Shown: positions 1-64,000 of the stretch, in pieces | How the letters are laid out: each line of letters opens with the position of its first letter | Position numbering within the stretch: position 1 is the first letter of the stretch | NCBI RefSeq assembly: GCF_019857225.1 | Contig: NZ_JAFJSY010000027.1 | Span: forward strand, 1 to 64,000 | Length of the DNA: 64,000 nt | Direction of reading: 5' to 3' | Source of the DNA: Streptomyces plumbidurans | GTDB lineage: Bacteria; Actinomycetota; Actinomycetes; Streptomycetales; Streptomycetaceae | The notes under the pieces: model-generated | What the model was told of the DNA's origin: nothing | Databases searched by the model: none | What the model saw: only the letters and a program-made list of their open reading frames with translations | Made by a program: the position numbers and the translations under genes

Positions 1-1
1 C

Positions 2-139
2 GCCTGGGAGGCGCGCGGCGGGCAGGCGCTCGGTGGCCTCGACCTGCTGGTGCACCAGGCCGTCTTTCAGTTCCGGCAGTTCACCGGCGATCCGCGCTCC
101 CCGCTGGCCGCGATGCGCGAGGCCGCGCAACAGCGCTGA
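2..139 (+). CDS. aroE: Shikimate dehydrogenase, C-terminal end only (cut by window edge)
   Basis: The first 45 residues in this frame end at a TGA and contain the typical last helix of AroE, a LDLLVHQAVFQFRQFTG stretch. In the family this segment follows the substrate-binding Gln and packs against the NADP domain. AroE reduces 3-dehydroshikimate to shikimate. The position just upstream of aroC-aroK-aroB fits a chorismate-pathway cluster. Only the tail is visible, so the assignment rests on this motif plus context. Confidence 0.75.
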   Translation, partial: AWEARGGQALGGLDLLVHQAVFQFRQFTGDPRSPLAAMREAAQQR

Positions 140-344
140 CCCGCCCGTCTCGCCTTGGCCTCTGTCAGGCTCCGCTCCCGCCCGTCAGCCCCGTGTCCGT
201 CTGCCGGACCGGGAGCAGAGGTGCCCCGCGGACGTGGGAGGATCGGAGGTGGCGGGCCGGGGCCGCGCACCTGGTCGCGCCGTCGCCGTGCGCGAGGACG
301 TGCGTACGCAGGCAGTACCAGGGCGCGAGCACTGAGGAGCACCG

Positions 345-3132
<2,788 letters not shown>

Positions 3133-3185
3133 GTACTCCGGAGCGTCATCCGTCCGATTTGCCTTGCGAGGCTGGGCACTTCGGG

Positions 3186-3223
3186 CCTTCCCCGGCCGTT
3201 CACCAAACGACGGCCGGGGAAGG
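3186..3223 (+). terminator. Hairpin terminator after aroB
   Basis: A perfect 14-bp stem (CCTTCCCCGGCCGT and its complement) closes a 10-base loop 54 bases after aroB. A second hairpin (GGGAGCGGG paired with CCCGCTCCC, 3236-3260) follows. No U-tract is present, which is usual for streptomycete terminators. Confidence 0.7.
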
Positions 3224-3317
3224 TACCGTTCGGTAGGGAGCGGGATCAGCCCCCGCTCCCGGCGTCGATTGCCTGCGGCGACACCGCGCCCACGAGAACG
3301 AGACGGAGTGGCACCGG

Positions 3318-4202
3318 ATGCAGCACGCAGTGGGTCCTCCGCTGCCGCCGCCCCATCAGCCGGGGCACGGACCGGCCGCCGGCTGGTCGCCGGCCGCACA
3401 TCACCCGGGTCCGCATCAGGCGGACCCGCAGCACGGCCCGGCCCCCGTTCCTCAGCCGCCCCCGCCGCCCTCGGCCCCCGGCCATCCCTCGGCACCGGGC
3501 CACCCCTCGGCGCCGGCCGGGCCCGCGGCTCAGCACGCCCCCGTTCCGCCGCCCCCGGAGACCACGGGCCATGTCCCGCTGCCGCCCGGCGGCCCGGTCG
3601 CCATGCCCAGCGCACCGCCCGCCACGGCGGTGCCGGACGCGACGGGCACGACCCTCGCGGTGCTGCTCATCGGCCCCGCGGGCGCCGGAAAGACGAGCGT
3701 CGCCAAGTACTGGGCGGACCACCGCCGGGTGCCCACCGCCCACATCAGCCTCGACGACGTACGGGAATGGGTCCGCTCGGGCTTCGCCGACCCCCAGTCG
3801 GGGTGGAACGACCACTCGGAGGCGCAGTACCGCCTCGCCCGCCGCACCTGCGGCTTCGCCGCCCGCAACTTCCTGGCCAACGGCATCTCCTGCATCCTGG
3901 ACGACGCCGTCTTCCCCGACCGCCCGGTCGTCGGCCTCGGCGGCTGGAAGCGCCATGTGGGCCCCGGCCTCCTGCCGGTCGTCCTGCTCCCCGGCCTGGA
4001 GATCGTCCTGGAGCGCAACGCGGAACGCTCCGGCAACCGCCGCCTCACCGACGAGGAGGTCGCCCGCATCCACGGCCGTATGGCGGGCTGGTACGGCTCG
4101 GGACTGCCGATCATCGACAACTCCCAGCTGGACGTGCCCTCGACGGCCCGTGTCCTGGACGACGTACTGGCGCGGTCGATCGCGAGCCCGCCCGCCTGGT
4201 AG
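3318..4202 (+). CDS. Proline-rich P-loop (AAA/zeta-toxin-like) ATP-binding protein
   Basis: 294 residues. Residues 1 to about 105 are a Pro/His/Gly-rich, probably disordered region. A P-loop kinase-like domain follows, with Walker A GPAGAGKTS at 119-127 and a later HISLDDVRE segment that could hold a Walker B-like or substrate-binding acidic pair. Two Cys residues lie in RRTCGFAARN and SCILDDAVF. The fold resembles small nucleotide or polynucleotide kinases, but no substrate is evident. It lies between aroB and the M24 gene on the same strand, with two hairpins separating it from aroB, so it probably has its own promoter. Confidence 0.8.
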   Translation: MQHAVGPPLPPPHQPGHGPAAGWSPAAHHPGPHQADPQHGPAPVPQPPPPPSAPGHPSAPGHPSAPAGPAAQHAPVPPPPETTGHVPLPPGGPVAMPSAPPATAVPDATGTTLAVLLIGPAGAGKTSVAKYWADHRRVPTAHISLDDVREWVRSGFADPQSGWNDHSEAQYRLARRTCGFAARNFLANGISCILDDAVFPDRPVVGLGGWKRHVGPGLLPVVLLPGLEIVLERNAERSGNRRLTDEEVARIHGRMAGWYGSGLPIIDNSQLDVPSTARVLDDVLARSIASPPAW

Positions 4203-4267
4203 CGCCCGTCCCCCGAACGGCACCCTCCCAACCGGCACAAAACGCCCACCGCTCCTACGCTCGTGTC

Positions 4268-5374
4268 ATGTCAGAGGTGTACGCCACCCGCCGCAGGCGG
4301 CTTCGGGAACAGTGCCAGGCGAGCGGCAGCGCAGCGGCGCTGATCTCCCGCCCCGCCAATGTCCGCTACCTCGCGGGCACGGCCCCGCGGGGCGCCGTCC
4401 TGCTCCTGGGCAAGGCCGACGACGTGCTGCTGTGCGCCGGTCCGCCGGACGACCGCCTCGCGGAGGGCAGGCCGGACGACCTGCTGCGGGTGCAGACGCT
4501 GCCCGGCACCGCGGGCGATCCCGCGGTCGCCGCGGCCGACCTCGCCGAGGCCGGGCGCGCCGACACCCTCGCCGTGGAGGAGCACCACCTCACCGTGGCC
4601 CGCCACCGCGCCATCCGCTCGGTCGTCCCGCGGCTGCGCCTGACCGACCTCGGGGGAGTGGTCGAGCAGCTGAGGGTGGTCAAGGACGAGGAGGAGATCT
4701 CCTGTCTGCGCATCGGCGCAGAGATCGCCGACCAGGCCCTGGGCGAACTCCTGGAGTCCATCCTGGTCGGCCGCACCGAGCGGCACCTCGCCCTCGAACT
4801 GGAGCGCCGCCTGGTCGACCACGGCGCCGACGGACCCGCCTTCCCGACCTCCGTCGCCACCGGCCCCAACGCGGGGCGCCGCGGCCACCGGCCCACCGAC
4901 CGCCGGGTCGAGGAGGGCGACTTCCTCTCCGTCTGCCTGGGCGCCGCCTACCGCGGCTACCGCTGCGAGATCGGCCGCACCTTCGTCATCGGCACCTCCC
5001 CCGCGGACTGGCAGATCGAGCTCTACGACCTCGTCTTCGCCGCCCAGCGCGCCGGACGGGAGAATCTGGTGCCCGGCGCGGCCTGCCGCGACGTCGACCG
5101 CGCCGCACGTCAGGTGCTGGACTCCGCGGGGCACGCGGAGGGACTGCCGCCCCTGACGGGGCACGGTGTGGGACTCGAAATCGACGAGGACCCGCTATTG
5201 GCCCCTGCGGCCATGGGTAAACTGGACGCTTGCGTGCCGGTCACCGTCGAACCGGGGGTCCACCTCCCGGGCCGGGGCGGCGTCCGGATCGATGACACGC
5301 TCGTCGTCCGCCCCGAGGCGGACGGCGGACCCGAGCTACTCACCATCACGACCAAGGAGCTGCTCGCGCTCTAG
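4268..5374 (+). CDS. M24 (aminopeptidase P / prolidase fold) protein with altered metal site
   Basis: 368 residues: a creatinase-like N-terminal domain (to about 130) and a pita-bread domain. In active prolidases five metal ligands are Asp, Asp, His, Glu, Glu. By alignment of the surrounding motifs the equivalents here are C223 (SVCLGAAY), E234 (CEIGRT), H299 (GHGVGLEI), E328 (VTVEPG) and D342 (GVRIDDT). Three of five differ, one of them from Asp to Cys. The protein may therefore be a low-activity peptidase or a non-catalytic member. The ATG at 4268 is chosen because the fold begins there. It sits directly upstream of efp, a position where Xaa-Pro peptidases are common. Confidence 0.88.
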
Positions 5375-5432
5375 CTCTCGGCTATGCGCGTGCGCCGGGG
5401 TCGTCCACGTCAGTCCAGGAGATTCCGCAACC

Positions 5433-5999
5433 GTGGCTTCCACGAACGACCTCAAGAACGGCCTGGTGCTCAAGCTCGAAGGCGGCCAGCTCTGGTCCGT
5501 CGTCGAGTTCCAGCACGTCAAGCCCGGCAAGGGCCCTGCCTTCGTGCGCACCAAGCTCAAGAACGTGCTCTCCGGCAAGGTGGTCGACAAGACCTTCAAC
5601 GCCGGCGTCAAGGTCGAGACGGCCACTGTCGACAAGCGCGACATGCAGTTCTCGTACATGGACGGTGAGTACTTCGTCTTCATGGACATGGAGACCTACG
5701 ACCAGCTGATGGTGGACCGCAAGGCCGTCGGCGACGCCGCCAACTTCCTGATCGAGGGCTTCACGGCCACCGTCGCGCAGCACGAGGGCGAGGTGCTCTT
5801 CGTCGAGCTGCCGGCCGCCGTCGAGCTCGTCGTCCAGGAGACCGAGCCGGGCGTCCAGGGCGACCGCTCCACCGGCGGCACCAAGCCCGCCACCCTGGAG
5901 ACCGGTCACCAGATCCAGGTCCCGCTCTTCATCACCACCGGCGAGAAGATCAAGGTCGACACCCGTACCAGCGACTACCTCGGCCGGGTGAACAGCTAA
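5433..5999 (+). CDS. efp: Translation elongation factor P
   Basis: 188 residues, the full three-domain EF-P length. It binds between the P and E sites and rescues ribosomes stalled at polyproline. The modification loop region [12 protein letters not shown] carries the Lys at the tip. The GTG start at 5433 gives the standard [10 protein letters not shown] opening. nusB begins 2 bases after the stop, so the two are cotranscribed. Confidence 0.98.
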
Positions 6000-6001
6000 C
6001 C

Positions 6002-6436
6002 GTGGCTGCCCGCAACACGGCCCGCAAGCGCGCCTTCCAGATCCTCTTCGAGGGCGACCAGCGCGACGCCGATGTCCAGACGGTCCTCGCGGACTGGATC
6101 CGGCTCTCCCGGGACGACACCCGCCAGCCGCCGGTGAGCGAGTACACCATGCAGCTGGTCGAGGGGTACGCCAAGCACGCCCGGCGCATCGACGACCTCA
6201 TCGCGCAGTACGCGGTCGGCTGGACGCTGGACCGGATGCCGGTGGTGGACCGCAACGTCCTGCGTCTCGGCGCCTACGAGCTGATCTGGGTCGACGAGAC
6301 CCCGGACGCCGTCGTGCTGGACGAGATGGTGCAGCTGGCGAAGGAGTTCTCCACGGACGAGTCGCCGGCGTTCGTCAACGGTCTGCTGGGCCGGTTCAAG
6401 GAGCTGAAGCCCTCGCTGCGCCGGGACGAGGCGTAG
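6002..6436 (+). CDS. nusB: Transcription antitermination factor NusB
   Basis: 144 residues, the standard all-helical NusB. It pairs with S10 (NusE) on boxA RNA for rRNA antitermination. The N-terminal ARNTARKRAFQILFEGDQR and the C-terminal FVNGLLGRFKEL are family hallmarks. The GTG start lies 2 bases after efp. The gene is followed by a 9-bp tandem repeat and a 17-bp hairpin. Confidence 0.97.
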   Translation: MAARNTARKRAFQILFEGDQRDADVQTVLADWIRLSRDDTRQPPVSEYTMQLVEGYAKHARRIDDLIAQYAVGWTLDRMPVVDRNVLRLGAYELIWVDETPDAVVLDEMVQLAKEFSTDESPAFVNGLLGRFKELKPSLRRDEA

Positions 6437-6450
6437 GAGACTGGTCTTTC

Positions 6451-6480
6451 TCGCAGGCCTCGCAGGCCTCGCAGGCCTCG
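6451..6480 (+). repeat. Three tandem copies of a 9-bp unit
   Basis: TCGCAGGCC is repeated three times exactly and continues with TCG, 14 bases after the nusB stop. It lies in untranslated sequence before the terminator hairpin. Copy number probably varies between strains. Confidence 0.85.
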
Positions 6481-6507
6481 TGGAAGCCACCTGCAGAGCC
6501 ACGTATC

Positions 6508-6547
6508 GCCAGGGGGCCCGCAGCGCGACTGCTGCGGGCCCCCTGGC
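6508..6547 (+). terminator. Terminator hairpin of the efp-nusB transcript
   Basis: A perfect 17-bp stem (GCCAGGGGGCCCGCAGC with its complement) and a 6-base loop lie 72 bases after nusB. Confidence 0.8.
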
Positions 6548-6606
6548 GTCCCCCGGCGTGTGCCGCCGTCTCCCGGTGCCCGCGAGGCCCCCGAAGCCCG
6601 CAGAAA

Positions 6607-6652
6607 GCCGCCGGGGTGGCCGGAACCATGAAGTTCCGGCCACCCCGGCGGC
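6607..6652 (-). terminator. Terminator hairpin downstream of bldD, bidirectional
   Basis: A perfect 20-bp stem with a 6-base loop ends 20 bases beyond the bldD stop codon. With the nusB hairpin it isolates two converging transcripts. Confidence 0.8.
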
Positions 6653-6672
6653 ACGTTTCTGCGCTGTGGGCG

Positions 6673-7173
6673 TCAGGCGTCCTCGTGGACGACCGCGCGG
6701 CGTGCGTCCGCGTCCAGCACACCCCAGCTGATCAGCTGCTCGGTCAGGACCGAGGGGGACTGGTCGTAGATGACGGCGAGTGTGCGCAGGTCGTCCTGGC
6801 GGATCGACAGCACCTTGCCGTTGTAGTCACCGCGCTGGGACTGGATCGTCGCCGCGTAGCGCTGGAGGGGGCCCGCCTTCTCGGCCGGCACCGTGGCCAG
6901 CCGCTCCAGGTCGAGGACCAGCTTCGGCGGCGGCTCGGCGGCACCGCCCGGGGTGGTGCCCGGGAGCAGCTCCTGGACCGGGACCCCATAGAAATCCGCC
7001 AGCTCGGCAAGGCGCTGCACGGTCACGGCTCGGTCGCCGCGCTCGTACGATCCGACCACGACCGCCTTCCAGCGTCCCTGGCTCTTCTCCTCGACACCGT
7101 GGAGGGAAAGGCCCTGCTGGGTGCGGATGGCCCGGAGCTTGGCCCCGAGCTGTTTGGCGTATTCGCTGGACAT
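6673..7173 (-). CDS. bldD: BldD, developmental master repressor
   Basis: 166 residues, the size known for BldD. BldD represses sporulation genes during vegetative growth when dimerised by tetrameric c-di-GMP. The N-terminal HTH occupies about residues 5-70. The c-di-GMP signature is complete: RGD at 114-116 and RQDD at 125-128 with the known spacing. The ATG at 7173 gives the standard MSSEYAKQLG opening. The gene stands alone on the minus strand between nusB and pyrR, with an upstream palindrome matching the BldD box, so autoregulation is likely. Confidence 0.98.
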   Translation of the reverse strand: MSSEYAKQLGAKLRAIRTQQGLSLHGVEEKSQGRWKAVVVGSYERGDRAVTVQRLAELADFYGVPVQELLPGTTPGGAAEPPPKLVLDLERLATVPAEKAGPLQRYAATIQSQRGDYNGKVLSIRQDDLRTLAVIYDQSPSVLTEQLISWGVLDADARRAVVHEDA

Positions 7174-7229
7174 ATAGCTCCCCGGACACTGTGTCGGCGC
7201 AGCTCGAGGGGTTCCGAGCCGCGCGTCTC

Positions 7230-7244
7230 GTAACTCACTGTGAG
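7230..7244. promoter_or_regulatory. BldD-box-like operator upstream of bldD
   Basis: The 15 bases from 7230 to 7244 fit the published BldD consensus nTnACnC(A/T)GnGTnAn at all fixed positions but one. They contain the perfect half-sites CTCAC and GTGAG around one central base. The site lies 57 bases upstream of the bldD start, where BldD autorepression would act. Match made by eye. Confidence 0.6.
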
Positions 7245-7381
7245 GTTACGCAGCGTGACTCTCGCGCGTCAAGCCGAATGGTCCACACCGACTCTTCCGT
7301 GACAGCGGTGGCCGGTTACGCCAGGGGGGTGATCCGGGGCGTCCGACGGGCCTGCTACCGTGGATGGCGCAAATCCGACGT

Positions 7382-7984
<603 letters not shown>

Positions 7985-8067
7985 CAGACCGAGGGGCGTG
8001 CCGTCCTTCGGCGTGCCCCGGTCTGCCCGGAATCTCCCCGACCGAACTGCCTTACGGAGCCTGACAG

Positions 8068-9048
8068 ATGCAGCGTCATCTCATCTCGGCCGCCGACCTC
8101 ACCCGCGACGACGCCGTCCTGATCCTCGACACCGCCGAGGAGATGGCCCGGGTCGCCGACCGGCCGATCAAGAAACTGCCGACCCTGCGCGGCCGTACCG
8201 TCGTCAACCTCTTCTTCGAGGACTCCACGCGCACGCGGATCTCCTTCGAGGCCGCCGAGAAGCGGCTGTCCGCGGACGTCATCAACTTCACCGCCAAGGG
8301 CTCCAGCGTCTCCAAGGGCGAGTCCCTGAAGGACACCGCGCAGACCCTGGAGGCCATGGGCGTCGATGCCGTGGTCATCCGGCACGGCGCCTCCGGAGCC
8401 CCGTACCGCCTGGCCAACTCCGGCTGGATCGACGCCGCCGTCATCAACGCCGGTGACGGCACGCACCAGCACCCCACGCAGGCCCTGCTCGACGCCTTCA
8501 CCATGCGCCGCCGCCTGGTCGGCCGGGACGCCGGTCTCGGCCAGGACCTGTCCGGCAAGCGCATCACGCTCGTCGGCGACGTCCTGCACAGCCGGGTCGC
8601 GCGCTCCAACGTCGATCTGCTGCACACCCTCGGCGCCGAGGTCACCCTCGTCGCGCCGCCCACCCTGGTGCCGGTCGGCGTCGAGACCTGGCCCTGCGAG
8701 GTGTCGTACGACCTCGACGCCGTACTGCCCAAGTCCGACGCCGTGATGATGCTGCGCGTGCAGCGCGAGCGGATGAACGCCGCGTTCTTCCCGACCGAGC
8801 GCGAGTACTCGCGGCGCTACGGCCTCGACGGCGACCGCATGGCGCGGATGCCCGAGCACGCCATCGTGATGCACCCCGGCCCGATGGTCCGCGGCATGGA
8901 GATCACCGCCGAGGTCGCCGACTCCGACCGCTGCACCGTCGTCGAGCAGGTCGCAAACGGAGTCTCCATCCGGATGGCCGTTCTGTACCTGCTGCTCGGT
9001 GGCAACGAGCCCGCCGTCACCCACGCCCGCACCACCGAGGAGAAGTAA
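8068..9048 (+). CDS. pyrB: Aspartate carbamoyltransferase catalytic subunit
   Basis: 326 residues. It condenses carbamoyl phosphate with aspartate, the first committed step of pyrimidine synthesis. The carbamoyl-phosphate motif STRT is at 53-56 within [13 protein letters not shown], and [12 protein letters not shown] and the HPGPM segment near the C-terminus complete the site. No pyrI regulatory subunit is nearby, as expected in actinobacteria. pyrC starts 5 bases after the stop. Confidence 0.98.
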
Positions 9049-9053
9049 GACAC

Positions 9054-10340
9054 ATGAGCAAGATCCTGATCCGTGGTGCGAAGGTGCTCGGCGGCGAGGT
9101 GCAGGACGTCCTGATCGACGGCGCGACGATCGCCGAGGTGGGCTCCGGACTGAGCGCCGACGGCGCCGAGGTCGTCGAGGCCGCCGGCAAGGTGCTGCTG
9201 CCGGGCCTGGTCGACCTGCACACGCATCTGCGCGAGCCGGGCCGCGAGGACTCCGAGACGGTGCTGACCGGCACCCGCGCGGCCGCCTCCGGCGGCTACA
9301 CGTCCGTCTTCGCCATGGCCAACACCTTCCCCGTGGCCGACACCGCCGGCGTGGTCGAGCAGGTCTACCGGCTCGGGCAGGAGCACGGCTACTGCGACGT
9401 GCAGCCCATCGGCGCCGTCACCGTCGGCCTGGAGGGCAGGAAGCTCGCCGAGCTCGGCGCCATGCACGAGTCCGCCGCCGGCGTCACCGTTTTCTCCGAC
9501 GACGGCAAGTGTGTCGACGACGCCGTGATCATGCGCCGGGCGCTGGAGTACGTGAAGGCCTTCGGCGGCGTCGTCGCCCAGCACGCCCAGGAGCCGCGGC
9601 TGACCGAGGGCGCCCAGATGAACGAGGGCGTCGTCTCCGCCGAGCTGGGGCTCGGCGGCTGGCCGTCGGTGGCCGAGGAATCGATCATCGCCCGGGACGT
9701 CCTGCTCGCCGAGCACGTCGGCTCCCGCGTGCACATCTGCCATCTGTCGACCGCCGGGTCCGTCGAGATCGTCCGCTGGGCCAAGTCCCGCGGCATCGAC
9801 GTCACCGCCGAGGTCACCCCGCACCACCTGCTGCTCACCGACGAGCTGGTGCGCACCTACAACCCGGTCTACAAGGTCAACCCGCCGCTGCGCACCGAAC
9901 GCGACGTGCTGGCTCTGCGCGAGGCGCTCGCCGACGGCACCATCGACATCGTCGCCACCGACCACGCCCCGCACCCGCACGAGGACAAGGACTGCGAGTG
10001 GGCCGCGGCCGCCATGGGGATGGTGGGCCTGGAGACCGCCCTGTCGGTGGTGCAGGAGACCATGGTGGACACCGGGCTCCTCACCTGGGCCGGGGTCGCC
10101 GAGCGGATGTCCGTCAAGCCCGCCGAGATCGGACAGGCGAAGGGGCACGGGCGTCCCGTCTCGGCCGGTGAGCCCGCCAACCTCACACTCGTCGACACGG
10201 CATACCGTGGGTCGGTGGACCCCGCGGGCTTCGCCTCGCGCAGCCGGAACACCCCGTACGAAGGGCGTGAGCTGCCCGGCCGAGTGACGCACACGTGGCT
10301 GCGGGGCAAGGCCACGCTCGTCGACGGGAAGCTCACGTGA
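9054..10340 (+). CDS. pyrC: Dihydroorotase
   Basis: 428 residues, class I dihydroorotase length. It closes carbamoyl-aspartate to dihydroorotate. The metal-binding [10 protein letters not shown] is at 54-63 and the catalytic-Asp motif TDHAPH at 302-307; both are intact, so it should be an active enzyme. The stop overlaps the GTG of the next gene. Confidence 0.98.
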
Positions 10341-10903
10341 CACCTCTGCATCTGACGTATCAGGCCGCCGCGAAGCAGTCGGCCGAGGTCACCGACTGGG
10401 CCGCCCGGGTCGGCTGGCTGGTCGGCCTCCTCCTGTTCGTCGCGCTCGTCTACTGGCTGATGCGCGAGGGCTGGAAGTGGCGCGGCACGCTCCAGGGAGA
10501 CGTGCCCGAACTGTTTACCTCGCCGGACGAGCCCGGCGAGGCGAAACTGACCATGAGCGGGCGTTACCACGGCTCCACCACGGCCGGTCAGTGGCTGGAC
10601 CGCATCGTGGCGCACGGCCTGGGCACCCGCAGCCGGGTCGAGCTCACGCTGACGGACACGGGACTGGACGTCGTACGCCCCGGCGCGAGCGACTTCTTCG
10701 TCCCCCTCGCGCAGCTGCGCGAGGCCCGGCTCGACAAGGGCATCGCCGGCAAGGTGCTGACGGAGGGCGGACTGCTCGTGGTGACCTGGCAGCACGGCGA
10801 GCGACTGATCGACTCGGGCTTCCGCTCCGACCACGCCGCCGAGCACACCGAGTGGGTCGAGACCCTGAACCACATGATCAACAAGACGGAAGGCGCACGA
10901 TGA
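10337..10903 (+). CDS. PH-like single-pass membrane protein of the pyr operon
   Basis: 188 residues from the GTG that overlaps the pyrC stop. One transmembrane helix (about residues 25-45, [18 protein letters not shown]) is followed by a roughly 140-residue cytosolic domain that looks like a bacterial PH fold. It overlaps carA by 4 bases (ATGA), so it is embedded in the operon. A membrane protein occupies the same place between pyrC and carA in mycobacteria (Rv1382 in M. tuberculosis), indicating long conservation. No enzymatic motif is visible and its function is unknown. Confidence 0.88.
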
Positions 10904-12058
10904 CAACCTCCACCAGGGGAACCGCCGCTCGCAGGCACGCGGCTCCCGCCGTACTCGTCCTGGAGGACGGCCGGATCTTCCGCGGCCGTGCCTACGGGGC
11001 CGTGGGGGTGACCTTCGGCGAGGCGGTCTTCTCGACCGGCATGACCGGCTACCAGGAGACCCTGACCGACCCGTCGTACCACCGCCAGGTCGTCGTGATG
11101 ACCTCCCCGCACGTCGGCAACACCGGCGTCAACGACGAGGACCCGGAGAGCAGGCGGATCTGGGTCGCCGGCTACGTCGTGCGCGACCCCGCGCGCGTGC
11201 CGTCCAACTGGCGCTCCCGGCGCTCGCTGGACGAGGAGCTGCGCGAGCAGGGCGTCGTCGGCATCTCGGGCATCGACACGCGCGCGCTGACGCGCCATCT
11301 GCGCGAGCGCGGCGCCATGCGCGTCGGCATCTTCTCCGGCAACGCGCTGCCCGACGAGGGCACCATGCTCGCCGAGGTCCGCCAGGCCCCCGAGATGAAG
11401 GGCGCCGACCTCGCCGCAGAGGTCGCCACCAAGGAGGCCTACGTCGTCCCGGCCATCGGCGAGAAGAAGTTCACCGTGGCCGCCGTCGACCTCGGCATCA
11501 AGGGCATGACCCCGCACCGTATGGCCGAGCGCGGCATCGAGGTGCACGTGCTCCCGGCCACCGCCACCGTCGAGGACGTCTACGCCGTCGGCCCCGACGG
11601 GGTCTTCTTCTCCAACGGACCCGGCGACCCGGCCACGGCCGACCACCCCGTCTCCGTGATGCGGGCGGTCCTGGAGCGCGGCACCCCGCTCTTCGGCATC
11701 TGCTTCGGCAACCAGATCCTCGGGCGGGCGCTCGGCTTCGGCACGTACAAGCTCAAGTACGGCCACCGCGGCATCAACCAGCCCGTGCAGGACCGCACGA
11801 CCGGCAAGGTCGAGGTCACCGCGCACAACCACGGCTTCGCCGTCGACGCCCCGCTCGACCGGGTCTCCGAGACGCCGTACGGCCGCGCGGAGGTCTCCCA
11901 CGTCTGCCTGAACGACAACGTGGTGGAGGGGCTGCAGCTCCTCGACCGCCCGGCCTTCAGCGTCCAGTACCACCCCGAAGCGGCAGCGGGCCCGCACGAC
12001 GCCGCCTACCTGTTCGACCGCTTCACGTCTTTGATGAGCACAGCTCTGGAGGGCCAGC

Positions 12059-12066
<8 letters not shown>
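10900..12066 (+). CDS. carA: Carbamoyl-phosphate synthase small (glutaminase) subunit
   Basis: 388 residues. It hydrolyses glutamine and channels ammonia to CarB. The class I amidotransferase triad is intact: nucleophile C268 in GICFGNQ, and H358 with E360 in YHPEA. The ATG at 10900 overlaps the preceding stop. The first 17 residues are basic and variable. It overlaps carB by 8 bases. Confidence 0.98.
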
Positions 12067-15367
<3,301 letters not shown>

Positions 15368-15375
15368 CAGCCGAC

Positions 15376-15445
15376 GAGGGGGACATCGGAAACGGTGTCC
15401 CCCTCTGTGTCCCCATACGGAAGGGGGCACAGAGGACACAGAGGA
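15376..15445 (+). promoter_or_regulatory. Leader with competing helices between carB and pyrD
   Basis: Helix 1 pairs GAGGGGGACA (15376-15385) with TGTCCCCCTC (15396-15405) and looks like a terminator. Its right arm overlaps a segment at 15402-15412 (CCTCTGTGTCC) that pairs perfectly over 11 bp with 15434-15444, covering the pyrD Shine-Dalgarno (AGAGG). The same segment can instead pair with 15424-15435 with one wobble. These pairings exclude one another. CACAGAGGA is tandemly duplicated (15428-15445). Confidence 0.55.
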
Positions 15446-15455
15446 CTCATCCGAG

Positions 15456-16562
15456 ATGTACAAGCTCTTCTTCCGCCTGGTCTTCCGGCGCATGGACCCC
15501 GAGCAGGCGCATTACCTCGCCTTCCGCTGGATCCGCCTCGCCGTCCGCCTCCCCGTGCTGCGCACCTTCGTCGCCGCCGCGCTCGCGCCGCGCCACAAGG
15601 AGTTGCGCACCGAGGCGTTCGGGCTGCGTATGCACGGTCCCTTCGGGCTCGCCGCCGGCTTCGACAAGAACGCGGTCGCCATCGACGGCATGTCGATGCT
15701 GGGCTTCGACCACGTCGAGATCGGCACCGTGACCGGGCAGGCGCAGCCCGGCAACCCCAAGAAGCGGCTGTTCCGGCTCGTGAAGGACCGCGCGCTGATC
15801 AACCGCATGGGCTTCAACAACGAGGGCTCGCTGGCCGTGGCGGCCCGCCTGGCGTCCCGTGAGCCGGTCTTCAGGACAGTCGTGGGCGTCAACATCGGCA
15901 AGACCAAGGTCGTCCCGGAGGACGAGGCCGCCGCGGACTACGTGAAGTCGACCGAGCGCCTGGCGCCGTACGCCGACTACCTGGTCGTGAACGTCTCCTC
16001 GCCGAACACGCCCGGCCTGCGCAATCTGCAGGCCACGGAGGCGCTGCGCCCGCTGCTGAGCGCCGTCCGCGAGGCCGCCGACCGTACGGTGACCGGCCGC
16101 CGCGTCCCGCTGCTGGTGAAGATCGCGCCGGACCTCGCCGACGAGGACGTGGACGCCGTCGCCGACCTCGCTGTGGAACTCGGCCTGGACGGGATCATCG
16201 CCACGAACACCACCATCGCGCGCGAGGGACTCGGTTTGACATCCGAACCTTCCCTCGTCAAGGAGGCCGGCGGACTGTCCGGCGCGCCCCTGAAGGCCCG
16301 CTCCCTGGAGGTGCTGCGTCGCCTCTACGCGCGCGTGGGCGACCGCATCACCCTGGTGGGCGTCGGCGGCATCGAGAACGCCGAGGACGCCTGGCAGCGC
16401 ATCCTGGCCGGCGCCACCCTGGTTCAGGGCTACAGCGCCTTCATCTACGAGGGCCCCTTCTGGGCCCGCGCCGTCCACAAGGGCCTCGCCGCTCGCCTGC
16501 GCACCAGCCCGTACGCCACCCTCGCCGACGCGGTCGGCGCCGACACGAGGAAGTCCGCATGA
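15456..16562 (+). CDS. pyrD: Dihydroorotate dehydrogenase (quinone), class 2
   Basis: 368 residues. It oxidises dihydroorotate to orotate and passes electrons to menaquinone. The N-terminal amphipathic helix that docks to the membrane, [19 protein letters not shown], marks class 2. FMN-binding segments [19 protein letters not shown] and [12 protein letters not shown] are present, and the catalytic Ser lies in [12 protein letters not shown]. It overlaps pyrF by 4 bases. The upstream leader suggests extra control separate from carB. Confidence 0.97.
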
Positions 16563-17404
16563 CTGTCCTGGAACCCTTCGGCACCCGTCTGCGCCACGCC
16601 ATGGACGAGCGCGGTCCGTTGTGCGTCGGCATCGATCCGCACGCCTCGCTGCTCGCCGAGTGGGGCCTGAACGACGACGTCGCCGGTCTGGAGCGGTTCA
16701 GCCGCACGGTCGTCGAGGCGGTGGCCGACCGGGTCGCCGTGCTGAAGCCGCAGAGCGCGTTCTTCGAGCGCTTCGGGTCGCGCGGCATCGCCGTACTGGA
16801 GAAGACGGTCGAGCAGGCGCGGGCGGCCGGCGCGCTGGTCGTGATGGACGCCAAGCGCGGCGACATCGGCTCGACCATGACCGCGTACGCCGAGACCTTC
16901 CTGCACAAGGACTCCCCGCTCCTCTCGGACGCGCTCACCGTCTCGCCCTACCTCGGCTACGGCTCGCTCTCCCCGGCCGTCGCCCTCGCCCGGGAGAGCG
17001 GCACGGGCCTGTTCGTGCTCGCGCTGACCTCCAACCCGGAGGGCGGCGAGGTACAGCACGCGGTGCGCGCGGACGGGCGCAGCGTCGGAGCGACGATGCT
17101 GGCGCACCTCGCCGCCGAGAACGCGGGCGAGCAGCCGCTGGGCTCCTTCGGGGCGGTCGTCGGCGCCACCCTGGGCGATCTGTCGACGTACGACCTGGAC
17201 ATCAACGGGCCGCTCCTGGCGCCCGGCATCGGCGCCCAGGGAGCCACCGCGGCCGACCTTCCCGGCGTCTTCGGCGCGGCGGTGCGCAATGTGGTGCCGA
17301 ATGTCAGCCGGGGGGTGCTGCGGCACGGTCCGGACGCCGGGGCGCTGCGCTCGGCCGCGGACCGTTTCGCGGAGGAGATCCGGGTCGCCGTCGCGGCCGT
17401 GTGA
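16559..17404 (+). CDS. pyrF: Orotidine 5'-phosphate decarboxylase
   Basis: 281 residues, the long actinobacterial type. It decarboxylates OMP to UMP, completing the pathway. The catalytic Lys is K99 in DAKRGDIGST. The ATG overlaps the pyrD stop. A 10-bp hairpin 7 bases after the stop ends the pyr operon. Confidence 0.97.
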   Translation: MTVLEPFGTRLRHAMDERGPLCVGIDPHASLLAEWGLNDDVAGLERFSRTVVEAVADRVAVLKPQSAFFERFGSRGIAVLEKTVEQARAAGALVVMDAKRGDIGSTMTAYAETFLHKDSPLLSDALTVSPYLGYGSLSPAVALARESGTGLFVLALTSNPEGGEVQHAVRADGRSVGATMLAHLAAENAGEQPLGSFGAVVGATLGDLSTYDLDINGPLLAPGIGAQGATAADLPGVFGAAVRNVVPNVSRGVLRHGPDAGALRSAADRFAEEIRVAVAAV

Positions 17405-17410
17405 GGTCTT

Positions 17411-17436
17411 CGTGACGGCCCTCCGCGGCCGTCACG
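17411..17436 (+). terminator. Terminator of the pyr operon
   Basis: Perfect 10-bp stem CGTGACGGCC with its complement around a 6-base loop, just after pyrF. Confidence 0.8.
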
Positions 17437-17737
17437 ATCGCCCTCGTGGGCGTTCCGGCCGGTCGAGCGAGTCCTCCGACGAGTGGCCGGACGGGTGTTC
17501 TAGGAACCTCTTGAGCCTGGATACATGCTCAAATCCGGGGCAGTATGTCCTCAATGTCCGACCTGGCGGAGGCTGACCAGGACTTTTCCGCTGTTCTCGC
17601 TGACTCTGGCGGACTTGCCCGCTAGTCTCCGACGAGAGTCAACGGGCAAGCGTGTTGCTCGTGGCTCCCCAGGTGTGGGGCGACTAGGTTCCTCACCGGT
17701 CCGTATCCGACAGTTCGACATCCGAGGTGACGTAGGC
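17437..17737 (+). promoter_or_regulatory. Long leader upstream of the sIHF gene
   Basis: About 300 bases without a gene. Two inverted repeats are visible: TTGAGC/GCTCAA near 17511-17533, and CTTGCCCG (17614-17621) with CGGGCAAG (17643-17650) around a 21-base loop that contains a smaller TCTC/GAGA pairing. The promoter could not be placed with confidence. The second hairpin ends 87 bases before the start codon and could affect transcription or RNA stability. Confidence 0.4.
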
Positions 17738-18061
17738 GTGGCTCTTCCGCCCCTTACCCCTGAACAGCGCGCAGCCGCGCTCGAAAAGGCCGCCGCGGCT
17801 CGCCGGGAGCGGGCCGAGGTCAAGAATCGACTCAAGCACTCCGGCGCCTCCCTGCACGAGGTCATCAAGCAGGGCCAGGAGAACGACGTCATCGGCAAGA
17901 TGAAGGTCTCCGCGCTGCTCGAGTCCCTGCCTGGCGTGGGCAAGGTCCGCGCCAAGCAGATCATGGAGCGACTCGGCATCTCCGAGAGCCGCCGTGTGCG
18001 CGGCCTCGGTTCCAACCAGATCGCCTCCCTGGAGCGTGAGTTCGGCAGCACCGGCTCCTGA
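17738..18061 (+). CDS. sihF: Streptomyces integration host factor (sIHF), nucleoid-associated protein
   Basis: 107 residues from the GTG at 17738, exactly the known sIHF length. It is a small basic DNA-binding protein, unrelated to HU/IHF heterodimers, that bends DNA and influences development and antibiotic production. A long N-terminal helix is followed by a helix-two-turns-helix segment, with [20 protein letters not shown] as the DNA-phosphate-binding hairpin-helix-hairpin. The opening [23 protein letters not shown] matches the family only in part before the 20-residue limit quoted here. It precedes gmk, as in other streptomycetes. Confidence 0.95.
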
Positions 18062-18120
18062 GTCCGGGTTCCCGGGACCGGGCGTCCCGGGCACTTGGGG
18101 ATTGCTGGAATAATCGCTGC

Positions 18121-18714
18121 ATGGCTGCAACATCCCGGGGGACGACCCCCGAGCCCCCGGACGCACGTCCGCGGCTGACCGTGCTCTCCGGCCCCTCCGG
18201 GGTCGGCAAGAGCACGGTCGTCGCGCATATGCGCAAGGAACACCCCGAGGTCTGGCTCTCGGTGTCGGCGACGACCCGCAGGCCCCGCCCCGGTGAGAAG
18301 CACGGTGTCCACTACTTCTTCGTCACCGACGAGGAGATGGACAAGCTGATCGCCAACGGCGAGCTGCTGGAGTGGGCGGAGTTCGCGGGCAATCGCTACG
18401 GCACGCCGCGTGCGGCCGTGCTGGAGCACCTGGAGTCCGGCGTGCCGGTCCTGCTGGAGATCGACCTCCAGGGCGCCCGGCAGGTCCGCGAGACCATGCC
18501 CGAGGGCCGGCTGGTGTTCCTGGCTCCGCCCTCCTGGGAGGAGCTGGTGCGCAGGCTCACCGGGCGGGGCACCGAGCCGCCCGAGGTGATCGAGCGCCGC
18601 CTCGACGCGGCGAAGGTCGAGCTGGCGGCCGAGCCCGAGTTCGACGTGACCCTGGTCAACACCTCCGTCGAGGACGTGGCTCGCGAGCTGCTAGCCTTGA
18701 TGGATGTCCTGTGA
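18121..18714 (+). CDS. gmk: Guanylate kinase
   Basis: 197 residues. It phosphorylates GMP to GDP. The P-loop [10 protein letters not shown] is at 23-32, and the GMP-binding [13 protein letters not shown] and the [13 protein letters not shown] region are complete. A TAATCG-like -10 lies only a few bases before the ATG, so a very short leader is possible. rpoZ follows after 53 bases. Confidence 0.97.
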
Positions 18715-18767
18715 TCACGAGTGATGTGATCGCAACCGATCTTTTCCCATCCATCGGAAGGTAGAGC

Positions 18768-19040
18768 GTGTCCTCTTCCATCTCCGCGCCCGAGGGCATC
18801 ATCAACCCGCCGATCGACGAGCTCCTCGAGGCCACCGACTCGAAGTACAGCCTCGTGATCTACGCGGCCAAGCGTGCCCGCCAGATCAACGCGTACTACT
18901 CGCAGCTCGGCGAGGGCCTCCTCGAGTACGTCGGTCCGCTCGTCGACACCCACGTCCACGAGAAGCCGCTCTCGATCGCCCTGCGCGAGATCAACGCGGG
19001 TCTGCTGACGTCCGAGGCCATCGAGGGCCCGGCGCAGTAG
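18768..19040 (+). CDS. rpoZ: RNA polymerase omega subunit
   Basis: 90 residues, the normal actinobacterial size. Omega helps fold and dock beta-prime. The conserved core [19 protein letters not shown] and the [12 protein letters not shown] segment are present. The GTG start is preceded by a GGAAGG ribosome-binding site. The gmk-rpoZ-coaBC order is widely conserved. Confidence 0.97.
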
Positions 19041-19065
19041 TACTTTCGTATCGCATTCGGTTTTT

Positions 19066-19100
19066 CCACAGGCCCGGCAGCGCGACTGTCGGGCCTGTGG
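19066..19100 (+). terminator. Terminator after rpoZ
   Basis: A 15-bp stem (CCACAGGCCCGGCAG paired with CTGTCGGGCCTGTGG, one G-U) and 5-base loop, preceded by TTTTT on the 5' side. It lies 25 bases after rpoZ and 41 bases before coaBC. Confidence 0.75.
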
Positions 19101-19140
19101 TGTGTCATGGAGTCCGTACGTCCGACGAAGGGGAGGCCCG

Positions 19141-20343
19141 GTGGACAAGCCGAAGGTCGTGCTGGGAGTCAGCGGTGGGATCGCCGCCTACAAGGCCTGC
19201 GAGCTGCTGCGCAGGCTGACGGAGTCGGGACACGAGGTGCGCGTCGTGCCGACCGCCTCCGCCCTGCACTTCGTGGGCGCCGCGACCTGGTCCGCCCTGT
19301 CCGGCCACCCCGTCTCCACCGAGGTCTGGGACGACGTCCACGAGGTCCCGCACGTCCGCATCGGCCAGCACGCCGATCTGGTCGTCGTCGCTCCGGCGAC
19401 CGCGGACGTCCTCGCGAAGGCCGCCCACGGTCTCGCCGACGACCTGCTCACCAACACGCTCCTGACCGCCCGCTGCCCGGTCGTCTTCGCGCCCGCCATG
19501 CACACGGAGATGTGGGAGCACCCGGCCACCCAGGAGAACGTGGCGACGCTGCGCCGCCGCGGCGCCGTCGTCATCGAACCCGCCGTCGGCCGGCTGACCG
19601 GCGTCGACACCGGCAAGGGCCGGCTGCCCGACCCGGCCGAGATCTACGCCGTCTGCCGCCGCGTGCTCGACCGCGGCGTCACCGAGCCCGACCTCAGAGG
19701 CCGGCACGTCGTCGTGAGCGCGGGCGGCACGCGCGAGCCCCTCGACCCCGTGCGCTTCCTCGGCAACCGCTCCTCCGGCAAGCAGGGCTACGCGCTTGCC
19801 CGCACCGCCGCGGCGCGCGGCGCCCGGGTCACGCTCGTCGCCGCGAACACCGGACTGCCCGACCCGGCGGGCGTGGACGTCGTCCCCGTCGGCACGGCCG
19901 TGCAGCTGCGCGAGGCGGTCCTGAAGGCCGCCGCGGACGCCGACGCCGTCGTCATGGCGGCCGCGGTCGCGGACTTCCGCCCCGCTGCCTATGCGGCCGG
20001 GAAGATCAAGAAGAAGGACGACAAGGAGCCCGACCCGATCGTCCTCGTGCGCAATCCGGACGTCCTCGCGGAGATCTCGGCGGAGCGCGCCAGGGCCGGT
20101 CAGGTGATTGTCGGCTTCGCCGCCGAGACCGACGACGTCCTGGCCAACGGCCGGGCGAAGCTGGAGCGAAAGGGCTGTGACCTTCTGGTGGTGAACGAGG
20201 TGGGGGAGCGCAAGACCTTCGGCTCCGAGGAGAACGAGGCGGTGGTGCTGGGAGCCGACGGCACCGAGACCCCGGTCGCCCACGGCCCCAAGGACCACCT
20301 GGCCGAAACGGTCTGGGACCTGGTGGCGCAGCGCCTGGGCTGA
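19141..20343 (+). CDS. coaBC: Bifunctional phosphopantothenoylcysteine decarboxylase / synthetase
   Basis: 400 residues. The N-terminal flavoprotein (CoaC, to about 185) decarboxylates phosphopantothenoylcysteine; the C-terminal half (CoaB) makes it from phosphopantothenate and cysteine with CTP. GVSGGIAAYKACELLR and PAMHTEMWEHP mark CoaC; SAGGTREPLDPVRFLGNRSSGKQG marks CoaB in part. The GTG at 19141 is the start because GVSGGIAAYK must begin near residue 8; ORF sequence upstream is not conserved-looking. Confidence 0.96.
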   Translation: MDKPKVVLGVSGGIAAYKACELLRRLTESGHEVRVVPTASALHFVGAATWSALSGHPVSTEVWDDVHEVPHVRIGQHADLVVVAPATADVLAKAAHGLADDLLTNTLLTARCPVVFAPAMHTEMWEHPATQENVATLRRRGAVVIEPAVGRLTGVDTGKGRLPDPAEIYAVCRRVLDRGVTEPDLRGRHVVVSAGGTREPLDPVRFLGNRSSGKQGYALARTAAARGARVTLVAANTGLPDPAGVDVVPVGTAVQLREAVLKAAADADAVVMAAAVADFRPAAYAAGKIKKKDDKEPDPIVLVRNPDVLAEISAERARAGQVIVGFAAETDDVLANGRAKLERKGCDLLVVNEVGERKTFGSEENEAVVLGADGTETPVAHGPKDHLAETVWDLVAQRLG

Positions 20344-20378
20344 CCGTTTCAGCCGCCTCCCGGACCTCTCGAACCACT

Positions 20379-20394
20379 GCCACACAGGTGTGGC
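20379..20394. promoter_or_regulatory. Near-palindrome in the metK leader
   Basis: GCCACAC-AG-GTGTGGC, 7-bp arms around 2 bases, lies 190 bases upstream of metK. The short centre suits a protein operator more than an RNA hairpin. The remaining 240-base leader contains no structure I could assign to a known SAM riboswitch class. Confidence 0.35.
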
Positions 20395-20583
20395 GCCCCT
20401 GGCCAAGCGACCAGAGGATTGGGCAGAATGCCCGTGCCCCAGGTCACAGCACTCCCGAGAGGCGAGACAGGGAGGCCGATCGCAGGGCACGACCGATAAA
20501 CTGTTCTCGGACGATGCCGGGCGCAGCCCCCGGGCCCGTCCGCCAATGATCAGCCAGCAGCCGCTGCAACCCCAGGGAGCGTT

Positions 20584-21792
20584 GTGTCCCGTCGCCTGTT
20601 CACCTCGGAGTCCGTGACCGAGGGTCACCCCGACAAGATCGCTGACCAGATCAGCGACACCATTCTCGACGCGCTTCTGCGCGAGGACCCGACCTCCCGG
20701 GTCGCGGTCGAGACCCTGATCACGACCGGCCTGGTCCATGTCGCCGGTGAGGTCACCACCAAGACGTACGCGGACATCGCGACGCTGGTGCGCAACAAGA
20801 TCCTCGAGATCGGCTACGACTCCTCCAAGAAGGGCTTCGACGGCGCCTCCTGCGGTGTCTCGGTGTCCATCGGCGCGCAGTCGCCGGACATCGCCCAGGG
20901 TGTCGACACCGCGTACGAGTCGCGGGTCGAGGGCGACGAGGACGAGCTGGACCGCCAGGGCGCCGGCGACCAGGGCCTGATGTTCGGCTACGCGACGGAC
21001 GAGACGCCCACCCTCATGCCGCTGCCGATCTTCCTGGCGCACCGTCTGTCGAGCCGCCTGTCCGAGGTCCGCAAGAACGGCACCATCCCCTACCTGCGCC
21101 CCGACGGCAAGACGCAGGTCACCATCGAGTACGACGGCGACAAGGCCGTCCGCCTCGACACCGTCGTCGTCTCCTCGCAGCACGCGAGCGACATCGACCT
21201 GGAGTCCCTGCTCGCCCCCGACATCCGCGAGTTCGTGGTGGAGCCGGAGCTGAAGGCGCTCCTGGACGAGGGCATCAAGCTGGACACGGAGAACTACCGC
21301 CTCCTGGTCAACCCCACCGGCCGCTTCGAGATCGGCGGCCCGATGGGCGACGCCGGCCTCACCGGCCGCAAGATCATCATCGACACCTACGGCGGCATGG
21401 CCCGCCACGGCGGCGGCGCCTTCTCCGGCAAGGACCCGTCCAAGGTGGACCGCTCCGCCGCGTACGCGATGCGCTGGGTCGCGAAGAACGTGGTCGCCGC
21501 GGGCCTCGCCTCCCGCTGCGAGGTCCAGGTCGCGTACGCCATCGGCAAGGCCGAGCCGGTCGGTCTCTTCGTCGAGACCTTCGGCACCGCCAAGATCGAC
21601 ACCGAGAAGATCGAGAAGGCCATCGACGAGGTCTTCGACCTCCGCCCGGCCGCGATCATCCGCGACCTCGACCTGCTCCGCCCGATCTACGCCCAGACCG
21701 CGGCCTACGGCCACTTCGGCCGTGAGATCCCCGACTTCACCTGGGAGAACACGGACCGGGTGGACGCCCTGCGCAAGGCCGTGGGTCTGTAG
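20584..21792 (+). CDS. metK: S-adenosylmethionine synthetase
   Basis: 402 residues. It makes SAM from methionine and ATP. The ATP-binding [12 protein letters not shown] and the phosphate loop [19 protein letters not shown] lie in their usual order, and the N-terminal [19 protein letters not shown] is canonical. The GTG start has a GGGAG ribosome-binding site. SAM supply affects sporulation and antibiotic production in streptomycetes. Confidence 0.98.
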
Positions 21793-21832
21793 TCCCTGCC
21801 GCAAGGCGGTCGGTCCGTAGTTTCTGCGACGT

Positions 21833-21876
21833 GCCGAGAGGCCCGGTTCCCCTTCAGCGGGGAGCCGGGCCTCGGC
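21833..21876 (+). terminator. Terminator after metK
   Basis: Long hairpin of about 18 bp with a 2-base bulge and a 6-base loop (GCCGAG..GCCCGG.TCCCC with its complement), 41 bases after metK. Confidence 0.75.
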
Positions 21877-21958
21877 GCGTTCACGGCAGCGAGCGTCCCG
21901 TCGCCGGTCGGGAACGCGGGCGCGCGGCACTGTCAGTGGGCTTTGCAAGAATGCAGGG

Positions 21959-24112
21959 GTGAGCAGCGAGGACGGGCCGGTGGACGGTGGGGCCGAGGGG
22001 GCGCCGCCCGAGCAGCTTGCGCTGATCCGGGAGAGCGTGCGCAAGGCCCAGGTGCCGAGGGCCAAGCCGCGGACGTGGCGGGGGGCCGCGCTGGCCGAGG
22101 AGCTGCCGGTGGCGCGCGTCCTGGTCGACAAGGGCGTACTGCATCTCGACCGGTACTTCGACTACGCCGTGCCGCAGGAGCTGGACGCCGACGCCCGGCC
22201 CGGGGTACGGGTGCGGGTGCGGTTCGGGGCCGGACGGCACCGGGTGCGCGACGGGCGGCGTGAGGGCGGCGGGCTCATCGACGGGTTCCTCGTCGAGCGG
22301 CTCGCGGAGTCCGACTACTCGGGGCCGCTCGCGGCGCTGGCCCAGGTCGTCTCGCCGGAGCCGGTGCTGAGCGAGGAACTGCTGGGGCTCGCGCGGGCGG
22401 TGGCCGATCGGTACGCGGGCAGCCTCGCCGACGTGCTGCAGCTCGCGGTGCCGCCGCGCAGCGCGCGTGCCGAGCAGCGCCCCTCGCCCGAGCCGCTGCC
22501 GCCGCCGGGGGCGCCCGAGGCGGGGTCCTGGGATCGGTACGAGCGAGGGGCCGGCTTTCTTCAGTCGCTGGCGTCCGGGGGCGCGCCGCGAGCGGTGTGG
22601 AACGCGCTGCCCGGGCCCGAGTGGAGCGACGAGCTGGCGCGTGCCGTGGCCGCGACCCTGGCCTCAGGACGCGGTGCGCTCGTCGTGCTGCCCGACGGTC
22701 GGGCGGTCGCGCGGGTCGACGCCGCGCTGACCGGGCTGCTGGGGGAGGGGCGGCATGCGGTGCTGACCGCGGAGGCCGGACCCGAGAAGCGCTACCGCGA
22801 GTGGCTCGCGGTGCGGCGCGGATCCGTGCGGGCCGTCATCGGGACCCGGGCCGCGATGTTCGCCCCGGTGCAGAACCTCGGCCTCGTCGCCATCTGGGAC
22901 GACGGGGACGACAGCCACAGCGAGCAGCACGCCCCCCAGCCCCATGCGAGAGAGGTGCTGCTGCTGCGGGCGGCGCTCGACAAGTGCGCCTTCCTGCTGG
23001 GGAGCTGGAGCTGCACCGTGGAGGCCGCGCAGCTCGTCGAGAGCGGCTGGGCCCGGCCGCTCGTCGCCGTTCGCGAGCAGGTGCGGGGCGCCGCTCCGCT
23101 GGTCCGGACCGTCGGTGACGGCGACCTCGCCCGGGACGAGGCCGCCCGGGCCGCCCGGCTGCCGACGCTCGCCTGGCAGGCCGTCAGGGAGGGCCTGCGG
23201 CACGGCCCGGTGCTCGTACAGGTCCCGAGGCGGGGCTACGTCCCCCGGATGGCCTGCGCCAACTGCCGAGCTCCCGCGCGCTGTCGGCACTGCTCGGGGC
23301 CGCTTCAGGCGCAGGAGTCGGGGGCAGACCTGCGGTGCGGGTGGTGCGGGCGCGCGGAGGCGGCCTGGCACTGTCCGGAGTGCGGGGCGCACCGGCTGCG
23401 GGCACAGGTCGTGGGGGCGCGGCGGACCGCCGAGGAACTGGGGCGGGCGTTTCCCGCCGTCGCCGTACGGACCTCCGGGCGCGAGCATGTGCTCGACACC
23501 GTGCCGGGCGCGCCCGCGCTGGTCGTGAGCACCCCGGGGGCCGAGCCCGTCGCCGAGGGCGGTTATGCGGCGGCCCTGCTGCTGGACGGCTGGGCCATGC
23601 TCGGACGGCCCGATCTGCGGGCCGGTGAGGACGCGCTGCGCCGATGGATGGCGGCCGCCGCGCTCGTGCGTCCGCAGAGCGCCGGAGGGACCGTGGTCGT
23701 CGTCGCCGAGCCGACACTGCGGCCGGTGCAGGCGCTGGTGCGCTGGGATCCCGTCGGACACGCGGTGCGGGAACTCGCCGAACGGGCCGAGCTGGGCTTC
23801 CCACCGGTGTCCCGGATGGCGGCGGTGTCCGGACCGGGGGAGGCCGTCACCGACTTCCTGCGCACGGTCCAACTGCCGGGCGACGCCGAGGTACTGGGCC
23901 CCGTACCCCTACCGGTCACCACAGCGGGCCGACCTCGTCGGGCGGGCGCGCCACCCCCCGGCGAGCACTGGGAGCGCGCCCTGATCCGGGTACCACCGGG
24001 GAGCGGCGCCGCGCTGGCTTCGGCCCTGAAGTCCGCCCAGGCGGCACGGATGGCGCGGGGGCCGGGGGAGTTGGCGGTGCGGGTGCGGGTTGATCCGCCG
24101 GATATCGGGTGA
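21959..24112 (+). CDS. priA: Primosomal protein N' (PriA-like), helicase motifs degenerate
   Basis: 717 residues. PriA reloads the replisome at stalled forks. The domain order fits: an N-terminal 3'-DNA-binding domain (VARVLVDKGVLHLDRYFDYAVP), a helicase region, and a zinc region with Cys pairs CANC, CRHC, CGWC, CPEC near residues 435-480. The Walker A motif is missing: where GxGKT should be there is SGRGALVVLPDGRAV, and the DEAH box reads WDDGDD. GTRAAMFAP is kept. Actinobacterial PriA proteins are known to lack ATPase motifs, so this is probably a structural primosome factor rather than a helicase. GTG start at 21959. Confidence 0.92.
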   Translation: MSSEDGPVDGGAEGAPPEQLALIRESVRKAQVPRAKPRTWRGAALAEELPVARVLVDKGVLHLDRYFDYAVPQELDADARPGVRVRVRFGAGRHRVRDGRREGGGLIDGFLVERLAESDYSGPLAALAQVVSPEPVLSEELLGLARAVADRYAGSLADVLQLAVPPRSARAEQRPSPEPLPPPGAPEAGSWDRYERGAGFLQSLASGGAPRAVWNALPGPEWSDELARAVAATLASGRGALVVLPDGRAVARVDAALTGLLGEGRHAVLTAEAGPEKRYREWLAVRRGSVRAVIGTRAAMFAPVQNLGLVAIWDDGDDSHSEQHAPQPHAREVLLLRAALDKCAFLLGSWSCTVEAAQLVESGWARPLVAVREQVRGAAPLVRTVGDGDLARDEAARAARLPTLAWQAVREGLRHGPVLVQVPRRGYVPRMACANCRAPARCRHCSGPLQAQESGADLRCGWCGRAEAAWHCPECGAHRLRAQVVGARRTAEELGRAFPAVAVRTSGREHVLDTVPGAPALVVSTPGAEPVAEGGYAAALLLDGWAMLGRPDLRAGEDALRRWMAAAALVRPQSAGGTVVVVAEPTLRPVQALVRWDPVGHAVRELAERAELGFPPVSRMAAVSGPGEAVTDFLRTVQLPGDAEVLGPVPLPVTTAGRPRRAGAPPPGEHWERALIRVPPGSGAALASALKSAQAARMARGPGELAVRVRVDPPDIG

Positions 24113-24240
24113 AGTTGCCGCGGGGGAGTTCGCGGTGCGCGTGTGGTTGATCTGCCCGGCAGCGGTTGAGCCGGCTCCGGCACCCGGCGCCCCCAACCCG
24201 GCACCCGCGACCCGGCGCGCAAGCGCCCCGCCTCACGCAT

Positions 24241-24271
24241 CTGCCCTCCCAGCGCCGTGCCGGGAGGGCAG
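24241..24271. terminator. Bidirectional terminator between priA and the HTH gene
   Basis: CTGCCCTCCC (24241-24250) pairs over 10 bp with GGGAGGGCAG (24262-24271) around an 11-base loop. It sits between converging genes. Confidence 0.7.
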
Positions 24272-24286
24272 GGGAGAGGAGGTGGC

Positions 24287-24928
<642 letters not shown>

Positions 24929-25098
24929 TCACGGTCAGGGGGCGTAGGGGCATATGCATACGCCCCCGGAGGCGGTCGCGCGCCGCGGACCTCGACCGAT
25001 TCCCGCCCGTCCGCGCACACCGACGCGGCACCGTCCGGCCACGGTCATAGACTTGCATGTCGCCGCAACAGCCCCCGCCCGAGAGGCCCCGCCCACCC

Positions 25099-26031
25099 AT
25101 GAAGCTCGTCTTCGCCGGTACCCCCGAGGTCGCCGTTCCCGCCCTGGACGCCCTCATCTCCTCCGGGCGGCACGAGGTGGCCGCCGTCGTCACGCGCCCC
25201 GACGCACCCGCCGGCCGCGGCCGCAGGCTCGTCGCCTCACCGGTGGCGCAGCGGGCGCAGGACGCGGGCATCGAGGTGCTGAAGCCGCTCAGGCCGAAGG
25301 AGCCCGAATTCCTGGAGCGGCTGCGGGAGATCGGGCCGGACTGTTGTCCCGTCGTCGCCTACGGCGCGCTGCTGCCCCGCGTCGCCCTCGACATCCCCGC
25401 CCACGGCTGGGTCAATCTGCACTTCTCGCTGCTGCCCGCCTGGCGCGGTGCCGCGCCGGTGCAGCACTCGATCATGGCCGGCGACGAGCTGACGGGCGCG
25501 TCCACCTTCCTCATCGAGGAGGGACTCGACTCCGGACCCGTGTACGGCACGGTCACCGAAACGATCCGCCCGACCGACACCAGCGGCGACCTGCTGACCC
25601 GACTCGCCTTCGCCGGCGCCGGGTTGCTCGCCGCCACCATGGACGGCATCGAGGACGGCACCCTGAAGGCGCTGCCGCAGCCCGCCGAGGGCATCACCAT
25701 GGCGCCGAAGATCACCGTCGAGGACGCCCGGGTGGACTGGGCCACCCCGGCGCTCAGGGTCGACCGGGTGGTGCGCGGCTGCACCCCGGCGCCCGGCGCC
25801 TGGACCACCTTCCGGGGCGAGCGGCTCAAGCTCATCCAGGTCACGCCCGTGCCGGACCGCACCGACCTCGGGCCGGCGCAGCTGGCCGTGGGCAAGAACA
25901 GCGTGCACGCGGGCACCGGTTCGTACGCCGTCGAGCTGCTGTGGGTGCAGGCCCAGGGCAAGAAGCCGATGCGGGCTGCGGACTGGGCGCGCGGCGCGCG
26001 CATCACCGACGGGGAGACGCTCGGCGAGTAG
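25099..26031 (+). CDS. fmt: Methionyl-tRNA formyltransferase
   Basis: 310 residues. It formylates initiator Met-tRNA with 10-formyl-tetrahydrofolate. [16 protein letters not shown] at the start and [18 protein letters not shown] near residue 110-128 are the catalytic signatures. The C-terminal tRNA-binding domain covers about 205-310. The ATG at 25099 is chosen over an in-frame ATG at 25057 because the Pro-rich extension is not part of the family. rsmB follows. Confidence 0.97.
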
Positions 26032-26169
26032 CGGCGCGAGAGCGCCGGACACGGGAACCACGAGCGGGAGACGCCCGTACGACGAGCAGCGGTACCGGCA
26101 CGACGTGCGGGTCATGGCGGGACGTACCCTTGGTGCGTATCTCTCTCAGACTTCCGGAGCACCTTTTTC

Positions 26170-27588
26170 GTGAGCGACACCTCCCGTGGGCCGCGCAGGC
26201 CCGGCAAGCCCTACCGGCGGCCGAAGAAGGACCCCGTCCGCATCCTCGCGTTCGACGCGCTGAGGGCCGTGGACGAGCGGGACGCGTACGCCAACCTCGT
26301 GCTCCCGCCGCTGCTGCGCAAGGCGCGCGAGAAGGACGACTTCGACGCGCGGGACGCGGCGCTCGCGACCGAGCTGGTGTACGGCACGCTGCGGCGGCAG
26401 GGGACGTACGACGCGATCATCTCGGCGTGTGTGGACCGGCCGCTGCGTGAGGTCGACCCCCCGGTGCTGGACGTGCTGAGCCTCGGTGTGCACCAGCTGC
26501 TGGGGACGCGGATCCCGGCCCATGCCGCCGTGTCGGCCACCGTCGAGCTCGCCCGGGTGGTGCTCGGCGACGGCCGGGCCAAGTTCGTCAACGCGGTGCT
26601 GCGCAAGGTCGCGCAGCACGACCTGGACGGCTGGATCGAGCGCGTCGCACCGCCCTACGACGAGGACCCCGAGGACCATCTCGCCGTCGTCCACTCGCAC
26701 CCGCGCTGGGTCGTCTCCGCGCTGTGGGACTCCCTCGGCGGCGGCCGGGCCGGTCTGGAGCGGCTGCTGGAGGCGGACAACGAACGGCCCGAGGTCACCC
26801 TCGTCGCACGGCCCGGACGGGCCACCACCGAGGAACTGCTCGGCGAGGAGGCGGCCGTGCCGGGGCGCTGGTCCCCGTACGCCGTGCGGCTGGCCGAGGG
26901 CGGCGAACCCGGCGCCATCGAGGCCGTACGGGAGGGTCGTGCGGGCGTGCAGGACGAGGGCAGCCAGCTCGTGGCGCTGGCGCTCGCCGCAGCGCCCGTC
27001 GAGGGCCGGGACGAGCTGTGGCTCGACGGGTGCGCGGGCCCCGGCGGCAAGGCCGCGCTGCTCGGTGCGCTCGCCGCCCAGCGCGGTGCCACCCTGCTCG
27101 CCTCCGAGAAGCAGCCCCACCGCGCGGGGCTCGTCGCCAGGGCCCTGGACGGCAACCCCGGGCCCTACCGGGTCATCGCCGCCGACGGCACCCGGCCGCC
27201 ATGGCGCCCCGGCTCCTTCGACCGTGTGCTGATGGACGTGCCCTGCACCGGGCTCGGCGCCCTGCGCAGGCGGCCCGAGGCGCGCTGGCGGCGCCGCCCC
27301 GAGGACCTGGACGGGTTCGCGCCGCTGCAGCGCGCCCTGCTCGCCGGCGCCCTGGACGCCGTACGGGTCGGCGGCATCGTCGGCTACGCCACCTGCTCGC
27401 CGCACCTCGCCGAGACCAGGGCCGTCGTCGACGACCTGCTCAAGCAGCACCCCGAGGCCGAACTCGTCGACGCGCGCCCCTTCCTGCCGGGCGTACCGGA
27501 CCTCGGCGACGGCCCCGACGTACAGCTGTGGCCGCATCTGCACGGCACCGACGCCATGTATCTGGCCCTCATTCGGAGGACTGGCTGA
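26170..27588 (+). CDS. rsmB: 16S rRNA (cytosine-967-C5)-methyltransferase
   Basis: 472 residues. An N-terminal NusB-like RNA-binding domain (about 20-165) precedes a SAM-dependent methyltransferase domain. The catalytic Cys pair of the RNA m5C family is present: C359 in DVPCTGLGALRRRPEARW and C409 in YATCSPHLAET. SAM-binding residues lie in GCAGPGGKAALLGAL. The GTG at 26170 is the start. The end overlaps the converging MMPL gene by 20 bases. Confidence 0.95.
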   Translation: MSDTSRGPRRPGKPYRRPKKDPVRILAFDALRAVDERDAYANLVLPPLLRKAREKDDFDARDAALATELVYGTLRRQGTYDAIISACVDRPLREVDPPVLDVLSLGVHQLLGTRIPAHAAVSATVELARVVLGDGRAKFVNAVLRKVAQHDLDGWIERVAPPYDEDPEDHLAVVHSHPRWVVSALWDSLGGGRAGLERLLEADNERPEVTLVARPGRATTEELLGEEAAVPGRWSPYAVRLAEGGEPGAIEAVREGRAGVQDEGSQLVALALAAAPVEGRDELWLDGCAGPGGKAALLGALAAQRGATLLASEKQPHRAGLVARALDGNPGPYRVIAADGTRPPWRPGSFDRVLMDVPCTGLGALRRRPEARWRRRPEDLDGFAPLQRALLAGALDAVRVGGIVGYATCSPHLAETRAVVDDLLKQHPEAELVDARPFLPGVPDLGDGPDVQLWPHLHGTDAMYLALIRRTG

Positions 27589-29752
27589 TCCGCGCCCCGG
27601 GCCGGGCCGCGTCGGGCGCCACGCCGTCCTCGCGGGCCAGCCGGTGCGGCCACCACACCTTCCGGCCCACGTCCAGGAACAGCGACGTGACCAGCACCGA
27701 CCGTACGACGAAGGTGTCCAGCAGGACGCCGAGCGCGACGGCGAAGCCGATCTCGGCGAAGGCGACCATCGGCAGCGTGCCGAGGGCCGCGAACGTGCCC
27801 GCCAGCACCAGGCCGGCCGAGGTGATGACCGCGCCGGTCGCGGCGAGGCCCGTCACCACGCCGGGGCGCGTGCCCCGGTGGGCGGCCTCCTCACGGATGC
27901 GCGTGGTCAGGAAGATGTTGTAGTCGATGCCCAGCGCCACCAGGAACACGAAGACGAACAGCGGGAAGTCGGTCTGCTCGCCCGCGTAGTCGAAGATGTG
28001 CCGGAAGGCGAGCGCGCTCGCGCCGAGGGCCGCCGCGAACGACAGCACCACGGTGGCGATCAGCAGCAGCGGGGCCACCAGGGCCCGCAGCAGGGCGCCC
28101 AGGATCAGCAGGACGACCACGAGGACCGCCGGGATGATCACGAGGTTGTCGTGCGTCGTCGCCGCGTCCTGGTCCAGCAGGGCCGCGCTGCCGCCGCCCA
28201 CCTGGGCGTCGGCGTCCGGCACCGCGTGGACGGCGTCCCGGACCCGCTCGACGGTGTGCTTCGCGGCCTCGCTGTCGGACGGGTCGGTCATCGTGGCCTC
28301 GAACAGCACCCGGCCCCGGTACGAGGGTTTCGTGCCGGGCGGGACCGTGAGGCTCCGCGGCACCACGCCCCTGGTGCCCGCGACCGCCTTGCGGACCTCG
28401 GCGCCCCGGTCCTGGTTCGCCACGATCACCAGCGGATCGCCGCTGCCCGCCGGGAAGTAGCGTTCCGAGACCTCCTGGCCGGTGATCGAGTCCGGCTTGC
28501 CCGTGAACGCGTCCGCGTTGCTGATGCCCTCGGCCCGCAGTTGCAGCAGGCCGAGGGAGACGAGCGCCAGGGCCGCCGCCGTCGCCGCCCAGACCGCGCG
28601 CGGGTTGCGGGCGATGGTGCGGCCCGTGCGGGCCCAGACACCGCGCTCGGTCGGGTCGGCCGAGCCGAAGCGCGGGATCACCGGCCAGAAGATCCAGCGG
28701 CCGAGGATCAGCAGCAGGGCCGGGAACAGCGAGAGCATCGCCAGCAGCGCGACGGCCACGCCGATGGCGGCCACCGGGCCGAGGCCGCTGGTGGAGTTCA
28801 TCTCGGCGGCCAGCAGCACCAGCATGCTGATGACGACCGTGGCGCCGGAGGCCAGCACGGCCGGACCCGCCCGGTGCAGGGCCAGGGCCAACGCCTCGTG
28901 ACGGTCCTCGTGCCGGCGCAGCTCCTCCCGGTAGCGGGCGACCAGGAGCAGGGCGTAGTCCGTCCCCGCGCCGAACACGAGCACCGTCAGGATGCCCGCG
29001 CTCTGGCCGTTGACCGTCAGTCCCGCGTGCTCGGCCAGCAGGTAGACCAGCGCCTGCGCGGTGAACAGGGAGACGACCACGCCGATCAGCGGGACGAACA
29101 GCAGGGTCGGGCTGCGGTAGGTGAGCAGCAGCATCACGATGACGACGCCCATCGCCGAGAGCAGCAGCGTCGAGTCGATGCCCTCGAAGGCCTTGGAGAA
29201 GTCGGCCGAGGTGCCGCCGGGACCGGTGACATGGACGGAGAGGCCGCCCGTGCCGCTGCCCGTCCGGTCGCGGATGGAGTCGACGGCGGGCGCGATCTCC
29301 TCCCAGCCCTTCGCGTCCATCGTGATCGGCACGTAGATCTGGGCCGCCTCGGGGGCCGACCGGCTGTTGTAGACGGGACCGCGGGTCTCGGCGCCGCGGA
29401 CGCCGTGCGCGGTCAGCCGCTTCAGCTGGTCGGCGTCCTGCGCGATCGTGTCCCTGTCCTGGGCGGTGAGCCCGCCCTCGCGCGCGTAGACGACGACGGC
29501 CGGGATCTGCTCCGGCCTGAACTCGTTGGACGCGTCCAGGACTTGGGTGGACTCCGCGGAGCCCGGCAGCCAGGACGCGGCGTCGTTGTCCTGGGCGTCG
29601 GTGAGCTTCGAGGCGAGCGGCGCCGCGACCACGAGCACCACCAGCCACAGGGCCACGATGACCCACTTGCTGCGATGCCCGGTCAGGACTCCGATGAGGC
29701 CGCGGCGCACATGGCGTCCGTGCCCCTTGCCGTCCCTCTTCCCCTCGGTCAT
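27569..29752 (-). CDS. MMPL/RND-type exporter
   Basis: 727 residues from the ATG at 29752 (a GTG at 29758 is also possible). It has the MMPL arrangement: one membrane helix, a periplasmic-type loop, five helices, a second loop and another five to six helices, about 12 in all. [19 protein letters not shown] and the parallel [18 protein letters not shown] are the two proton-relay GxxxDY motifs. Such proteins export lipids, lipopeptides or drugs. No neighbouring biosynthetic gene hints at the substrate. Confidence 0.92.
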
Positions 29753-29873
29753 GGCCACCCCCGTAACCGTGAGCCGCCCAGCATGGCACGCCGGGGCCCG
29801 CTGCGGCATCCGAAGAACGCCCCAGGTCTGGACCGGCGCGAACAAACGTGCCCGGACATGGCAGGCTTGGGGC

Positions 29874-30560
29874 ATGGCAGCGCAGATCAACCCCAGCATC
29901 CTGTCCGCCGACTTCGCCCGCCTCGCGGACGAGGCGAAGGCGGTCGAGGGAGCCGACTGGCTCCATGTCGACGTGATGGACAACCATTTCGTCCCGAATC
30001 TCACGCTCGGTGTGCCGGTCGTAGAGTCCTTGGCCCGTGCGACGGACACCCCGCTGGACTGCCACCTGATGATCGAGGCCCCCGATCGGTGGGCGCCCCA
30101 GTACGTCGAAGCGGGGGCCGCATCCGTCACCTTCCACGTCGAGGCGGCCACCGCCCCGGTGCGACTCGCCCGGGAGATCCGGGCCAAGGGCGCCCGCGCG
30201 TCCATGGGACTCAGGCCCGCGACGCCCATCGAGCCGTACGAGGACCTGCTCCCCGAGCTCGACATGCTGCTGATCATGACGGTGGAGCCGGGCTTCGGCG
30301 GGCAGGCGTTCCTCGACATCATGCTCCCGAAGATCCGCCGCACCCGCGAGTTGATCAGCAAGCACGGCCTGGAGCTGTGGCTGCAGGTCGACGGCGGTGT
30401 CTCGGCCTCCACCATCGAGCGCTGCGCCGAGGCGGGCGCGGACGTCTTCGTCGCGGGATCGGCCGTGTACGGGGCGGACGACCCGGCCGAGGCGGTACGT
30501 GCACTGCGCACCCAGGCGGAGCAGGTGACCGCCAAGGCGTCCTGGGCATGCGACCACTGA
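29874..30560 (+). CDS. rpe: Ribulose-phosphate 3-epimerase
   Basis: 228 residues, a TIM barrel. It interconverts ribulose-5-P and xylulose-5-P. The metal and catalytic motifs are [30 protein letters not shown] and [10 protein letters not shown] with QVDGGV near the C-terminus. The ATG at 29874 gives the normal [13 protein letters not shown] start. A short hairpin follows at 30591-30606. Confidence 0.97.
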
Positions 30561-30570
30561 CCGACCAGAA

Positions 30571-30659
30571 CGTGAACAGCTACGTGAACGCCGCCCATCA
30601 GGGCGGATCAAGTACGCCGAATCTGCAAGGATGAACGGCGAATCCAGTGCGTGAACAGC
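30571..30659 (+). promoter_or_regulatory. Repeated CGTGAAC motifs and hairpin before the SorC gene
   Basis: CGTGAACAGC occurs at 30571-30580 and again at 30650-30659; a third CGTGAAC is at 30583-30589. Between them CCGCCC-ATCA-GGGCGG (30591-30606) forms a 6-bp hairpin that may end the rpe transcript. The spacing suggests a binding site for the downstream regulator. Confidence 0.4.
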
Positions 30660-30674
30660 AGTGAGGAGATCGCC

Positions 30675-31694
30675 GTGTCGGGTATGACGGCGGGCCGGTC
30701 AGCAGTACGGATGGGACCCGCTGAGCTGGTGCAGGCGGCGGCCATGGCCCGCCGCTTCTACCTCGAGGGCAAGTCCAAGATCCAGATCGCGGAGGAGTTC
30801 GGCGTCAGCCGCTTCAAGGTGGCCCGGGTTTTGGAGACGGCGCTCGAGCGGGACCTCGTACGCATCGAGATCCGGGTCCCCGCCGAGCTGGACGCGGAGC
30901 GCTCGGACGCGCTGCGCGCCCGCTACGGCCTCAGGCACGCGGTGGTGGTCGAGTCACCGGCAGAGGCCGACGAGTCGCCCGACCCCGAGAACCTCGGTGA
31001 GGTGGCCGCCGACCTGCTCGGCGAGCTGGTCAACGAGGGCGATGTGCTCGGTCTCGCCTGGGGCCGCTCCACCATCCACATGGCCGCGGCCCTCGACAAG
31101 CTGCCACCGTGCACGGTGGTGCAGCTGACGGGTGTCTATGACGCCGGGACGGCCGAGCGCGGCTCGGTCGAGGCCGTGCGCCGCGCCGCCCAGGTCTCCG
31201 GCGGCGACGCCCACCCCATCTACGCGCCGATGCTGCTGCCGGACGCGGCCACCGCGGCTGCACTGCGCAACCAGACCGGGATCGCCCGCGCCTTCGAGTA
31301 CTTCGACAAGGTCACGGTCGCCTGTGTCTCCATCGGCTCCTGGGAGCCGGGCATCTCGACGGTGCACGACATGCTCAGCGACGAGGAGCGCGCGCACTAC
31401 GCCTCCCTCGGAGTCGCCGCCGAGATGTCCGCGCACCTCTTCGACACCGAGGGCCGCCGGGTCGGACGGGACCTGGGGGAGCGGTGCATCACGGTCAAGA
31501 CCGACCAGCTCCGCCGTATCCCCGAGGTCGTCGCGATTGCGGGCGGTGCGCGCAAGGCGGCCGCCATCGACGCGGTGCTGCGGTCCGGACTCGTCACCAG
31601 CCTGGTGACGGACACCTCCGCCGCGGACGTCCTGATGACCTCGGGCCCGACCCCGAGGCCCGCCCTCAACAGGGCGGACCCGGACGGCCCCTGA
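30675..31694 (+). CDS. SorC/DeoR-type sugar-binding transcriptional regulator
   Basis: 339 residues from the GTG at 30675, chosen because GAGGAG lies 6 bases upstream; an in-frame GTG at 30651 lacks one. An N-terminal HTH (MARRFYLEGKSKIQIAEEFGVSRFKVARVLE as a helical block) is followed by a SorC effector domain of about 260 residues with GLAWGRST and TSLVTDTSAADVLM phosphosugar-binding loops. Members respond to phosphorylated sugars. The neighbour rpe points to a pentose-phosphate effector, but this is only inference. Confidence 0.92.
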   Translation: MSGMTAGRSAVRMGPAELVQAAAMARRFYLEGKSKIQIAEEFGVSRFKVARVLETALERDLVRIEIRVPAELDAERSDALRARYGLRHAVVVESPAEADESPDPENLGEVAADLLGELVNEGDVLGLAWGRSTIHMAAALDKLPPCTVVQLTGVYDAGTAERGSVEAVRRAAQVSGGDAHPIYAPMLLPDAATAAALRNQTGIARAFEYFDKVTVACVSIGSWEPGISTVHDMLSDEERAHYASLGVAAEMSAHLFDTEGRRVGRDLGERCITVKTDQLRRIPEVVAIAGGARKAAAIDAVLRSGLVTSLVTDTSAADVLMTSGPTPRPALNRADPDGP

Positions 31695-31769
31695 CGGCCA
31701 ATCAGCAGGCGTATCGGTCAGCAGGCGTACGGCCGCGGTGGCAGCGCCGACTTGGTGCCGCGGCTTCAC

Positions 31770-31799
31770 CACGACACGTTCAGGCACGACACGTTCAGG
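31770..31799 (+). repeat. 15-bp tandem duplication before the barstar gene
   Basis: CACGACACGTTCAGG occurs twice in immediate succession, ending 11 bases before the barstar ATG. Confidence 0.85.
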
Positions 31800-31810
31800 G
31801 CGGAGAACGG

Positions 31811-32128
31811 ATGACGGAGCTCGTCGTCACGCTGGACCTCGACGGGGTCACGGACAAGGCGGGCCTGATGGACCGCTGCGCCCGTGCCCTCAGGCTGCCC
31901 GACTGGTTCGGCCGCAACTGGGACGCCCTCGCCGACAGCCTCTCCGACCGTAGCCTGTGGCCCGAGGGCGCGGCCGAGCGGGGGCTGCTGGTCGTCGTGC
32001 ACGGCTGGCGGCCCTACGCCGAGGCGCGCCCCGAGGAGTGGGGGACGGCTCAGGAGGTCTTCGCCGAGGCGGCCGACCGCACCCCCGCGCTCTCGGTGGC
32101 GCTGGCCCTCGGAGGATCCTCCAAGTAG
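31811..32128 (+). CDS. Barstar-family ribonuclease inhibitor
   Basis: 105 residues. Barstar proteins plug the active site of barnase-type RNases. The family core is clear: KAGLMDRCARALRLPDWFGRNWDALADSL near residues 16-45 in two shorter conserved blocks, DWFGRNWDAL being diagnostic. The ATG at 31811 has GGAG-like sequence just upstream. No barnase-like gene is adjacent, so the target is elsewhere or comes from competitors. Confidence 0.88.
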   Translation: MTELVVTLDLDGVTDKAGLMDRCARALRLPDWFGRNWDALADSLSDRSLWPEGAAERGLLVVVHGWRPYAEARPEEWGTAQEVFAEAADRTPALSVALALGGSSK

Positions 32129-32214
32129 CGCTCTGACCTGCCTGGACGATCTGCCCGGGCATCGCATTCCGGTCGCCGTGGGACAATGAAGTACGTGCTC
32201 TTCCCCCTGGCTGA

Positions 32215-33699
<1,485 letters not shown>

Positions 33700-33855
33700 C
33701 CCGACCGGATCCCCGTCCGCAACGAATGGGCACCCCCGCCGTACGGAACGCAACGATCTTGCGCGCACATGCAAGGTTGCTGCATTACGCCCGTGAAGCC
33801 CGGCCCCGTAGGGTCATGCGCTGTACGTGGCGTGGCGGGGACCCCGCTCGGTGGG

Positions 33856-33873
33856 TCCCTGCATACGCAGGGA
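33856..33873. repeat. Small perfect palindrome in the guaB1-permease gap
   Basis: TCCCTGC-ATAC-GCAGGGA (7-bp arms) sits 49 bases before the permease start. In one frame it reads VPAYAGM, the signature left by dispersed REP-like palindromes in many bacteria. An outer GGCGGG/CCCGCC pairing may extend it. Confidence 0.5.
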
Positions 33874-33921
33874 TGCCGCCGGTTCCCGCCGCCCTGACCG
33901 CAGTGACGAAGGAGTCAGCGC

Positions 33922-35421
33922 GTGCTCGACCACAGCGCACCCCCGCACGACCGCACCACCCACGCCCCGCCGTCCCCGGGCGTCGGCGCGCGCCTCATGC
34001 GCCGCAAGCCGGTGGAGCGCCTGGTCGCGGAGGGCGGTCAGGGCGAGGGAGGGAGCCTGCGGCGCTCCCTCGGGCTGTGGCAGCTCACCATGATCAGCAT
34101 CGGCGCCACCCTCGGCACCGGCATCTTCGTGGTCCTCGGCCAGGCCGTGCCCAAGGCCGGACCGGCCGTCACCCTCTCCTTCGTGATAGCCGGCCTCACC
34201 GCGCTCTTCTCGGCCCTGTCCTACGCCGAGCTGGCGGGCACGATCCCGGTCGCCGGGTCCTCGTACTCGTATGCATACGCAACCATGGGCGAGCTGATCG
34301 CCTGGATCTGCGGCTGGTGCCTGATCCTGGAGTACGGCGTCTCCGTCGCGGCGGTGGCGGTCGGCTGGGGCGAGTACCTCAACGAACTGCTCGACGGCAC
34401 CATCGGCGTCACGATCCCCGACGCCCTGTCCGCCCCGCCCGGCGACGGCGGCATCTTCAACCTCCCCGCGCTGATCGTCGTCATGCTGGCCATGGCGTTC
34501 CTGCTGGGCGGCGCCAAGGAGTCCGCCCGCGCCAACACGATCATGGTCTGTGTGAAGATCGCCGCGCTGGTGCTGTTCTGCGCCATCGGCATCCAGGGCT
34601 TCAGGTCCGGCAACTACGCGCACTTCATGCCGCTGGGCATGGCGGGCGTCAGCGCGGCCGGTGCCACGCTCTTCTTCTCCTACATCGGCTTCGACGCCGC
34701 TTCCACCGCCGGTGAGGAGGCGAAGAACGCACAGCGCGACCTGCCCCGCGCGATCATGCTGTCGCTGGTCATCGTCACGGCGCTCTACGTCCTCGTCGCC
34801 GCCGTCGCCGTCGGCGCCAAGCCCTGGCGGCAGTTCTCCGACTCCGAGGCCGCGCTCGCCCAGATCATGCGCGAGGTCACCGGCCAGAGCTTCTGGGGCA
34901 CCCTGCTCGCGGCCTGCGCGGTCATCGCCATCGCGAGCGTCGTGCTGACCGTGCTCTACGGCCAGACCCGCATCCTGTTCGCGATGGCCCGGGACGGGCT
35001 CGCCCCCAAGGTGTTCGCGAAGGTCCACCCGAAGACCGGCGCGCCCCGCGCCAACACCGTCATCGTCTCGCTGTTCTGCGGCGTCCTCGCCGCCGCGATC
35101 CCGCTCGGCCAGCTCGCCGACGCCACCAGCATCGGCACGCTCTTCGCCTTCGCGCTGGTCAACATCGCCGTGGTCGTGCTGCGCCGGACCCGCCCCGCCA
35201 TGCCACGCACCTTCCGCGTCCCGCTCTCGCCCGTCCTGCCCGCCGTCGGCTTCGCCCTCTGCATCTGGATGATGGGCAGCCTGTCCACGGTCACCTGGGT
35301 CGTCTTCGGGGTCTGGATGGCGGTCGGGCTCGTGTTCTACTTCGGGTACGGCTACCGCCGCTCCCGCCTCGCCACACCAGAAGGTCTCGCGCCGGAACAT
35401 CCCGCGCCCGAAGAGAAGTGA
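33922..35421 (+). CDS. APC-superfamily (cationic amino acid type) permease
   Basis: 499 residues with about 12 membrane helices starting near residue 50 (ISIGATLGTGIFVVLG). The GATLGTGIF and SYAELAGTIPVAGSSYSYAY motifs, and FFSYIGFDAASTAGEEAKNAQRDLPRAI near residue 255-280 in shorter conserved blocks, match the CAT (arginine/lysine/ornithine) branch. GTG start. An Lrp regulator follows after 10 bases, and the lysine-monooxygenase-like genes lie 2 kb downstream, so lysine uptake is plausible. Confidence 0.92.
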   Translation: MLDHSAPPHDRTTHAPPSPGVGARLMRRKPVERLVAEGGQGEGGSLRRSLGLWQLTMISIGATLGTGIFVVLGQAVPKAGPAVTLSFVIAGLTALFSALSYAELAGTIPVAGSSYSYAYATMGELIAWICGWCLILEYGVSVAAVAVGWGEYLNELLDGTIGVTIPDALSAPPGDGGIFNLPALIVVMLAMAFLLGGAKESARANTIMVCVKIAALVLFCAIGIQGFRSGNYAHFMPLGMAGVSAAGATLFFSYIGFDAASTAGEEAKNAQRDLPRAIMLSLVIVTALYVLVAAVAVGAKPWRQFSDSEAALAQIMREVTGQSFWGTLLAACAVIAIASVVLTVLYGQTRILFAMARDGLAPKVFAKVHPKTGAPRANTVIVSLFCGVLAAAIPLGQLADATSIGTLFAFALVNIAVVVLRRTRPAMPRTFRVPLSPVLPAVGFALCIWMMGSLSTVTWVVFGVWMAVGLVFYFGYGYRRSRLATPEGLAPEHPAPEEK

Positions 35422-35431
35422 ACGACCAGCA

Positions 35432-35884
35432 GTGCTGAACGATCTCGACGAACGCATCGTGCACGCCCTCGCCGAGGACGCCCGCCGCTCCTACGCGGAC
35501 ATCGGGCAGCTCGTCGGCCTGTCCGCGCCCGCCGTCAAGCGGCGCGTGGACCGGCTGCGCGCCACCGGGGCCATCACCGGCTTCACCGTACGGGTGGACC
35601 CCGGCGCCCTCGGCTGGGAGACCGAGGGGTTCGTCGAGATCTACTGCCGGCACAACACCTCGCCGGAGACCATCCGCCGGGGCCTGGAGCGCTACCAGGA
35701 GGTCGTCGCCGCCTCCACCGTCACCGGCGACGCGGACGCCGTCGTGCAGGTCTTCGCCTCCGACATGCGGCACTTCGAACGGGTCCTGGAGCGCATCGCC
35801 GGGGAGCCGTTCGTCGAGCGCACCAAGTCCGTGCTGGTGCTCTCGCCCCTGCTGCGTCGCTTCTCGTCCGGTTCGCCGACGTAA
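35432..35884 (+). CDS. Lrp/AsnC-family transcriptional regulator
   Basis: 150 residues. The N-terminal HTH (LDERIVHALAEDARRSYADI, then VGLSAPAVKRRVDRLRATG) and C-terminal RAM ligand-binding domain (about 65-145) are both present; TGDADAVVQVFASD carries the expected GxxDxxxxV ligand motif. GTG start 10 bases after the permease, so it is probably cotranscribed with it. Members sense amino acids. Confidence 0.95.
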   Translation: MLNDLDERIVHALAEDARRSYADIGQLVGLSAPAVKRRVDRLRATGAITGFTVRVDPGALGWETEGFVEIYCRHNTSPETIRRGLERYQEVVAASTVTGDADAVVQVFASDMRHFERVLERIAGEPFVERTKSVLVLSPLLRRFSSGSPT

Positions 35885-35938
35885 CCGCCCGGCGAAATTC
35901 CGCGCCCGCCCGCGCCTGCTCCGCCTATCATCGGTGCC

Positions 35939-35956
35939 ATGACCTGGCGACATTGA
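35939..35956 (+). promoter_or_regulatory. Possible 5-codon leader ORF (MTWRH) before an MFS gene
   Basis: ATG ACC TGG CGA CAT TGA lies 77 bases before the MFS start. A small hairpin (CCGAGG-ACCG-CCTCGG) and then a GGGAAGG ribosome-binding site follow. This could be a translated leader, or chance. Confidence 0.3.
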
Positions 35957-36033
35957 TCCACCAGCCGTGCCTCCCGAGGACCGCCTCGGACGCCGTACCT
36001 CCGGCATCTGATCCGTCCCTGCGGGAAGGCCTC

Positions 36034-37305
36034 ATGACACTCTCACCTGCGCGTGTGCCCGACACCGCCACCGCCGGCGTTCGCCGGCTCACGGTCACGC
36101 TGTACGGCTACGCGTTCCTCGACGACTTCGTCCTGCTCTACCCGGTGTACGCGCTGCTGTTCAGTGACACCGGCCTCTCGGTCTGGCAGATCTCCTCCCT
36201 CTTCGCGATCTGGTCCCTCACCGGTGTGCTGCTCGAAGTGCCGTCCGGCGCCTGGGCCGACGCCGTCTCCCGGCGCGTACTCCTCTGGCTCGGCCCGCTG
36301 CTCACCGCAGCCGGCTTCACCCTGTGGGTGCTCACCCCCTCGTACTGGGCCTTCGCTCTGGGCTTCTTCCTGTGGGGCGCGCGCGGAGCGCTCGGCTCCG
36401 GTGCCCTGGAGGCCCTGGTCTACGACGAGTTGGAGCGGCTCGACGCGGCCGGGCGCTACGCCCGGATCATGGGCCGGGCCAGGGCCGCGGGGCATGTCGC
36501 GATCATGGCGGCCCTGGCGCTGGCCGGGCCGGTGTTCGCGTGGGGTGGCTATCCGGCCGTGGGAGCGGCGAGCGTGCTGGCCTGTCTGGCGAGCGCCGTG
36601 ACGGCGACCCGGTTCCCCGAGGACCGGCCGAAGCCCGAGGCCGGGGGTGAGGGCTGGGCCGCGACCCTGCGGGACGGACTGGCCGGGGCCCGCCGTGACC
36701 GGTCGCTGCGGGGCGCGCTGCTGCTCGTCCCGGCGGTCGGGGCCGTGTGGGAGGCGCTCGACGAGTACGCGCCCCTGCTGGTCCGGGACACCGGTGTGGC
36801 CGAGGCGACGGTGCCGTATCTGCTCCTGCTGATCTGGGCGGGAGCGACCGCCGGAAGCCTGCTGGCCGGGCGGTGGGAACGCCTCGGCACGCCGGGACTG
36901 GCCGCGGTCCTGACGGTCGCCGCCCTCGCCCTGGCCGCGGGCGCCGCGGCGCGCACGCCCCTCGCCCTCGCCCTCGTGGCCGTCGCCTTCGGCGGCTTCC
37001 AGCTGGCGACCGTGCTCGCCGACGTGCGTCTGCAGCGGCGCATCGACGACACCGCCCGCGCCACGCTGACCTCGGTGGCGGGGCTGGGCAGCGACCTCGC
37101 CACGGTCGCGGTCTACGGCCTGTACGCGGCCGTGCAGACCAGGGCCTCGCACAGCACCGCCTTCACGCTGTTCGCGGTGCCGTACCTGGTGACGGCGGTG
37201 CTGCTGATGCTCGGCAGAACATCGCGGACCCGACCCCGAAGCGGCGGCAGGCGAGGACAGGGGGCGCGCAATGAATCGCCGCCCGAGGAGCCTCGGACGC
37301 AATGA
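36034..37305 (+). CDS. Major facilitator superfamily transporter
   Basis: 423 residues with about 12 hydrophobic helices. The loop 2-3 motif GAWADAVSRR is the MFS A-motif variant. The ATG at 36034 has GGGAAGG six bases before it; the longer in-frame TTG at 35953 is not supported. The C-terminus is basic. The substrate is unknown; it sits between the Lrp regulator and the amidase gene. Confidence 0.88.
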   Translation: MTLSPARVPDTATAGVRRLTVTLYGYAFLDDFVLLYPVYALLFSDTGLSVWQISSLFAIWSLTGVLLEVPSGAWADAVSRRVLLWLGPLLTAAGFTLWVLTPSYWAFALGFFLWGARGALGSGALEALVYDELERLDAAGRYARIMGRARAAGHVAIMAALALAGPVFAWGGYPAVGAASVLACLASAVTATRFPEDRPKPEAGGEGWAATLRDGLAGARRDRSLRGALLLVPAVGAVWEALDEYAPLLVRDTGVAEATVPYLLLLIWAGATAGSLLAGRWERLGTPGLAAVLTVAALALAAGAAARTPLALALVAVAFGGFQLATVLADVRLQRRIDDTARATLTSVAGLGSDLATVAVYGLYAAVQTRASHSTAFTLFAVPYLVTAVLLMLGRTSRTRPRSGGRRGQGARNESPPEEPRTQ

Positions 37306-37344
37306 ACCGCTCACGGGCGCGCAACGGCTCCTTCTTGCCGGTCC

Positions 37345-37379
37345 GCGGGGGGCGACCGTACCGTCTAATTGCCCCCCGC
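37345..37379. promoter_or_regulatory. Inverted repeat in the davA-like promoter region
   Basis: GCGGGGGGC (37345-37353) and GCCCCCCGC (37371-37379) form a perfect 9-bp inverted repeat around 17 bases that include TACCGTCTAATT. It starts 62 bases upstream of the amidase ATG. It may be an operator or the terminator of the MFS gene. Confidence 0.4.
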
Positions 37380-37406
37380 ACGCACCTGTACCGGTGAGGA
37401 ACACGC

Positions 37407-38195
37407 ATGCGTACCGCCCTGCTCCAGAGCTCCGGCCGCCCCGGCTCCGTCGCCGAGAACCTCAAGGTCCTCGACGCCGCCGCGGGCCGTGCCGCCGCCG
37501 CGGGCGCCGCGCTGCTGACCGCGCCGGAGATGTTCCTGACCGGGTACGCGATCGGCGACGACATCGCCCGCCTCGCCGAGCCGGCCGACGGCGACTCCGC
37601 GGACGCGATCGCGGAGCTCGCCGCCCGGCACGGCCTCGCGATCGCCTACGGCTACCCGGAGCGCGACGGCGGCACGGTCTTCAACTCCGCCCAGCTGATC
37701 TCCGCCACCGGCGACCGCCTCGCGAACCACCGCAAGGCCCACCTCTTCGGCGGCTTCGAGCGCGACCACTTCACGCCGGGCGAGCAGCCGGTCGTCCAGG
37801 CCGAGCTGGGCGGACTGACCGTCGGGCTGATGATCTGCTACGACGTCGAGTTCCCGGAGTACGTCCGCGCCCACGCCCTGGCCGGCACCGACCTGCTGCT
37901 CGTCCCGACGGCGAACATGCATCCGTTCCAGCTGGTCGCCGAGTCCATGATCCCGGTGCGGGCGTGGGAGAACCAGATGTACGTGGCGTACGCCAACCGG
38001 GTCGGCCAGGAAGGGGAGTTCGAGTTCTTCGGGCTCTCCGCGCTGGCCGGTCCCGACGGGGTCGCCCGGGCCCGCGCCGGACGCGGCGAGGAACTCGTCC
38101 TCGCAGACGTCGACCCCGCCTTCCTGGCCTCCTCCCGTGAGGCCAACCCGTACCTGAAGGACCGCCGCCCCGGCCTGTACGGGTCCCTCGTCTGA
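37407..38195 (+). CDS. davA: Nitrilase-superfamily amidase, 5-aminovaleramidase (DavA)-like
   Basis: 262 residues. The catalytic triad of the superfamily is visible: E41 in TAPEMFLTGY, K110 in NHRKAHLFG and C144 in LMICYDVEFPE. PEMFLTGY, YGYPER, KAHLFG, ICYDVEFPE and LLVPTANM in this order closely follow Pseudomonas putida DavA (264 residues), which hydrolyses 5-aminovaleramide. The gene lies 48 bases before a DavB-like monooxygenase, the same pair that in Pseudomonas turns lysine into 5-aminovalerate. Related amidases act on other amides, so the substrate is inferred. Confidence 0.8.
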   Translation: MRTALLQSSGRPGSVAENLKVLDAAAGRAAAAGAALLTAPEMFLTGYAIGDDIARLAEPADGDSADAIAELAARHGLAIAYGYPERDGGTVFNSAQLISATGDRLANHRKAHLFGGFERDHFTPGEQPVVQAELGGLTVGLMICYDVEFPEYVRAHALAGTDLLLVPTANMHPFQLVAESMIPVRAWENQMYVAYANRVGQEGEFEFFGLSALAGPDGVARARAGRGEELVLADVDPAFLASSREANPYLKDRRPGLYGSLV

Positions 38196-38243
38196 AACCC
38201 CGAGCCACCGCTCAAGCCTTTCCCCGCAAGGAGTCCGTACCCC

Positions 38244-39944
38244 ATGACGTCCACCGTGCCCAACGCCGTCGAGCACGCAGACGAGCAGCAGCCGCCGATC
38301 ACCATGTTCGGCCCGGACTTCCCCTACGCCTACGACGACTTCCTCGCCCACCCCGCGGGTCTCGGCCAGATCCCGGCGACCGAGCACGGCGCCGAGGTCG
38401 CGGTCGTCGGCGGCGGTCTGTCCGGCATCGTGGCCGCGTACGAGCTGATGAAGATGGGCCTGAAGCCCGTCGTCTACGAGGCCGACCAGATCGGCGGACG
38501 GCTGCGGACGGTCGGCTTCGAGGGCGCCGGCACCGAAGGACTCACGGCCGAGATGGGCGCCATGCGCTTCCCGCCGTCCTCCACGGCCCTGCAGCACTAC
38601 ATCGACCTGGTGGGCCTCGAGACCCGGGCCTTCCCCAACCCCCTTGCGGAGACGACGCCTTCGACCGTCGTCGACCTCAAGGGCGAGTCCCACTACGCCG
38701 AGACGATCGACGACCTGCCGCAGGTCTACCGCGATGTCGCCGACGCCTGGAACAAGTGCCTCGAAGAGGGCGCCGACTTCTCCGACATGAACCGCGCCAT
38801 CCGTGAGCGCGACGTGCCGCGCATCCGCGAGATCTGGGCGAGGCTCGTCGAGAAGCTCGACAACCAGACCTTCTACGGCTTCCTCTGCGACTCCGAGTCC
38901 TTCAGGTCCTTCCGCCACCGCGAGATCTTCGGCCAGGTCGGCTTCGGCACCGGCGGCTGGGACACCGACTTCCCGAACTCCATCCTGGAGATCCTGCGGG
39001 TCGTCTACACCGAGGCCGACGACCATCACCGCGGCATCGTCGGCGGCTCCCAGCAACTGCCGCAGCGGCTGTGGGAGCGCGAGCCGGAGAAGATCGTGCA
39101 CTGGCCCTACGGGACGTCCCTGAAGTCCCTGCACGTCGGCGGCGAACCCCGCCCGGCCGTCACCCGCCTCACCCGCACCGCCGGCAACCGGATCACCGTG
39201 ACCGACGCGGACGGCGACATCCGCACCTACCGGGCCGCCGTCTTCACCGCGCAGTCCTGGATGCTGCTCTCCAAGATTGCCTGCGACGACTCGCTCTTCC
39301 CGATCGACCACTGGACCGCGATCGAGCGCACCCACTACATGGAGTCCTCGAAGCTGTTCGTGCCCGTCGACCGGCCGTTCTGGCTGGACAAGGACGAGGA
39401 CACCGGTCGTGACGTCATGTCGATGACGCTCACCGACCGCATGACGCGCGGGACTTACCTCCTCGACGACGGTCCGGACAAGCCCGCCGTCATCTGCCTC
39501 TCCTACACCTGGTGCGACGACAGCCTGAAGTGGCTGCCGCTGTCCGCGAACGAGCGGATGGAGGTCATGCTGAAGTCGCTCGGGGAGATCTATCCGAAGG
39601 TCGACATCAGGAAGCACGTCATCGGCAGTCCGGTGACCGTCTCCTGGGAGAACGAGCCGTACTTCATGGGCGCGTTCAAGGCCAACCTGCCCGGCCACTA
39701 CCGCTACCAGCGCCGCCTGTTCACGCACTTCATGCAGGACCGGCTGCCCGAGGACAAGCGGGGGATCTTTCTCGCGGGCGACGACATCTCCTGGACGGCC
39801 GGCTGGGCGGAGGGTGCCGTCCAGACGGCGCTGAACGCGGTGTGGGGGGTCATGCACCACTTCGGTGGGGGGACCGATGCGAGCAACCCCGGGCCGGGGG
39901 ATCTGTATGACGAGATCGCGCCGGTGGAGTTGCCTGAGGACTGA
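38244..39944 (+). CDS. davB: FAD-dependent L-amino-acid monooxygenase, L-lysine 2-monooxygenase (DavB)-like
   Basis: 566 residues. FAD-binding VVGGGLSGIVAAYE (GxGxxG at 56-61) and GGRLRTVGF follow a short lead. Blocks such as MFGPDFPYAYDDFLAHPAGLG, FGQVGFGTGGWDTDFPNS, VSWENEPYFMGAFK and a C-terminal FLAGDDISWTAGWAEGAVQT closely match Pseudomonas DavB (about 560 residues), which oxidatively decarboxylates lysine to 5-aminovaleramide. Tryptophan 2-monooxygenases and phenylalanine oxidases share the fold and would give amides as well. AAGGAG precedes the ATG. Confidence 0.82.
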   Translation: MTSTVPNAVEHADEQQPPITMFGPDFPYAYDDFLAHPAGLGQIPATEHGAEVAVVGGGLSGIVAAYELMKMGLKPVVYEADQIGGRLRTVGFEGAGTEGLTAEMGAMRFPPSSTALQHYIDLVGLETRAFPNPLAETTPSTVVDLKGESHYAETIDDLPQVYRDVADAWNKCLEEGADFSDMNRAIRERDVPRIREIWARLVEKLDNQTFYGFLCDSESFRSFRHREIFGQVGFGTGGWDTDFPNSILEILRVVYTEADDHHRGIVGGSQQLPQRLWEREPEKIVHWPYGTSLKSLHVGGEPRPAVTRLTRTAGNRITVTDADGDIRTYRAAVFTAQSWMLLSKIACDDSLFPIDHWTAIERTHYMESSKLFVPVDRPFWLDKDEDTGRDVMSMTLTDRMTRGTYLLDDGPDKPAVICLSYTWCDDSLKWLPLSANERMEVMLKSLGEIYPKVDIRKHVIGSPVTVSWENEPYFMGAFKANLPGHYRYQRRLFTHFMQDRLPEDKRGIFLAGDDISWTAGWAEGAVQTALNAVWGVMHHFGGGTDASNPGPGDLYDEIAPVELPED

Positions 39945-39982
39945 GTGTCTTTGTGGGGCCGCGGTTTGTCCACTGCGGCGCC

Positions 39983-40026
39983 CTCGTGGCTGGTCGCGCA
40001 GTTCCCCGCGCCCCTTTGGGGCGCTG
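39983..40026. repeat. Streptomyces intergenic repeat with terminator hairpin
   Basis: The stretch from CTCGTGGCTGGTCGCGCAG through CCCCGCGCCCC ends in GCGCCCC-TTT-GGGGCGC (40008-40024). From memory, TGGTCGCGCAGTTCCCCGCGCCCC is found many times in streptomycete intergenic regions. Here it lies between converging genes and probably terminates both. Confidence 0.65.
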
Positions 40027-40041
40027 CTCGGACCCGGAGGA

Positions 40042-40971
40042 TTAGATCCCTGCGGCGCGTGCCTTTTCGTACACCTCCGCTGCTACGTCCTGGAGTTCTC
40101 GGGCGTCGCGCAGGGTGCTCTGGAGGTCGATGATGATCTCGTCCGGGTCGGTGGCGGCGTAGGCGGCCAGGTCTTCGACGATCTGGTCCACGGTGCCGTG
40201 GAGGGGGCGGCGGGCGGTGCCCTCGTGGGGGTGCGTGGAGTGGCGGGCGCTGGCGCGCAGTACCGTGCGGATCGGGCGGGTGCGGCCGCGCTCGGCGGCC
40301 AGGTCCTCCAACTGGCGCCGCTGCGCGAGCAGTTGCTCGACGCCCGAGGCCACGGGCAGCCAGCCGTCCGCGCGGTCGACGAGCCGGATCATCGCCCTTT
40401 TGCCGGAGGCGGCCAGCAGAATCGGGATCGGCCGGGCGGGCTTGGGGCCGACCACCGCGGGGGCGATGCGCGTGAGGTGGCCGTCGTACGACACCGGGTC
40501 GGGGCCCCACACCGCCCGGCACACCTCGATCACCTCGTCGAGGGCCCGGCCGCGCTCCTCGAAGGGGCGCGCCGAGGCGGCCGCGTACTCGTCGTGCGAC
40601 CAGCCCGTGCCGAGGCCCGCGACGACCCGACCGCCGCTCGCCGCGTCCAGCGTGCCGAGCGTCCTGGCCAGCTGGAACGGCCCGTGCAGCGGGGCCACCA
40701 GGACGCTGGTGCCGAGCCGGGCCCGCTGCGTGGCCGCGGCCGCCAGTGTCAGCGTGACCAGCGGGTCGGCGGCGCCTCGGTAGTGGTCCGGCCAGGGGAG
40801 GCCCTCCACGCCGTACAGGCCCTGGCGGGCCGGCTCGGGGAACAGAATCCGTTCGAACACCCACAGGCTCTCGTAGCCGGTCGCCTCGGCGGCCCGCGCC
40901 ACGTCGGGGATGTCCCGGCCGAGGTGATACTGCCTGGTCTGGGGTAGCCCGAGTCCGAGCGCGACCGCCAT
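40042..40971 (-). CDS. Luciferase-like (LLM class) F420-dependent oxidoreductase
   Basis: 309 residues with a luciferase-type TIM barrel. Typical blocks are the RAAEATGYESLWVFER opening, LGTSVLVAPLHGPFQLARTLGTLD and RVVAGLGTGWSHDEYAA. Actinobacterial members usually use reduced F420. No substrate can be deduced; the gene is alone, converging with the monooxygenase gene. Confidence 0.9.
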   Translation of the reverse strand: MAVALGLGLPQTRQYHLGRDIPDVARAAEATGYESLWVFERILFPEPARQGLYGVEGLPWPDHYRGAADPLVTLTLAAAATQRARLGTSVLVAPLHGPFQLARTLGTLDAASGGRVVAGLGTGWSHDEYAAASARPFEERGRALDEVIEVCRAVWGPDPVSYDGHLTRIAPAVVGPKPARPIPILLAASGKRAMIRLVDRADGWLPVASGVEQLLAQRRQLEDLAAERGRTRPIRTVLRASARHSTHPHEGTARRPLHGTVDQIVEDLAAYAATDPDEIIIDLQSTLRDARELQDVAAEVYEKARAAGI

Positions 40972-41037
40972 GCCTGTGCTCCTTTGCGGAAGGTCCAGCG
41001 GTGTCGAACGTACAACGTCGATGCGGGAGTTGCGGGA

Positions 41038-41724
41038 TCAGTCCCCGAGCGGGGTGAGCAGCATGCGGCCCGCGAAGCCGACGGCCGCGTCCAGGCGCTC
41101 GGTGAACTCCTCTGCCACGTCGGGTAGTCGGCGCAGCGCCCAGAGCGCCCGCGCCGCCGACCAACTGGCGTCCCGGGCGCGCTCCAGGCTCCAGGAGCCG
41201 AGCAGATGGGTGAGCGGGTCGGCGATCCGCAGCAGATCGGGGCCCGGCATCAGATCGTCGCGGATGCGCTCCTCCAGCGAGACGAGGAGATCGCCCACGC
41301 GGTCGAACTCGTCCTCCAGGTCGGCCGGTTCGCACCTCAACGTACGACAGCTGTCCACGACGGCGAGCGCCAGGTCGTGGCCGATGTGCGCGTTGATGCC
41401 CGCAAGCGCGAACTGCAGGGGACGTACGCCGGGATGGCGGCGGAACTGGAACAGGGGCCGCCAGCAGGCGGGCGCGCGCCGCCCGTCCGCCACCGTGTCG
41501 ACGGCCGCGAGATAGCGCTCCGCGAACCGCACGTCCAGCGTGGCCGCGGCCCGCGCGTCCGGGAACCGTCCGGCGTCGATGCGCCGGTCCACCGCCTCGG
41601 TGACGACGAGGTACACGCGGTTGAAGACGGCGACCCCGTCCCGTGCGGGAAGGGTCGCGTCGAGGGCGCGCATACGGGAGACGACCGCGTCTACGGATGT
41701 GGTGAACTGTTCCAATTGCGCCAT
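41038..41724 (-). CDS. DUF5995-family protein
   Basis: 228 residues, mostly helical and soluble. FNRVYLVVTEAVDRRI, WRPLFQFRRHPGVRPLQFALAGINAHIGHDL in shorter blocks, and the C-terminal AALWA-type region match the DUF5995 family as I know it. His residues in INAHIGHD could bind metal. It is divergent from the GH6 gene, with about 100 bases between. No function is known. Confidence 0.8.
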   Translation of the reverse strand: MAQLEQFTTSVDAVVSRMRALDATLPARDGVAVFNRVYLVVTEAVDRRIDAGRFPDARAAATLDVRFAERYLAAVDTVADGRRAPACWRPLFQFRRHPGVRPLQFALAGINAHIGHDLALAVVDSCRTLRCEPADLEDEFDRVGDLLVSLEERIRDDLMPGPDLLRIADPLTHLLGSWSLERARDASWSAARALWALRRLPDVAEEFTERLDAAVGFAGRMLLTPLGD

Positions 41725-41826
41725 GGGGGAAGAATCCCAGTCCTAGGCTGACCGCGGTGGCGGCAGGTCCGACGCTTCCCCGGATCGGGGGAACGCATCC
41801 GCCGCCGGGGGAGGGGGAGCAGCACC

Positions 41827-43011
41827 GTGGCAGGCCCACGAGCCCAGCGGTCGGCCGCACACAGGGCCGGGCGCCGCCGCGCCGCCCGGCGGGGCGTCAT
41901 GGTCGCGGCGGCCTCGGTCGTCGTCGCTGTCGGCACCGCGGCCGGCTTGATCAGTGCGCTCGGTGACGGCCGGGGCGCAGACGAGGCGAGGCCCGAGGTG
42001 ACCGGCTCGCTGCGTCTCGAGCAGCTGCCGGTGGTGCCGTCCCCGTCGGTGAACTCCGCCTCGCCCTCAGCCGGTTCGAAGCGCACGGCGACTCTCGCTC
42101 CGTCCGCGACCAGGCCCGCGAGGAAGCCGCACACGGCCCCCGCCGCCACCGGCCTGTACCGCCACCCCGACTCCCAGGTGCTCGACTGGGTCCGCGCCCA
42201 CCCGGGCGACCCGCGCACCGCGGTCATCAAGTCCCGTATCGCGGACCGGCCGGCCGCGGTGTGGTTCGCCGACTTCACCCCCTCGACCATCGCCTCCCGG
42301 GTCCGCGCGGTCACCTCCGGTGCCGCGGCGCAGGGCCGGGTTCCGGTCGTGGTGGCGTACGCGATACCGGGCCGGGACTGCGGCGGCGCCTCCGAGGGCG
42401 GGGCGCCCGACCTCGCCGCCTACGACGCCTGGATCGAGAAGTTCGCCTTAGGGCTCGGCTCCGGCGAGGTCGTCGTCATCCTCGAACCCGACTCGATCGC
42501 CCAGGCAGACTGCCTCTCCGAGAGCGACCGCGGCGCCCGATTCGCCTCGCTGGCCCGCGCGGGCCGCACCCTGAAGGCCGCCGACCCCAGGGCCCGGGTC
42601 TACTACGACGCGGGCCACTCCGACTGGAACCCGGCCGCCCGGCAGGCGTCGCTGCTGAAGCAGGCAGGCGCCGCCTCGCCCGCCTCCTCCGACGGCATCT
42701 TCAGCAACGTCTCCAACTTCCACACCACGGCCGACGAGATCGCCTACGACCGGCGGGTCCTCGCGGCCCTCGGCGGCCCCGCCGACCTGGGCGCCGTCAT
42801 CGACACCAGCCGCAACGGCAACGGCGCCCCGGCCGACGGCGAGTGGTGCGACCCCGCGGGCCGCAGGATCGGCCGGCCGCCCACGCTCAGCACCGGCGAG
42901 GCCCGCATCGACGGATATCTGTGGGTGAAGCTGCCGGGGGAGTCGGACGGCTGCAAGGGCTCGCCCGGCACGTTCAGCGCGTCGTACGCCTACGACTTGG
43001 CCTCGCCGTAG
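41827..43011 (+). CDS. Secreted glycoside hydrolase family 6 (endoglucanase), TTA-containing
   Basis: 394 residues. An N-terminal basic segment and hydrophobic stretch (about 23-45) form a signal or anchor, followed by a Ser/Pro/Thr linker to about 105 and a GH6 domain. The GH6 acidic residues are present: D184 in IPGRDCGG, D222 in EPDS and D374 in PGESDGC. Asp222 is the expected general acid. It would cut beta-1,4-glucan. Codon 208 is TTA (42448-42450), which needs the bldA tRNA, so expression should be linked to development. No carbohydrate-binding module is seen. Confidence 0.93.
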   Translation: MAGPRAQRSAAHRAGRRRAARRGVMVAAASVVVAVGTAAGLISALGDGRGADEARPEVTGSLRLEQLPVVPSPSVNSASPSAGSKRTATLAPSATRPARKPHTAPAATGLYRHPDSQVLDWVRAHPGDPRTAVIKSRIADRPAAVWFADFTPSTIASRVRAVTSGAAAQGRVPVVVAYAIPGRDCGGASEGGAPDLAAYDAWIEKFALGLGSGEVVVILEPDSIAQADCLSESDRGARFASLARAGRTLKAADPRARVYYDAGHSDWNPAARQASLLKQAGAASPASSDGIFSNVSNFHTTADEIAYDRRVLAALGGPADLGAVIDTSRNGNGAPADGEWCDPAGRRIGRPPTLSTGEARIDGYLWVKLPGESDGCKGSPGTFSASYAYDLASP

Positions 43012-44369
43012 GTGGACGTGCCCTCGTCGAGCAGCGGTTGCTGCTGCTTGAGATGGGCCGGTGCGAACGCTCGCAGCGCGTGGTAGCCGGTGATGACGAC
43101 GACGGTGCCGAGCGCGATGCCGCTGAGCGAGAAGGTGTCGGTGAACTTCATGCTGACGTTGCCCACGCCGATGATGATGCCCGCCGCGGCCGGTACCAGG
43201 TTGAGCGGATTGCGCAGGTCCACCCGGGCGTTGGTCCAGATCTGCGCGCCGAGCAGGCCGATCATGCCGTAGAGGATGACGGTGATGCCGCCGAGGACGC
43301 CGCCCGGGATCGCGGCCACGACCGCGCCGAACTTCGGGCACAGGCCGAAGAGGAGGGCGAAGCAGGCGGCGGCCCAGTAGGCGGCGGTCGAGTAGACGCG
43401 GGTCGCGGCCATCACGCCGATGTTCTCGGAGTAGGTGGTGGTGGGCGGGCCGCCGACCGCGGTGGAGAGCACCGAGCCGATGCCGTCGGCGGCGATCGCC
43501 GTGCCGAGCCGGTCGTCCAGCGGGTCGCCGGTCATCTCGCCGACTGCCTTGACGTGCCCGGCGTTCTCGGCGACCAGGGCGATGACCACGGGCAGCGCGA
43601 CCAGGATCGCCGACCAGTGGAACGACGGCCCGTGGAAGGAGGGCAGACCGATCCAGTCGGCCTTGCCGACACCCGACAGGTCGAGCCGCCAGTGGTCGGT
43701 GACCCTGCCGCTCGCGTCGGCGGAGTGGATACGGCCGAAGATCCGGTCGAAGGCCCAGGAGATGCCGTAGCCGAAGACCAGGCCGAGGAAGATGGCGATC
43801 CGGGACCAGAAACCACGAAGGCAGACGACGGCGAGACCGGTGAAGAGCATGACCAGCAGGGCGGTCCACTGGTCCTGCGGCCAGTACGTGGAAGCGGTGA
43901 CCGGCGCGAGGTTGAAGCCGATCAGCATGACGACCGCGCCGGTGACGATCGGCGGCATCGCCGCGTGGATGATCCGCGCACCGAAGCGCTGCACGGCGAG
44001 GCCCACCAGGAACAGCGCGACGGCGACGACCAGGACCGCGCCGGTCACCGTGGCGCTCGTACCGCCCTGGGCGCGGATCACCGCGGCCACGCCCACGAAC
44101 GACAGTGAGCAGCCCAGATAGCTGGGCACCCGGCCGCGGGTGGCGACCAGGAAGATCATGGTCGCGACGCCGGACATCATGATCGCGAGGTTGGGGTCGA
44201 GGCCCATCAGGACCGGTGCCACGAAGGACGCGCCGAACATGGCCACCACGTGCTGCGCGCCGAGGCCCGCCGTGCGGGGCCACGAGAGCCGTTCGTCCGG
44301 GCGTACCACCGCTCCGGGCGCGGGCGTGCGCCCGTCTCCGTGCAGCTTCCAGCGCACGCCGAGGTCCAT
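42990..44369 (-). CDS. NCS2-family uracil/xanthine permease
   Basis: 459 residues from the ATG at 44369, with about 14 hydrophobic segments. GGPPTTTYSENIGVMAATR near residue 295 matches the UraA substrate loop, and the TM8 region LVAENAGHVKAVGE carries the Glu and His used for nucleobase binding. Uracil is the most likely substrate. It overlaps the GH6 gene tail to tail by 22 bases. A 10-bp direct repeat TCTGTACGAG occurs upstream at 44383-44392 and 44396-44405. Confidence 0.9.
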   Translation of the reverse strand: MDLGVRWKLHGDGRTPAPGAVVRPDERLSWPRTAGLGAQHVVAMFGASFVAPVLMGLDPNLAIMMSGVATMIFLVATRGRVPSYLGCSLSFVGVAAVIRAQGGTSATVTGAVLVVAVALFLVGLAVQRFGARIIHAAMPPIVTGAVVMLIGFNLAPVTASTYWPQDQWTALLVMLFTGLAVVCLRGFWSRIAIFLGLVFGYGISWAFDRIFGRIHSADASGRVTDHWRLDLSGVGKADWIGLPSFHGPSFHWSAILVALPVVIALVAENAGHVKAVGEMTGDPLDDRLGTAIAADGIGSVLSTAVGGPPTTTYSENIGVMAATRVYSTAAYWAAACFALLFGLCPKFGAVVAAIPGGVLGGITVILYGMIGLLGAQIWTNARVDLRNPLNLVPAAAGIIIGVGNVSMKFTDTFSLSGIALGTVVVITGYHALRAFAPAHLKQQQPLLDEGTSTYGEAKS

Positions 44370-44448
44370 GGTGAGTTCGCTTTCTGTACGAGATCTCTGT
44401 ACGAGTTCTCTCCACGCATTTCCGTGTACGTGAAGAGTGTCCGGACCA

Positions 44449-44477
44449 TTGTCACGGTTACCAGGACGTCCTACGCT
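44449..44477 (+). promoter_or_regulatory. Possible promoter of the alginate-lyase-fold gene
   Basis: TTGTCA (44449-44454) and TACGCT (44472-44477) are separated by 17 bases, close to the streptomycete housekeeping pattern. Confidence 0.4.
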
Positions 44478-44501
44478 CGCACGGTCCTCATCATGAACTG
44501 T

Positions 44502-44517
44502 ATTCACTTATATGAAC
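44502..44517. promoter_or_regulatory. TTCA-N6-TGAA inverted repeat, candidate operator
   Basis: ATTCACTTATATGAAC holds inverted TTCA and TGAA arms. It lies about 25 bases after the putative -10 and 28 bases before the start codon, in a local AT-rich island. The form resembles IclR-type operators that control polysaccharide-degradation genes. Confidence 0.4.
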
Positions 44518-44544
44518 GCCACGTTCGGCTGATCGGAGTGCCAG

Positions 44545-45804
44545 ATGAGTGGAAGATCCCGTGCCGCCGTCCTGCTGGCCGCGGTGCTGACCCTCGGAGC
44601 GGGCCTCGTCCCCTCCGCGCACGCGGCGCCCAGGGTCCCCGACACCGCCGTGCTCGACGGTGCCCGGCTGCAGCAGACCAAGCTCCGTCTGGACCGCGGT
44701 GATCCACAACTGCGCCGCGCCCTGCGGAACTTGACGGCGCGCGCCGACACCTGGCTGGACCAGGGTCCCTGGACGGTCGTCGACAAGCCGAAACCGGCAC
44801 CCGGCGGCGACGTCCACGACTATCTGAGCCAGGCCCCCTACTGGTGGCCCACCACCACCCCGACCGCCGACAACCCCTGGGGCTGCCCGTACGTTCAGCG
44901 GGACGGACAGCGCAACCCCGAGGTCGACTCGGGCACCGACCGCCAGGACGTCGAGAAGGTCTTCGACTCGTCGTACGACCTCGCACTGGCCTGGTACTAC
45001 ACGGGCGAGCGGCAGTACGCCGAGAAGGCCGGGCAGATCCTGCGCACCTGGTTCCTCGACCCGGCCACGCGCATGAACCCCGACCTGAACCACGCGCAGT
45101 TCATCCCCTGCAAGTACGACGGCCGCGCCATCGGCATCATCGACTTCTCGCAGTCGTACACCGCCGTGGTCGACGCCCTCGCGGTCCTCGGCACGGCTGC
45201 CCCCGGCTGGACGAAGGACGACCGCGCCGGGATGACGAAGTGGAACACCGACTTCCTGGACTGGCTGAAGAACAGCGACTTCGGCAAGCAGGAGGGCGCG
45301 GCGGACAACAACCACGGCACCTTCTACGACATGCAGCTCGCCGCCCTCGCGTACGCGACCGGCGACCGGGCGCTGGCCCGCCGGACCGTGCTGGACGCTC
45401 GGGCGCAGCGGATCGACCCGCAGATCGCGGGCGACGGCAGCCAGCCGCAGGAGCTCGCGCGGACGCGGAGCTGGCACTACTCCACCTTCGACCTGGTGGC
45501 CTACACCCGGCTCGCCGCCATCGGTCGGCACGTCGGCGTGAACCTGTGGGCCTATCAAGGGCCGGACGGTCAGGGCCTGTTCAAGGCCGTGGACTTCCTG
45601 CTGCCCGCCGCGACCGGCGCCGCCCCATGGCCGTATCCGGAGCTGGAGTTCCACCGCTTCGCGGCGAGCGACGTCGTCCACGCGGCGGCGGACGCCGGGG
45701 ACAGGGCGGCACGCCAAGCCGTCCCGAAGCTGGAGACACCGCCCGGCGGCGACCTCTGGGAGCTGCGGCCGGCGGCCGAGCAGTTGGACTCGATAGCAGG
45801 CTGA
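44545..45804 (+). CDS. Secreted alginate lyase-fold protein
   Basis: 419 residues. The first 28 form a Sec signal peptide (basic SGRSR, hydrophobic AAVLLAAVLTLGAGLV, cleavage near AHAAP). The rest is an alpha/alpha barrel with YLSQAPYWWP near residue 92, the putative catalytic NNHGTFYD near 254 and RSWHYSTFDL near 310. These belong to the alginate_lyase (PF05426) group found in several polysaccharide lyase families. The true substrate may be another uronic-acid polymer. Adjacent to a secreted cellulase. Confidence 0.85.
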   Translation: MSGRSRAAVLLAAVLTLGAGLVPSAHAAPRVPDTAVLDGARLQQTKLRLDRGDPQLRRALRNLTARADTWLDQGPWTVVDKPKPAPGGDVHDYLSQAPYWWPTTTPTADNPWGCPYVQRDGQRNPEVDSGTDRQDVEKVFDSSYDLALAWYYTGERQYAEKAGQILRTWFLDPATRMNPDLNHAQFIPCKYDGRAIGIIDFSQSYTAVVDALAVLGTAAPGWTKDDRAGMTKWNTDFLDWLKNSDFGKQEGAADNNHGTFYDMQLAALAYATGDRALARRTVLDARAQRIDPQIAGDGSQPQELARTRSWHYSTFDLVAYTRLAAIGRHVGVNLWAYQGPDGQGLFKAVDFLLPAATGAAPWPYPELEFHRFAASDVVHAAADAGDRAARQAVPKLETPPGGDLWELRPAAEQLDSIAG

Positions 45805-45818
45805 CCGGCCCCCCGACC

Positions 45819-45885
45819 GGGGTTCCCGGGCGCCCGCCGAGGAGTGAGCGTCCCCCACCGCTTGCTCCCGGCGCCCGGGAACCCC
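45819..45885. terminator. Large hairpin between converging genes
   Basis: A perfect 16-bp inverted repeat (45819-45834 and 45870-45885) encloses a second 10-bp helix (45841-45850 with 45859-45868, two wobble pairs). It lies between the lyase gene and the MFS gene and would end both transcripts. Confidence 0.7.
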
Positions 45886-45904
45886 TCCCCGCTTCGCGAA
45901 CCCT

Positions 45905-47116
45905 TCAGGGCCGCGGGTCGGGAACGGGTGTGCTGGGGTGGGCGACCTGGGTGCGGTTGCGTTCGCCGGACCGGAGGACTCCCGCGAAGGCCGCGAGGCC
46001 GCAGGCCAGGACTGTCACCAGGACGAAGGAGATCATCAGGTTCGTCGCCTGGGCGACGCCGCCGATCAGGCTCGGTGCGATCAGGCCGGAGGTGTACGTG
46101 ATGGTCGCGACGCCCGCGATGGCCTGGCTCGGGTTGGGCCCGCTGTGCCCGGCCGCCGCGAAGCACAACGGCACGACCACGGCGATGCCGAGGCCCATCA
46201 GCGCGAACCCGCTCATCGCCACCACCGGATGACCGGCGAGGACGATCAGCACTCCGCCCACGACGGCGAGGGCCCCGCCGGCCCGGACCGTACGGACCGC
46301 GCCGAACCGGTTGACCACCGCGTCGCCCACCAGCCGGGCCACCGCCATGGTGAGCATGAACCCGGTGGTGCAGGCGGCCGCCAGACCCGCCGAGGTCTCC
46401 AGCCGGTCGCGCAGATAGACCGCCGACCAGTCCAGGCTCGCGCCCTCCGCGAACACCGCGCAGAAGCCGACCGCGCCGATCAGCAGCGCGGACTTGGGCG
46501 GCAACGCGAACCTCGGCGGCGGCTCCTCGTCCTCGGCGGGCTGCAGGTCGAGCACCCAGCGGCAGGCCAGCATGCCGAGGAGCGTGAGCGTCGCCGCGGC
46601 CAGCGCGAAGTGCACGCGCGCGTCCGCGCCGAGGTGCGCGGCGAGCGTGCCGGCCGCCGAACCGATCAGGGCGCCCGCGCTCCACATGCCGTGCAGCCCG
46701 GACATGATCGACTTGTCGAGCAGCCGCTCCACCTCGACACCCAGCGCGTTCATGGCGACGTCGGCCATGCCCGCGCTCGCGCCGTAGACGAACATCGCCA
46801 GGCACAGGGTGTACAGGTTCGGCGCGAGCGACGGAAGGATCAGGGACAGCGTCCACAGCGCGATCAGTCCGCGCAGCGCCGCACGGCTGCCGAAGCGGTG
46901 ACTGATCCGGCCGGCCAGGGGCATCGAGCAGGAGGCACCGAACGCCGTGAAGGCGAGGGCGAAGCCGAGCTGTCCCGCGCTGAGCGAGGCATGGTCCTGG
47001 ACCCAGGGCACCCGGGTCGCGAAGGAGCCCGTGACGGCTCCGTGCACGGCGAACACGGCGGCCACCGCGTACCGGGCACGCCTCACCTCGCGCAGGTCGC
47101 GGACCACGTCGCTCAT
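45905..47116 (-). CDS. Major facilitator superfamily transporter next to a ROK regulator
   Basis: 403 residues from the ATG at 47116, with about 12 helices. GRISHRFGSRAALR is the loop 2-3 motif. The overall type (RYAVAAVFAVHGAVTGSFATRVPWV) resembles the FucP/YbjJ-like branch. It is divergently transcribed from the ROK regulator across a 152-base gap with a palindrome, so the regulator probably controls it. Confidence 0.9.
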   Translation of the reverse strand: MSDVVRDLREVRRARYAVAAVFAVHGAVTGSFATRVPWVQDHASLSAGQLGFALAFTAFGASCSMPLAGRISHRFGSRAALRGLIALWTLSLILPSLAPNLYTLCLAMFVYGASAGMADVAMNALGVEVERLLDKSIMSGLHGMWSAGALIGSAAGTLAAHLGADARVHFALAAATLTLLGMLACRWVLDLQPAEDEEPPPRFALPPKSALLIGAVGFCAVFAEGASLDWSAVYLRDRLETSAGLAAACTTGFMLTMAVARLVGDAVVNRFGAVRTVRAGGALAVVGGVLIVLAGHPVVAMSGFALMGLGIAVVVPLCFAAAGHSGPNPSQAIAGVATITYTSGLIAPSLIGGVAQATNLMISFVLVTVLACGLAAFAGVLRSGERNRTQVAHPSTPVPDPRP

Positions 47117-47172
47117 CCTCCGGCCCCTCCCGGTCTCACCGTCTCCAGGGTTCCCCACCAGCGCCCGGTAAA

Positions 47173-47195
47173 CTATCAGGAACCCTGCCTGATAG
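47173..47195. promoter_or_regulatory. Palindromic operator between MFS and ROK genes
   Basis: CTATCAGG and CCTGATAG are perfect 8-bp arms around 7 bases. It lies 56 bases upstream of the MFS start and 73 bases upstream of the ROK start, the place for a shared operator. Confidence 0.6.
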
Positions 47196-47268
47196 ATAGG
47201 GCTTTCCCGGCCGTGCGACCGCACGGACCTCGTGCGGTGCGGCCCCGCCGATCTGGAAGGATCCCGGC

Positions 47269-48969
47269 ATGCCTGCATCTCCGAGCACCGCCCGGGCCAT
47301 CAACGACCGGCTCGCCCTGCGCCTGCTCCAGGAGGAAGGCCCGCTCACGGCAGGGCAGTTGAAGCAGCTGACCGGACTGTCCAGACCGACCGTCGCCGAC
47401 CTCGTGGAACGCCTGACCGTCTCCGGGCTGATCACCGTGGTCGGGGAGGCGGGGGAGCAGCGGCGCGGGCCGAACGCCAAGCTGTACGGGATCGTCGCCG
47501 ACCGCGCGCATCTGGCCGCGCTGGACGTGCGCACCGAGAGCGTGCGCGTGGTGGTGACCGACCTGGTGGGCCGGGTGCTCGCCGAGGCGTCCGTGCCGAT
47601 CGGCGGGGACACGGGTACGGGGCCGGTGGTGGAGCAGGCGGTCGCGCTGGTCGAAGGCGCGGCGAAGGAGGCCGGGGCGACGGGTGCGCCCGCGCGCGAC
47701 GCCGGCCGGGCGTGGGGGCGCCTGCACACCGTGGGCATCGGCGCTCCCGGCCTGATCGACCCGACCATCGGCGAACTGCGCGACTCCTCCGGCCTGCCCG
47801 AATGGCACCGCCGTCTCGTCGCCGCCGTCCAGGACCGGTTCCCCGAGGCACGCGTCGATGTCGGCAACGAGGCCAACCTCGCGGCACTCGCCGAACAGCG
47901 CGACGGCGCCGCCCACGACCGCGACACCTTCGTCCTCCTCTGGCTCAGCCACGGCACCGGCGCAGCAGTGGTCCTGGACGGCGCCCTACGCCGCGGCGCC
48001 TCAGGCGGCACCGGCGAGATCGGCTTCCTGCCGGTACCAGGAACCATCGGACTACCCTCCGCGACGGACTGCGCCGGAGGCTTCCACTCCCTGGCGGGAT
48101 CGGCGGCGATCGTGGAGCTGGCGGGGGAGTACGGGTTGACGGCCGAGGACGCGGCGGAGAGGCCGGCCGCGGCGGGGGTGGTGCGGGCGGCGGTGGACTT
48201 GGTGGGGCGGGGGGCGTGGGGTGCTGAGGCGGATCCGGGGCGCGGGGAGGCTGCCGGCTCGCTCGGCAGGGGGGACGTCGGCTCGGTTCGCAGCGAAGAT
48301 GCCGGCTCGGTCGGCGGTGGGCGTGCGGCGCAGGGTGGTGGCGAGGACGCCGGTCCGGCCGGCATGGGGGAGGCCAGCTCTGCTCGCAGCGGGGACGCGA
48401 GCTCAGTTGGCGGTGAGCGCGCCGTGCAGGATCGTGGCGAGGACGTCGGCTGGGCTCGAAGGGAGCGCGACGGCTCGGCTGGCGGCGAGCGCGCCATGCG
48501 GGATCGTGGCGCGGACGCCGGTCCGGCCGGCAGAGGGGACCTCGGCTCCGCTCGCAGCGGGGGCGCGGGCTCGGCTCGCGGCGAGCGCGCCGTGCAGGAT
48601 TGCAACCAGGACGCGGGCCCAGCTGGCAGCGGGCACGCCGACCCGCCCAGCGGCGAGCGCACCGCGCAGAACCCTGCGCGCATCGAGGTGGCCGGGCGTT
48701 TCCTCGATGCCCTCGCCGATCGGCTCGCCGTTGGTGTCGCCTCCGTGGTGGCGATTCTTGACCCCGGGTGTGTCGTTCTGGGCGGTGAGGTCGGACAGGC
48801 CGGTGGCAAGGAGCTTGCCCGGCGTGTGGAGGATCGCGTTCGCCGTATGTCCCCGCTGGCCACCGAGGTCCGCCCGAGTACGCTCGGCGGCGCCGCCGTT
48901 CTGCGCGGCGCCCTGCTCACGGCGCGGGACCAGGCCCAGGACGAACTGTTCGCGCCTCCGGAACGGTAG
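47269..48969 (+). CDS. ROK-family transcriptional regulator with an inserted tandem-repeat region
   Basis: 566 residues, about 150 longer than usual. An N-terminal winged HTH (LRLLQEEGPLTAGQLKQLTG, then LSRPTVADLVERL) precedes a ROK domain: GIGAPGLIDP near 160, GNEANLAALAEQ near 203 and GASGGTGEIGF near 244. The zinc-binding Cys motif is reduced: only the DCAGG segment is visible. Residues about 335-470 are a Gly/Ala/Ser/Arg/Asp-rich array of roughly 32-residue units. The ROK fold then resumes (ILDPGCVVLGGEVG). It should respond to a sugar. Confidence 0.9.
   Translation: MPASPSTARAINDRLALRLLQEEGPLTAGQLKQLTGLSRPTVADLVERLTVSGLITVVGEAGEQRRGPNAKLYGIVADRAHLAALDVRTESVRVVVTDLVGRVLAEASVPIGGDTGTGPVVEQAVALVEGAAKEAGATGAPARDAGRAWGRLHTVGIGAPGLIDPTIGELRDSSGLPEWHRRLVAAVQDRFPEARVDVGNEANLAALAEQRDGAAHDRDTFVLLWLSHGTGAAVVLDGALRRGASGGTGEIGFLPVPGTIGLPSATDCAGGFHSLAGSAAIVELAGEYGLTAEDAAERPAAAGVVRAAVDLVGRGAWGAEADPGRGEAAGSLGRGDVGSVRSEDAGSVGGGRAAQGGGEDAGPAGMGEASSARSGDASSVGGERAVQDRGEDVGWARRERDGSAGGERAMRDRGADAGPAGRGDLGSARSGGAGSARGERAVQDCNQDAGPAGSGHADPPSGERTAQNPARIEVAGRFLDALADRLAVGVASVVAILDPGCVVLGGEVGQAGGKELARRVEDRVRRMSPLATEVRPSTLGGAAVLRGALLTARDQAQDELFAPPER
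48271..48675 (+). repeat. About 4.5 degenerate 96-bp repeats inside the ROK gene
   Basis: Units at 48271-48366, 48367-48462, 48463-48534 (shortened by 8 codons), 48535-48630 and a partial from 48631. Each encodes a variant of G-D-x-G-S-x-R-S-x-D-A-G-S-x-G-G-E-R-A followed by Q-D-R-G-E-D-A-G-P-A-G. Reading frame is kept throughout. Confidence 0.85.
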
Positions 48970-49058
48970 TTCCCTCCGGGGGTTCTGCGGGCCCGGTGCC
49001 CCTCGAACTCGCCTGAGGGCACTGAAAACTGCGGCCCCGCCGCCTCACACCCGCCGTC

Positions 49059-49793
49059 TCACACCCTCCGCAGATACTCCTCGAACGTCCCCTTCCCCGT
49101 CGCCTGCTCCGGCGCCAGATGTCCCCCCTGGCGGACGGCGCGGTACGTCCTGCCCCACAGCGGCACGTTGAGGATCGCGCGACGGCGACCCGTCGACTTG
49201 AGCCAGGCGCGGGCCAGGGACTCCAAGGTACGGATCTCGGGGCCGCCCATGTCCTGGACGCGCCCGGCGGGCGCCTGACCCGCCAACTCGGCCAGCCGCT
49301 GCGCCACTTCGGCCACCTCGACCGGCTGGTCCCGCACCCCGGCCGGCAGCAGCAGGACCGGCAGCTTGGCCAGCGCCCGGAAGATCATCACGGGCAGATC
49401 GTGGAACTGCGTCGCGCGCAGCACCGTCCAGCCGATGCCCGACTCCTCGATCAGCTTCTCCACCGCGAGCTTGGCCTTGTAGTAGCCGAGCGGCACCTCG
49501 TCGACGCCGACGATCGAGATGTAGACCAGATGCCGTACACCCGCCCGTCGCGCCGCCTCCACCAGGTTCCGCGCGGCCTTCTCGTCACCGCCGGTCTGCG
49601 TGGTCGCGCAGTGCACGACCGTGTCCACGCCGTCGACCGCGGCGTCCAGCCCGGCACCGCCCTTGCGCAGGTCGACGGCGTACGGCGGGGTGTGCCGGCT
49701 GAGCACCCGCACCTCGTGACCGTCCGCACGCAACCGCTCGGTGACGAGCCGGCCGAGGGTACCGGTGCCGCCGGTCACCAGGATCGTGGTCAT
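49059..49793 (-). CDS. NAD(P)-binding atypical SDR oxidoreductase
   Basis: 244 residues. Rossmann motif TGGTGTLG at 7-14; HCATTQTGGDEKAARN and YISIVGVDEVPLGYYKAKLAVE follow the NmrA/atypical SDR pattern, with YxxxK in YYKAK. AAGGAG precedes the ATG. A TGTCACA element upstream and the adjacent ECF41 sigma gene suggest it is the sigma factor's target, as oxidoreductases are in this ECF group. Confidence 0.9.
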   Translation of the reverse strand: MTTILVTGGTGTLGRLVTERLRADGHEVRVLSRHTPPYAVDLRKGGAGLDAAVDGVDTVVHCATTQTGGDEKAARNLVEAARRAGVRHLVYISIVGVDEVPLGYYKAKLAVEKLIEESGIGWTVLRATQFHDLPVMIFRALAKLPVLLLPAGVRDQPVEVAEVAQRLAELAGQAPAGRVQDMGGPEIRTLESLARAWLKSTGRRRAILNVPLWGRTYRAVRQGGHLAPEQATGKGTFEEYLRRV

Positions 49794-49850
49794 GCTGTTC
49801 AGCTCCTTCGACGCCGGGCGCTCCCGGACGGAACACCCTTCGGCAACTGA

Positions 49851-49878
49851 GACCGAGCAGCCGGTGCCCGATGTGACA
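49851..49878 (-). promoter_or_regulatory. Candidate ECF41-type promoter of the oxidoreductase gene
   Basis: Reading the minus strand, TGTCACA (49878-49872) is followed after 16 bases by CGGTC (49855-49851). The published ECF41 pattern is TGTCACA-N16-CGTC. The -35 is exact and the -10 has one extra G. The start codon lies about 58 bases further on. Confidence 0.6.
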
Positions 49879-49938
49879 ACCCGCTACGACTGCCTCAACC
49901 GCGCCTCACCCACGGCCCGTCCATGCCTCTTCCGCGCC

Positions 49939-50826
49939 TCAGCCCTGTCTCAGCTGACGCTGCGCGAAGACCAGCTTGTCCGGGTTCAGTACGGTCCGCA
50001 CGTGGGAGGTCAGCCCGTCCCGCATCTCGAACGCGACCAGGCCGAAGAGCAGGTCGCCGTCCCATACGGCCACCCCCTGGGCGCCGTTGACCTCGAGCGT
50101 GGTCAAGGAGAGCCCGGAGAGGTACCGCTGGACGATACCCACCACGAGCCGCGCCACCTTGTCGGGCCCCTCCACCGCGCGCAGCGCCGCGCGGACCTTG
50201 CCGCCGCCGTCGCTGGAGAAGGTCACGTCCGCCGTCAGCAGCTTCTCCAGGCTCGCCAGATCACCGTCTCGCGCCGCCGTGATGAAGGAGGTGACGAGCT
50301 CCTCCTGCTGCTCGGGCGCCGGCTCGAACCGGGCCCGCTCCTCGCTCACCCGCTGCACCGCCCGCCGGTGCAGCTGGCGGGAGTTGGCCTCCGTCAGGTC
50401 GAGCGCCTCGGCGATCTCGCGGTGGCCGTAGCCGAAGGCCTCGCGCAGCACGTACACCGCGCGCTCGGTCGGACCGAGCCGCTCCAGCAGGACCAGCATC
50501 GCGAGCGACACCGCCTCGCGCTGCTCCGCCGACTCCAGCGGGCCGAGCGTCCCGCCCGAGGTGACCACCGGCTCCGGCAGCCAGACCCCGACGTAGCTCT
50601 CGCGCCGGGCGCGCGCCGAGGTCAGCCGGGTGAGACAGAGGTTGGTGACGACCTTGGCGAGCCAGGCCGCCGGGTGCTCGATGCCCGTACGATCAGCCCC
50701 GCTGAAGCGCAGATAGGCGTCCTGGACCGCGTCCTCGGCCTCGTCCGCCGAGCCCAGCATGCGGTAGGCGAGACCGAACAGCCGCGGGCGGTGCGTCTCG
50801 AACTCGTCGGCGATCGCGCTGCTCAT
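49939..50826 (-). CDS. ECF41-group sigma factor with C-terminal SnoaL-like domain
   Basis: 295 residues from the ATG at 50826. Sigma-2 (about 5-75) and sigma-4 (about 105-165) are followed by a NTF2/SnoaL-like extension. All three ECF41 signatures are present: WLPEP at 82-86, DGGGK at 206-210 and NPDKL at 281-285. In this group the C-terminal extension acts as a built-in regulator instead of a separate anti-sigma factor, and none is encoded nearby. The signal is unknown. Confidence 0.95.
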   Translation of the reverse strand: MSSAIADEFETHRPRLFGLAYRMLGSADEAEDAVQDAYLRFSGADRTGIEHPAAWLAKVVTNLCLTRLTSARARRESYVGVWLPEPVVTSGGTLGPLESAEQREAVSLAMLVLLERLGPTERAVYVLREAFGYGHREIAEALDLTEANSRQLHRRAVQRVSEERARFEPAPEQQEELVTSFITAARDGDLASLEKLLTADVTFSSDGGGKVRAALRAVEGPDKVARLVVGIVQRYLSGLSLTTLEVNGAQGVAVWDGDLLFGLVAFEMRDGLTSHVRTVLNPDKLVFAQRQLRQG

Positions 50827-51058
50827 GGGCACCACCCTGCCAGAGCGCCGCTGCCCGGGAGTTGGGGGCCCGGCGGCGGGCAAGGGCCGTCGTCACCACC
50901 GCCGGGCCGGACTGCGGGTCCAAAAGGACTAGACCAAAGGGTCCAGCAGATCGGGATGGTTGAGAAGTCCACAGTCACGTCCTGTGAGCCAACGCACACC
51001 CTTCGCCCGTATGGACGACGATCGGGCGTGGCACACTGACTCTGTACCAGAAGCAGCG

Positions 51059-51187
51059 CACTCCGGGGTCGGTGTAATTCCGAACCGGCGGTTACAGTCC
51101 GCGACCCGGCCGCTTCCAGCGGCCGGTTGACCAGGTGAAACTCCTGGACCGACGGTTAAAGTCCGGATGGGAGGCAGTGCGCGGCGG
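51059..51187 (+). ncRNA. FMN riboswitch (RFN element)
   Basis: The conserved segments of the RFN element appear in order: CCGGGGTCGGTGTAATTCC, then GAACCGGCGGTTACAGTCC, a variable hairpin GGCCGCTTCCAGCGGCC, TTGACCAGGTGAAACTCC, then GACGGTTAAAGTCCGGATGG and GAGGCAGTGCGC. It lies 140 bases upstream of ribE and controls the ribE-ribM-ribBA-ribH operon in response to FMN. A CTGTCG-TCAT-CGACAG hairpin (51275-51290) in the remaining leader may belong to the expression platform. Confidence 0.95.
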
Positions 51188-51328
51188 GCGGGCATTCGTG
51201 CGCGCCGCCGTATCGGTTCCGTCCTGCGGGACGAGAGCGTCCGGCGTCGCCCCCGGTGTCCTCGCCCGTTCATTCTGTCGTCATCGACAGGCCCCGGAGT
51301 CCGTGCCCGAAGAGGGAGGACCCGGGAA

Positions 51329-51934
51329 GTGTTCACCGGAATCGTCGAAGAGCTGGGCGAGATCACCGCCGTCGAGGACCTCGGCGACGCCTGTCGCTTC
51401 CGAGTGCGCGGCCCCGTCGTCACCGAGGGCGCGAAACACGGTGACTCCATCGCGGTGAACGGCGTATGCCTCACGGTCGTGGACCACGAGGGCGACGAGT
51501 TCACCGCCGACGTCATGGCCGAGACCCTCGTCCGCTCCAGCCTCGGCGCACTCTCCGTGGGCTCCCGCGCCAACCTCGAACGCCCCATGGCCGTCGGCGC
51601 CCGCCTCGGCGGCCACATCGTGCAGGGCCATGTCGACGGCACGGGCCAGATCCTGGAGCGCAAGCCCTCCGACCACTGGGAGATCGTCAAGGTCTCCCTC
51701 CCCGCGGACCTGACCCGCTATGTCGTGGAGAAGGGCTCGATCACCGTCGACGGCATCAGCCTCACCGTGGTCGACGCGGGCCCCGACTACTTCACGGTCA
51801 GCCTCATCCCGACCACCCTCGCCCTGACCACGCTCGGCCACAAGCAGCCCGGCGACCCGGTCAACCTCGAGGTCGACGTCGTCGCCAAGTACGTCGAGCG
51901 CCTGCTCGGCAGCGCTCAGGGAGCAGACCGGTGA
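51329..51934 (+). CDS. ribE: Riboflavin synthase, alpha subunit type
   Basis: 201 residues with the two homologous lumazine-binding barrels: [12 protein letters not shown]-type opening (GTG start), [14 protein letters not shown] in the first and [14 protein letters not shown] in the second. It dismutates two 6,7-dimethyl-8-ribityllumazines to riboflavin. The stop overlaps the next gene. First gene behind the FMN riboswitch; in some Streptomyces papers it is called ribB. Confidence 0.96.
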
Positions 51935-52572
51935 ACTGGCTGAACTCCGAGGCGTTCACCCTGTTCGGCCAGCACATCATCTGGTCGGACATGATCGGCA
52001 ACGTCCTCGGCCTGATCACCCTCGCCCTCGGCTGGCGCCGCTCCCTGCTGACCTGGCCGGTGCAGTTCCTCTCCGGCCTGGTCCTCTTCGTCGCCTTCTA
52101 CGGCCATCTGGCCGGCAGCGCGGGCAAGCAGACCGTCGTCATGGCCGTAGCCCTGTACGGCTGGTGGCAGTGGAGCCGCAGCAAGGACCGGGCGCAGGAC
52201 GGCCACATCGTCCCGCGGTTCGCCACCTGGCGGGAGCGCGGCGCGATGGTCGCCGCCGCCGCGGTCGGCACGGTCGCGGTCGCCCTCCTGTTCAAGGCCT
52301 ACCCGTCGCTGTCCTGGGACCCCTGGCCCGACGCCTACATCTTCGTCGGCACCGTCGTCGCCATGTACGCGCAGGCCCGCGGCATGGTCGAGTTCTGGAT
52401 CGCCTGGCTCCTGGTGGACGTCGTCGGCGTCCCCCTCAACTTCGCCAACGGCTACGCCTTCTCCGGCTTCGTCTACGTCATCTACGGCGCACTCGTCCTG
52501 TGGGGCATGCGCGACTGGTGGCTGCGCTCCCGCGACGGCGCGCGGCCCGTCCTGGAAGGAGCGCCGGCATGA
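51931..52572 (+). CDS. ribM: PnuC-family riboflavin transporter (RibM/PnuX type)
   Basis: 213 residues, about 7 hydrophobic helices. The PnuC-like motif LYGWWQW lies near residue 76 and a [21 protein letters not shown] segment near 155. Although PnuC carries nicotinamide riboside, members inside FMN-controlled rib operons, such as RibM of roseoflavin-producing Streptomyces, move riboflavin. The operon position supports that substrate. GTG overlaps ribE and the stop overlaps ribBA. Confidence 0.9.
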
Positions 52573-53858
52573 CTTCGGCACCCATTCTCTACAGCACCGA
52601 CGGCATCGAGGACTGGTCGCTCGACCCGATCGAGCAGGCCGTCGCCGACATCGCGGCCGGCCGCCCCATCGTGGTGGTCGACGACGAGGACCGCGAGAAC
52701 GAGGGCGACCTCGTCGTCGCCGCCGAGAAAATCACCCCCGAGATCGTCGCCTTCATGATGAGCGAGTGCCGCGGCCTGATCTGCGCCCCCATGGAGGGCG
52801 AGGAGCTGGACCGGCTGAAGCTGCCGCAGATGGTGGACGACAACACCGAGTCGATGAGGACCGCGTTCACGGTCTCCGTCGACGCCTCCGCCGCGCACGG
52901 CGTCACCACCGGCATCTCGGCAGCCGACCGCGCCACCACGCTCCAGCTGCTGGCGAGCGGCGACGCCGAACCGTCCGACTTCGTGCGCCCCGGCCATATC
53001 TTCCCGCTGCGCGCCAGGTCCGGCGGGGTCCTGACCCGCGACGGCCACACCGAGGCCGCCGTGGACCTGGCCCGGCTCGCGGGACTGCGCCCGGCCGGCG
53101 CGATCGTCGAGATCGCCGGCGAGGACGGCCGGATGCTGCGGCTGCCCGAACTGATCCCGTTCGCCCGCAAGCACGGCCTGACGATCATCTCCATCGAGGA
53201 CCTGATCGCCTACCGCCGAGCCTCCGAGCCCACGGTCCGCCGCGAGGCCGAGACCCAACTGCCCACCAAACACGGCCAGTTCACGGCCTACGGCTACCGC
53301 TCCACCGTCGACGGCGTCGAGCACGTCGCCCTCGTCCACGGCGAGATCGGCGACGGCGAGGACGTCCTCGTCCGGGTCCACTCCGAGTGCCTGACCGGCG
53401 ACATCTTCGCCTCCCTGCGCTGCGACTGCGGCCCCCAGCTGGACGCCTCCCTGAAGCGCATCCAGGCCGAGGGCAGGGGAGTGGTGGTCTACCTGCGCGG
53501 GCACGAGGGCCGCGGCATCGGGCTGCTGTCCAAGCTGCGCGCGTACGAACTCCAGGAGCGCGGCCGCGACACCCTCGACGCCAACCTCGAACTGGGCCTG
53601 CCCGCCGACGCCCGCGACTACGGCGCGGGCGCGCAGATACTGGCGGACCTCGGCGTTCGGAGCGTCCGCCTGATGACCAACAACCCCGACAAGACCGACG
53701 CACTGGTCCGCCACGGCATCGCGGTCTCCGGCCGCGAGCCGATGCCGGTGCAGGCGGGCGAGCACAACCTCCGCTACCTGCGCACCAAGCGGGACCGGAT
53801 GGGGCACGATCTGCCCTGGCTGGACACGGCTCCCGCGTCCACCTGCGGCAACCAGTAA
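52569..53858 (+). CDS. ribBA: Bifunctional DHBP synthase / GTP cyclohydrolase II
   Basis: 429 residues. The N-terminal half (to about 210) makes 3,4-dihydroxy-2-butanone 4-phosphate; [16 protein letters not shown] holds the metal-binding acids. The C-terminal half opens GTP; the zinc Cys set is in [21 protein letters not shown], in shorter form CLTGDIF and RCDCG, followed by HEGRGIGL. Both active sites look intact. ATG overlaps the ribM stop. Confidence 0.97.
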
Positions 53859-53893
53859 GACATGTTCAAAAGGCACGAAGGAGACACGGGAAC

Positions 53894-54379
53894 GTGAGCG
53901 GCAAGGGCGCACCGGAGCTGTCGGTACGGAACGTCGGGGACCTCAGGGTCGCCGTCATCGCGGCGCAGTGGCACGAGAAGGTGATGGACGGCCTGGTGGA
54001 CGGCGCACTGCGCGCCCTGCACGACCTCGGGATCGACGAGCCGACCCTGCTGCGGGTGCCCGGCAGCTGGGAACTCCCGGTCGTCGCCAAGGCCCTCGCG
54101 GGCCGCGGCTACGACGCGATCGTCGCCCTGGGCGTCGTCATCCGCGGCGGCACCCCCCACTTCGACTACGTGTGCCAGGGCGTCACCCAGGGCCTCACCC
54201 AGGTCTGCGTCGACACCGGGGTGCCGGTCGGCTTCGGCCTGCTCACCTGTGACAACGAGGAGCAGGCCCTGGACCGGGCCGGTCTGCCCGGCTCCAACGA
54301 GGACAAGGGCCACGAGGCGGTGACCGCGGCGGTGGCGACCGCGGCCACGCTCCGCTCAGTATCCGAACCGTGGCACTGA
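53894..54379 (+). CDS. ribH: 6,7-dimethyl-8-ribityllumazine synthase
   Basis: 161 residues. It condenses the RibA and RibB products to the lumazine that ribE uses, and assembles as an icosahedral shell. [18 protein letters not shown] contains the catalytic His and phosphate loop, and [16 protein letters not shown] is conserved. GTG start with AAGGAG about 12 bases upstream. Last rib gene; hisE follows after 34 bases. Confidence 0.96.
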
Positions 54380-54413
54380 CACATCCGGTGTGTGGCATAG
54401 GCTGAGCGTCACC

Positions 54414-54686
54414 ATGTCCAAGAAGACGTTCGAGGAGCTCTTCACCGAGCTCCAGCACAAGGCCGCCCACGGCGACCCCGCCACTTCCCGTACCGCAGAA
54501 CTGGTCGGCAAGGGCGTCCATGCCATCGGCAAGAAGGTCGTCGAAGAGGCCGCCGAGGTATGGATGGCCGCCGAGCACGAGGGCAAGGAGGCAGCCGCCG
54601 AGGAGATCTCGCAGCTGCTGTACCACGTCCAGGTGATGATGGTCGCCCGCGGCATCTCCCTGGACGACGTCTACGCCCATCTGTAA
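54414..54686 (+). CDS. hisE: Phosphoribosyl-ATP pyrophosphatase
   Basis: 90 residues, MazG-like all-helical fold. It hydrolyses PR-ATP to PR-AMP in histidine synthesis. [20 protein letters not shown] carries the acidic metal-binding EExxE/ExxD helix. The ATG at 54414 is preferred over 54390. It pairs with hisG 52 bases downstream, the usual actinobacterial hisEG unit separated from the main his operon. Confidence 0.96.
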
Positions 54687-54738
54687 GCCGCCCCGGCTCA
54701 GAGCACACCCACCCCATCACGCAAAGGAAGCCGACCTC

Positions 54739-55596
54739 ATGCTGCGCATCGCCGTCCCCAACAAGGGTTCCCTGTCAGGCCCTGCGGCGGAGATGCTGCA
54801 TGAGGCCGGCTACCGCCAGCGCCGCGAGTCCAAGGAACTGCGCACCGTCGACCCGTCGAACGAGGTCGAGTTCTTCTACCTCCGCCCCCGCGACATCGCG
54901 ATCTACGTCTCCTCCGGGAAGCTCGACATCGGCATCACCGGCCGCGATCTGCTGATCGACTCCGGCGCCCACGCCGAGGAGATCCTCCCGCTCGGCTTCG
55001 CCCGCTCCACCTTCCGCTTCGCCGCCAAGCCGGGCACCGCGAACGGACTGGCGGACCTGAAGGGCAGGACGGTCGCCACCTCCTACGAGGGCATCGTCGA
55101 GGGTCACCTCACCGAGCACGGCGTCGACGCCTCCGTCGTCCACCTCGACGGCGCCGTGGAGACGGCGATCGAGCTGGGCGTCGCCGAGGTCATCGCCGAC
55201 GTCGTCGAGACCGGCACCTCGCTGCGCAACGCGGGCCTGGAGGTCTTCGGCGAGCCGATCATGAAGTCCGAGGCCGTCGTGATCCGCCGTACGGGCGCCG
55301 ACGCCGATGAGAGCGCCGAGCCCAAGGTCCAGCAGTTCCTGCGCCGCCTCCAGGGTGTCCTGGTGGCCCGGACGTACGTGATGATGGACTACGACTGCCG
55401 CGTCGAGCAGCTGGAGAAGGCCGTGGCCCTCACCCCGGGTCTGGAGTCCCCGACCATCTCCCCGCTGCACAACGAGGGCTGGGTCGCCGTCCGTGCCATG
55501 GTCCCCACCAAGGACGCCCAGCGCATCATGGACGACCTGTACGCGATCGGCGCCCGGGCCATCCTGACCACTGCCATCCACGCCTGCCGTCTCTGA
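54739..55596 (+). CDS. hisG: ATP phosphoribosyltransferase, long form
   Basis: 285 residues, the long HisG with C-terminal regulatory domain (from about 210), so no HisZ is needed. First step of histidine synthesis, feedback-inhibited by histidine. The PRPP-binding ELGVAEVIADVVETGTSLRNAGL near residue 140-162, in shorter core DVVETGTSLR, is intact. AAAGGAAG precedes the ATG. Confidence 0.97.
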   Translation: MLRIAVPNKGSLSGPAAEMLHEAGYRQRRESKELRTVDPSNEVEFFYLRPRDIAIYVSSGKLDIGITGRDLLIDSGAHAEEILPLGFARSTFRFAAKPGTANGLADLKGRTVATSYEGIVEGHLTEHGVDASVVHLDGAVETAIELGVAEVIADVVETGTSLRNAGLEVFGEPIMKSEAVVIRRTGADADESAEPKVQQFLRRLQGVLVARTYVMMDYDCRVEQLEKAVALTPGLESPTISPLHNEGWVAVRAMVPTKDAQRIMDDLYAIGARAILTTAIHACRL

Positions 55597-55609
55597 GGGG
55601 TACGCAGAG

Positions 55610-56065
55610 ATGTCCGAGCTGCCCGCTCTTCCCGTCACGTTCCGGCCGGGCCGCACCCGCGCCGTCCTGCTCGCCTCCGGTGCCGTGATCTTCGTGGTCA
55701 TCACGACGGTCGCGCTGCTGCTCGAGCACCTCGGCCCGGGCGAGCGCATGAGCTTCGTCCTCACGGCCGCGCTGCTGTTCGCCGTGCTCGCCCAGCTGGG
55801 CCGGGTGAAGGTCGTCGCCGACGAGTCCGGCGTCACGGTCGTGAACATCGTCGGCAGGCGGCGCCTGGCCTGGGCCGAGATCGTGCAGGTGAACCTGCGG
55901 CCCGGCGATCCCTGGGTGTTCCTCAACCTCAGCGACGGCACCAGCCTGCCCGCGCTCGGCATCCAGCCGGGCATCGCCAAGCAGCGCGCCATCGCCGACG
56001 CGCGCACCCTGCGCGCCCTCGCGGAGGCCCGGTCCGTCAGGGATCCTGAGCAGCATCAGGGCTGA
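55610..56065 (+). CDS. Small membrane protein with bacterial PH-type domain
   Basis: 151 residues. Two membrane helices (about 19-38 and 48-64) form a hairpin, followed by a PH-like beta domain of the bPH_6 type (VVADESGVTVVNIVGRRRLAWAEI). It begins 13 bases after hisG and is probably cotranscribed. No catalytic motif; function unknown. Confidence 0.88.
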   Translation: MSELPALPVTFRPGRTRAVLLASGAVIFVVITTVALLLEHLGPGERMSFVLTAALLFAVLAQLGRVKVVADESGVTVVNIVGRRRLAWAEIVQVNLRPGDPWVFLNLSDGTSLPALGIQPGIAKQRAIADARTLRALAEARSVRDPEQHQG

Positions 56066-56073
56066 TCGGGGCG

Positions 56074-56103
56074 GTCCCGGGCGATCTGAGAGCCGCCCGG
56101 GAC
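56074..56103 (+). terminator. Terminator of the hisE-hisG transcript
   Basis: GTCCCGGGCG pairs perfectly with CGCCCGGGAC around 10 bases, 8 bases after the stop. Confidence 0.75.
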
Positions 56104-56133
56104 AAGTCCGCACTGCCGTAGTACCCCTTGTCT

Positions 56134-56270
56134 TGATTAATCTGTTGTCGGAGGCGCTGTCGTTGCGCCTCCACCGCTGATGCTCCCGCCGGTCTCCACC
56201 GGCCCTCAGCGGGCCCCTGCTACCCGAGGAGTGACTCCCTCCAGCGATGGACGGATCGTCCTGTAGTACC
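56134..56270 (+). promoter_or_regulatory. Structured multi-hairpin leader of the CNNM pair
   Basis: Four consecutive stems: GGAGGCGC/GCGCCTCC (56150-56172), CCGCTGA/TCAGCGG (56174-56212) enclosing GCCGGT/ACCGGC (56188-56203), GGAG/CTCC (56228-56238) and GGACG/CGTCC (56249-56261). It ends about 45 bases before the start. GTAGTACC occurs on both sides of it. Pattern not recognised as M-box, yybP-ykoY or any other class known to me. It may be a metal-sensing leader. Confidence 0.5.
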
Positions 56271-56308
56271 TGCGCCGTCCCCTCTTCGCACCACGAGGCG
56301 GCGGCATC

Positions 56309-57634
56309 ATGACCACGCCCCTGCTCCTTCTCGCAGCGGCCTTCCTGCTGATCCTGGCCAACGGCTTCTTCGTCGCCGCGGAGTTCGGCCTGGTCACGGT
56401 CGAGTCCACGGACGCCGAGAAGGCCGCGGCCGAAGGCGACAAGCGGGCCCGCCGGGTCGCCGAGTCGCTGCGGCAGCTGTCCTTCCAGCTCTCCGGCACC
56501 CAGCTCGGCATCACCATCACCTCCCTCGTCGTCGGCATGCTCGCCGAACCGGCGCTCGGGGCACTGCTGCGCGGCCCCTTCACGGCCGTCGGCGTCCCCG
56601 ACGGCGCGGTCTCCTCGGTCGCGGTGGTCGTCGGCATGCTGCTGGCCTCCGCCGTGCAGATGGTCATCGGCGAGCTCGTGCCCAAGAACTGGGCGGTGTC
56701 CAAGCCGATGCAGGTCGCGCGCTTCGTCGCGGGCCCGCAGCACGCCTTTGCCCGGCTGTTCCGCCCGGTCATCTCCGCGCTGAACACCGTGGCCAACCGC
56801 CTGGTGCGTGCCCTGGGCGTCGAGCCCGCCCAGGAGCTGGCCTCCGCCCGCACCCCCGGCGAACTCGTCTCCCTCGCCCGGCACTCCGCCCAGGCCGGCG
56901 CCCTGGAACAGGACACCGCCGACCTCTTCGTACGGACGCTGTCGCTGGGCGAGCTGACCGCGCAGCACGTGATGACCCCGCGGGTGAAGGTGAGCGCGCT
57001 GCAGTCGTCGGCGACCGCCGAGGACGTGGTCAACCTCACCCGTGCCACCGGACTGTCCCGCTTCCCGGTCTACAAGGAGCGGATCGACGAGGTCGTCGGC
57101 ATGGTCCACCTCAAGGACGCCCTGGCCGTCCCGGCGCACGACCGGCTGCGCACCCCCGTCGGCCGCATCGCCCGCCCGGCGCTGCTCGTTCCCGAGACCC
57201 TGCCGGTCCAGCCGCTGCTGGCCCAGCTGCGCAGCGAGCAGCCCATCGCGGTCGTCGTCGACGAGTACGGCGGCACGGCGGGCGTCGTCACCCTGGAGGA
57301 CATCGTCGAGGAGATCGTCGGCGAGGTCCGCGACGAGCACGACGGGCAGGACGTGCCCGAACTCGCCGCCGCCCCGGCCGAGGACGGCAGGCCCGCCTGG
57401 GACGCCGACGGCAGCTGCCGTGTCGACATCCTGCAGCGCATAGGCCTGGACGTGCCCGAGGGGCCGTACGAGACCGTCGCCGGGCTGATCGCCGACCGGC
57501 TCGGCCGGATCCCGGCCGTCGGCGACCGGGCCGAGCTGCCGGGCTGGCGGCTGACCGTGCGCCGCGTGGGGCACTACCGCGCCGAGCGGGTCCGGCTGGT
57601 GCGCACCGGACCGGTCGTGGAGGTCGCCCGATGA
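56309..57634 (+). CDS. CNNM/CorC-family (HlyC) transporter, long form
   Basis: 441 residues. A DUF21 membrane domain with three to four helices (LLLLAAAFLLILANGFFVAAEF opening) is followed by two CBS motifs (about 215-335) and a CorC_HlyC domain to the end. VDEYGGTAGVVTLEDIVEEI is diagnostic. Such proteins are linked to Mg2+ or Co2+ transport; the old hemolysin name is misleading. ATGA overlap with the next gene. Confidence 0.93.
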   Translation: MTTPLLLLAAAFLLILANGFFVAAEFGLVTVESTDAEKAAAEGDKRARRVAESLRQLSFQLSGTQLGITITSLVVGMLAEPALGALLRGPFTAVGVPDGAVSSVAVVVGMLLASAVQMVIGELVPKNWAVSKPMQVARFVAGPQHAFARLFRPVISALNTVANRLVRALGVEPAQELASARTPGELVSLARHSAQAGALEQDTADLFVRTLSLGELTAQHVMTPRVKVSALQSSATAEDVVNLTRATGLSRFPVYKERIDEVVGMVHLKDALAVPAHDRLRTPVGRIARPALLVPETLPVQPLLAQLRSEQPIAVVVDEYGGTAGVVTLEDIVEEIVGEVRDEHDGQDVPELAAAPAEDGRPAWDADGSCRVDILQRIGLDVPEGPYETVAGLIADRLGRIPAVGDRAELPGWRLTVRRVGHYRAERVRLVRTGPVVEVAR

Positions 57635-58716
57635 GCGTGCTCCAACTCCTGTTCGCCGCCCTGCTGGTGCTGACCAACGGCTTCTTCGTCGGCGCCGAGT
57701 TCGCGCTCGTGTCCGTACGCCGCAGCCAGATCGAACCGCTCGGCACGGCCCGCGCCCGCCAGGTCCTCTACGGCCTGGAGCGGCTGCCGCAGATGATGGC
57801 CGCGGCGCAGTTCGGCATCACCGTCTGCTCGCTGACGCTGGGCGCGGTGGCCGAACCGACCGTCGCGCATCTGCTGGAGCCGGTCTTCGAGTGGATCCAC
57901 CTTCCGGACGGGACGATCCACCCGCTGGGCTATGTCATCGCGCTCGCCGCGGTCGTCTTCTTCCACCTCGTCATCGGCGAGATGGTCCCGAAGAACCTGG
58001 CGATGGCGGCCCCGGAGAAGGTCGCGGTGTGGCTCGCTCCCGGCCTGGTGGCCTTCGCCCGCGTCTGCAGGCCGATCACCGTCGCGCTCGGCGCCTGCGC
58101 GCAGGCGATCCTGCGGCTGTTCCGGGTCGAGCCCAAGGACGAGGTCGAGGCCGTCTTCACCAGCGAGCAGCTCAACCGCCTGGTGGAGGACTCCGGCCAG
58201 GCGGGCCTGCTGGACCCCGAGGAGCAGGAACGCCTCGAGGACGCACTGGAGTTGGGCTCCCGCCCGGTGACGGACGTCCTGCTGAGGGCGGAGTCCCTGG
58301 TGACGGTGCCGCCGTCGGTCACCCCGGGCCGGATCGTCGAACTCACCGCGCGCACCGGGTACTCCCGGTTCCCGATCGCCGCGGAGAACGGCGCCTTCAT
58401 GGGCTATCTGCATGTGAAGGACGTACTGGACCTGGAGGACTCCGAGCGGGCGGTGCCGCAGCAGCTGTGGCGTCCGATGACGACCCTGCGCTCCGAACTG
58501 CCCCTGGACGACGCCCTGACGGTGATGCGTCGGGCGGCCACGCATCTGGCCCAGGTGGCCGACGCGTCCGGCAAGGTGCTGGGCCTGGTCGCCCTGGAGG
58601 ACGTGCTGGAGCTCCTGGTCGGCGAGGTCACGGACCCGGCGCACCGCGACGTGCCGCCGGTGAAGGTGACCGAGCCGCGGGCCAGCGGTGAGCCGGAGAA
58701 CGCGCTGACCGCCTGA
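57631..58716 (+). CDS. CNNM/CorC-family transporter, short form
   Basis: 361 residues, a paralogue of the preceding gene. DUF21 domain (FAALLVLTNGFFVGAEFALVSV) and two CBS motifs are present, but the C-terminal CorC_HlyC domain is missing. GKVLGLVALEDVLELLVGEV ends the CBS pair. Tandem long/short pairs are common in actinobacteria and may form heterodimers. The ATG overlaps the upstream stop. Confidence 0.93.
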   Translation: MSVLQLLFAALLVLTNGFFVGAEFALVSVRRSQIEPLGTARARQVLYGLERLPQMMAAAQFGITVCSLTLGAVAEPTVAHLLEPVFEWIHLPDGTIHPLGYVIALAAVVFFHLVIGEMVPKNLAMAAPEKVAVWLAPGLVAFARVCRPITVALGACAQAILRLFRVEPKDEVEAVFTSEQLNRLVEDSGQAGLLDPEEQERLEDALELGSRPVTDVLLRAESLVTVPPSVTPGRIVELTARTGYSRFPIAAENGAFMGYLHVKDVLDLEDSERAVPQQLWRPMTTLRSELPLDDALTVMRRAATHLAQVADASGKVLGLVALEDVLELLVGEVTDPAHRDVPPVKVTEPRASGEPENALTA

Positions 58717-58728
58717 CCACTCGACCGC

Positions 58729-58756
58729 CTGACCGCTGACCGCTGACCGCTGACCG
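58729..58756 (+). repeat. Four tandem copies of a 7-bp unit
   Basis: CTGACCG is repeated four times exactly, flanked by near copies, just after the second CNNM stop. Confidence 0.85.
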
Positions 58757-58807
58757 CCTGACGCGGGACCGGAGGCCGGGGAACAGGGGCCTGGGGCCGG
58801 GGGTCCG

Positions 58808-60673
58808 TCACATCGGGGACGGATCCTGCGGCCCCCGCCCCGACAGCACCTCGCCGTAGGCCTGCATCAGGTCGGGCAGCCGCAATGTCGACAAGTCGTC
58901 ACGGGACAAGGTCCCCGGATAGATCGACAGCCGCAGGTCGCGGTACGCGCAGCTCTTCTCGTAGAGCGTGCGCAGGAATCGTCCGTTGCCCAGCTCGTCG
59001 ATCCAGCCCTGGTCCACCACGTGCCCGGCGATGGAGCGCAGCTCGTCGAGCGCCTCCTCGTCCCACACGTCGCCGTTCTCCGCGGCCAGGACCTCGCCGA
59101 TGGAGGTGAGTTCGAGCGGTCGGTAGGACGGGAAGTCGACGCGGGTCGTGAAGCGGGACGACAAGCCGGGGTTGGCCGCCAGCAGGCGGTCCATGCCCTC
59201 GGGGTAGCCGGCCAGGATGACCACCAGGTGGTCGCGGTTGTCCTCGGCCCGCTTCAGCAGCACCTGCAGCGCCTCGTCGCCGTACGCGTCGCCCTTGCCG
59301 TAGCCGGAGTTGGAGAGGGAGTAGGCCTCGTCGACGAAGAGCACGCCGCCGATCGCGGAGTCGATCAGCTCGTTGGCCTTCACGGCCGTCTGGCCCAGGT
59401 ACTCGCCGACCAGGTCGGCCCGCTGGGCCTCCACCAGGTGGTCACCGCCGAGCAGGCCGAGGGCGTAGAAGACCCGGCCGAGGATGCGCGCCACGGTGGT
59501 CTTGCCGGTGCCGGAGGGCCCGGAGAAGACGAAGTGCCGCTTGGGCGGCTGGACCGGCAGGCCCTGACCGGCCCGCAGCCGCGCCATGTTCAGCTGCGCC
59601 GACAGGGCCTTGACCTGGCGCTTGACCGGCTCGAGGCCCACCATGCGCTCCAGCTCGGCGAGCGCCTCCTCCAGCAGCAGCGGGTCGGTGGGGCCCGCGG
59701 GCAGCGGGGACCCGGACGATCCGGTGTTCTTGTGCCGTACGGCCGGGTCGATCGTCGAGGAAAGCGGGCCGACGGGCGGCAGGTCGGAGTCGGACAGTCT
59801 GAGGTCCCGGCCCTCGGCGCCGAACAGCGGGTCCAGGGTGTCGGGGCCCTCCAGGGCGTCCTGGCCGCCGGAGAGCGTGATCGCCGCGAGGTCGGCGGAC
59901 TCGTCGTACCCGTCGCCCTCGGCGATCGCAGCGAGCCGGGCCGAGGTGTCCATGAAGGCGGGGTCGACGCGGTGCACGGCGCGGTACAGGGGGAGCGCGG
60001 CGGCCGAGCGGCCGGTGCCCTCGTGGGCCCGCGCCAGCCAGTAGCGCAGCTCCTTGCGCTGCGGCTGCTCGCTGCGGCAGCGCATCAGGGCGGCCGCGAG
60101 CAGCGGTTCGGCCTGTCCGTACATCTCCAGGCGCACCCGCGCCATGCCGCCGAACAGGCCCGCCTCGATGCCGAGCAGGGCGTCGTCGATCAGCGGGTCG
60201 GTGTGCCGGACCAACTGGTCCCAGTCCTTGACCAGATAGGCACGGCAGGCATGCAGAAAACGGACCTGCGGGTCGGTGTCCACGGGCGGCAGCCCGGCGA
60301 GCGCCCGGTCCAGCTCCGGGACATGGCGGCCGTCCAGCCAGTGCGAGGCGTGCGCGAGCAGCAGATCGCGCGGGCTCTCCAGCACGGGCTGCACCCACCA
60401 GCCGAGCCAGTACCAGGAGTTGAGGGAGCGGCGGTGCCGGGCGCGCTGCTCGCCGAAGCGGTCCCGGTGCCGGAACATCCGCAGCAGCGCGGTCGTCGTG
60501 TCGACGCGCAGCGCGTGCAGTCCGAGCCAGCCGTCGGCCATCCCGGGATCCATCCGGACCGCCGCCCGGAACTCCTCCTCCGCCTGCGGATAGGCGCCCA
60601 TGGTGTAGGCGTCCACGCCTCGCAGCCAGGCGAGGTCGGCCGGGGCCTCGGGGCCCTGCGTGCCGAAGTCCAT
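58808..60673 (-). CDS. EccA/CbxX-like AAA ATPase with N-terminal helical repeats
   Basis: 621 residues from the ATG at 60673. Residues about 1-300 form TPR-like helices; a Ser/Pro-rich linker lies around 320-365; a CbxX/CfqX AAA domain follows with Walker A GPSGTGKTT near 408, Walker B GGVLFVDEAYSL near 468 and an arginine finger region in SSRFTTRVDF. This matches the architecture of EccA of type VII secretion. No esx, eccB, eccC, eccD or mycP gene is in the window, so it may be an orphan or serve another system. Confidence 0.88.
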   Translation of the reverse strand: MDFGTQGPEAPADLAWLRGVDAYTMGAYPQAEEEFRAAVRMDPGMADGWLGLHALRVDTTTALLRMFRHRDRFGEQRARHRRSLNSWYWLGWWVQPVLESPRDLLLAHASHWLDGRHVPELDRALAGLPPVDTDPQVRFLHACRAYLVKDWDQLVRHTDPLIDDALLGIEAGLFGGMARVRLEMYGQAEPLLAAALMRCRSEQPQRKELRYWLARAHEGTGRSAAALPLYRAVHRVDPAFMDTSARLAAIAEGDGYDESADLAAITLSGGQDALEGPDTLDPLFGAEGRDLRLSDSDLPPVGPLSSTIDPAVRHKNTGSSGSPLPAGPTDPLLLEEALAELERMVGLEPVKRQVKALSAQLNMARLRAGQGLPVQPPKRHFVFSGPSGTGKTTVARILGRVFYALGLLGGDHLVEAQRADLVGEYLGQTAVKANELIDSAIGGVLFVDEAYSLSNSGYGKGDAYGDEALQVLLKRAEDNRDHLVVILAGYPEGMDRLLAANPGLSSRFTTRVDFPSYRPLELTSIGEVLAAENGDVWDEEALDELRSIAGHVVDQGWIDELGNGRFLRTLYEKSCAYRDLRLSIYPGTLSRDDLSTLRLPDLMQAYGEVLSGRGPQDPSPM

Positions 60674-61102
60674 CACGTCCCCCACAAACCGTGCCCCCGT
60701 CGGTTGACCCCCGGGCCGTCGTCCAACGGCCGCTTTGATCGAAACGTCGTGCCGCGAACCGGAGTTGCGGTGCGCGCAGCCGTCTGTCAGGTCGCACCGA
60801 TGGCATCGTACCTGCGCCGGTGTCGCCCGCCGAAGGGTGCCGCACAGGCCGTTTGACGAGGTGGGAGCAGACGGGGGCGCACTTCGGACGGTGACCGTGG
60901 GTGAGCGAATCGCGCCTCGGAGCGTCCGGAAAGGGGGAATGAGGGCAGAACGAAGCCCCCGATCACGGGGGAACAACCGGGGGCTTCGCGTCTGCATGCG
61001 GCTTCGAATGGCCGCTCATTCAGAACGTAAGTCCTGTACGGCCCCTCGGTCAAGCGGAGTTGAGGCACTCCGGGAAGTTGAACGGCAGTCGTCTTCACAA
61101 GT
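60674..61102. other. Gene-free interval
   Basis: 429 bases between the EccA-like gene and the kinase-like gene. The only clear element is a hairpin, CGAAGCCCCC (60951-60960) with GGGGGCTTCG (60979-60988), an 18-base loop, which lies beyond the kinase-like gene and may terminate it. The EccA-like gene promoter should be in the left part but could not be placed. No conserved-looking ORF. Confidence 0.5.
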
Positions 61103-61762
61103 TCAGCACACTGCCGTTGGTCCGTCACCGTGCGTGAACGGCTGGTCCGGTCCAACCGTTGTCGCGGGCCCCGGGAGCACCTCGTAACCCTCCTCCAACT
61201 GCCGCACCAGAAGATCGGCGAACGGCCGCGAAGGGTCTTCGGCGAAGTGTCGTCGCTCCGCCAAAACCCACCCGGCCCAGAAGTCCCGCTGCTCCTCCCC
61301 GTCCCGCCGCCGCCCACGTGTCCAGGACTCCTCGGGAGCTACCTCCATCCACAGCAGCGCGGCCAGGTGCGGCCGCAGCGCGCGGCGGCCGGCGCCCACG
61401 CCCTCGACGAGGGCCACCGGGGCGGGGGGCAGGTGACGGGGCGCCCCGAAGCGGCGCGCGTGCCAGTCGTAGGGGGCGTACTCGGCCGGCTCGCCGCGCC
61501 CGAGCGGCTCGATCACCTGCGACAGGAGGCGGCCGGTCCAGCCGAAGAGCTCGTCGTGGTTGGCGATGTCGTCGAGGTGCAGCACGGGCGCCCGGTCCAG
61601 TGCCGCGGCCAACTGCCCGGCGAACGTGGACTTTCCGGAGCCGGCGTGTCCGTCGACGCCGATCAGACGGACCGGCCCGCAGGACGGGGGCAGGCGGCGC
61701 AGCCACGTGGCGAGCTCTTGAATGGTCGTTTCCTTGTGCGGTACGGGCCGGGGGTCGGGCAT
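61103..61762 (-). CDS. Uridine kinase-like P-loop protein
   Basis: 219 residues from the ATG at 61762; an ATG at 61777 is also in frame, but a TAGAAT -10-like box (61781-61776) overlaps it, which favours the shorter form with a very short leader. Walker A GHAGSGKST follows VRLIGVD; HLDDIANHDELFGW resembles the substrate lid of nucleoside and panthothenate-type kinases. EGVGAGRRALRPHL is typical of uridine-kinase-like actinobacterial proteins. The substrate is unproven. Confidence 0.85.
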   Translation of the reverse strand: MPDPRPVPHKETTIQELATWLRRLPPSCGPVRLIGVDGHAGSGKSTFAGQLAAALDRAPVLHLDDIANHDELFGWTGRLLSQVIEPLGRGEPAEYAPYDWHARRFGAPRHLPPAPVALVEGVGAGRRALRPHLAALLWMEVAPEESWTRGRRRDGEEQRDFWAGWVLAERRHFAEDPSRPFADLLVRQLEEGYEVLPGPATTVGPDQPFTHGDGPTAVC

Positions 61763-61932
61763 ATTCGTGGGGAACATTCTAATGGTGGGTGAAATCGGGG
61801 CGAATGGGCTGGCCGAAAATAGTGCCGATTTGAACTAGTCGGGGGTCGCCCGCCGGGCCGTCACATTCGCGCCGCAAACCCTTGACAGGCTATGTCGAAA
61901 ACCACGTTCCGGTTGCGCCCTCCGCTGAGTAG

Positions 61933-61968
61933 GGTGCCAGGTGCACAGTTGACCAAGGTGCCAAGTGC
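61933..61968 (+). repeat. Direct repeat GGTGCCA(G/A)GTGC
   Basis: Two 12-bp copies (61933-61944 and 61957-61968) are 24 bases apart, about two helical turns, upstream of the 61998 start. A TTGACA box lies at 61882-61887. A candidate activator or repressor site. Confidence 0.4.
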
Positions 61969-61997
61969 GAGGCGTTCGTACGGGGAGACAGGAGCAG

Positions 61998-62948
61998 ATG
62001 GCCGCTGGGTTATTCGAAGGCCAGTATGTGTGGCATCCGGCGGCGGACGACCGCCTGCTCGCGAACGTCTGCGTGGACGTGCGTGCGGGCCGCTACCGAA
62101 GTGCCCACGAGGCCCTCGTCGAAACGCGCCAGGACTTCGGGCTGCGCGCCCACCGTTCCCTGGTGCTCGCCTCCGAGGCGGCCGACTCCGACCTGACCGA
62201 GCGCTGGCTGGACGAGGAGCCGAGCGCCGAGGCCGCACTGGTGTGGGCGCGGGTCGCCGTCCTGCGGGCGCTGCGCGCTGCAGACACCCGCGACGAGCGG
62301 GCCGAGGCGCTGGAGCGGATCGCCCTGACGGCCTGCGACCGGGCCGCCGCGATGGACCCCCGTGACCCCACGCCCTGGACGGCCCGGCTGGCGATGGCCC
62401 GGCTGCACCGGATCAGCGACCCCGCCCCGCGCGGACTGCTCACCGCGCCGTCCGGCCCCTGGCGCCTCTTCGCGCACATCCTCTCCCTCGACCCCTGGCA
62501 CCGCGAGGCCCATCACCGCTTCCTGTCCTGCTTCTTCAGCCGCTACGGCGGCTCCGTGAACGCCGCCTGGGACGTCGCCGCCTTCCTCGGCCAGCGCGCC
62601 TCCGCCGACTCCCCGCTGCGCCTGCTCCCGCTCGTCGCCCTGGTCGAGAGCTACAACCCGGCCCAACTGCTCGCCGACCGCCTCTGGGAGCAGCCGCAGT
62701 GGCGCTCCACCGCCCTCGCGATCTACCAGAACTGGCTGCCCACGGTGGCCGGTTACCGCTTCACGCCGGTGCTCGACCTGGCCTACCTCGCGCACGCGCT
62801 GGTCATGGGCAAGTGCGAGTTCGAGGCACGGGCGGTCTTCTCCGCGATGGGGCCCTACGCCTCCCGCATGCCCTGGTCGGCCTTCGGGGAGCCGGCCGAG
62901 CAGCTGTCCCGAGCCCGCCGCGCCTGCGGCCTTCCCGTCCCCCCGTGA
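61998..62948 (+). CDS. Helical-repeat protein of unknown function with TTA at codon 5
   Basis: 316 residues from the ATG at 61998, which has AGGAG five bases before it. A longer in-frame GTG at 61965 overlaps a direct repeat and is less likely. The protein is rich in Ala/Leu/Arg helices of the TPR-like kind (RAAAMDPRDPTPWTARLAMAR, AHILSLDPWHREAHHRF), soluble, with no catalytic motif. It resembles the N-terminal half of the nearby EccA-like protein in composition only. Codon 5 is TTA (62010-62012). Confidence 0.85.
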   Translation: MAAGLFEGQYVWHPAADDRLLANVCVDVRAGRYRSAHEALVETRQDFGLRAHRSLVLASEAADSDLTERWLDEEPSAEAALVWARVAVLRALRAADTRDERAEALERIALTACDRAAAMDPRDPTPWTARLAMARLHRISDPAPRGLLTAPSGPWRLFAHILSLDPWHREAHHRFLSCFFSRYGGSVNAAWDVAAFLGQRASADSPLRLLPLVALVESYNPAQLLADRLWEQPQWRSTALAIYQNWLPTVAGYRFTPVLDLAYLAHALVMGKCEFEARAVFSAMGPYASRMPWSAFGEPAEQLSRARRACGLPVPP

Positions 62949-62983
62949 GAACGACCGTCCCCCCCATAGAGAAAGGCCGGTAC

Positions 62984-64000
62984 GTGTCAGAGAGAACAGT
63001 AGGTCGGGCCGAACTGGACGACGACGCCACGCTGCATGCGATGGGTTATCCGAGAAAACTCACGCGTCGCTTCAAGGCGTTCGACAACTTCGCCATCTCG
63101 TTCACCATCATCAATATCATCTCGGGTATTTTCTCCAGCTTCGGATTCGGCATGAATGCCGGTGGGCCCCGCATTCTGGTATTCGGCTGGATCGGCGTCT
63201 CCGTCATGGTGCTCTTCGTCGGCCTCGCGATGGCGGAAGTCGCCTCCGCCTATCCGACGAGCGGTGCGCTGTATTTCTCCGCCGGTAAACTCGCCAAACG
63301 GCACAAGGGCGCCTGGTCCTGGTACACGGGATGGCTGAACTTCGTGGGCCAGATAGGCGGCACGGCGGCCACCGGCTACGCGGCCGCCACCTTCATCCAG
63401 GCCTTCGTCGCCCTGCAGTGGCCCTCGTACGTGCCGACCGCGCACCAGACCGTGCTGATCACGGCGCTGATCATCGTGCTGCAGGGACTGGCCAACACCT
63501 ACACCGTGCAGTTGGTCGCCCTCCTCAACCGGATCTCGGTGTGGTGGCTGCTGATCGGTCTCGTGGTGATCGTGACCGCCCTGATCGTCGGCCCCGACAG
63601 CCACCGCTCGGCTTCGTTCGTCACGCATTTCGCGAACAACACCGGTTTCACCAGCGGGCTTTACGGCGGGATGCTCGGACTGCTCGTCACCAGCTGGACC
63701 TTCACCGGCTTCGACGGCAGCTTCCACATGTCCGAGGAAACAGTGCAGGCCACCGTCAACGCCCCGAAGGGGATCACACGGGCGATCGGTTACTCGGCGA
63801 TCACCGGCCTGATCCTGATGCTCGCACTGGTCTACAGCATTCACGACTACGACCATGTGGCGGGCGCTTCCGCTCCGCCCGTCCAGATTCTGATAGACGG
63901 CCTCGGTCTCACCACCGCCAAGCTGCTCCTGCTGATCGTGATCGGCGCGATGCTCTTCTGCGGTCTGGCGAATCTCACCAGCAACACCCGGCAGATCTTC
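62984..64000 (+). CDS. APC-superfamily amino acid permease, 3' end outside the window
   Basis: 339 codons are visible from the GTG at 62984 (AAAGG just upstream). After a 35-residue polar N-terminus come about nine membrane helices; SFTIINIISGIFSSFGFG and VGLAMAEVASAYPTSGALYF match the APC consensus, and TGFDGSFHMSEETVQATVNAP is the TM6-7 segment of the GABA/choline-type (ACT) branch. Codons such as AAT, ATT and AAA are a little more frequent than in neighbours. Probably carries an amino acid or GABA. Confidence 0.9.
   Translation, partial: MSERTVGRAELDDDATLHAMGYPRKLTRRFKAFDNFAISFTIINIISGIFSSFGFGMNAGGPRILVFGWIGVSVMVLFVGLAMAEVASAYPTSGALYFSAGKLAKRHKGAWSWYTGWLNFVGQIGGTAATGYAAATFIQAFVALQWPSYVPTAHQTVLITALIIVLQGLANTYTVQLVALLNRISVWWLLIGLVVIVTALIVGPDSHRSASFVTHFANNTGFTSGLYGGMLGLLVTSWTFTGFDGSFHMSEETVQATVNAPKGITRAIGYSAITGLILMLALVYSIHDYDHVAGASAPPVQILIDGLGLTTAKLLLLIVIGAMLFCGLANLTSNTRQIF

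Follow-up and report, generated by a model that had tools for sequence, protein, structure and literature searches.

An amidase-monooxygenase module with its own permease and Lrp-type regulator is core to Streptomyces and may serve arginine catabolism

Which amino acid is the substrate of a FAD-dependent monooxygenase that lies beside an amidase, a permease and an Lrp-type regulator in the genome of Streptomyces plumbidurans? We analyzed this locus in a stretch of 64,000 bp, hereafter called the window (positions 1 to 64,000 of contig NZ_JAFJSY010000027.1). A first-pass annotation had described a 262-residue amidase ahead of a 566-residue FAD enzyme, with the permease and the regulator upstream, and had likened the pair to a lysine 2-monooxygenase and a 5-aminovaleramidase. 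The ORFs as well as the Pfam and NCBIfam searches recovered the four genes at the positions given, in the same amidase-first order, which differs from the order of the genes for DavB and DavA in Pseudomonas putida. An additional gene, coding for an MFS transporter between the Lrp and amidase genes, had been missed. The features of the locus are as follows.

33718..33756, + strand: predicted operator for the permease and Lrp genes, with a pair of CGCAACGA boxes 31 bp apart (direct reading)
33922..35421, + strand: APC-superfamily amino acid permease, 499 aa (NCBIfam TIGR00909; Pfam AA_permease_2 and AA_permease_C)
35432..35884, + strand: Lrp/AsnC-family regulator, 150 aa (Pfam HTH_AsnC-type and AsnC_trans_reg)
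36034..37305, + strand: MFS transporter (Pfam MFS_1), between Lrp and amidase
37267..37327, + strand: predicted operator for the amidase and monooxygenase genes, with three boxes, at 37267, 37298 and 37320 (31 and 22 bp phasing)
37335..37364, + strand: predicted promoter, -35 TTGCCG and -10 TACCGT with an 18-bp spacer (sequence reading)
37407..38195, + strand: nitrilase-superfamily omega-amidase, 262 aa (Pfam CN_hydrolase), candidate 4-guanidinobutyramide or 5-aminovaleramide amidase
38244..39944, + strand: FAD-dependent basic L-amino acid 2-monooxygenase, 566 aa (3we0/5yb6-5yb8 match; Pfam Amino_oxidase; pocket residues)

The permease scored 611.7 bits against TIGR00909, above the cut-off of 556.8, and its match to the cationic family TIGR00906 was under the cut-off. 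The gene for the regulator, which combines an AsnC-type HTH with a ligand-binding domain (Pfam), starts 10 bp past the permease gene. At the 17 plus-strand core loci measured, the amidase gene lies 43 to 87 bp ahead of the monooxygenase gene, which is present in one copy in the window's own genome. The monooxygenase is core to Streptomyces, as it was found in 288 of 296 genomes, usually in single copy. The Lrp gene was present in 13 of the 16 Streptomyces core loci examined (86-98% identity) and lay outside the fetched stretch at L159, L161, and L171. Because the association recurs across the genus, and permease, amidase and FAD enzyme also occur with an Lrp regulator in a second family with a different chromosomal neighbourhood, it is far from chance. 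The MFS gene varies between species; many Streptomyces loci, like those of family f17, lack it or carry it in another place. A motif scan of the window detected no box pair before this gene, and the transporter is probably not part of the module.

Both transcription units are preceded by phased CGCAAYGA boxes and thus look like one local regulon. The exact phased pair occurs in the window only at 33718 and 37267 (none in 100 shuffles), and the permease-Lrp operator also includes a degenerate third box at about 33770. Among 99 Streptomyces upstream regions of the amidase-monooxygenase unit, CGCAAC was found in 95 and the phased pair in 84, while 70 contained TTGTC followed at constant spacing by TACnGT. 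The whole 8.64-Mb genome contains no other exact phased pair, and by eye no third recurring type of site was seen among the sites listed for 91 genomes of the genus; on these grounds we rejected a wider regulon. The Lrp regulator probably binds these boxes, which lie just upstream of the -35 element in both units, and would switch the two units together.

The FAD enzyme aligned over residues 11-563 (803 bits, E 1e-240) with its nearest solved relative, the lysine oxidase/monooxygenase L-AAO/MOG of Pseudomonas sp. AIU 813 (PDB 3we0, 5yb6-5yb8). The match covers the full length, and the two have the FAD fold, the substrate cage and Asp238 in common, but they are only 60% identical. Numbered by this crystal structure, Arg102, Trp235, Asp238, Tyr416, Trp418, Phe473, and Trp516 are all kept (7/7) in the window enzyme and in the aligned complete core copies of Streptomyces. 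Asp238 touches the charged end of the side chain, whereas Trp and Phe enzymes have Val or Leu at position 238 and Phe at position 235 (PMC5832979). The first-pass annotation had also considered a tryptophan or phenylalanine substrate, converted through indoleacetamide or phenylacetamide into auxin-like acids. The Trp 2-monooxygenase (4iv9) and the L-Phe oxidase (2yr4) do belong to the same superfamily, the former with a common fold (197 bits), and both have Gly515 like the window enzyme, but their matches are far weaker and residues 235 and 238 differ. Moreover, some Streptomyces separately carry distant homologues of the Trp type, which have Phe at position 238. Since the acidic Asp238, the reader of a positive side chain, is kept, we excluded this aromatic chemistry and consider its probability negligible. 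Together with the synteny and the common operator, sequence and pocket support the class that had been proposed, namely a decarboxylating basic amino acid 2-monooxygenase and an omega-amidase with a permease and an Lrp regulator.

The choice between basic substrates is another matter. The comparison of pocket residues suggested in the first-pass annotation set the Trp/Phe clade aside and left lysine and arginine undivided; as read from the sequences, the pocket cannot tell lysine from arginine, nor separate basic substrates. The window enzyme differs from L-AAO/MOG by Cys254 to Ala, Gln258 to His and Ala515 to Gly, and at these three positions it matches an actinobacterial set that includes arginine-linked members. 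In an unrooted tree, a split with 100/99 support set the lysine enzyme L-AAO/MOG apart from the Streptomyces core, both families f17 and f28, Tsukamurella and the polyketide-cluster arginine monooxygenases. These arginoketide enzymes (azalomycin/clethramycin; PMC5082578, PMC4737276) are about 61-65% identical to the window enzyme and likewise have Ala254 and Gly515, but they have Phe516 and lie beside a CoA ligase, an acyltransferase and a polyketide synthase instead of a permease and an Lrp regulator. Phe516 is constant in their clade and Trp516 was found in every core copy where this position was readable. We dropped Phe516 as a marker of arginine, as the guanidinobutyrase-linked enzymes of Tsukamurella, L202, and L214 have Trp. 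Of the genomes inspected, S. iranensis, which produces azalomycin, has exactly two family members, the core copy and one clustered with a CoA ligase and an acyltransferase, and S. halstedii and SirexAA-E have the core copy only.

The amidase matched the CN-hydrolases (Pfam, 175 bits), with 5jqn/3hkx as closest PDB entries, and its Glu41-Lys110-Cys144 triad was kept in 23 of 23 compared sequences. It grouped with the Tsukamurella amidase and with those adjoining polyketide-cluster arginine monooxygenases, where such partners are adjacent (support 87/93), with 48-55% identity within this arginine-linked group versus 36-48% to the rest. On a plasmid of Tsukamurella tyrosinosolvens (NZ_LR134452.1), a monooxygenase 69% identical to the window enzyme, with ten identical pocket residues, ends an operon of overlapping or tightly spaced genes in the order ureohydrolase-permease-amidase-monooxygenase. 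This operon differs by its plasmid location, an XRE regulator in place of Lrp and the linked ureohydrolase, for which the closest structure is the guanidinobutyrase 3nio. Similar ureohydrolases were found near relatives at L202, L208, and L214. The window's own genome also codes for a ureohydrolase closest to 3nio, with orthologues in 287 of 296 genomes, which is not linked to the module in Streptomyces and has no box pair. Encoded alongside this ureohydrolase are a regulator of the PucR type and an AruI-like enzyme, and the latter could supply the guanidinobutyrase from 2-ketoarginine. Monooxygenase and guanidinobutyrase were jointly absent in 7 of 296 genomes; we dropped this co-occurrence as strong evidence, since a GuaB1 tree put the six complete joint-absence genomes in one clade, so that they count as one event.

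Because arginine monooxygenases fall on the window's side of the split in the unrooted tree and relatives lie beside guanidinobutyrase-type ureohydrolases, our best explanation, ahead of lysine, is an arginine 2-monooxygenase with a 4-guanidinobutyramide amidase (probability of about 0.5). The unrooted tree, the ureohydrolase neighbours and the undiscriminating pocket thus give the earlier lysine reading no advantage over arginine, which had been listed only as an assay substrate and not as an explanation. The permease would import a basic amino acid, most likely L-arginine, which the FAD enzyme would oxidatively decarboxylate with O2 into an amide one carbon shorter, 4-guanidinobutyramide. 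The amidase would release ammonia and 4-guanidinobutyrate, the unlinked guanidinobutyrase would convert the latter into GABA and urea, and a GABA aminotransferase would pass any GABA so formed on to succinate. The gene content, enzyme family, pocket residues, synteny, boxes and guanidinobutyrase-type gene were observed here, whereas L-arginine as the substrate, put forward at even odds, is inferred, as are the binding of Lrp to the boxes, the sign of the regulation and the flow towards GABA.

The strongest counter-evidence to arginine is that S. lividans, said to be without an arginine monooxygenase, made azalomycin only when fed 4-guanidinobutyramide (PMC5082578). S. lividans very likely carries the core gene, given its near-universal presence in the genus and the match of SCO1453 to the downstream neighbour of the window monooxygenase. 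The feeding result agrees with a lysine 2-monooxygenase and 5-aminovaleramidase, which would lead from lysine through 5-aminovaleramide and 5-aminovalerate to glutarate, parallel to the cadaverine route. Such a pair would have the two reaction types and enzyme families of DavB and DavA, which lead from lysine to 5-aminovalerate in P. putida. Polyketide clusters do contain dedicated arginine paralogues, as would be needed if the core enzyme did not accept arginine. The full-length match to a lysine enzyme, with Asp238 and the cage residue Trp516 in common, also fits lysine, as does a glutaryl-CoA dehydrogenase near the relative at L214. Rooting the tree on a very distant Trp-type outgroup nested the lysine enzyme beside the Streptomyces core. 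Against lysine are residues 254, 258, and 515, the guanidinobutyrase-type neighbours of several relatives and the absence of the glutarate hydroxylase CsiD from the window's own genome, which says little because glutaryl-CoA routes exist. We consider lysine unlikely, at roughly half the weight of an even bet. An enzyme for ornithine or for basic amino acids broadly, which would form 4-guanidinobutyrate and 5-aminovalerate and, through 4-aminobutyramide, also GABA, is slightly less probable still. The kcat/Km values of L-AAO/MOG as a monooxygenase (ornithine 200, lysine 74, arginine 24; PMC5832979), the undiscriminating pocket and the growth of S. coelicolor on ornithine and arginine (PMC3293853) are in its favour, but no ornithine-specific neighbours were seen and the guanidinobutyrase linkage in relatives favours arginine.

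Returning to arginine, we tentatively propose a wider scheme, to which we give lower odds than to the substrate itself. The core gene, at the position of SCO1454 by synteny, would encode an arginine 2-monooxygenase of primary metabolism, on a genus-wide path from arginine through 4-guanidinobutyramide and 4-guanidinobutyrate to GABA under a dedicated two-site Lrp regulon. The arginoketide starter enzymes would be sister copies, and the AruI-like enzyme would salvage 2-ketoarginine from an oxidase side reaction of the monooxygenase. Searches of the literature for a function of SCO1453-SCO1459 turned up SCO1453 alone, used as a reference gene, and we found no report assigning or testing this core pathway; the enzyme types are already known.

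S. coelicolor grows on arginine without a standard arginase gene, and arginine doubles the expression of gabT, the only known pathway gene to respond (PMC3293853). If the substrate is arginine, a near-universal, usually single-copy and separately regulated pair with a guanidinobutyrase would fill that gap. If it is lysine, Streptomyces would have a second core lysine route next to cadaverine. The arginine reading could also give a gene to the arginine monooxygenase activity (EC 1.13.12.1) reportedly described long ago in S. griseus. With either substrate, the module matters for how precursors of arginine-primed polyketides are supplied and for the production of 5-aminovalerate or 4-guanidinobutyrate, and it turns the question of arginine and lysine catabolism in Streptomyces into a directly testable one.

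The window comes from an 8.64 Mb genome that, judged by near-identical genes in named species, belongs to the genus Streptomyces. The permease, Lrp regulator, amidase and FAD enzyme were found where the first-pass annotation had put them, all on the plus strand, but its gene list missed an MFS transporter:

33922-35421, +, APC permease
35432-35884, +, Lrp/AsnC regulator, 10 bp behind the permease
36034-37305, +, MFS transporter, between the Lrp and amidase genes, variable between species
37407-38195, +, nitrilase-family amidase
38244-39944, +, FAD amino-oxidase
40042-40971, -, F420/LLM oxidoreductase, next gene downstream, adjoining the monooxygenase

A small protein encoded at 31853-32128, between a SorC/DeoR-type regulator and guaB1, may be barstar-like, a guess from sequence alone. 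The enzyme families of the module are already known. S. griseus has been described as having arginine 2-monooxygenase activity (EC 1.13.12.1), and accounts of lysine degradation in Streptomyces mainly concern the cadaverine route. No NCBIfam model matched the monooxygenase or amidase above cut-off, and no account of this pair was found in the literature searched.

The best solved relative of the FAD enzyme was the Pseudomonas lysine oxidase/2-monooxygenase L-AAO/MOG (PDB 3we0; 803 bits, spanning almost the full sequence), compared with 197 bits for the tryptophan enzyme and about 41 bits for the phenylalanine enzyme. In L-AAO/MOG, Asp238 is the pocket ceiling and contacts the charged end of lysine, ornithine or arginine; in the Trp and Phe enzymes this position is occupied by Val or Leu (PMC5832979). 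The window enzyme retains Asp238, Trp235, Arg102, Tyr416, Trp418, Phe473 and Trp516, and differs in having Ala at 254, His at 258 and Gly at 515. Because Asp238 and other pocket residues are kept, the predicted substrate class is basic amino acids. With Asp at 238, an aromatic substrate, which had been raised earlier as a route to auxin-like acids, is excluded for practical purposes. One family member (locus L077, about 9144-10829) has Asn replacing Asp238, a single in-frame TAG within the matched region and an asparagine-permease-like gene nearby; D238N is inactive in L-AAO/MOG, and this member possibly has a different substrate or is a decaying gene. More distant Trp-monooxygenase-like paralogues (33-38% identical) occur in loci L078 and L079, both with Phe at 238, and in genomes G102 and G158.

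The pocket residues cannot decide between lysine and arginine. Of the original proposal of a lysine 2-monooxygenase, the basic amino acid class stands, with Asp238 kept, but arginine is preferred to lysine, with a probability of roughly 0.5. Some Streptomyces carry a second copy, about 61-65% identical to the core enzyme, whose neighbours encode an acyl-CoA ligase, a FabD-like acyltransferase and proteins of polyketide synthase size; clusters for arginine-primed polyketides are organised in this way. There, the starter is made from arginine by arginine monooxygenase, 4-guanidinobutyramide hydrolase and CoA ligase (PMC5082578; PMC4737276). The known producer S. iranensis has exactly two members, the core copy and one polyketide-type copy; the window genome has no second copy at E 1e-10. 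An unrooted tree grouped the core enzyme with the polyketide-cluster copies, two other families (f17 and f28) and a Tsukamurella enzyme, apart from the lysine enzyme (support 100/99), and the amidase tree pointed the same way (87/93). However, rooting on very distant Trp-type enzymes put the lysine enzyme next to the core group, so the monooxygenase tree alone does not settle the matter. Lysine is the less likely substrate, and ornithine or a broad basic range, also compatible with Asp238, slightly less likely still.

Ureohydrolases were found around relatives. On a Tsukamurella plasmid, four genes that overlap or are separated by short gaps follow one another: a ureohydrolase closest to guanidinobutyrase (3nio), a permease, an amidase and a monooxygenase whose ten pocket residues are identical to those of the window enzyme. 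Three loci (L202, L208, L214) have a similar ureohydrolase no more than about 10 kb from a monooxygenase relative, although L214 also contains a glutaryl-CoA dehydrogenase. The only ureohydrolase-family gene of the window genome, also closest to guanidinobutyrase, lies elsewhere:

L154 (contig C112), 6829-10996, operon of sodium symporter, guanidinobutyrase-type ureohydrolase and AruI-like thiamine enzyme, adjoined by a divergent PucR regulator

The ureohydrolase and thiamine-enzyme genes remain linked in nearly all Streptomyces loci examined, and this operon could also salvage 2-ketoarginine from an oxidase side reaction of the monooxygenase. Real counter-evidence to arginine comes from S. 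lividans: with the azalomycin cluster in place, production of the compound required feeding with 4-guanidinobutyramide, and the S. lividans genome, according to the authors, lacks an arginine monooxygenase (PMC5082578). S. coelicolor SCO1453, described as an F420/flavin oxidoreductase and suggested as a reference gene candidate (PMC4630627), matches the downstream neighbour at 40042-40971. Given this match and the presence of the core gene in 288/296 genus genomes and in named species such as S. coelicoflavus, S. violaceorubidus and S. tendae, an orthologue in S. coelicolor/lividans very likely exists. Low expression, or draining-off by the host's own amidase and guanidinobutyrase, could explain the feeding result.

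The genes for the amidase and FAD enzyme occurred together in 16 of 16 Streptomyces core loci, with Lrp within reach in 13, the permease in about half and the MFS gene in a variable fashion. In family f17, a divergent Lrp gene lies near the permease, amidase and FAD enzyme genes, and the set adjoins genes reading as ispG, rseP and dxr. Upstream of the amidase, three CGCAAYGA-type boxes at steps of 31 and 22 bp precede a conserved promoter (99 regions), and the 31-bp pair recurs upstream of the permease. The window has two exact copies of the pair, against none in 100 shuffles, and these copies, before the permease and the amidase, are the only ones genome-wide. Matches were present in 59 of 91 genus genomes, on visual inspection mostly of the two sequence types seen in the window, and the pair also precedes the amidase in L201 and L204 of family f17. 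The simplest reading is a dedicated local regulon in which Lrp would bind these boxes; since the boxes sit directly upstream of the -35, activation is suggested.

A guanidinobutyrase orthologue was present in 287/296 genomes, and seven lacked both it and the monooxygenase. In a GuaB1 tree, the six of these genomes that are complete all fall into one clade, so the double absence counts once and is weak evidence. This Streptomyces clade (G037, G120, G121, G156, G186 and G272), without either gene at the thresholds used, is a natural knockout group for physiology.
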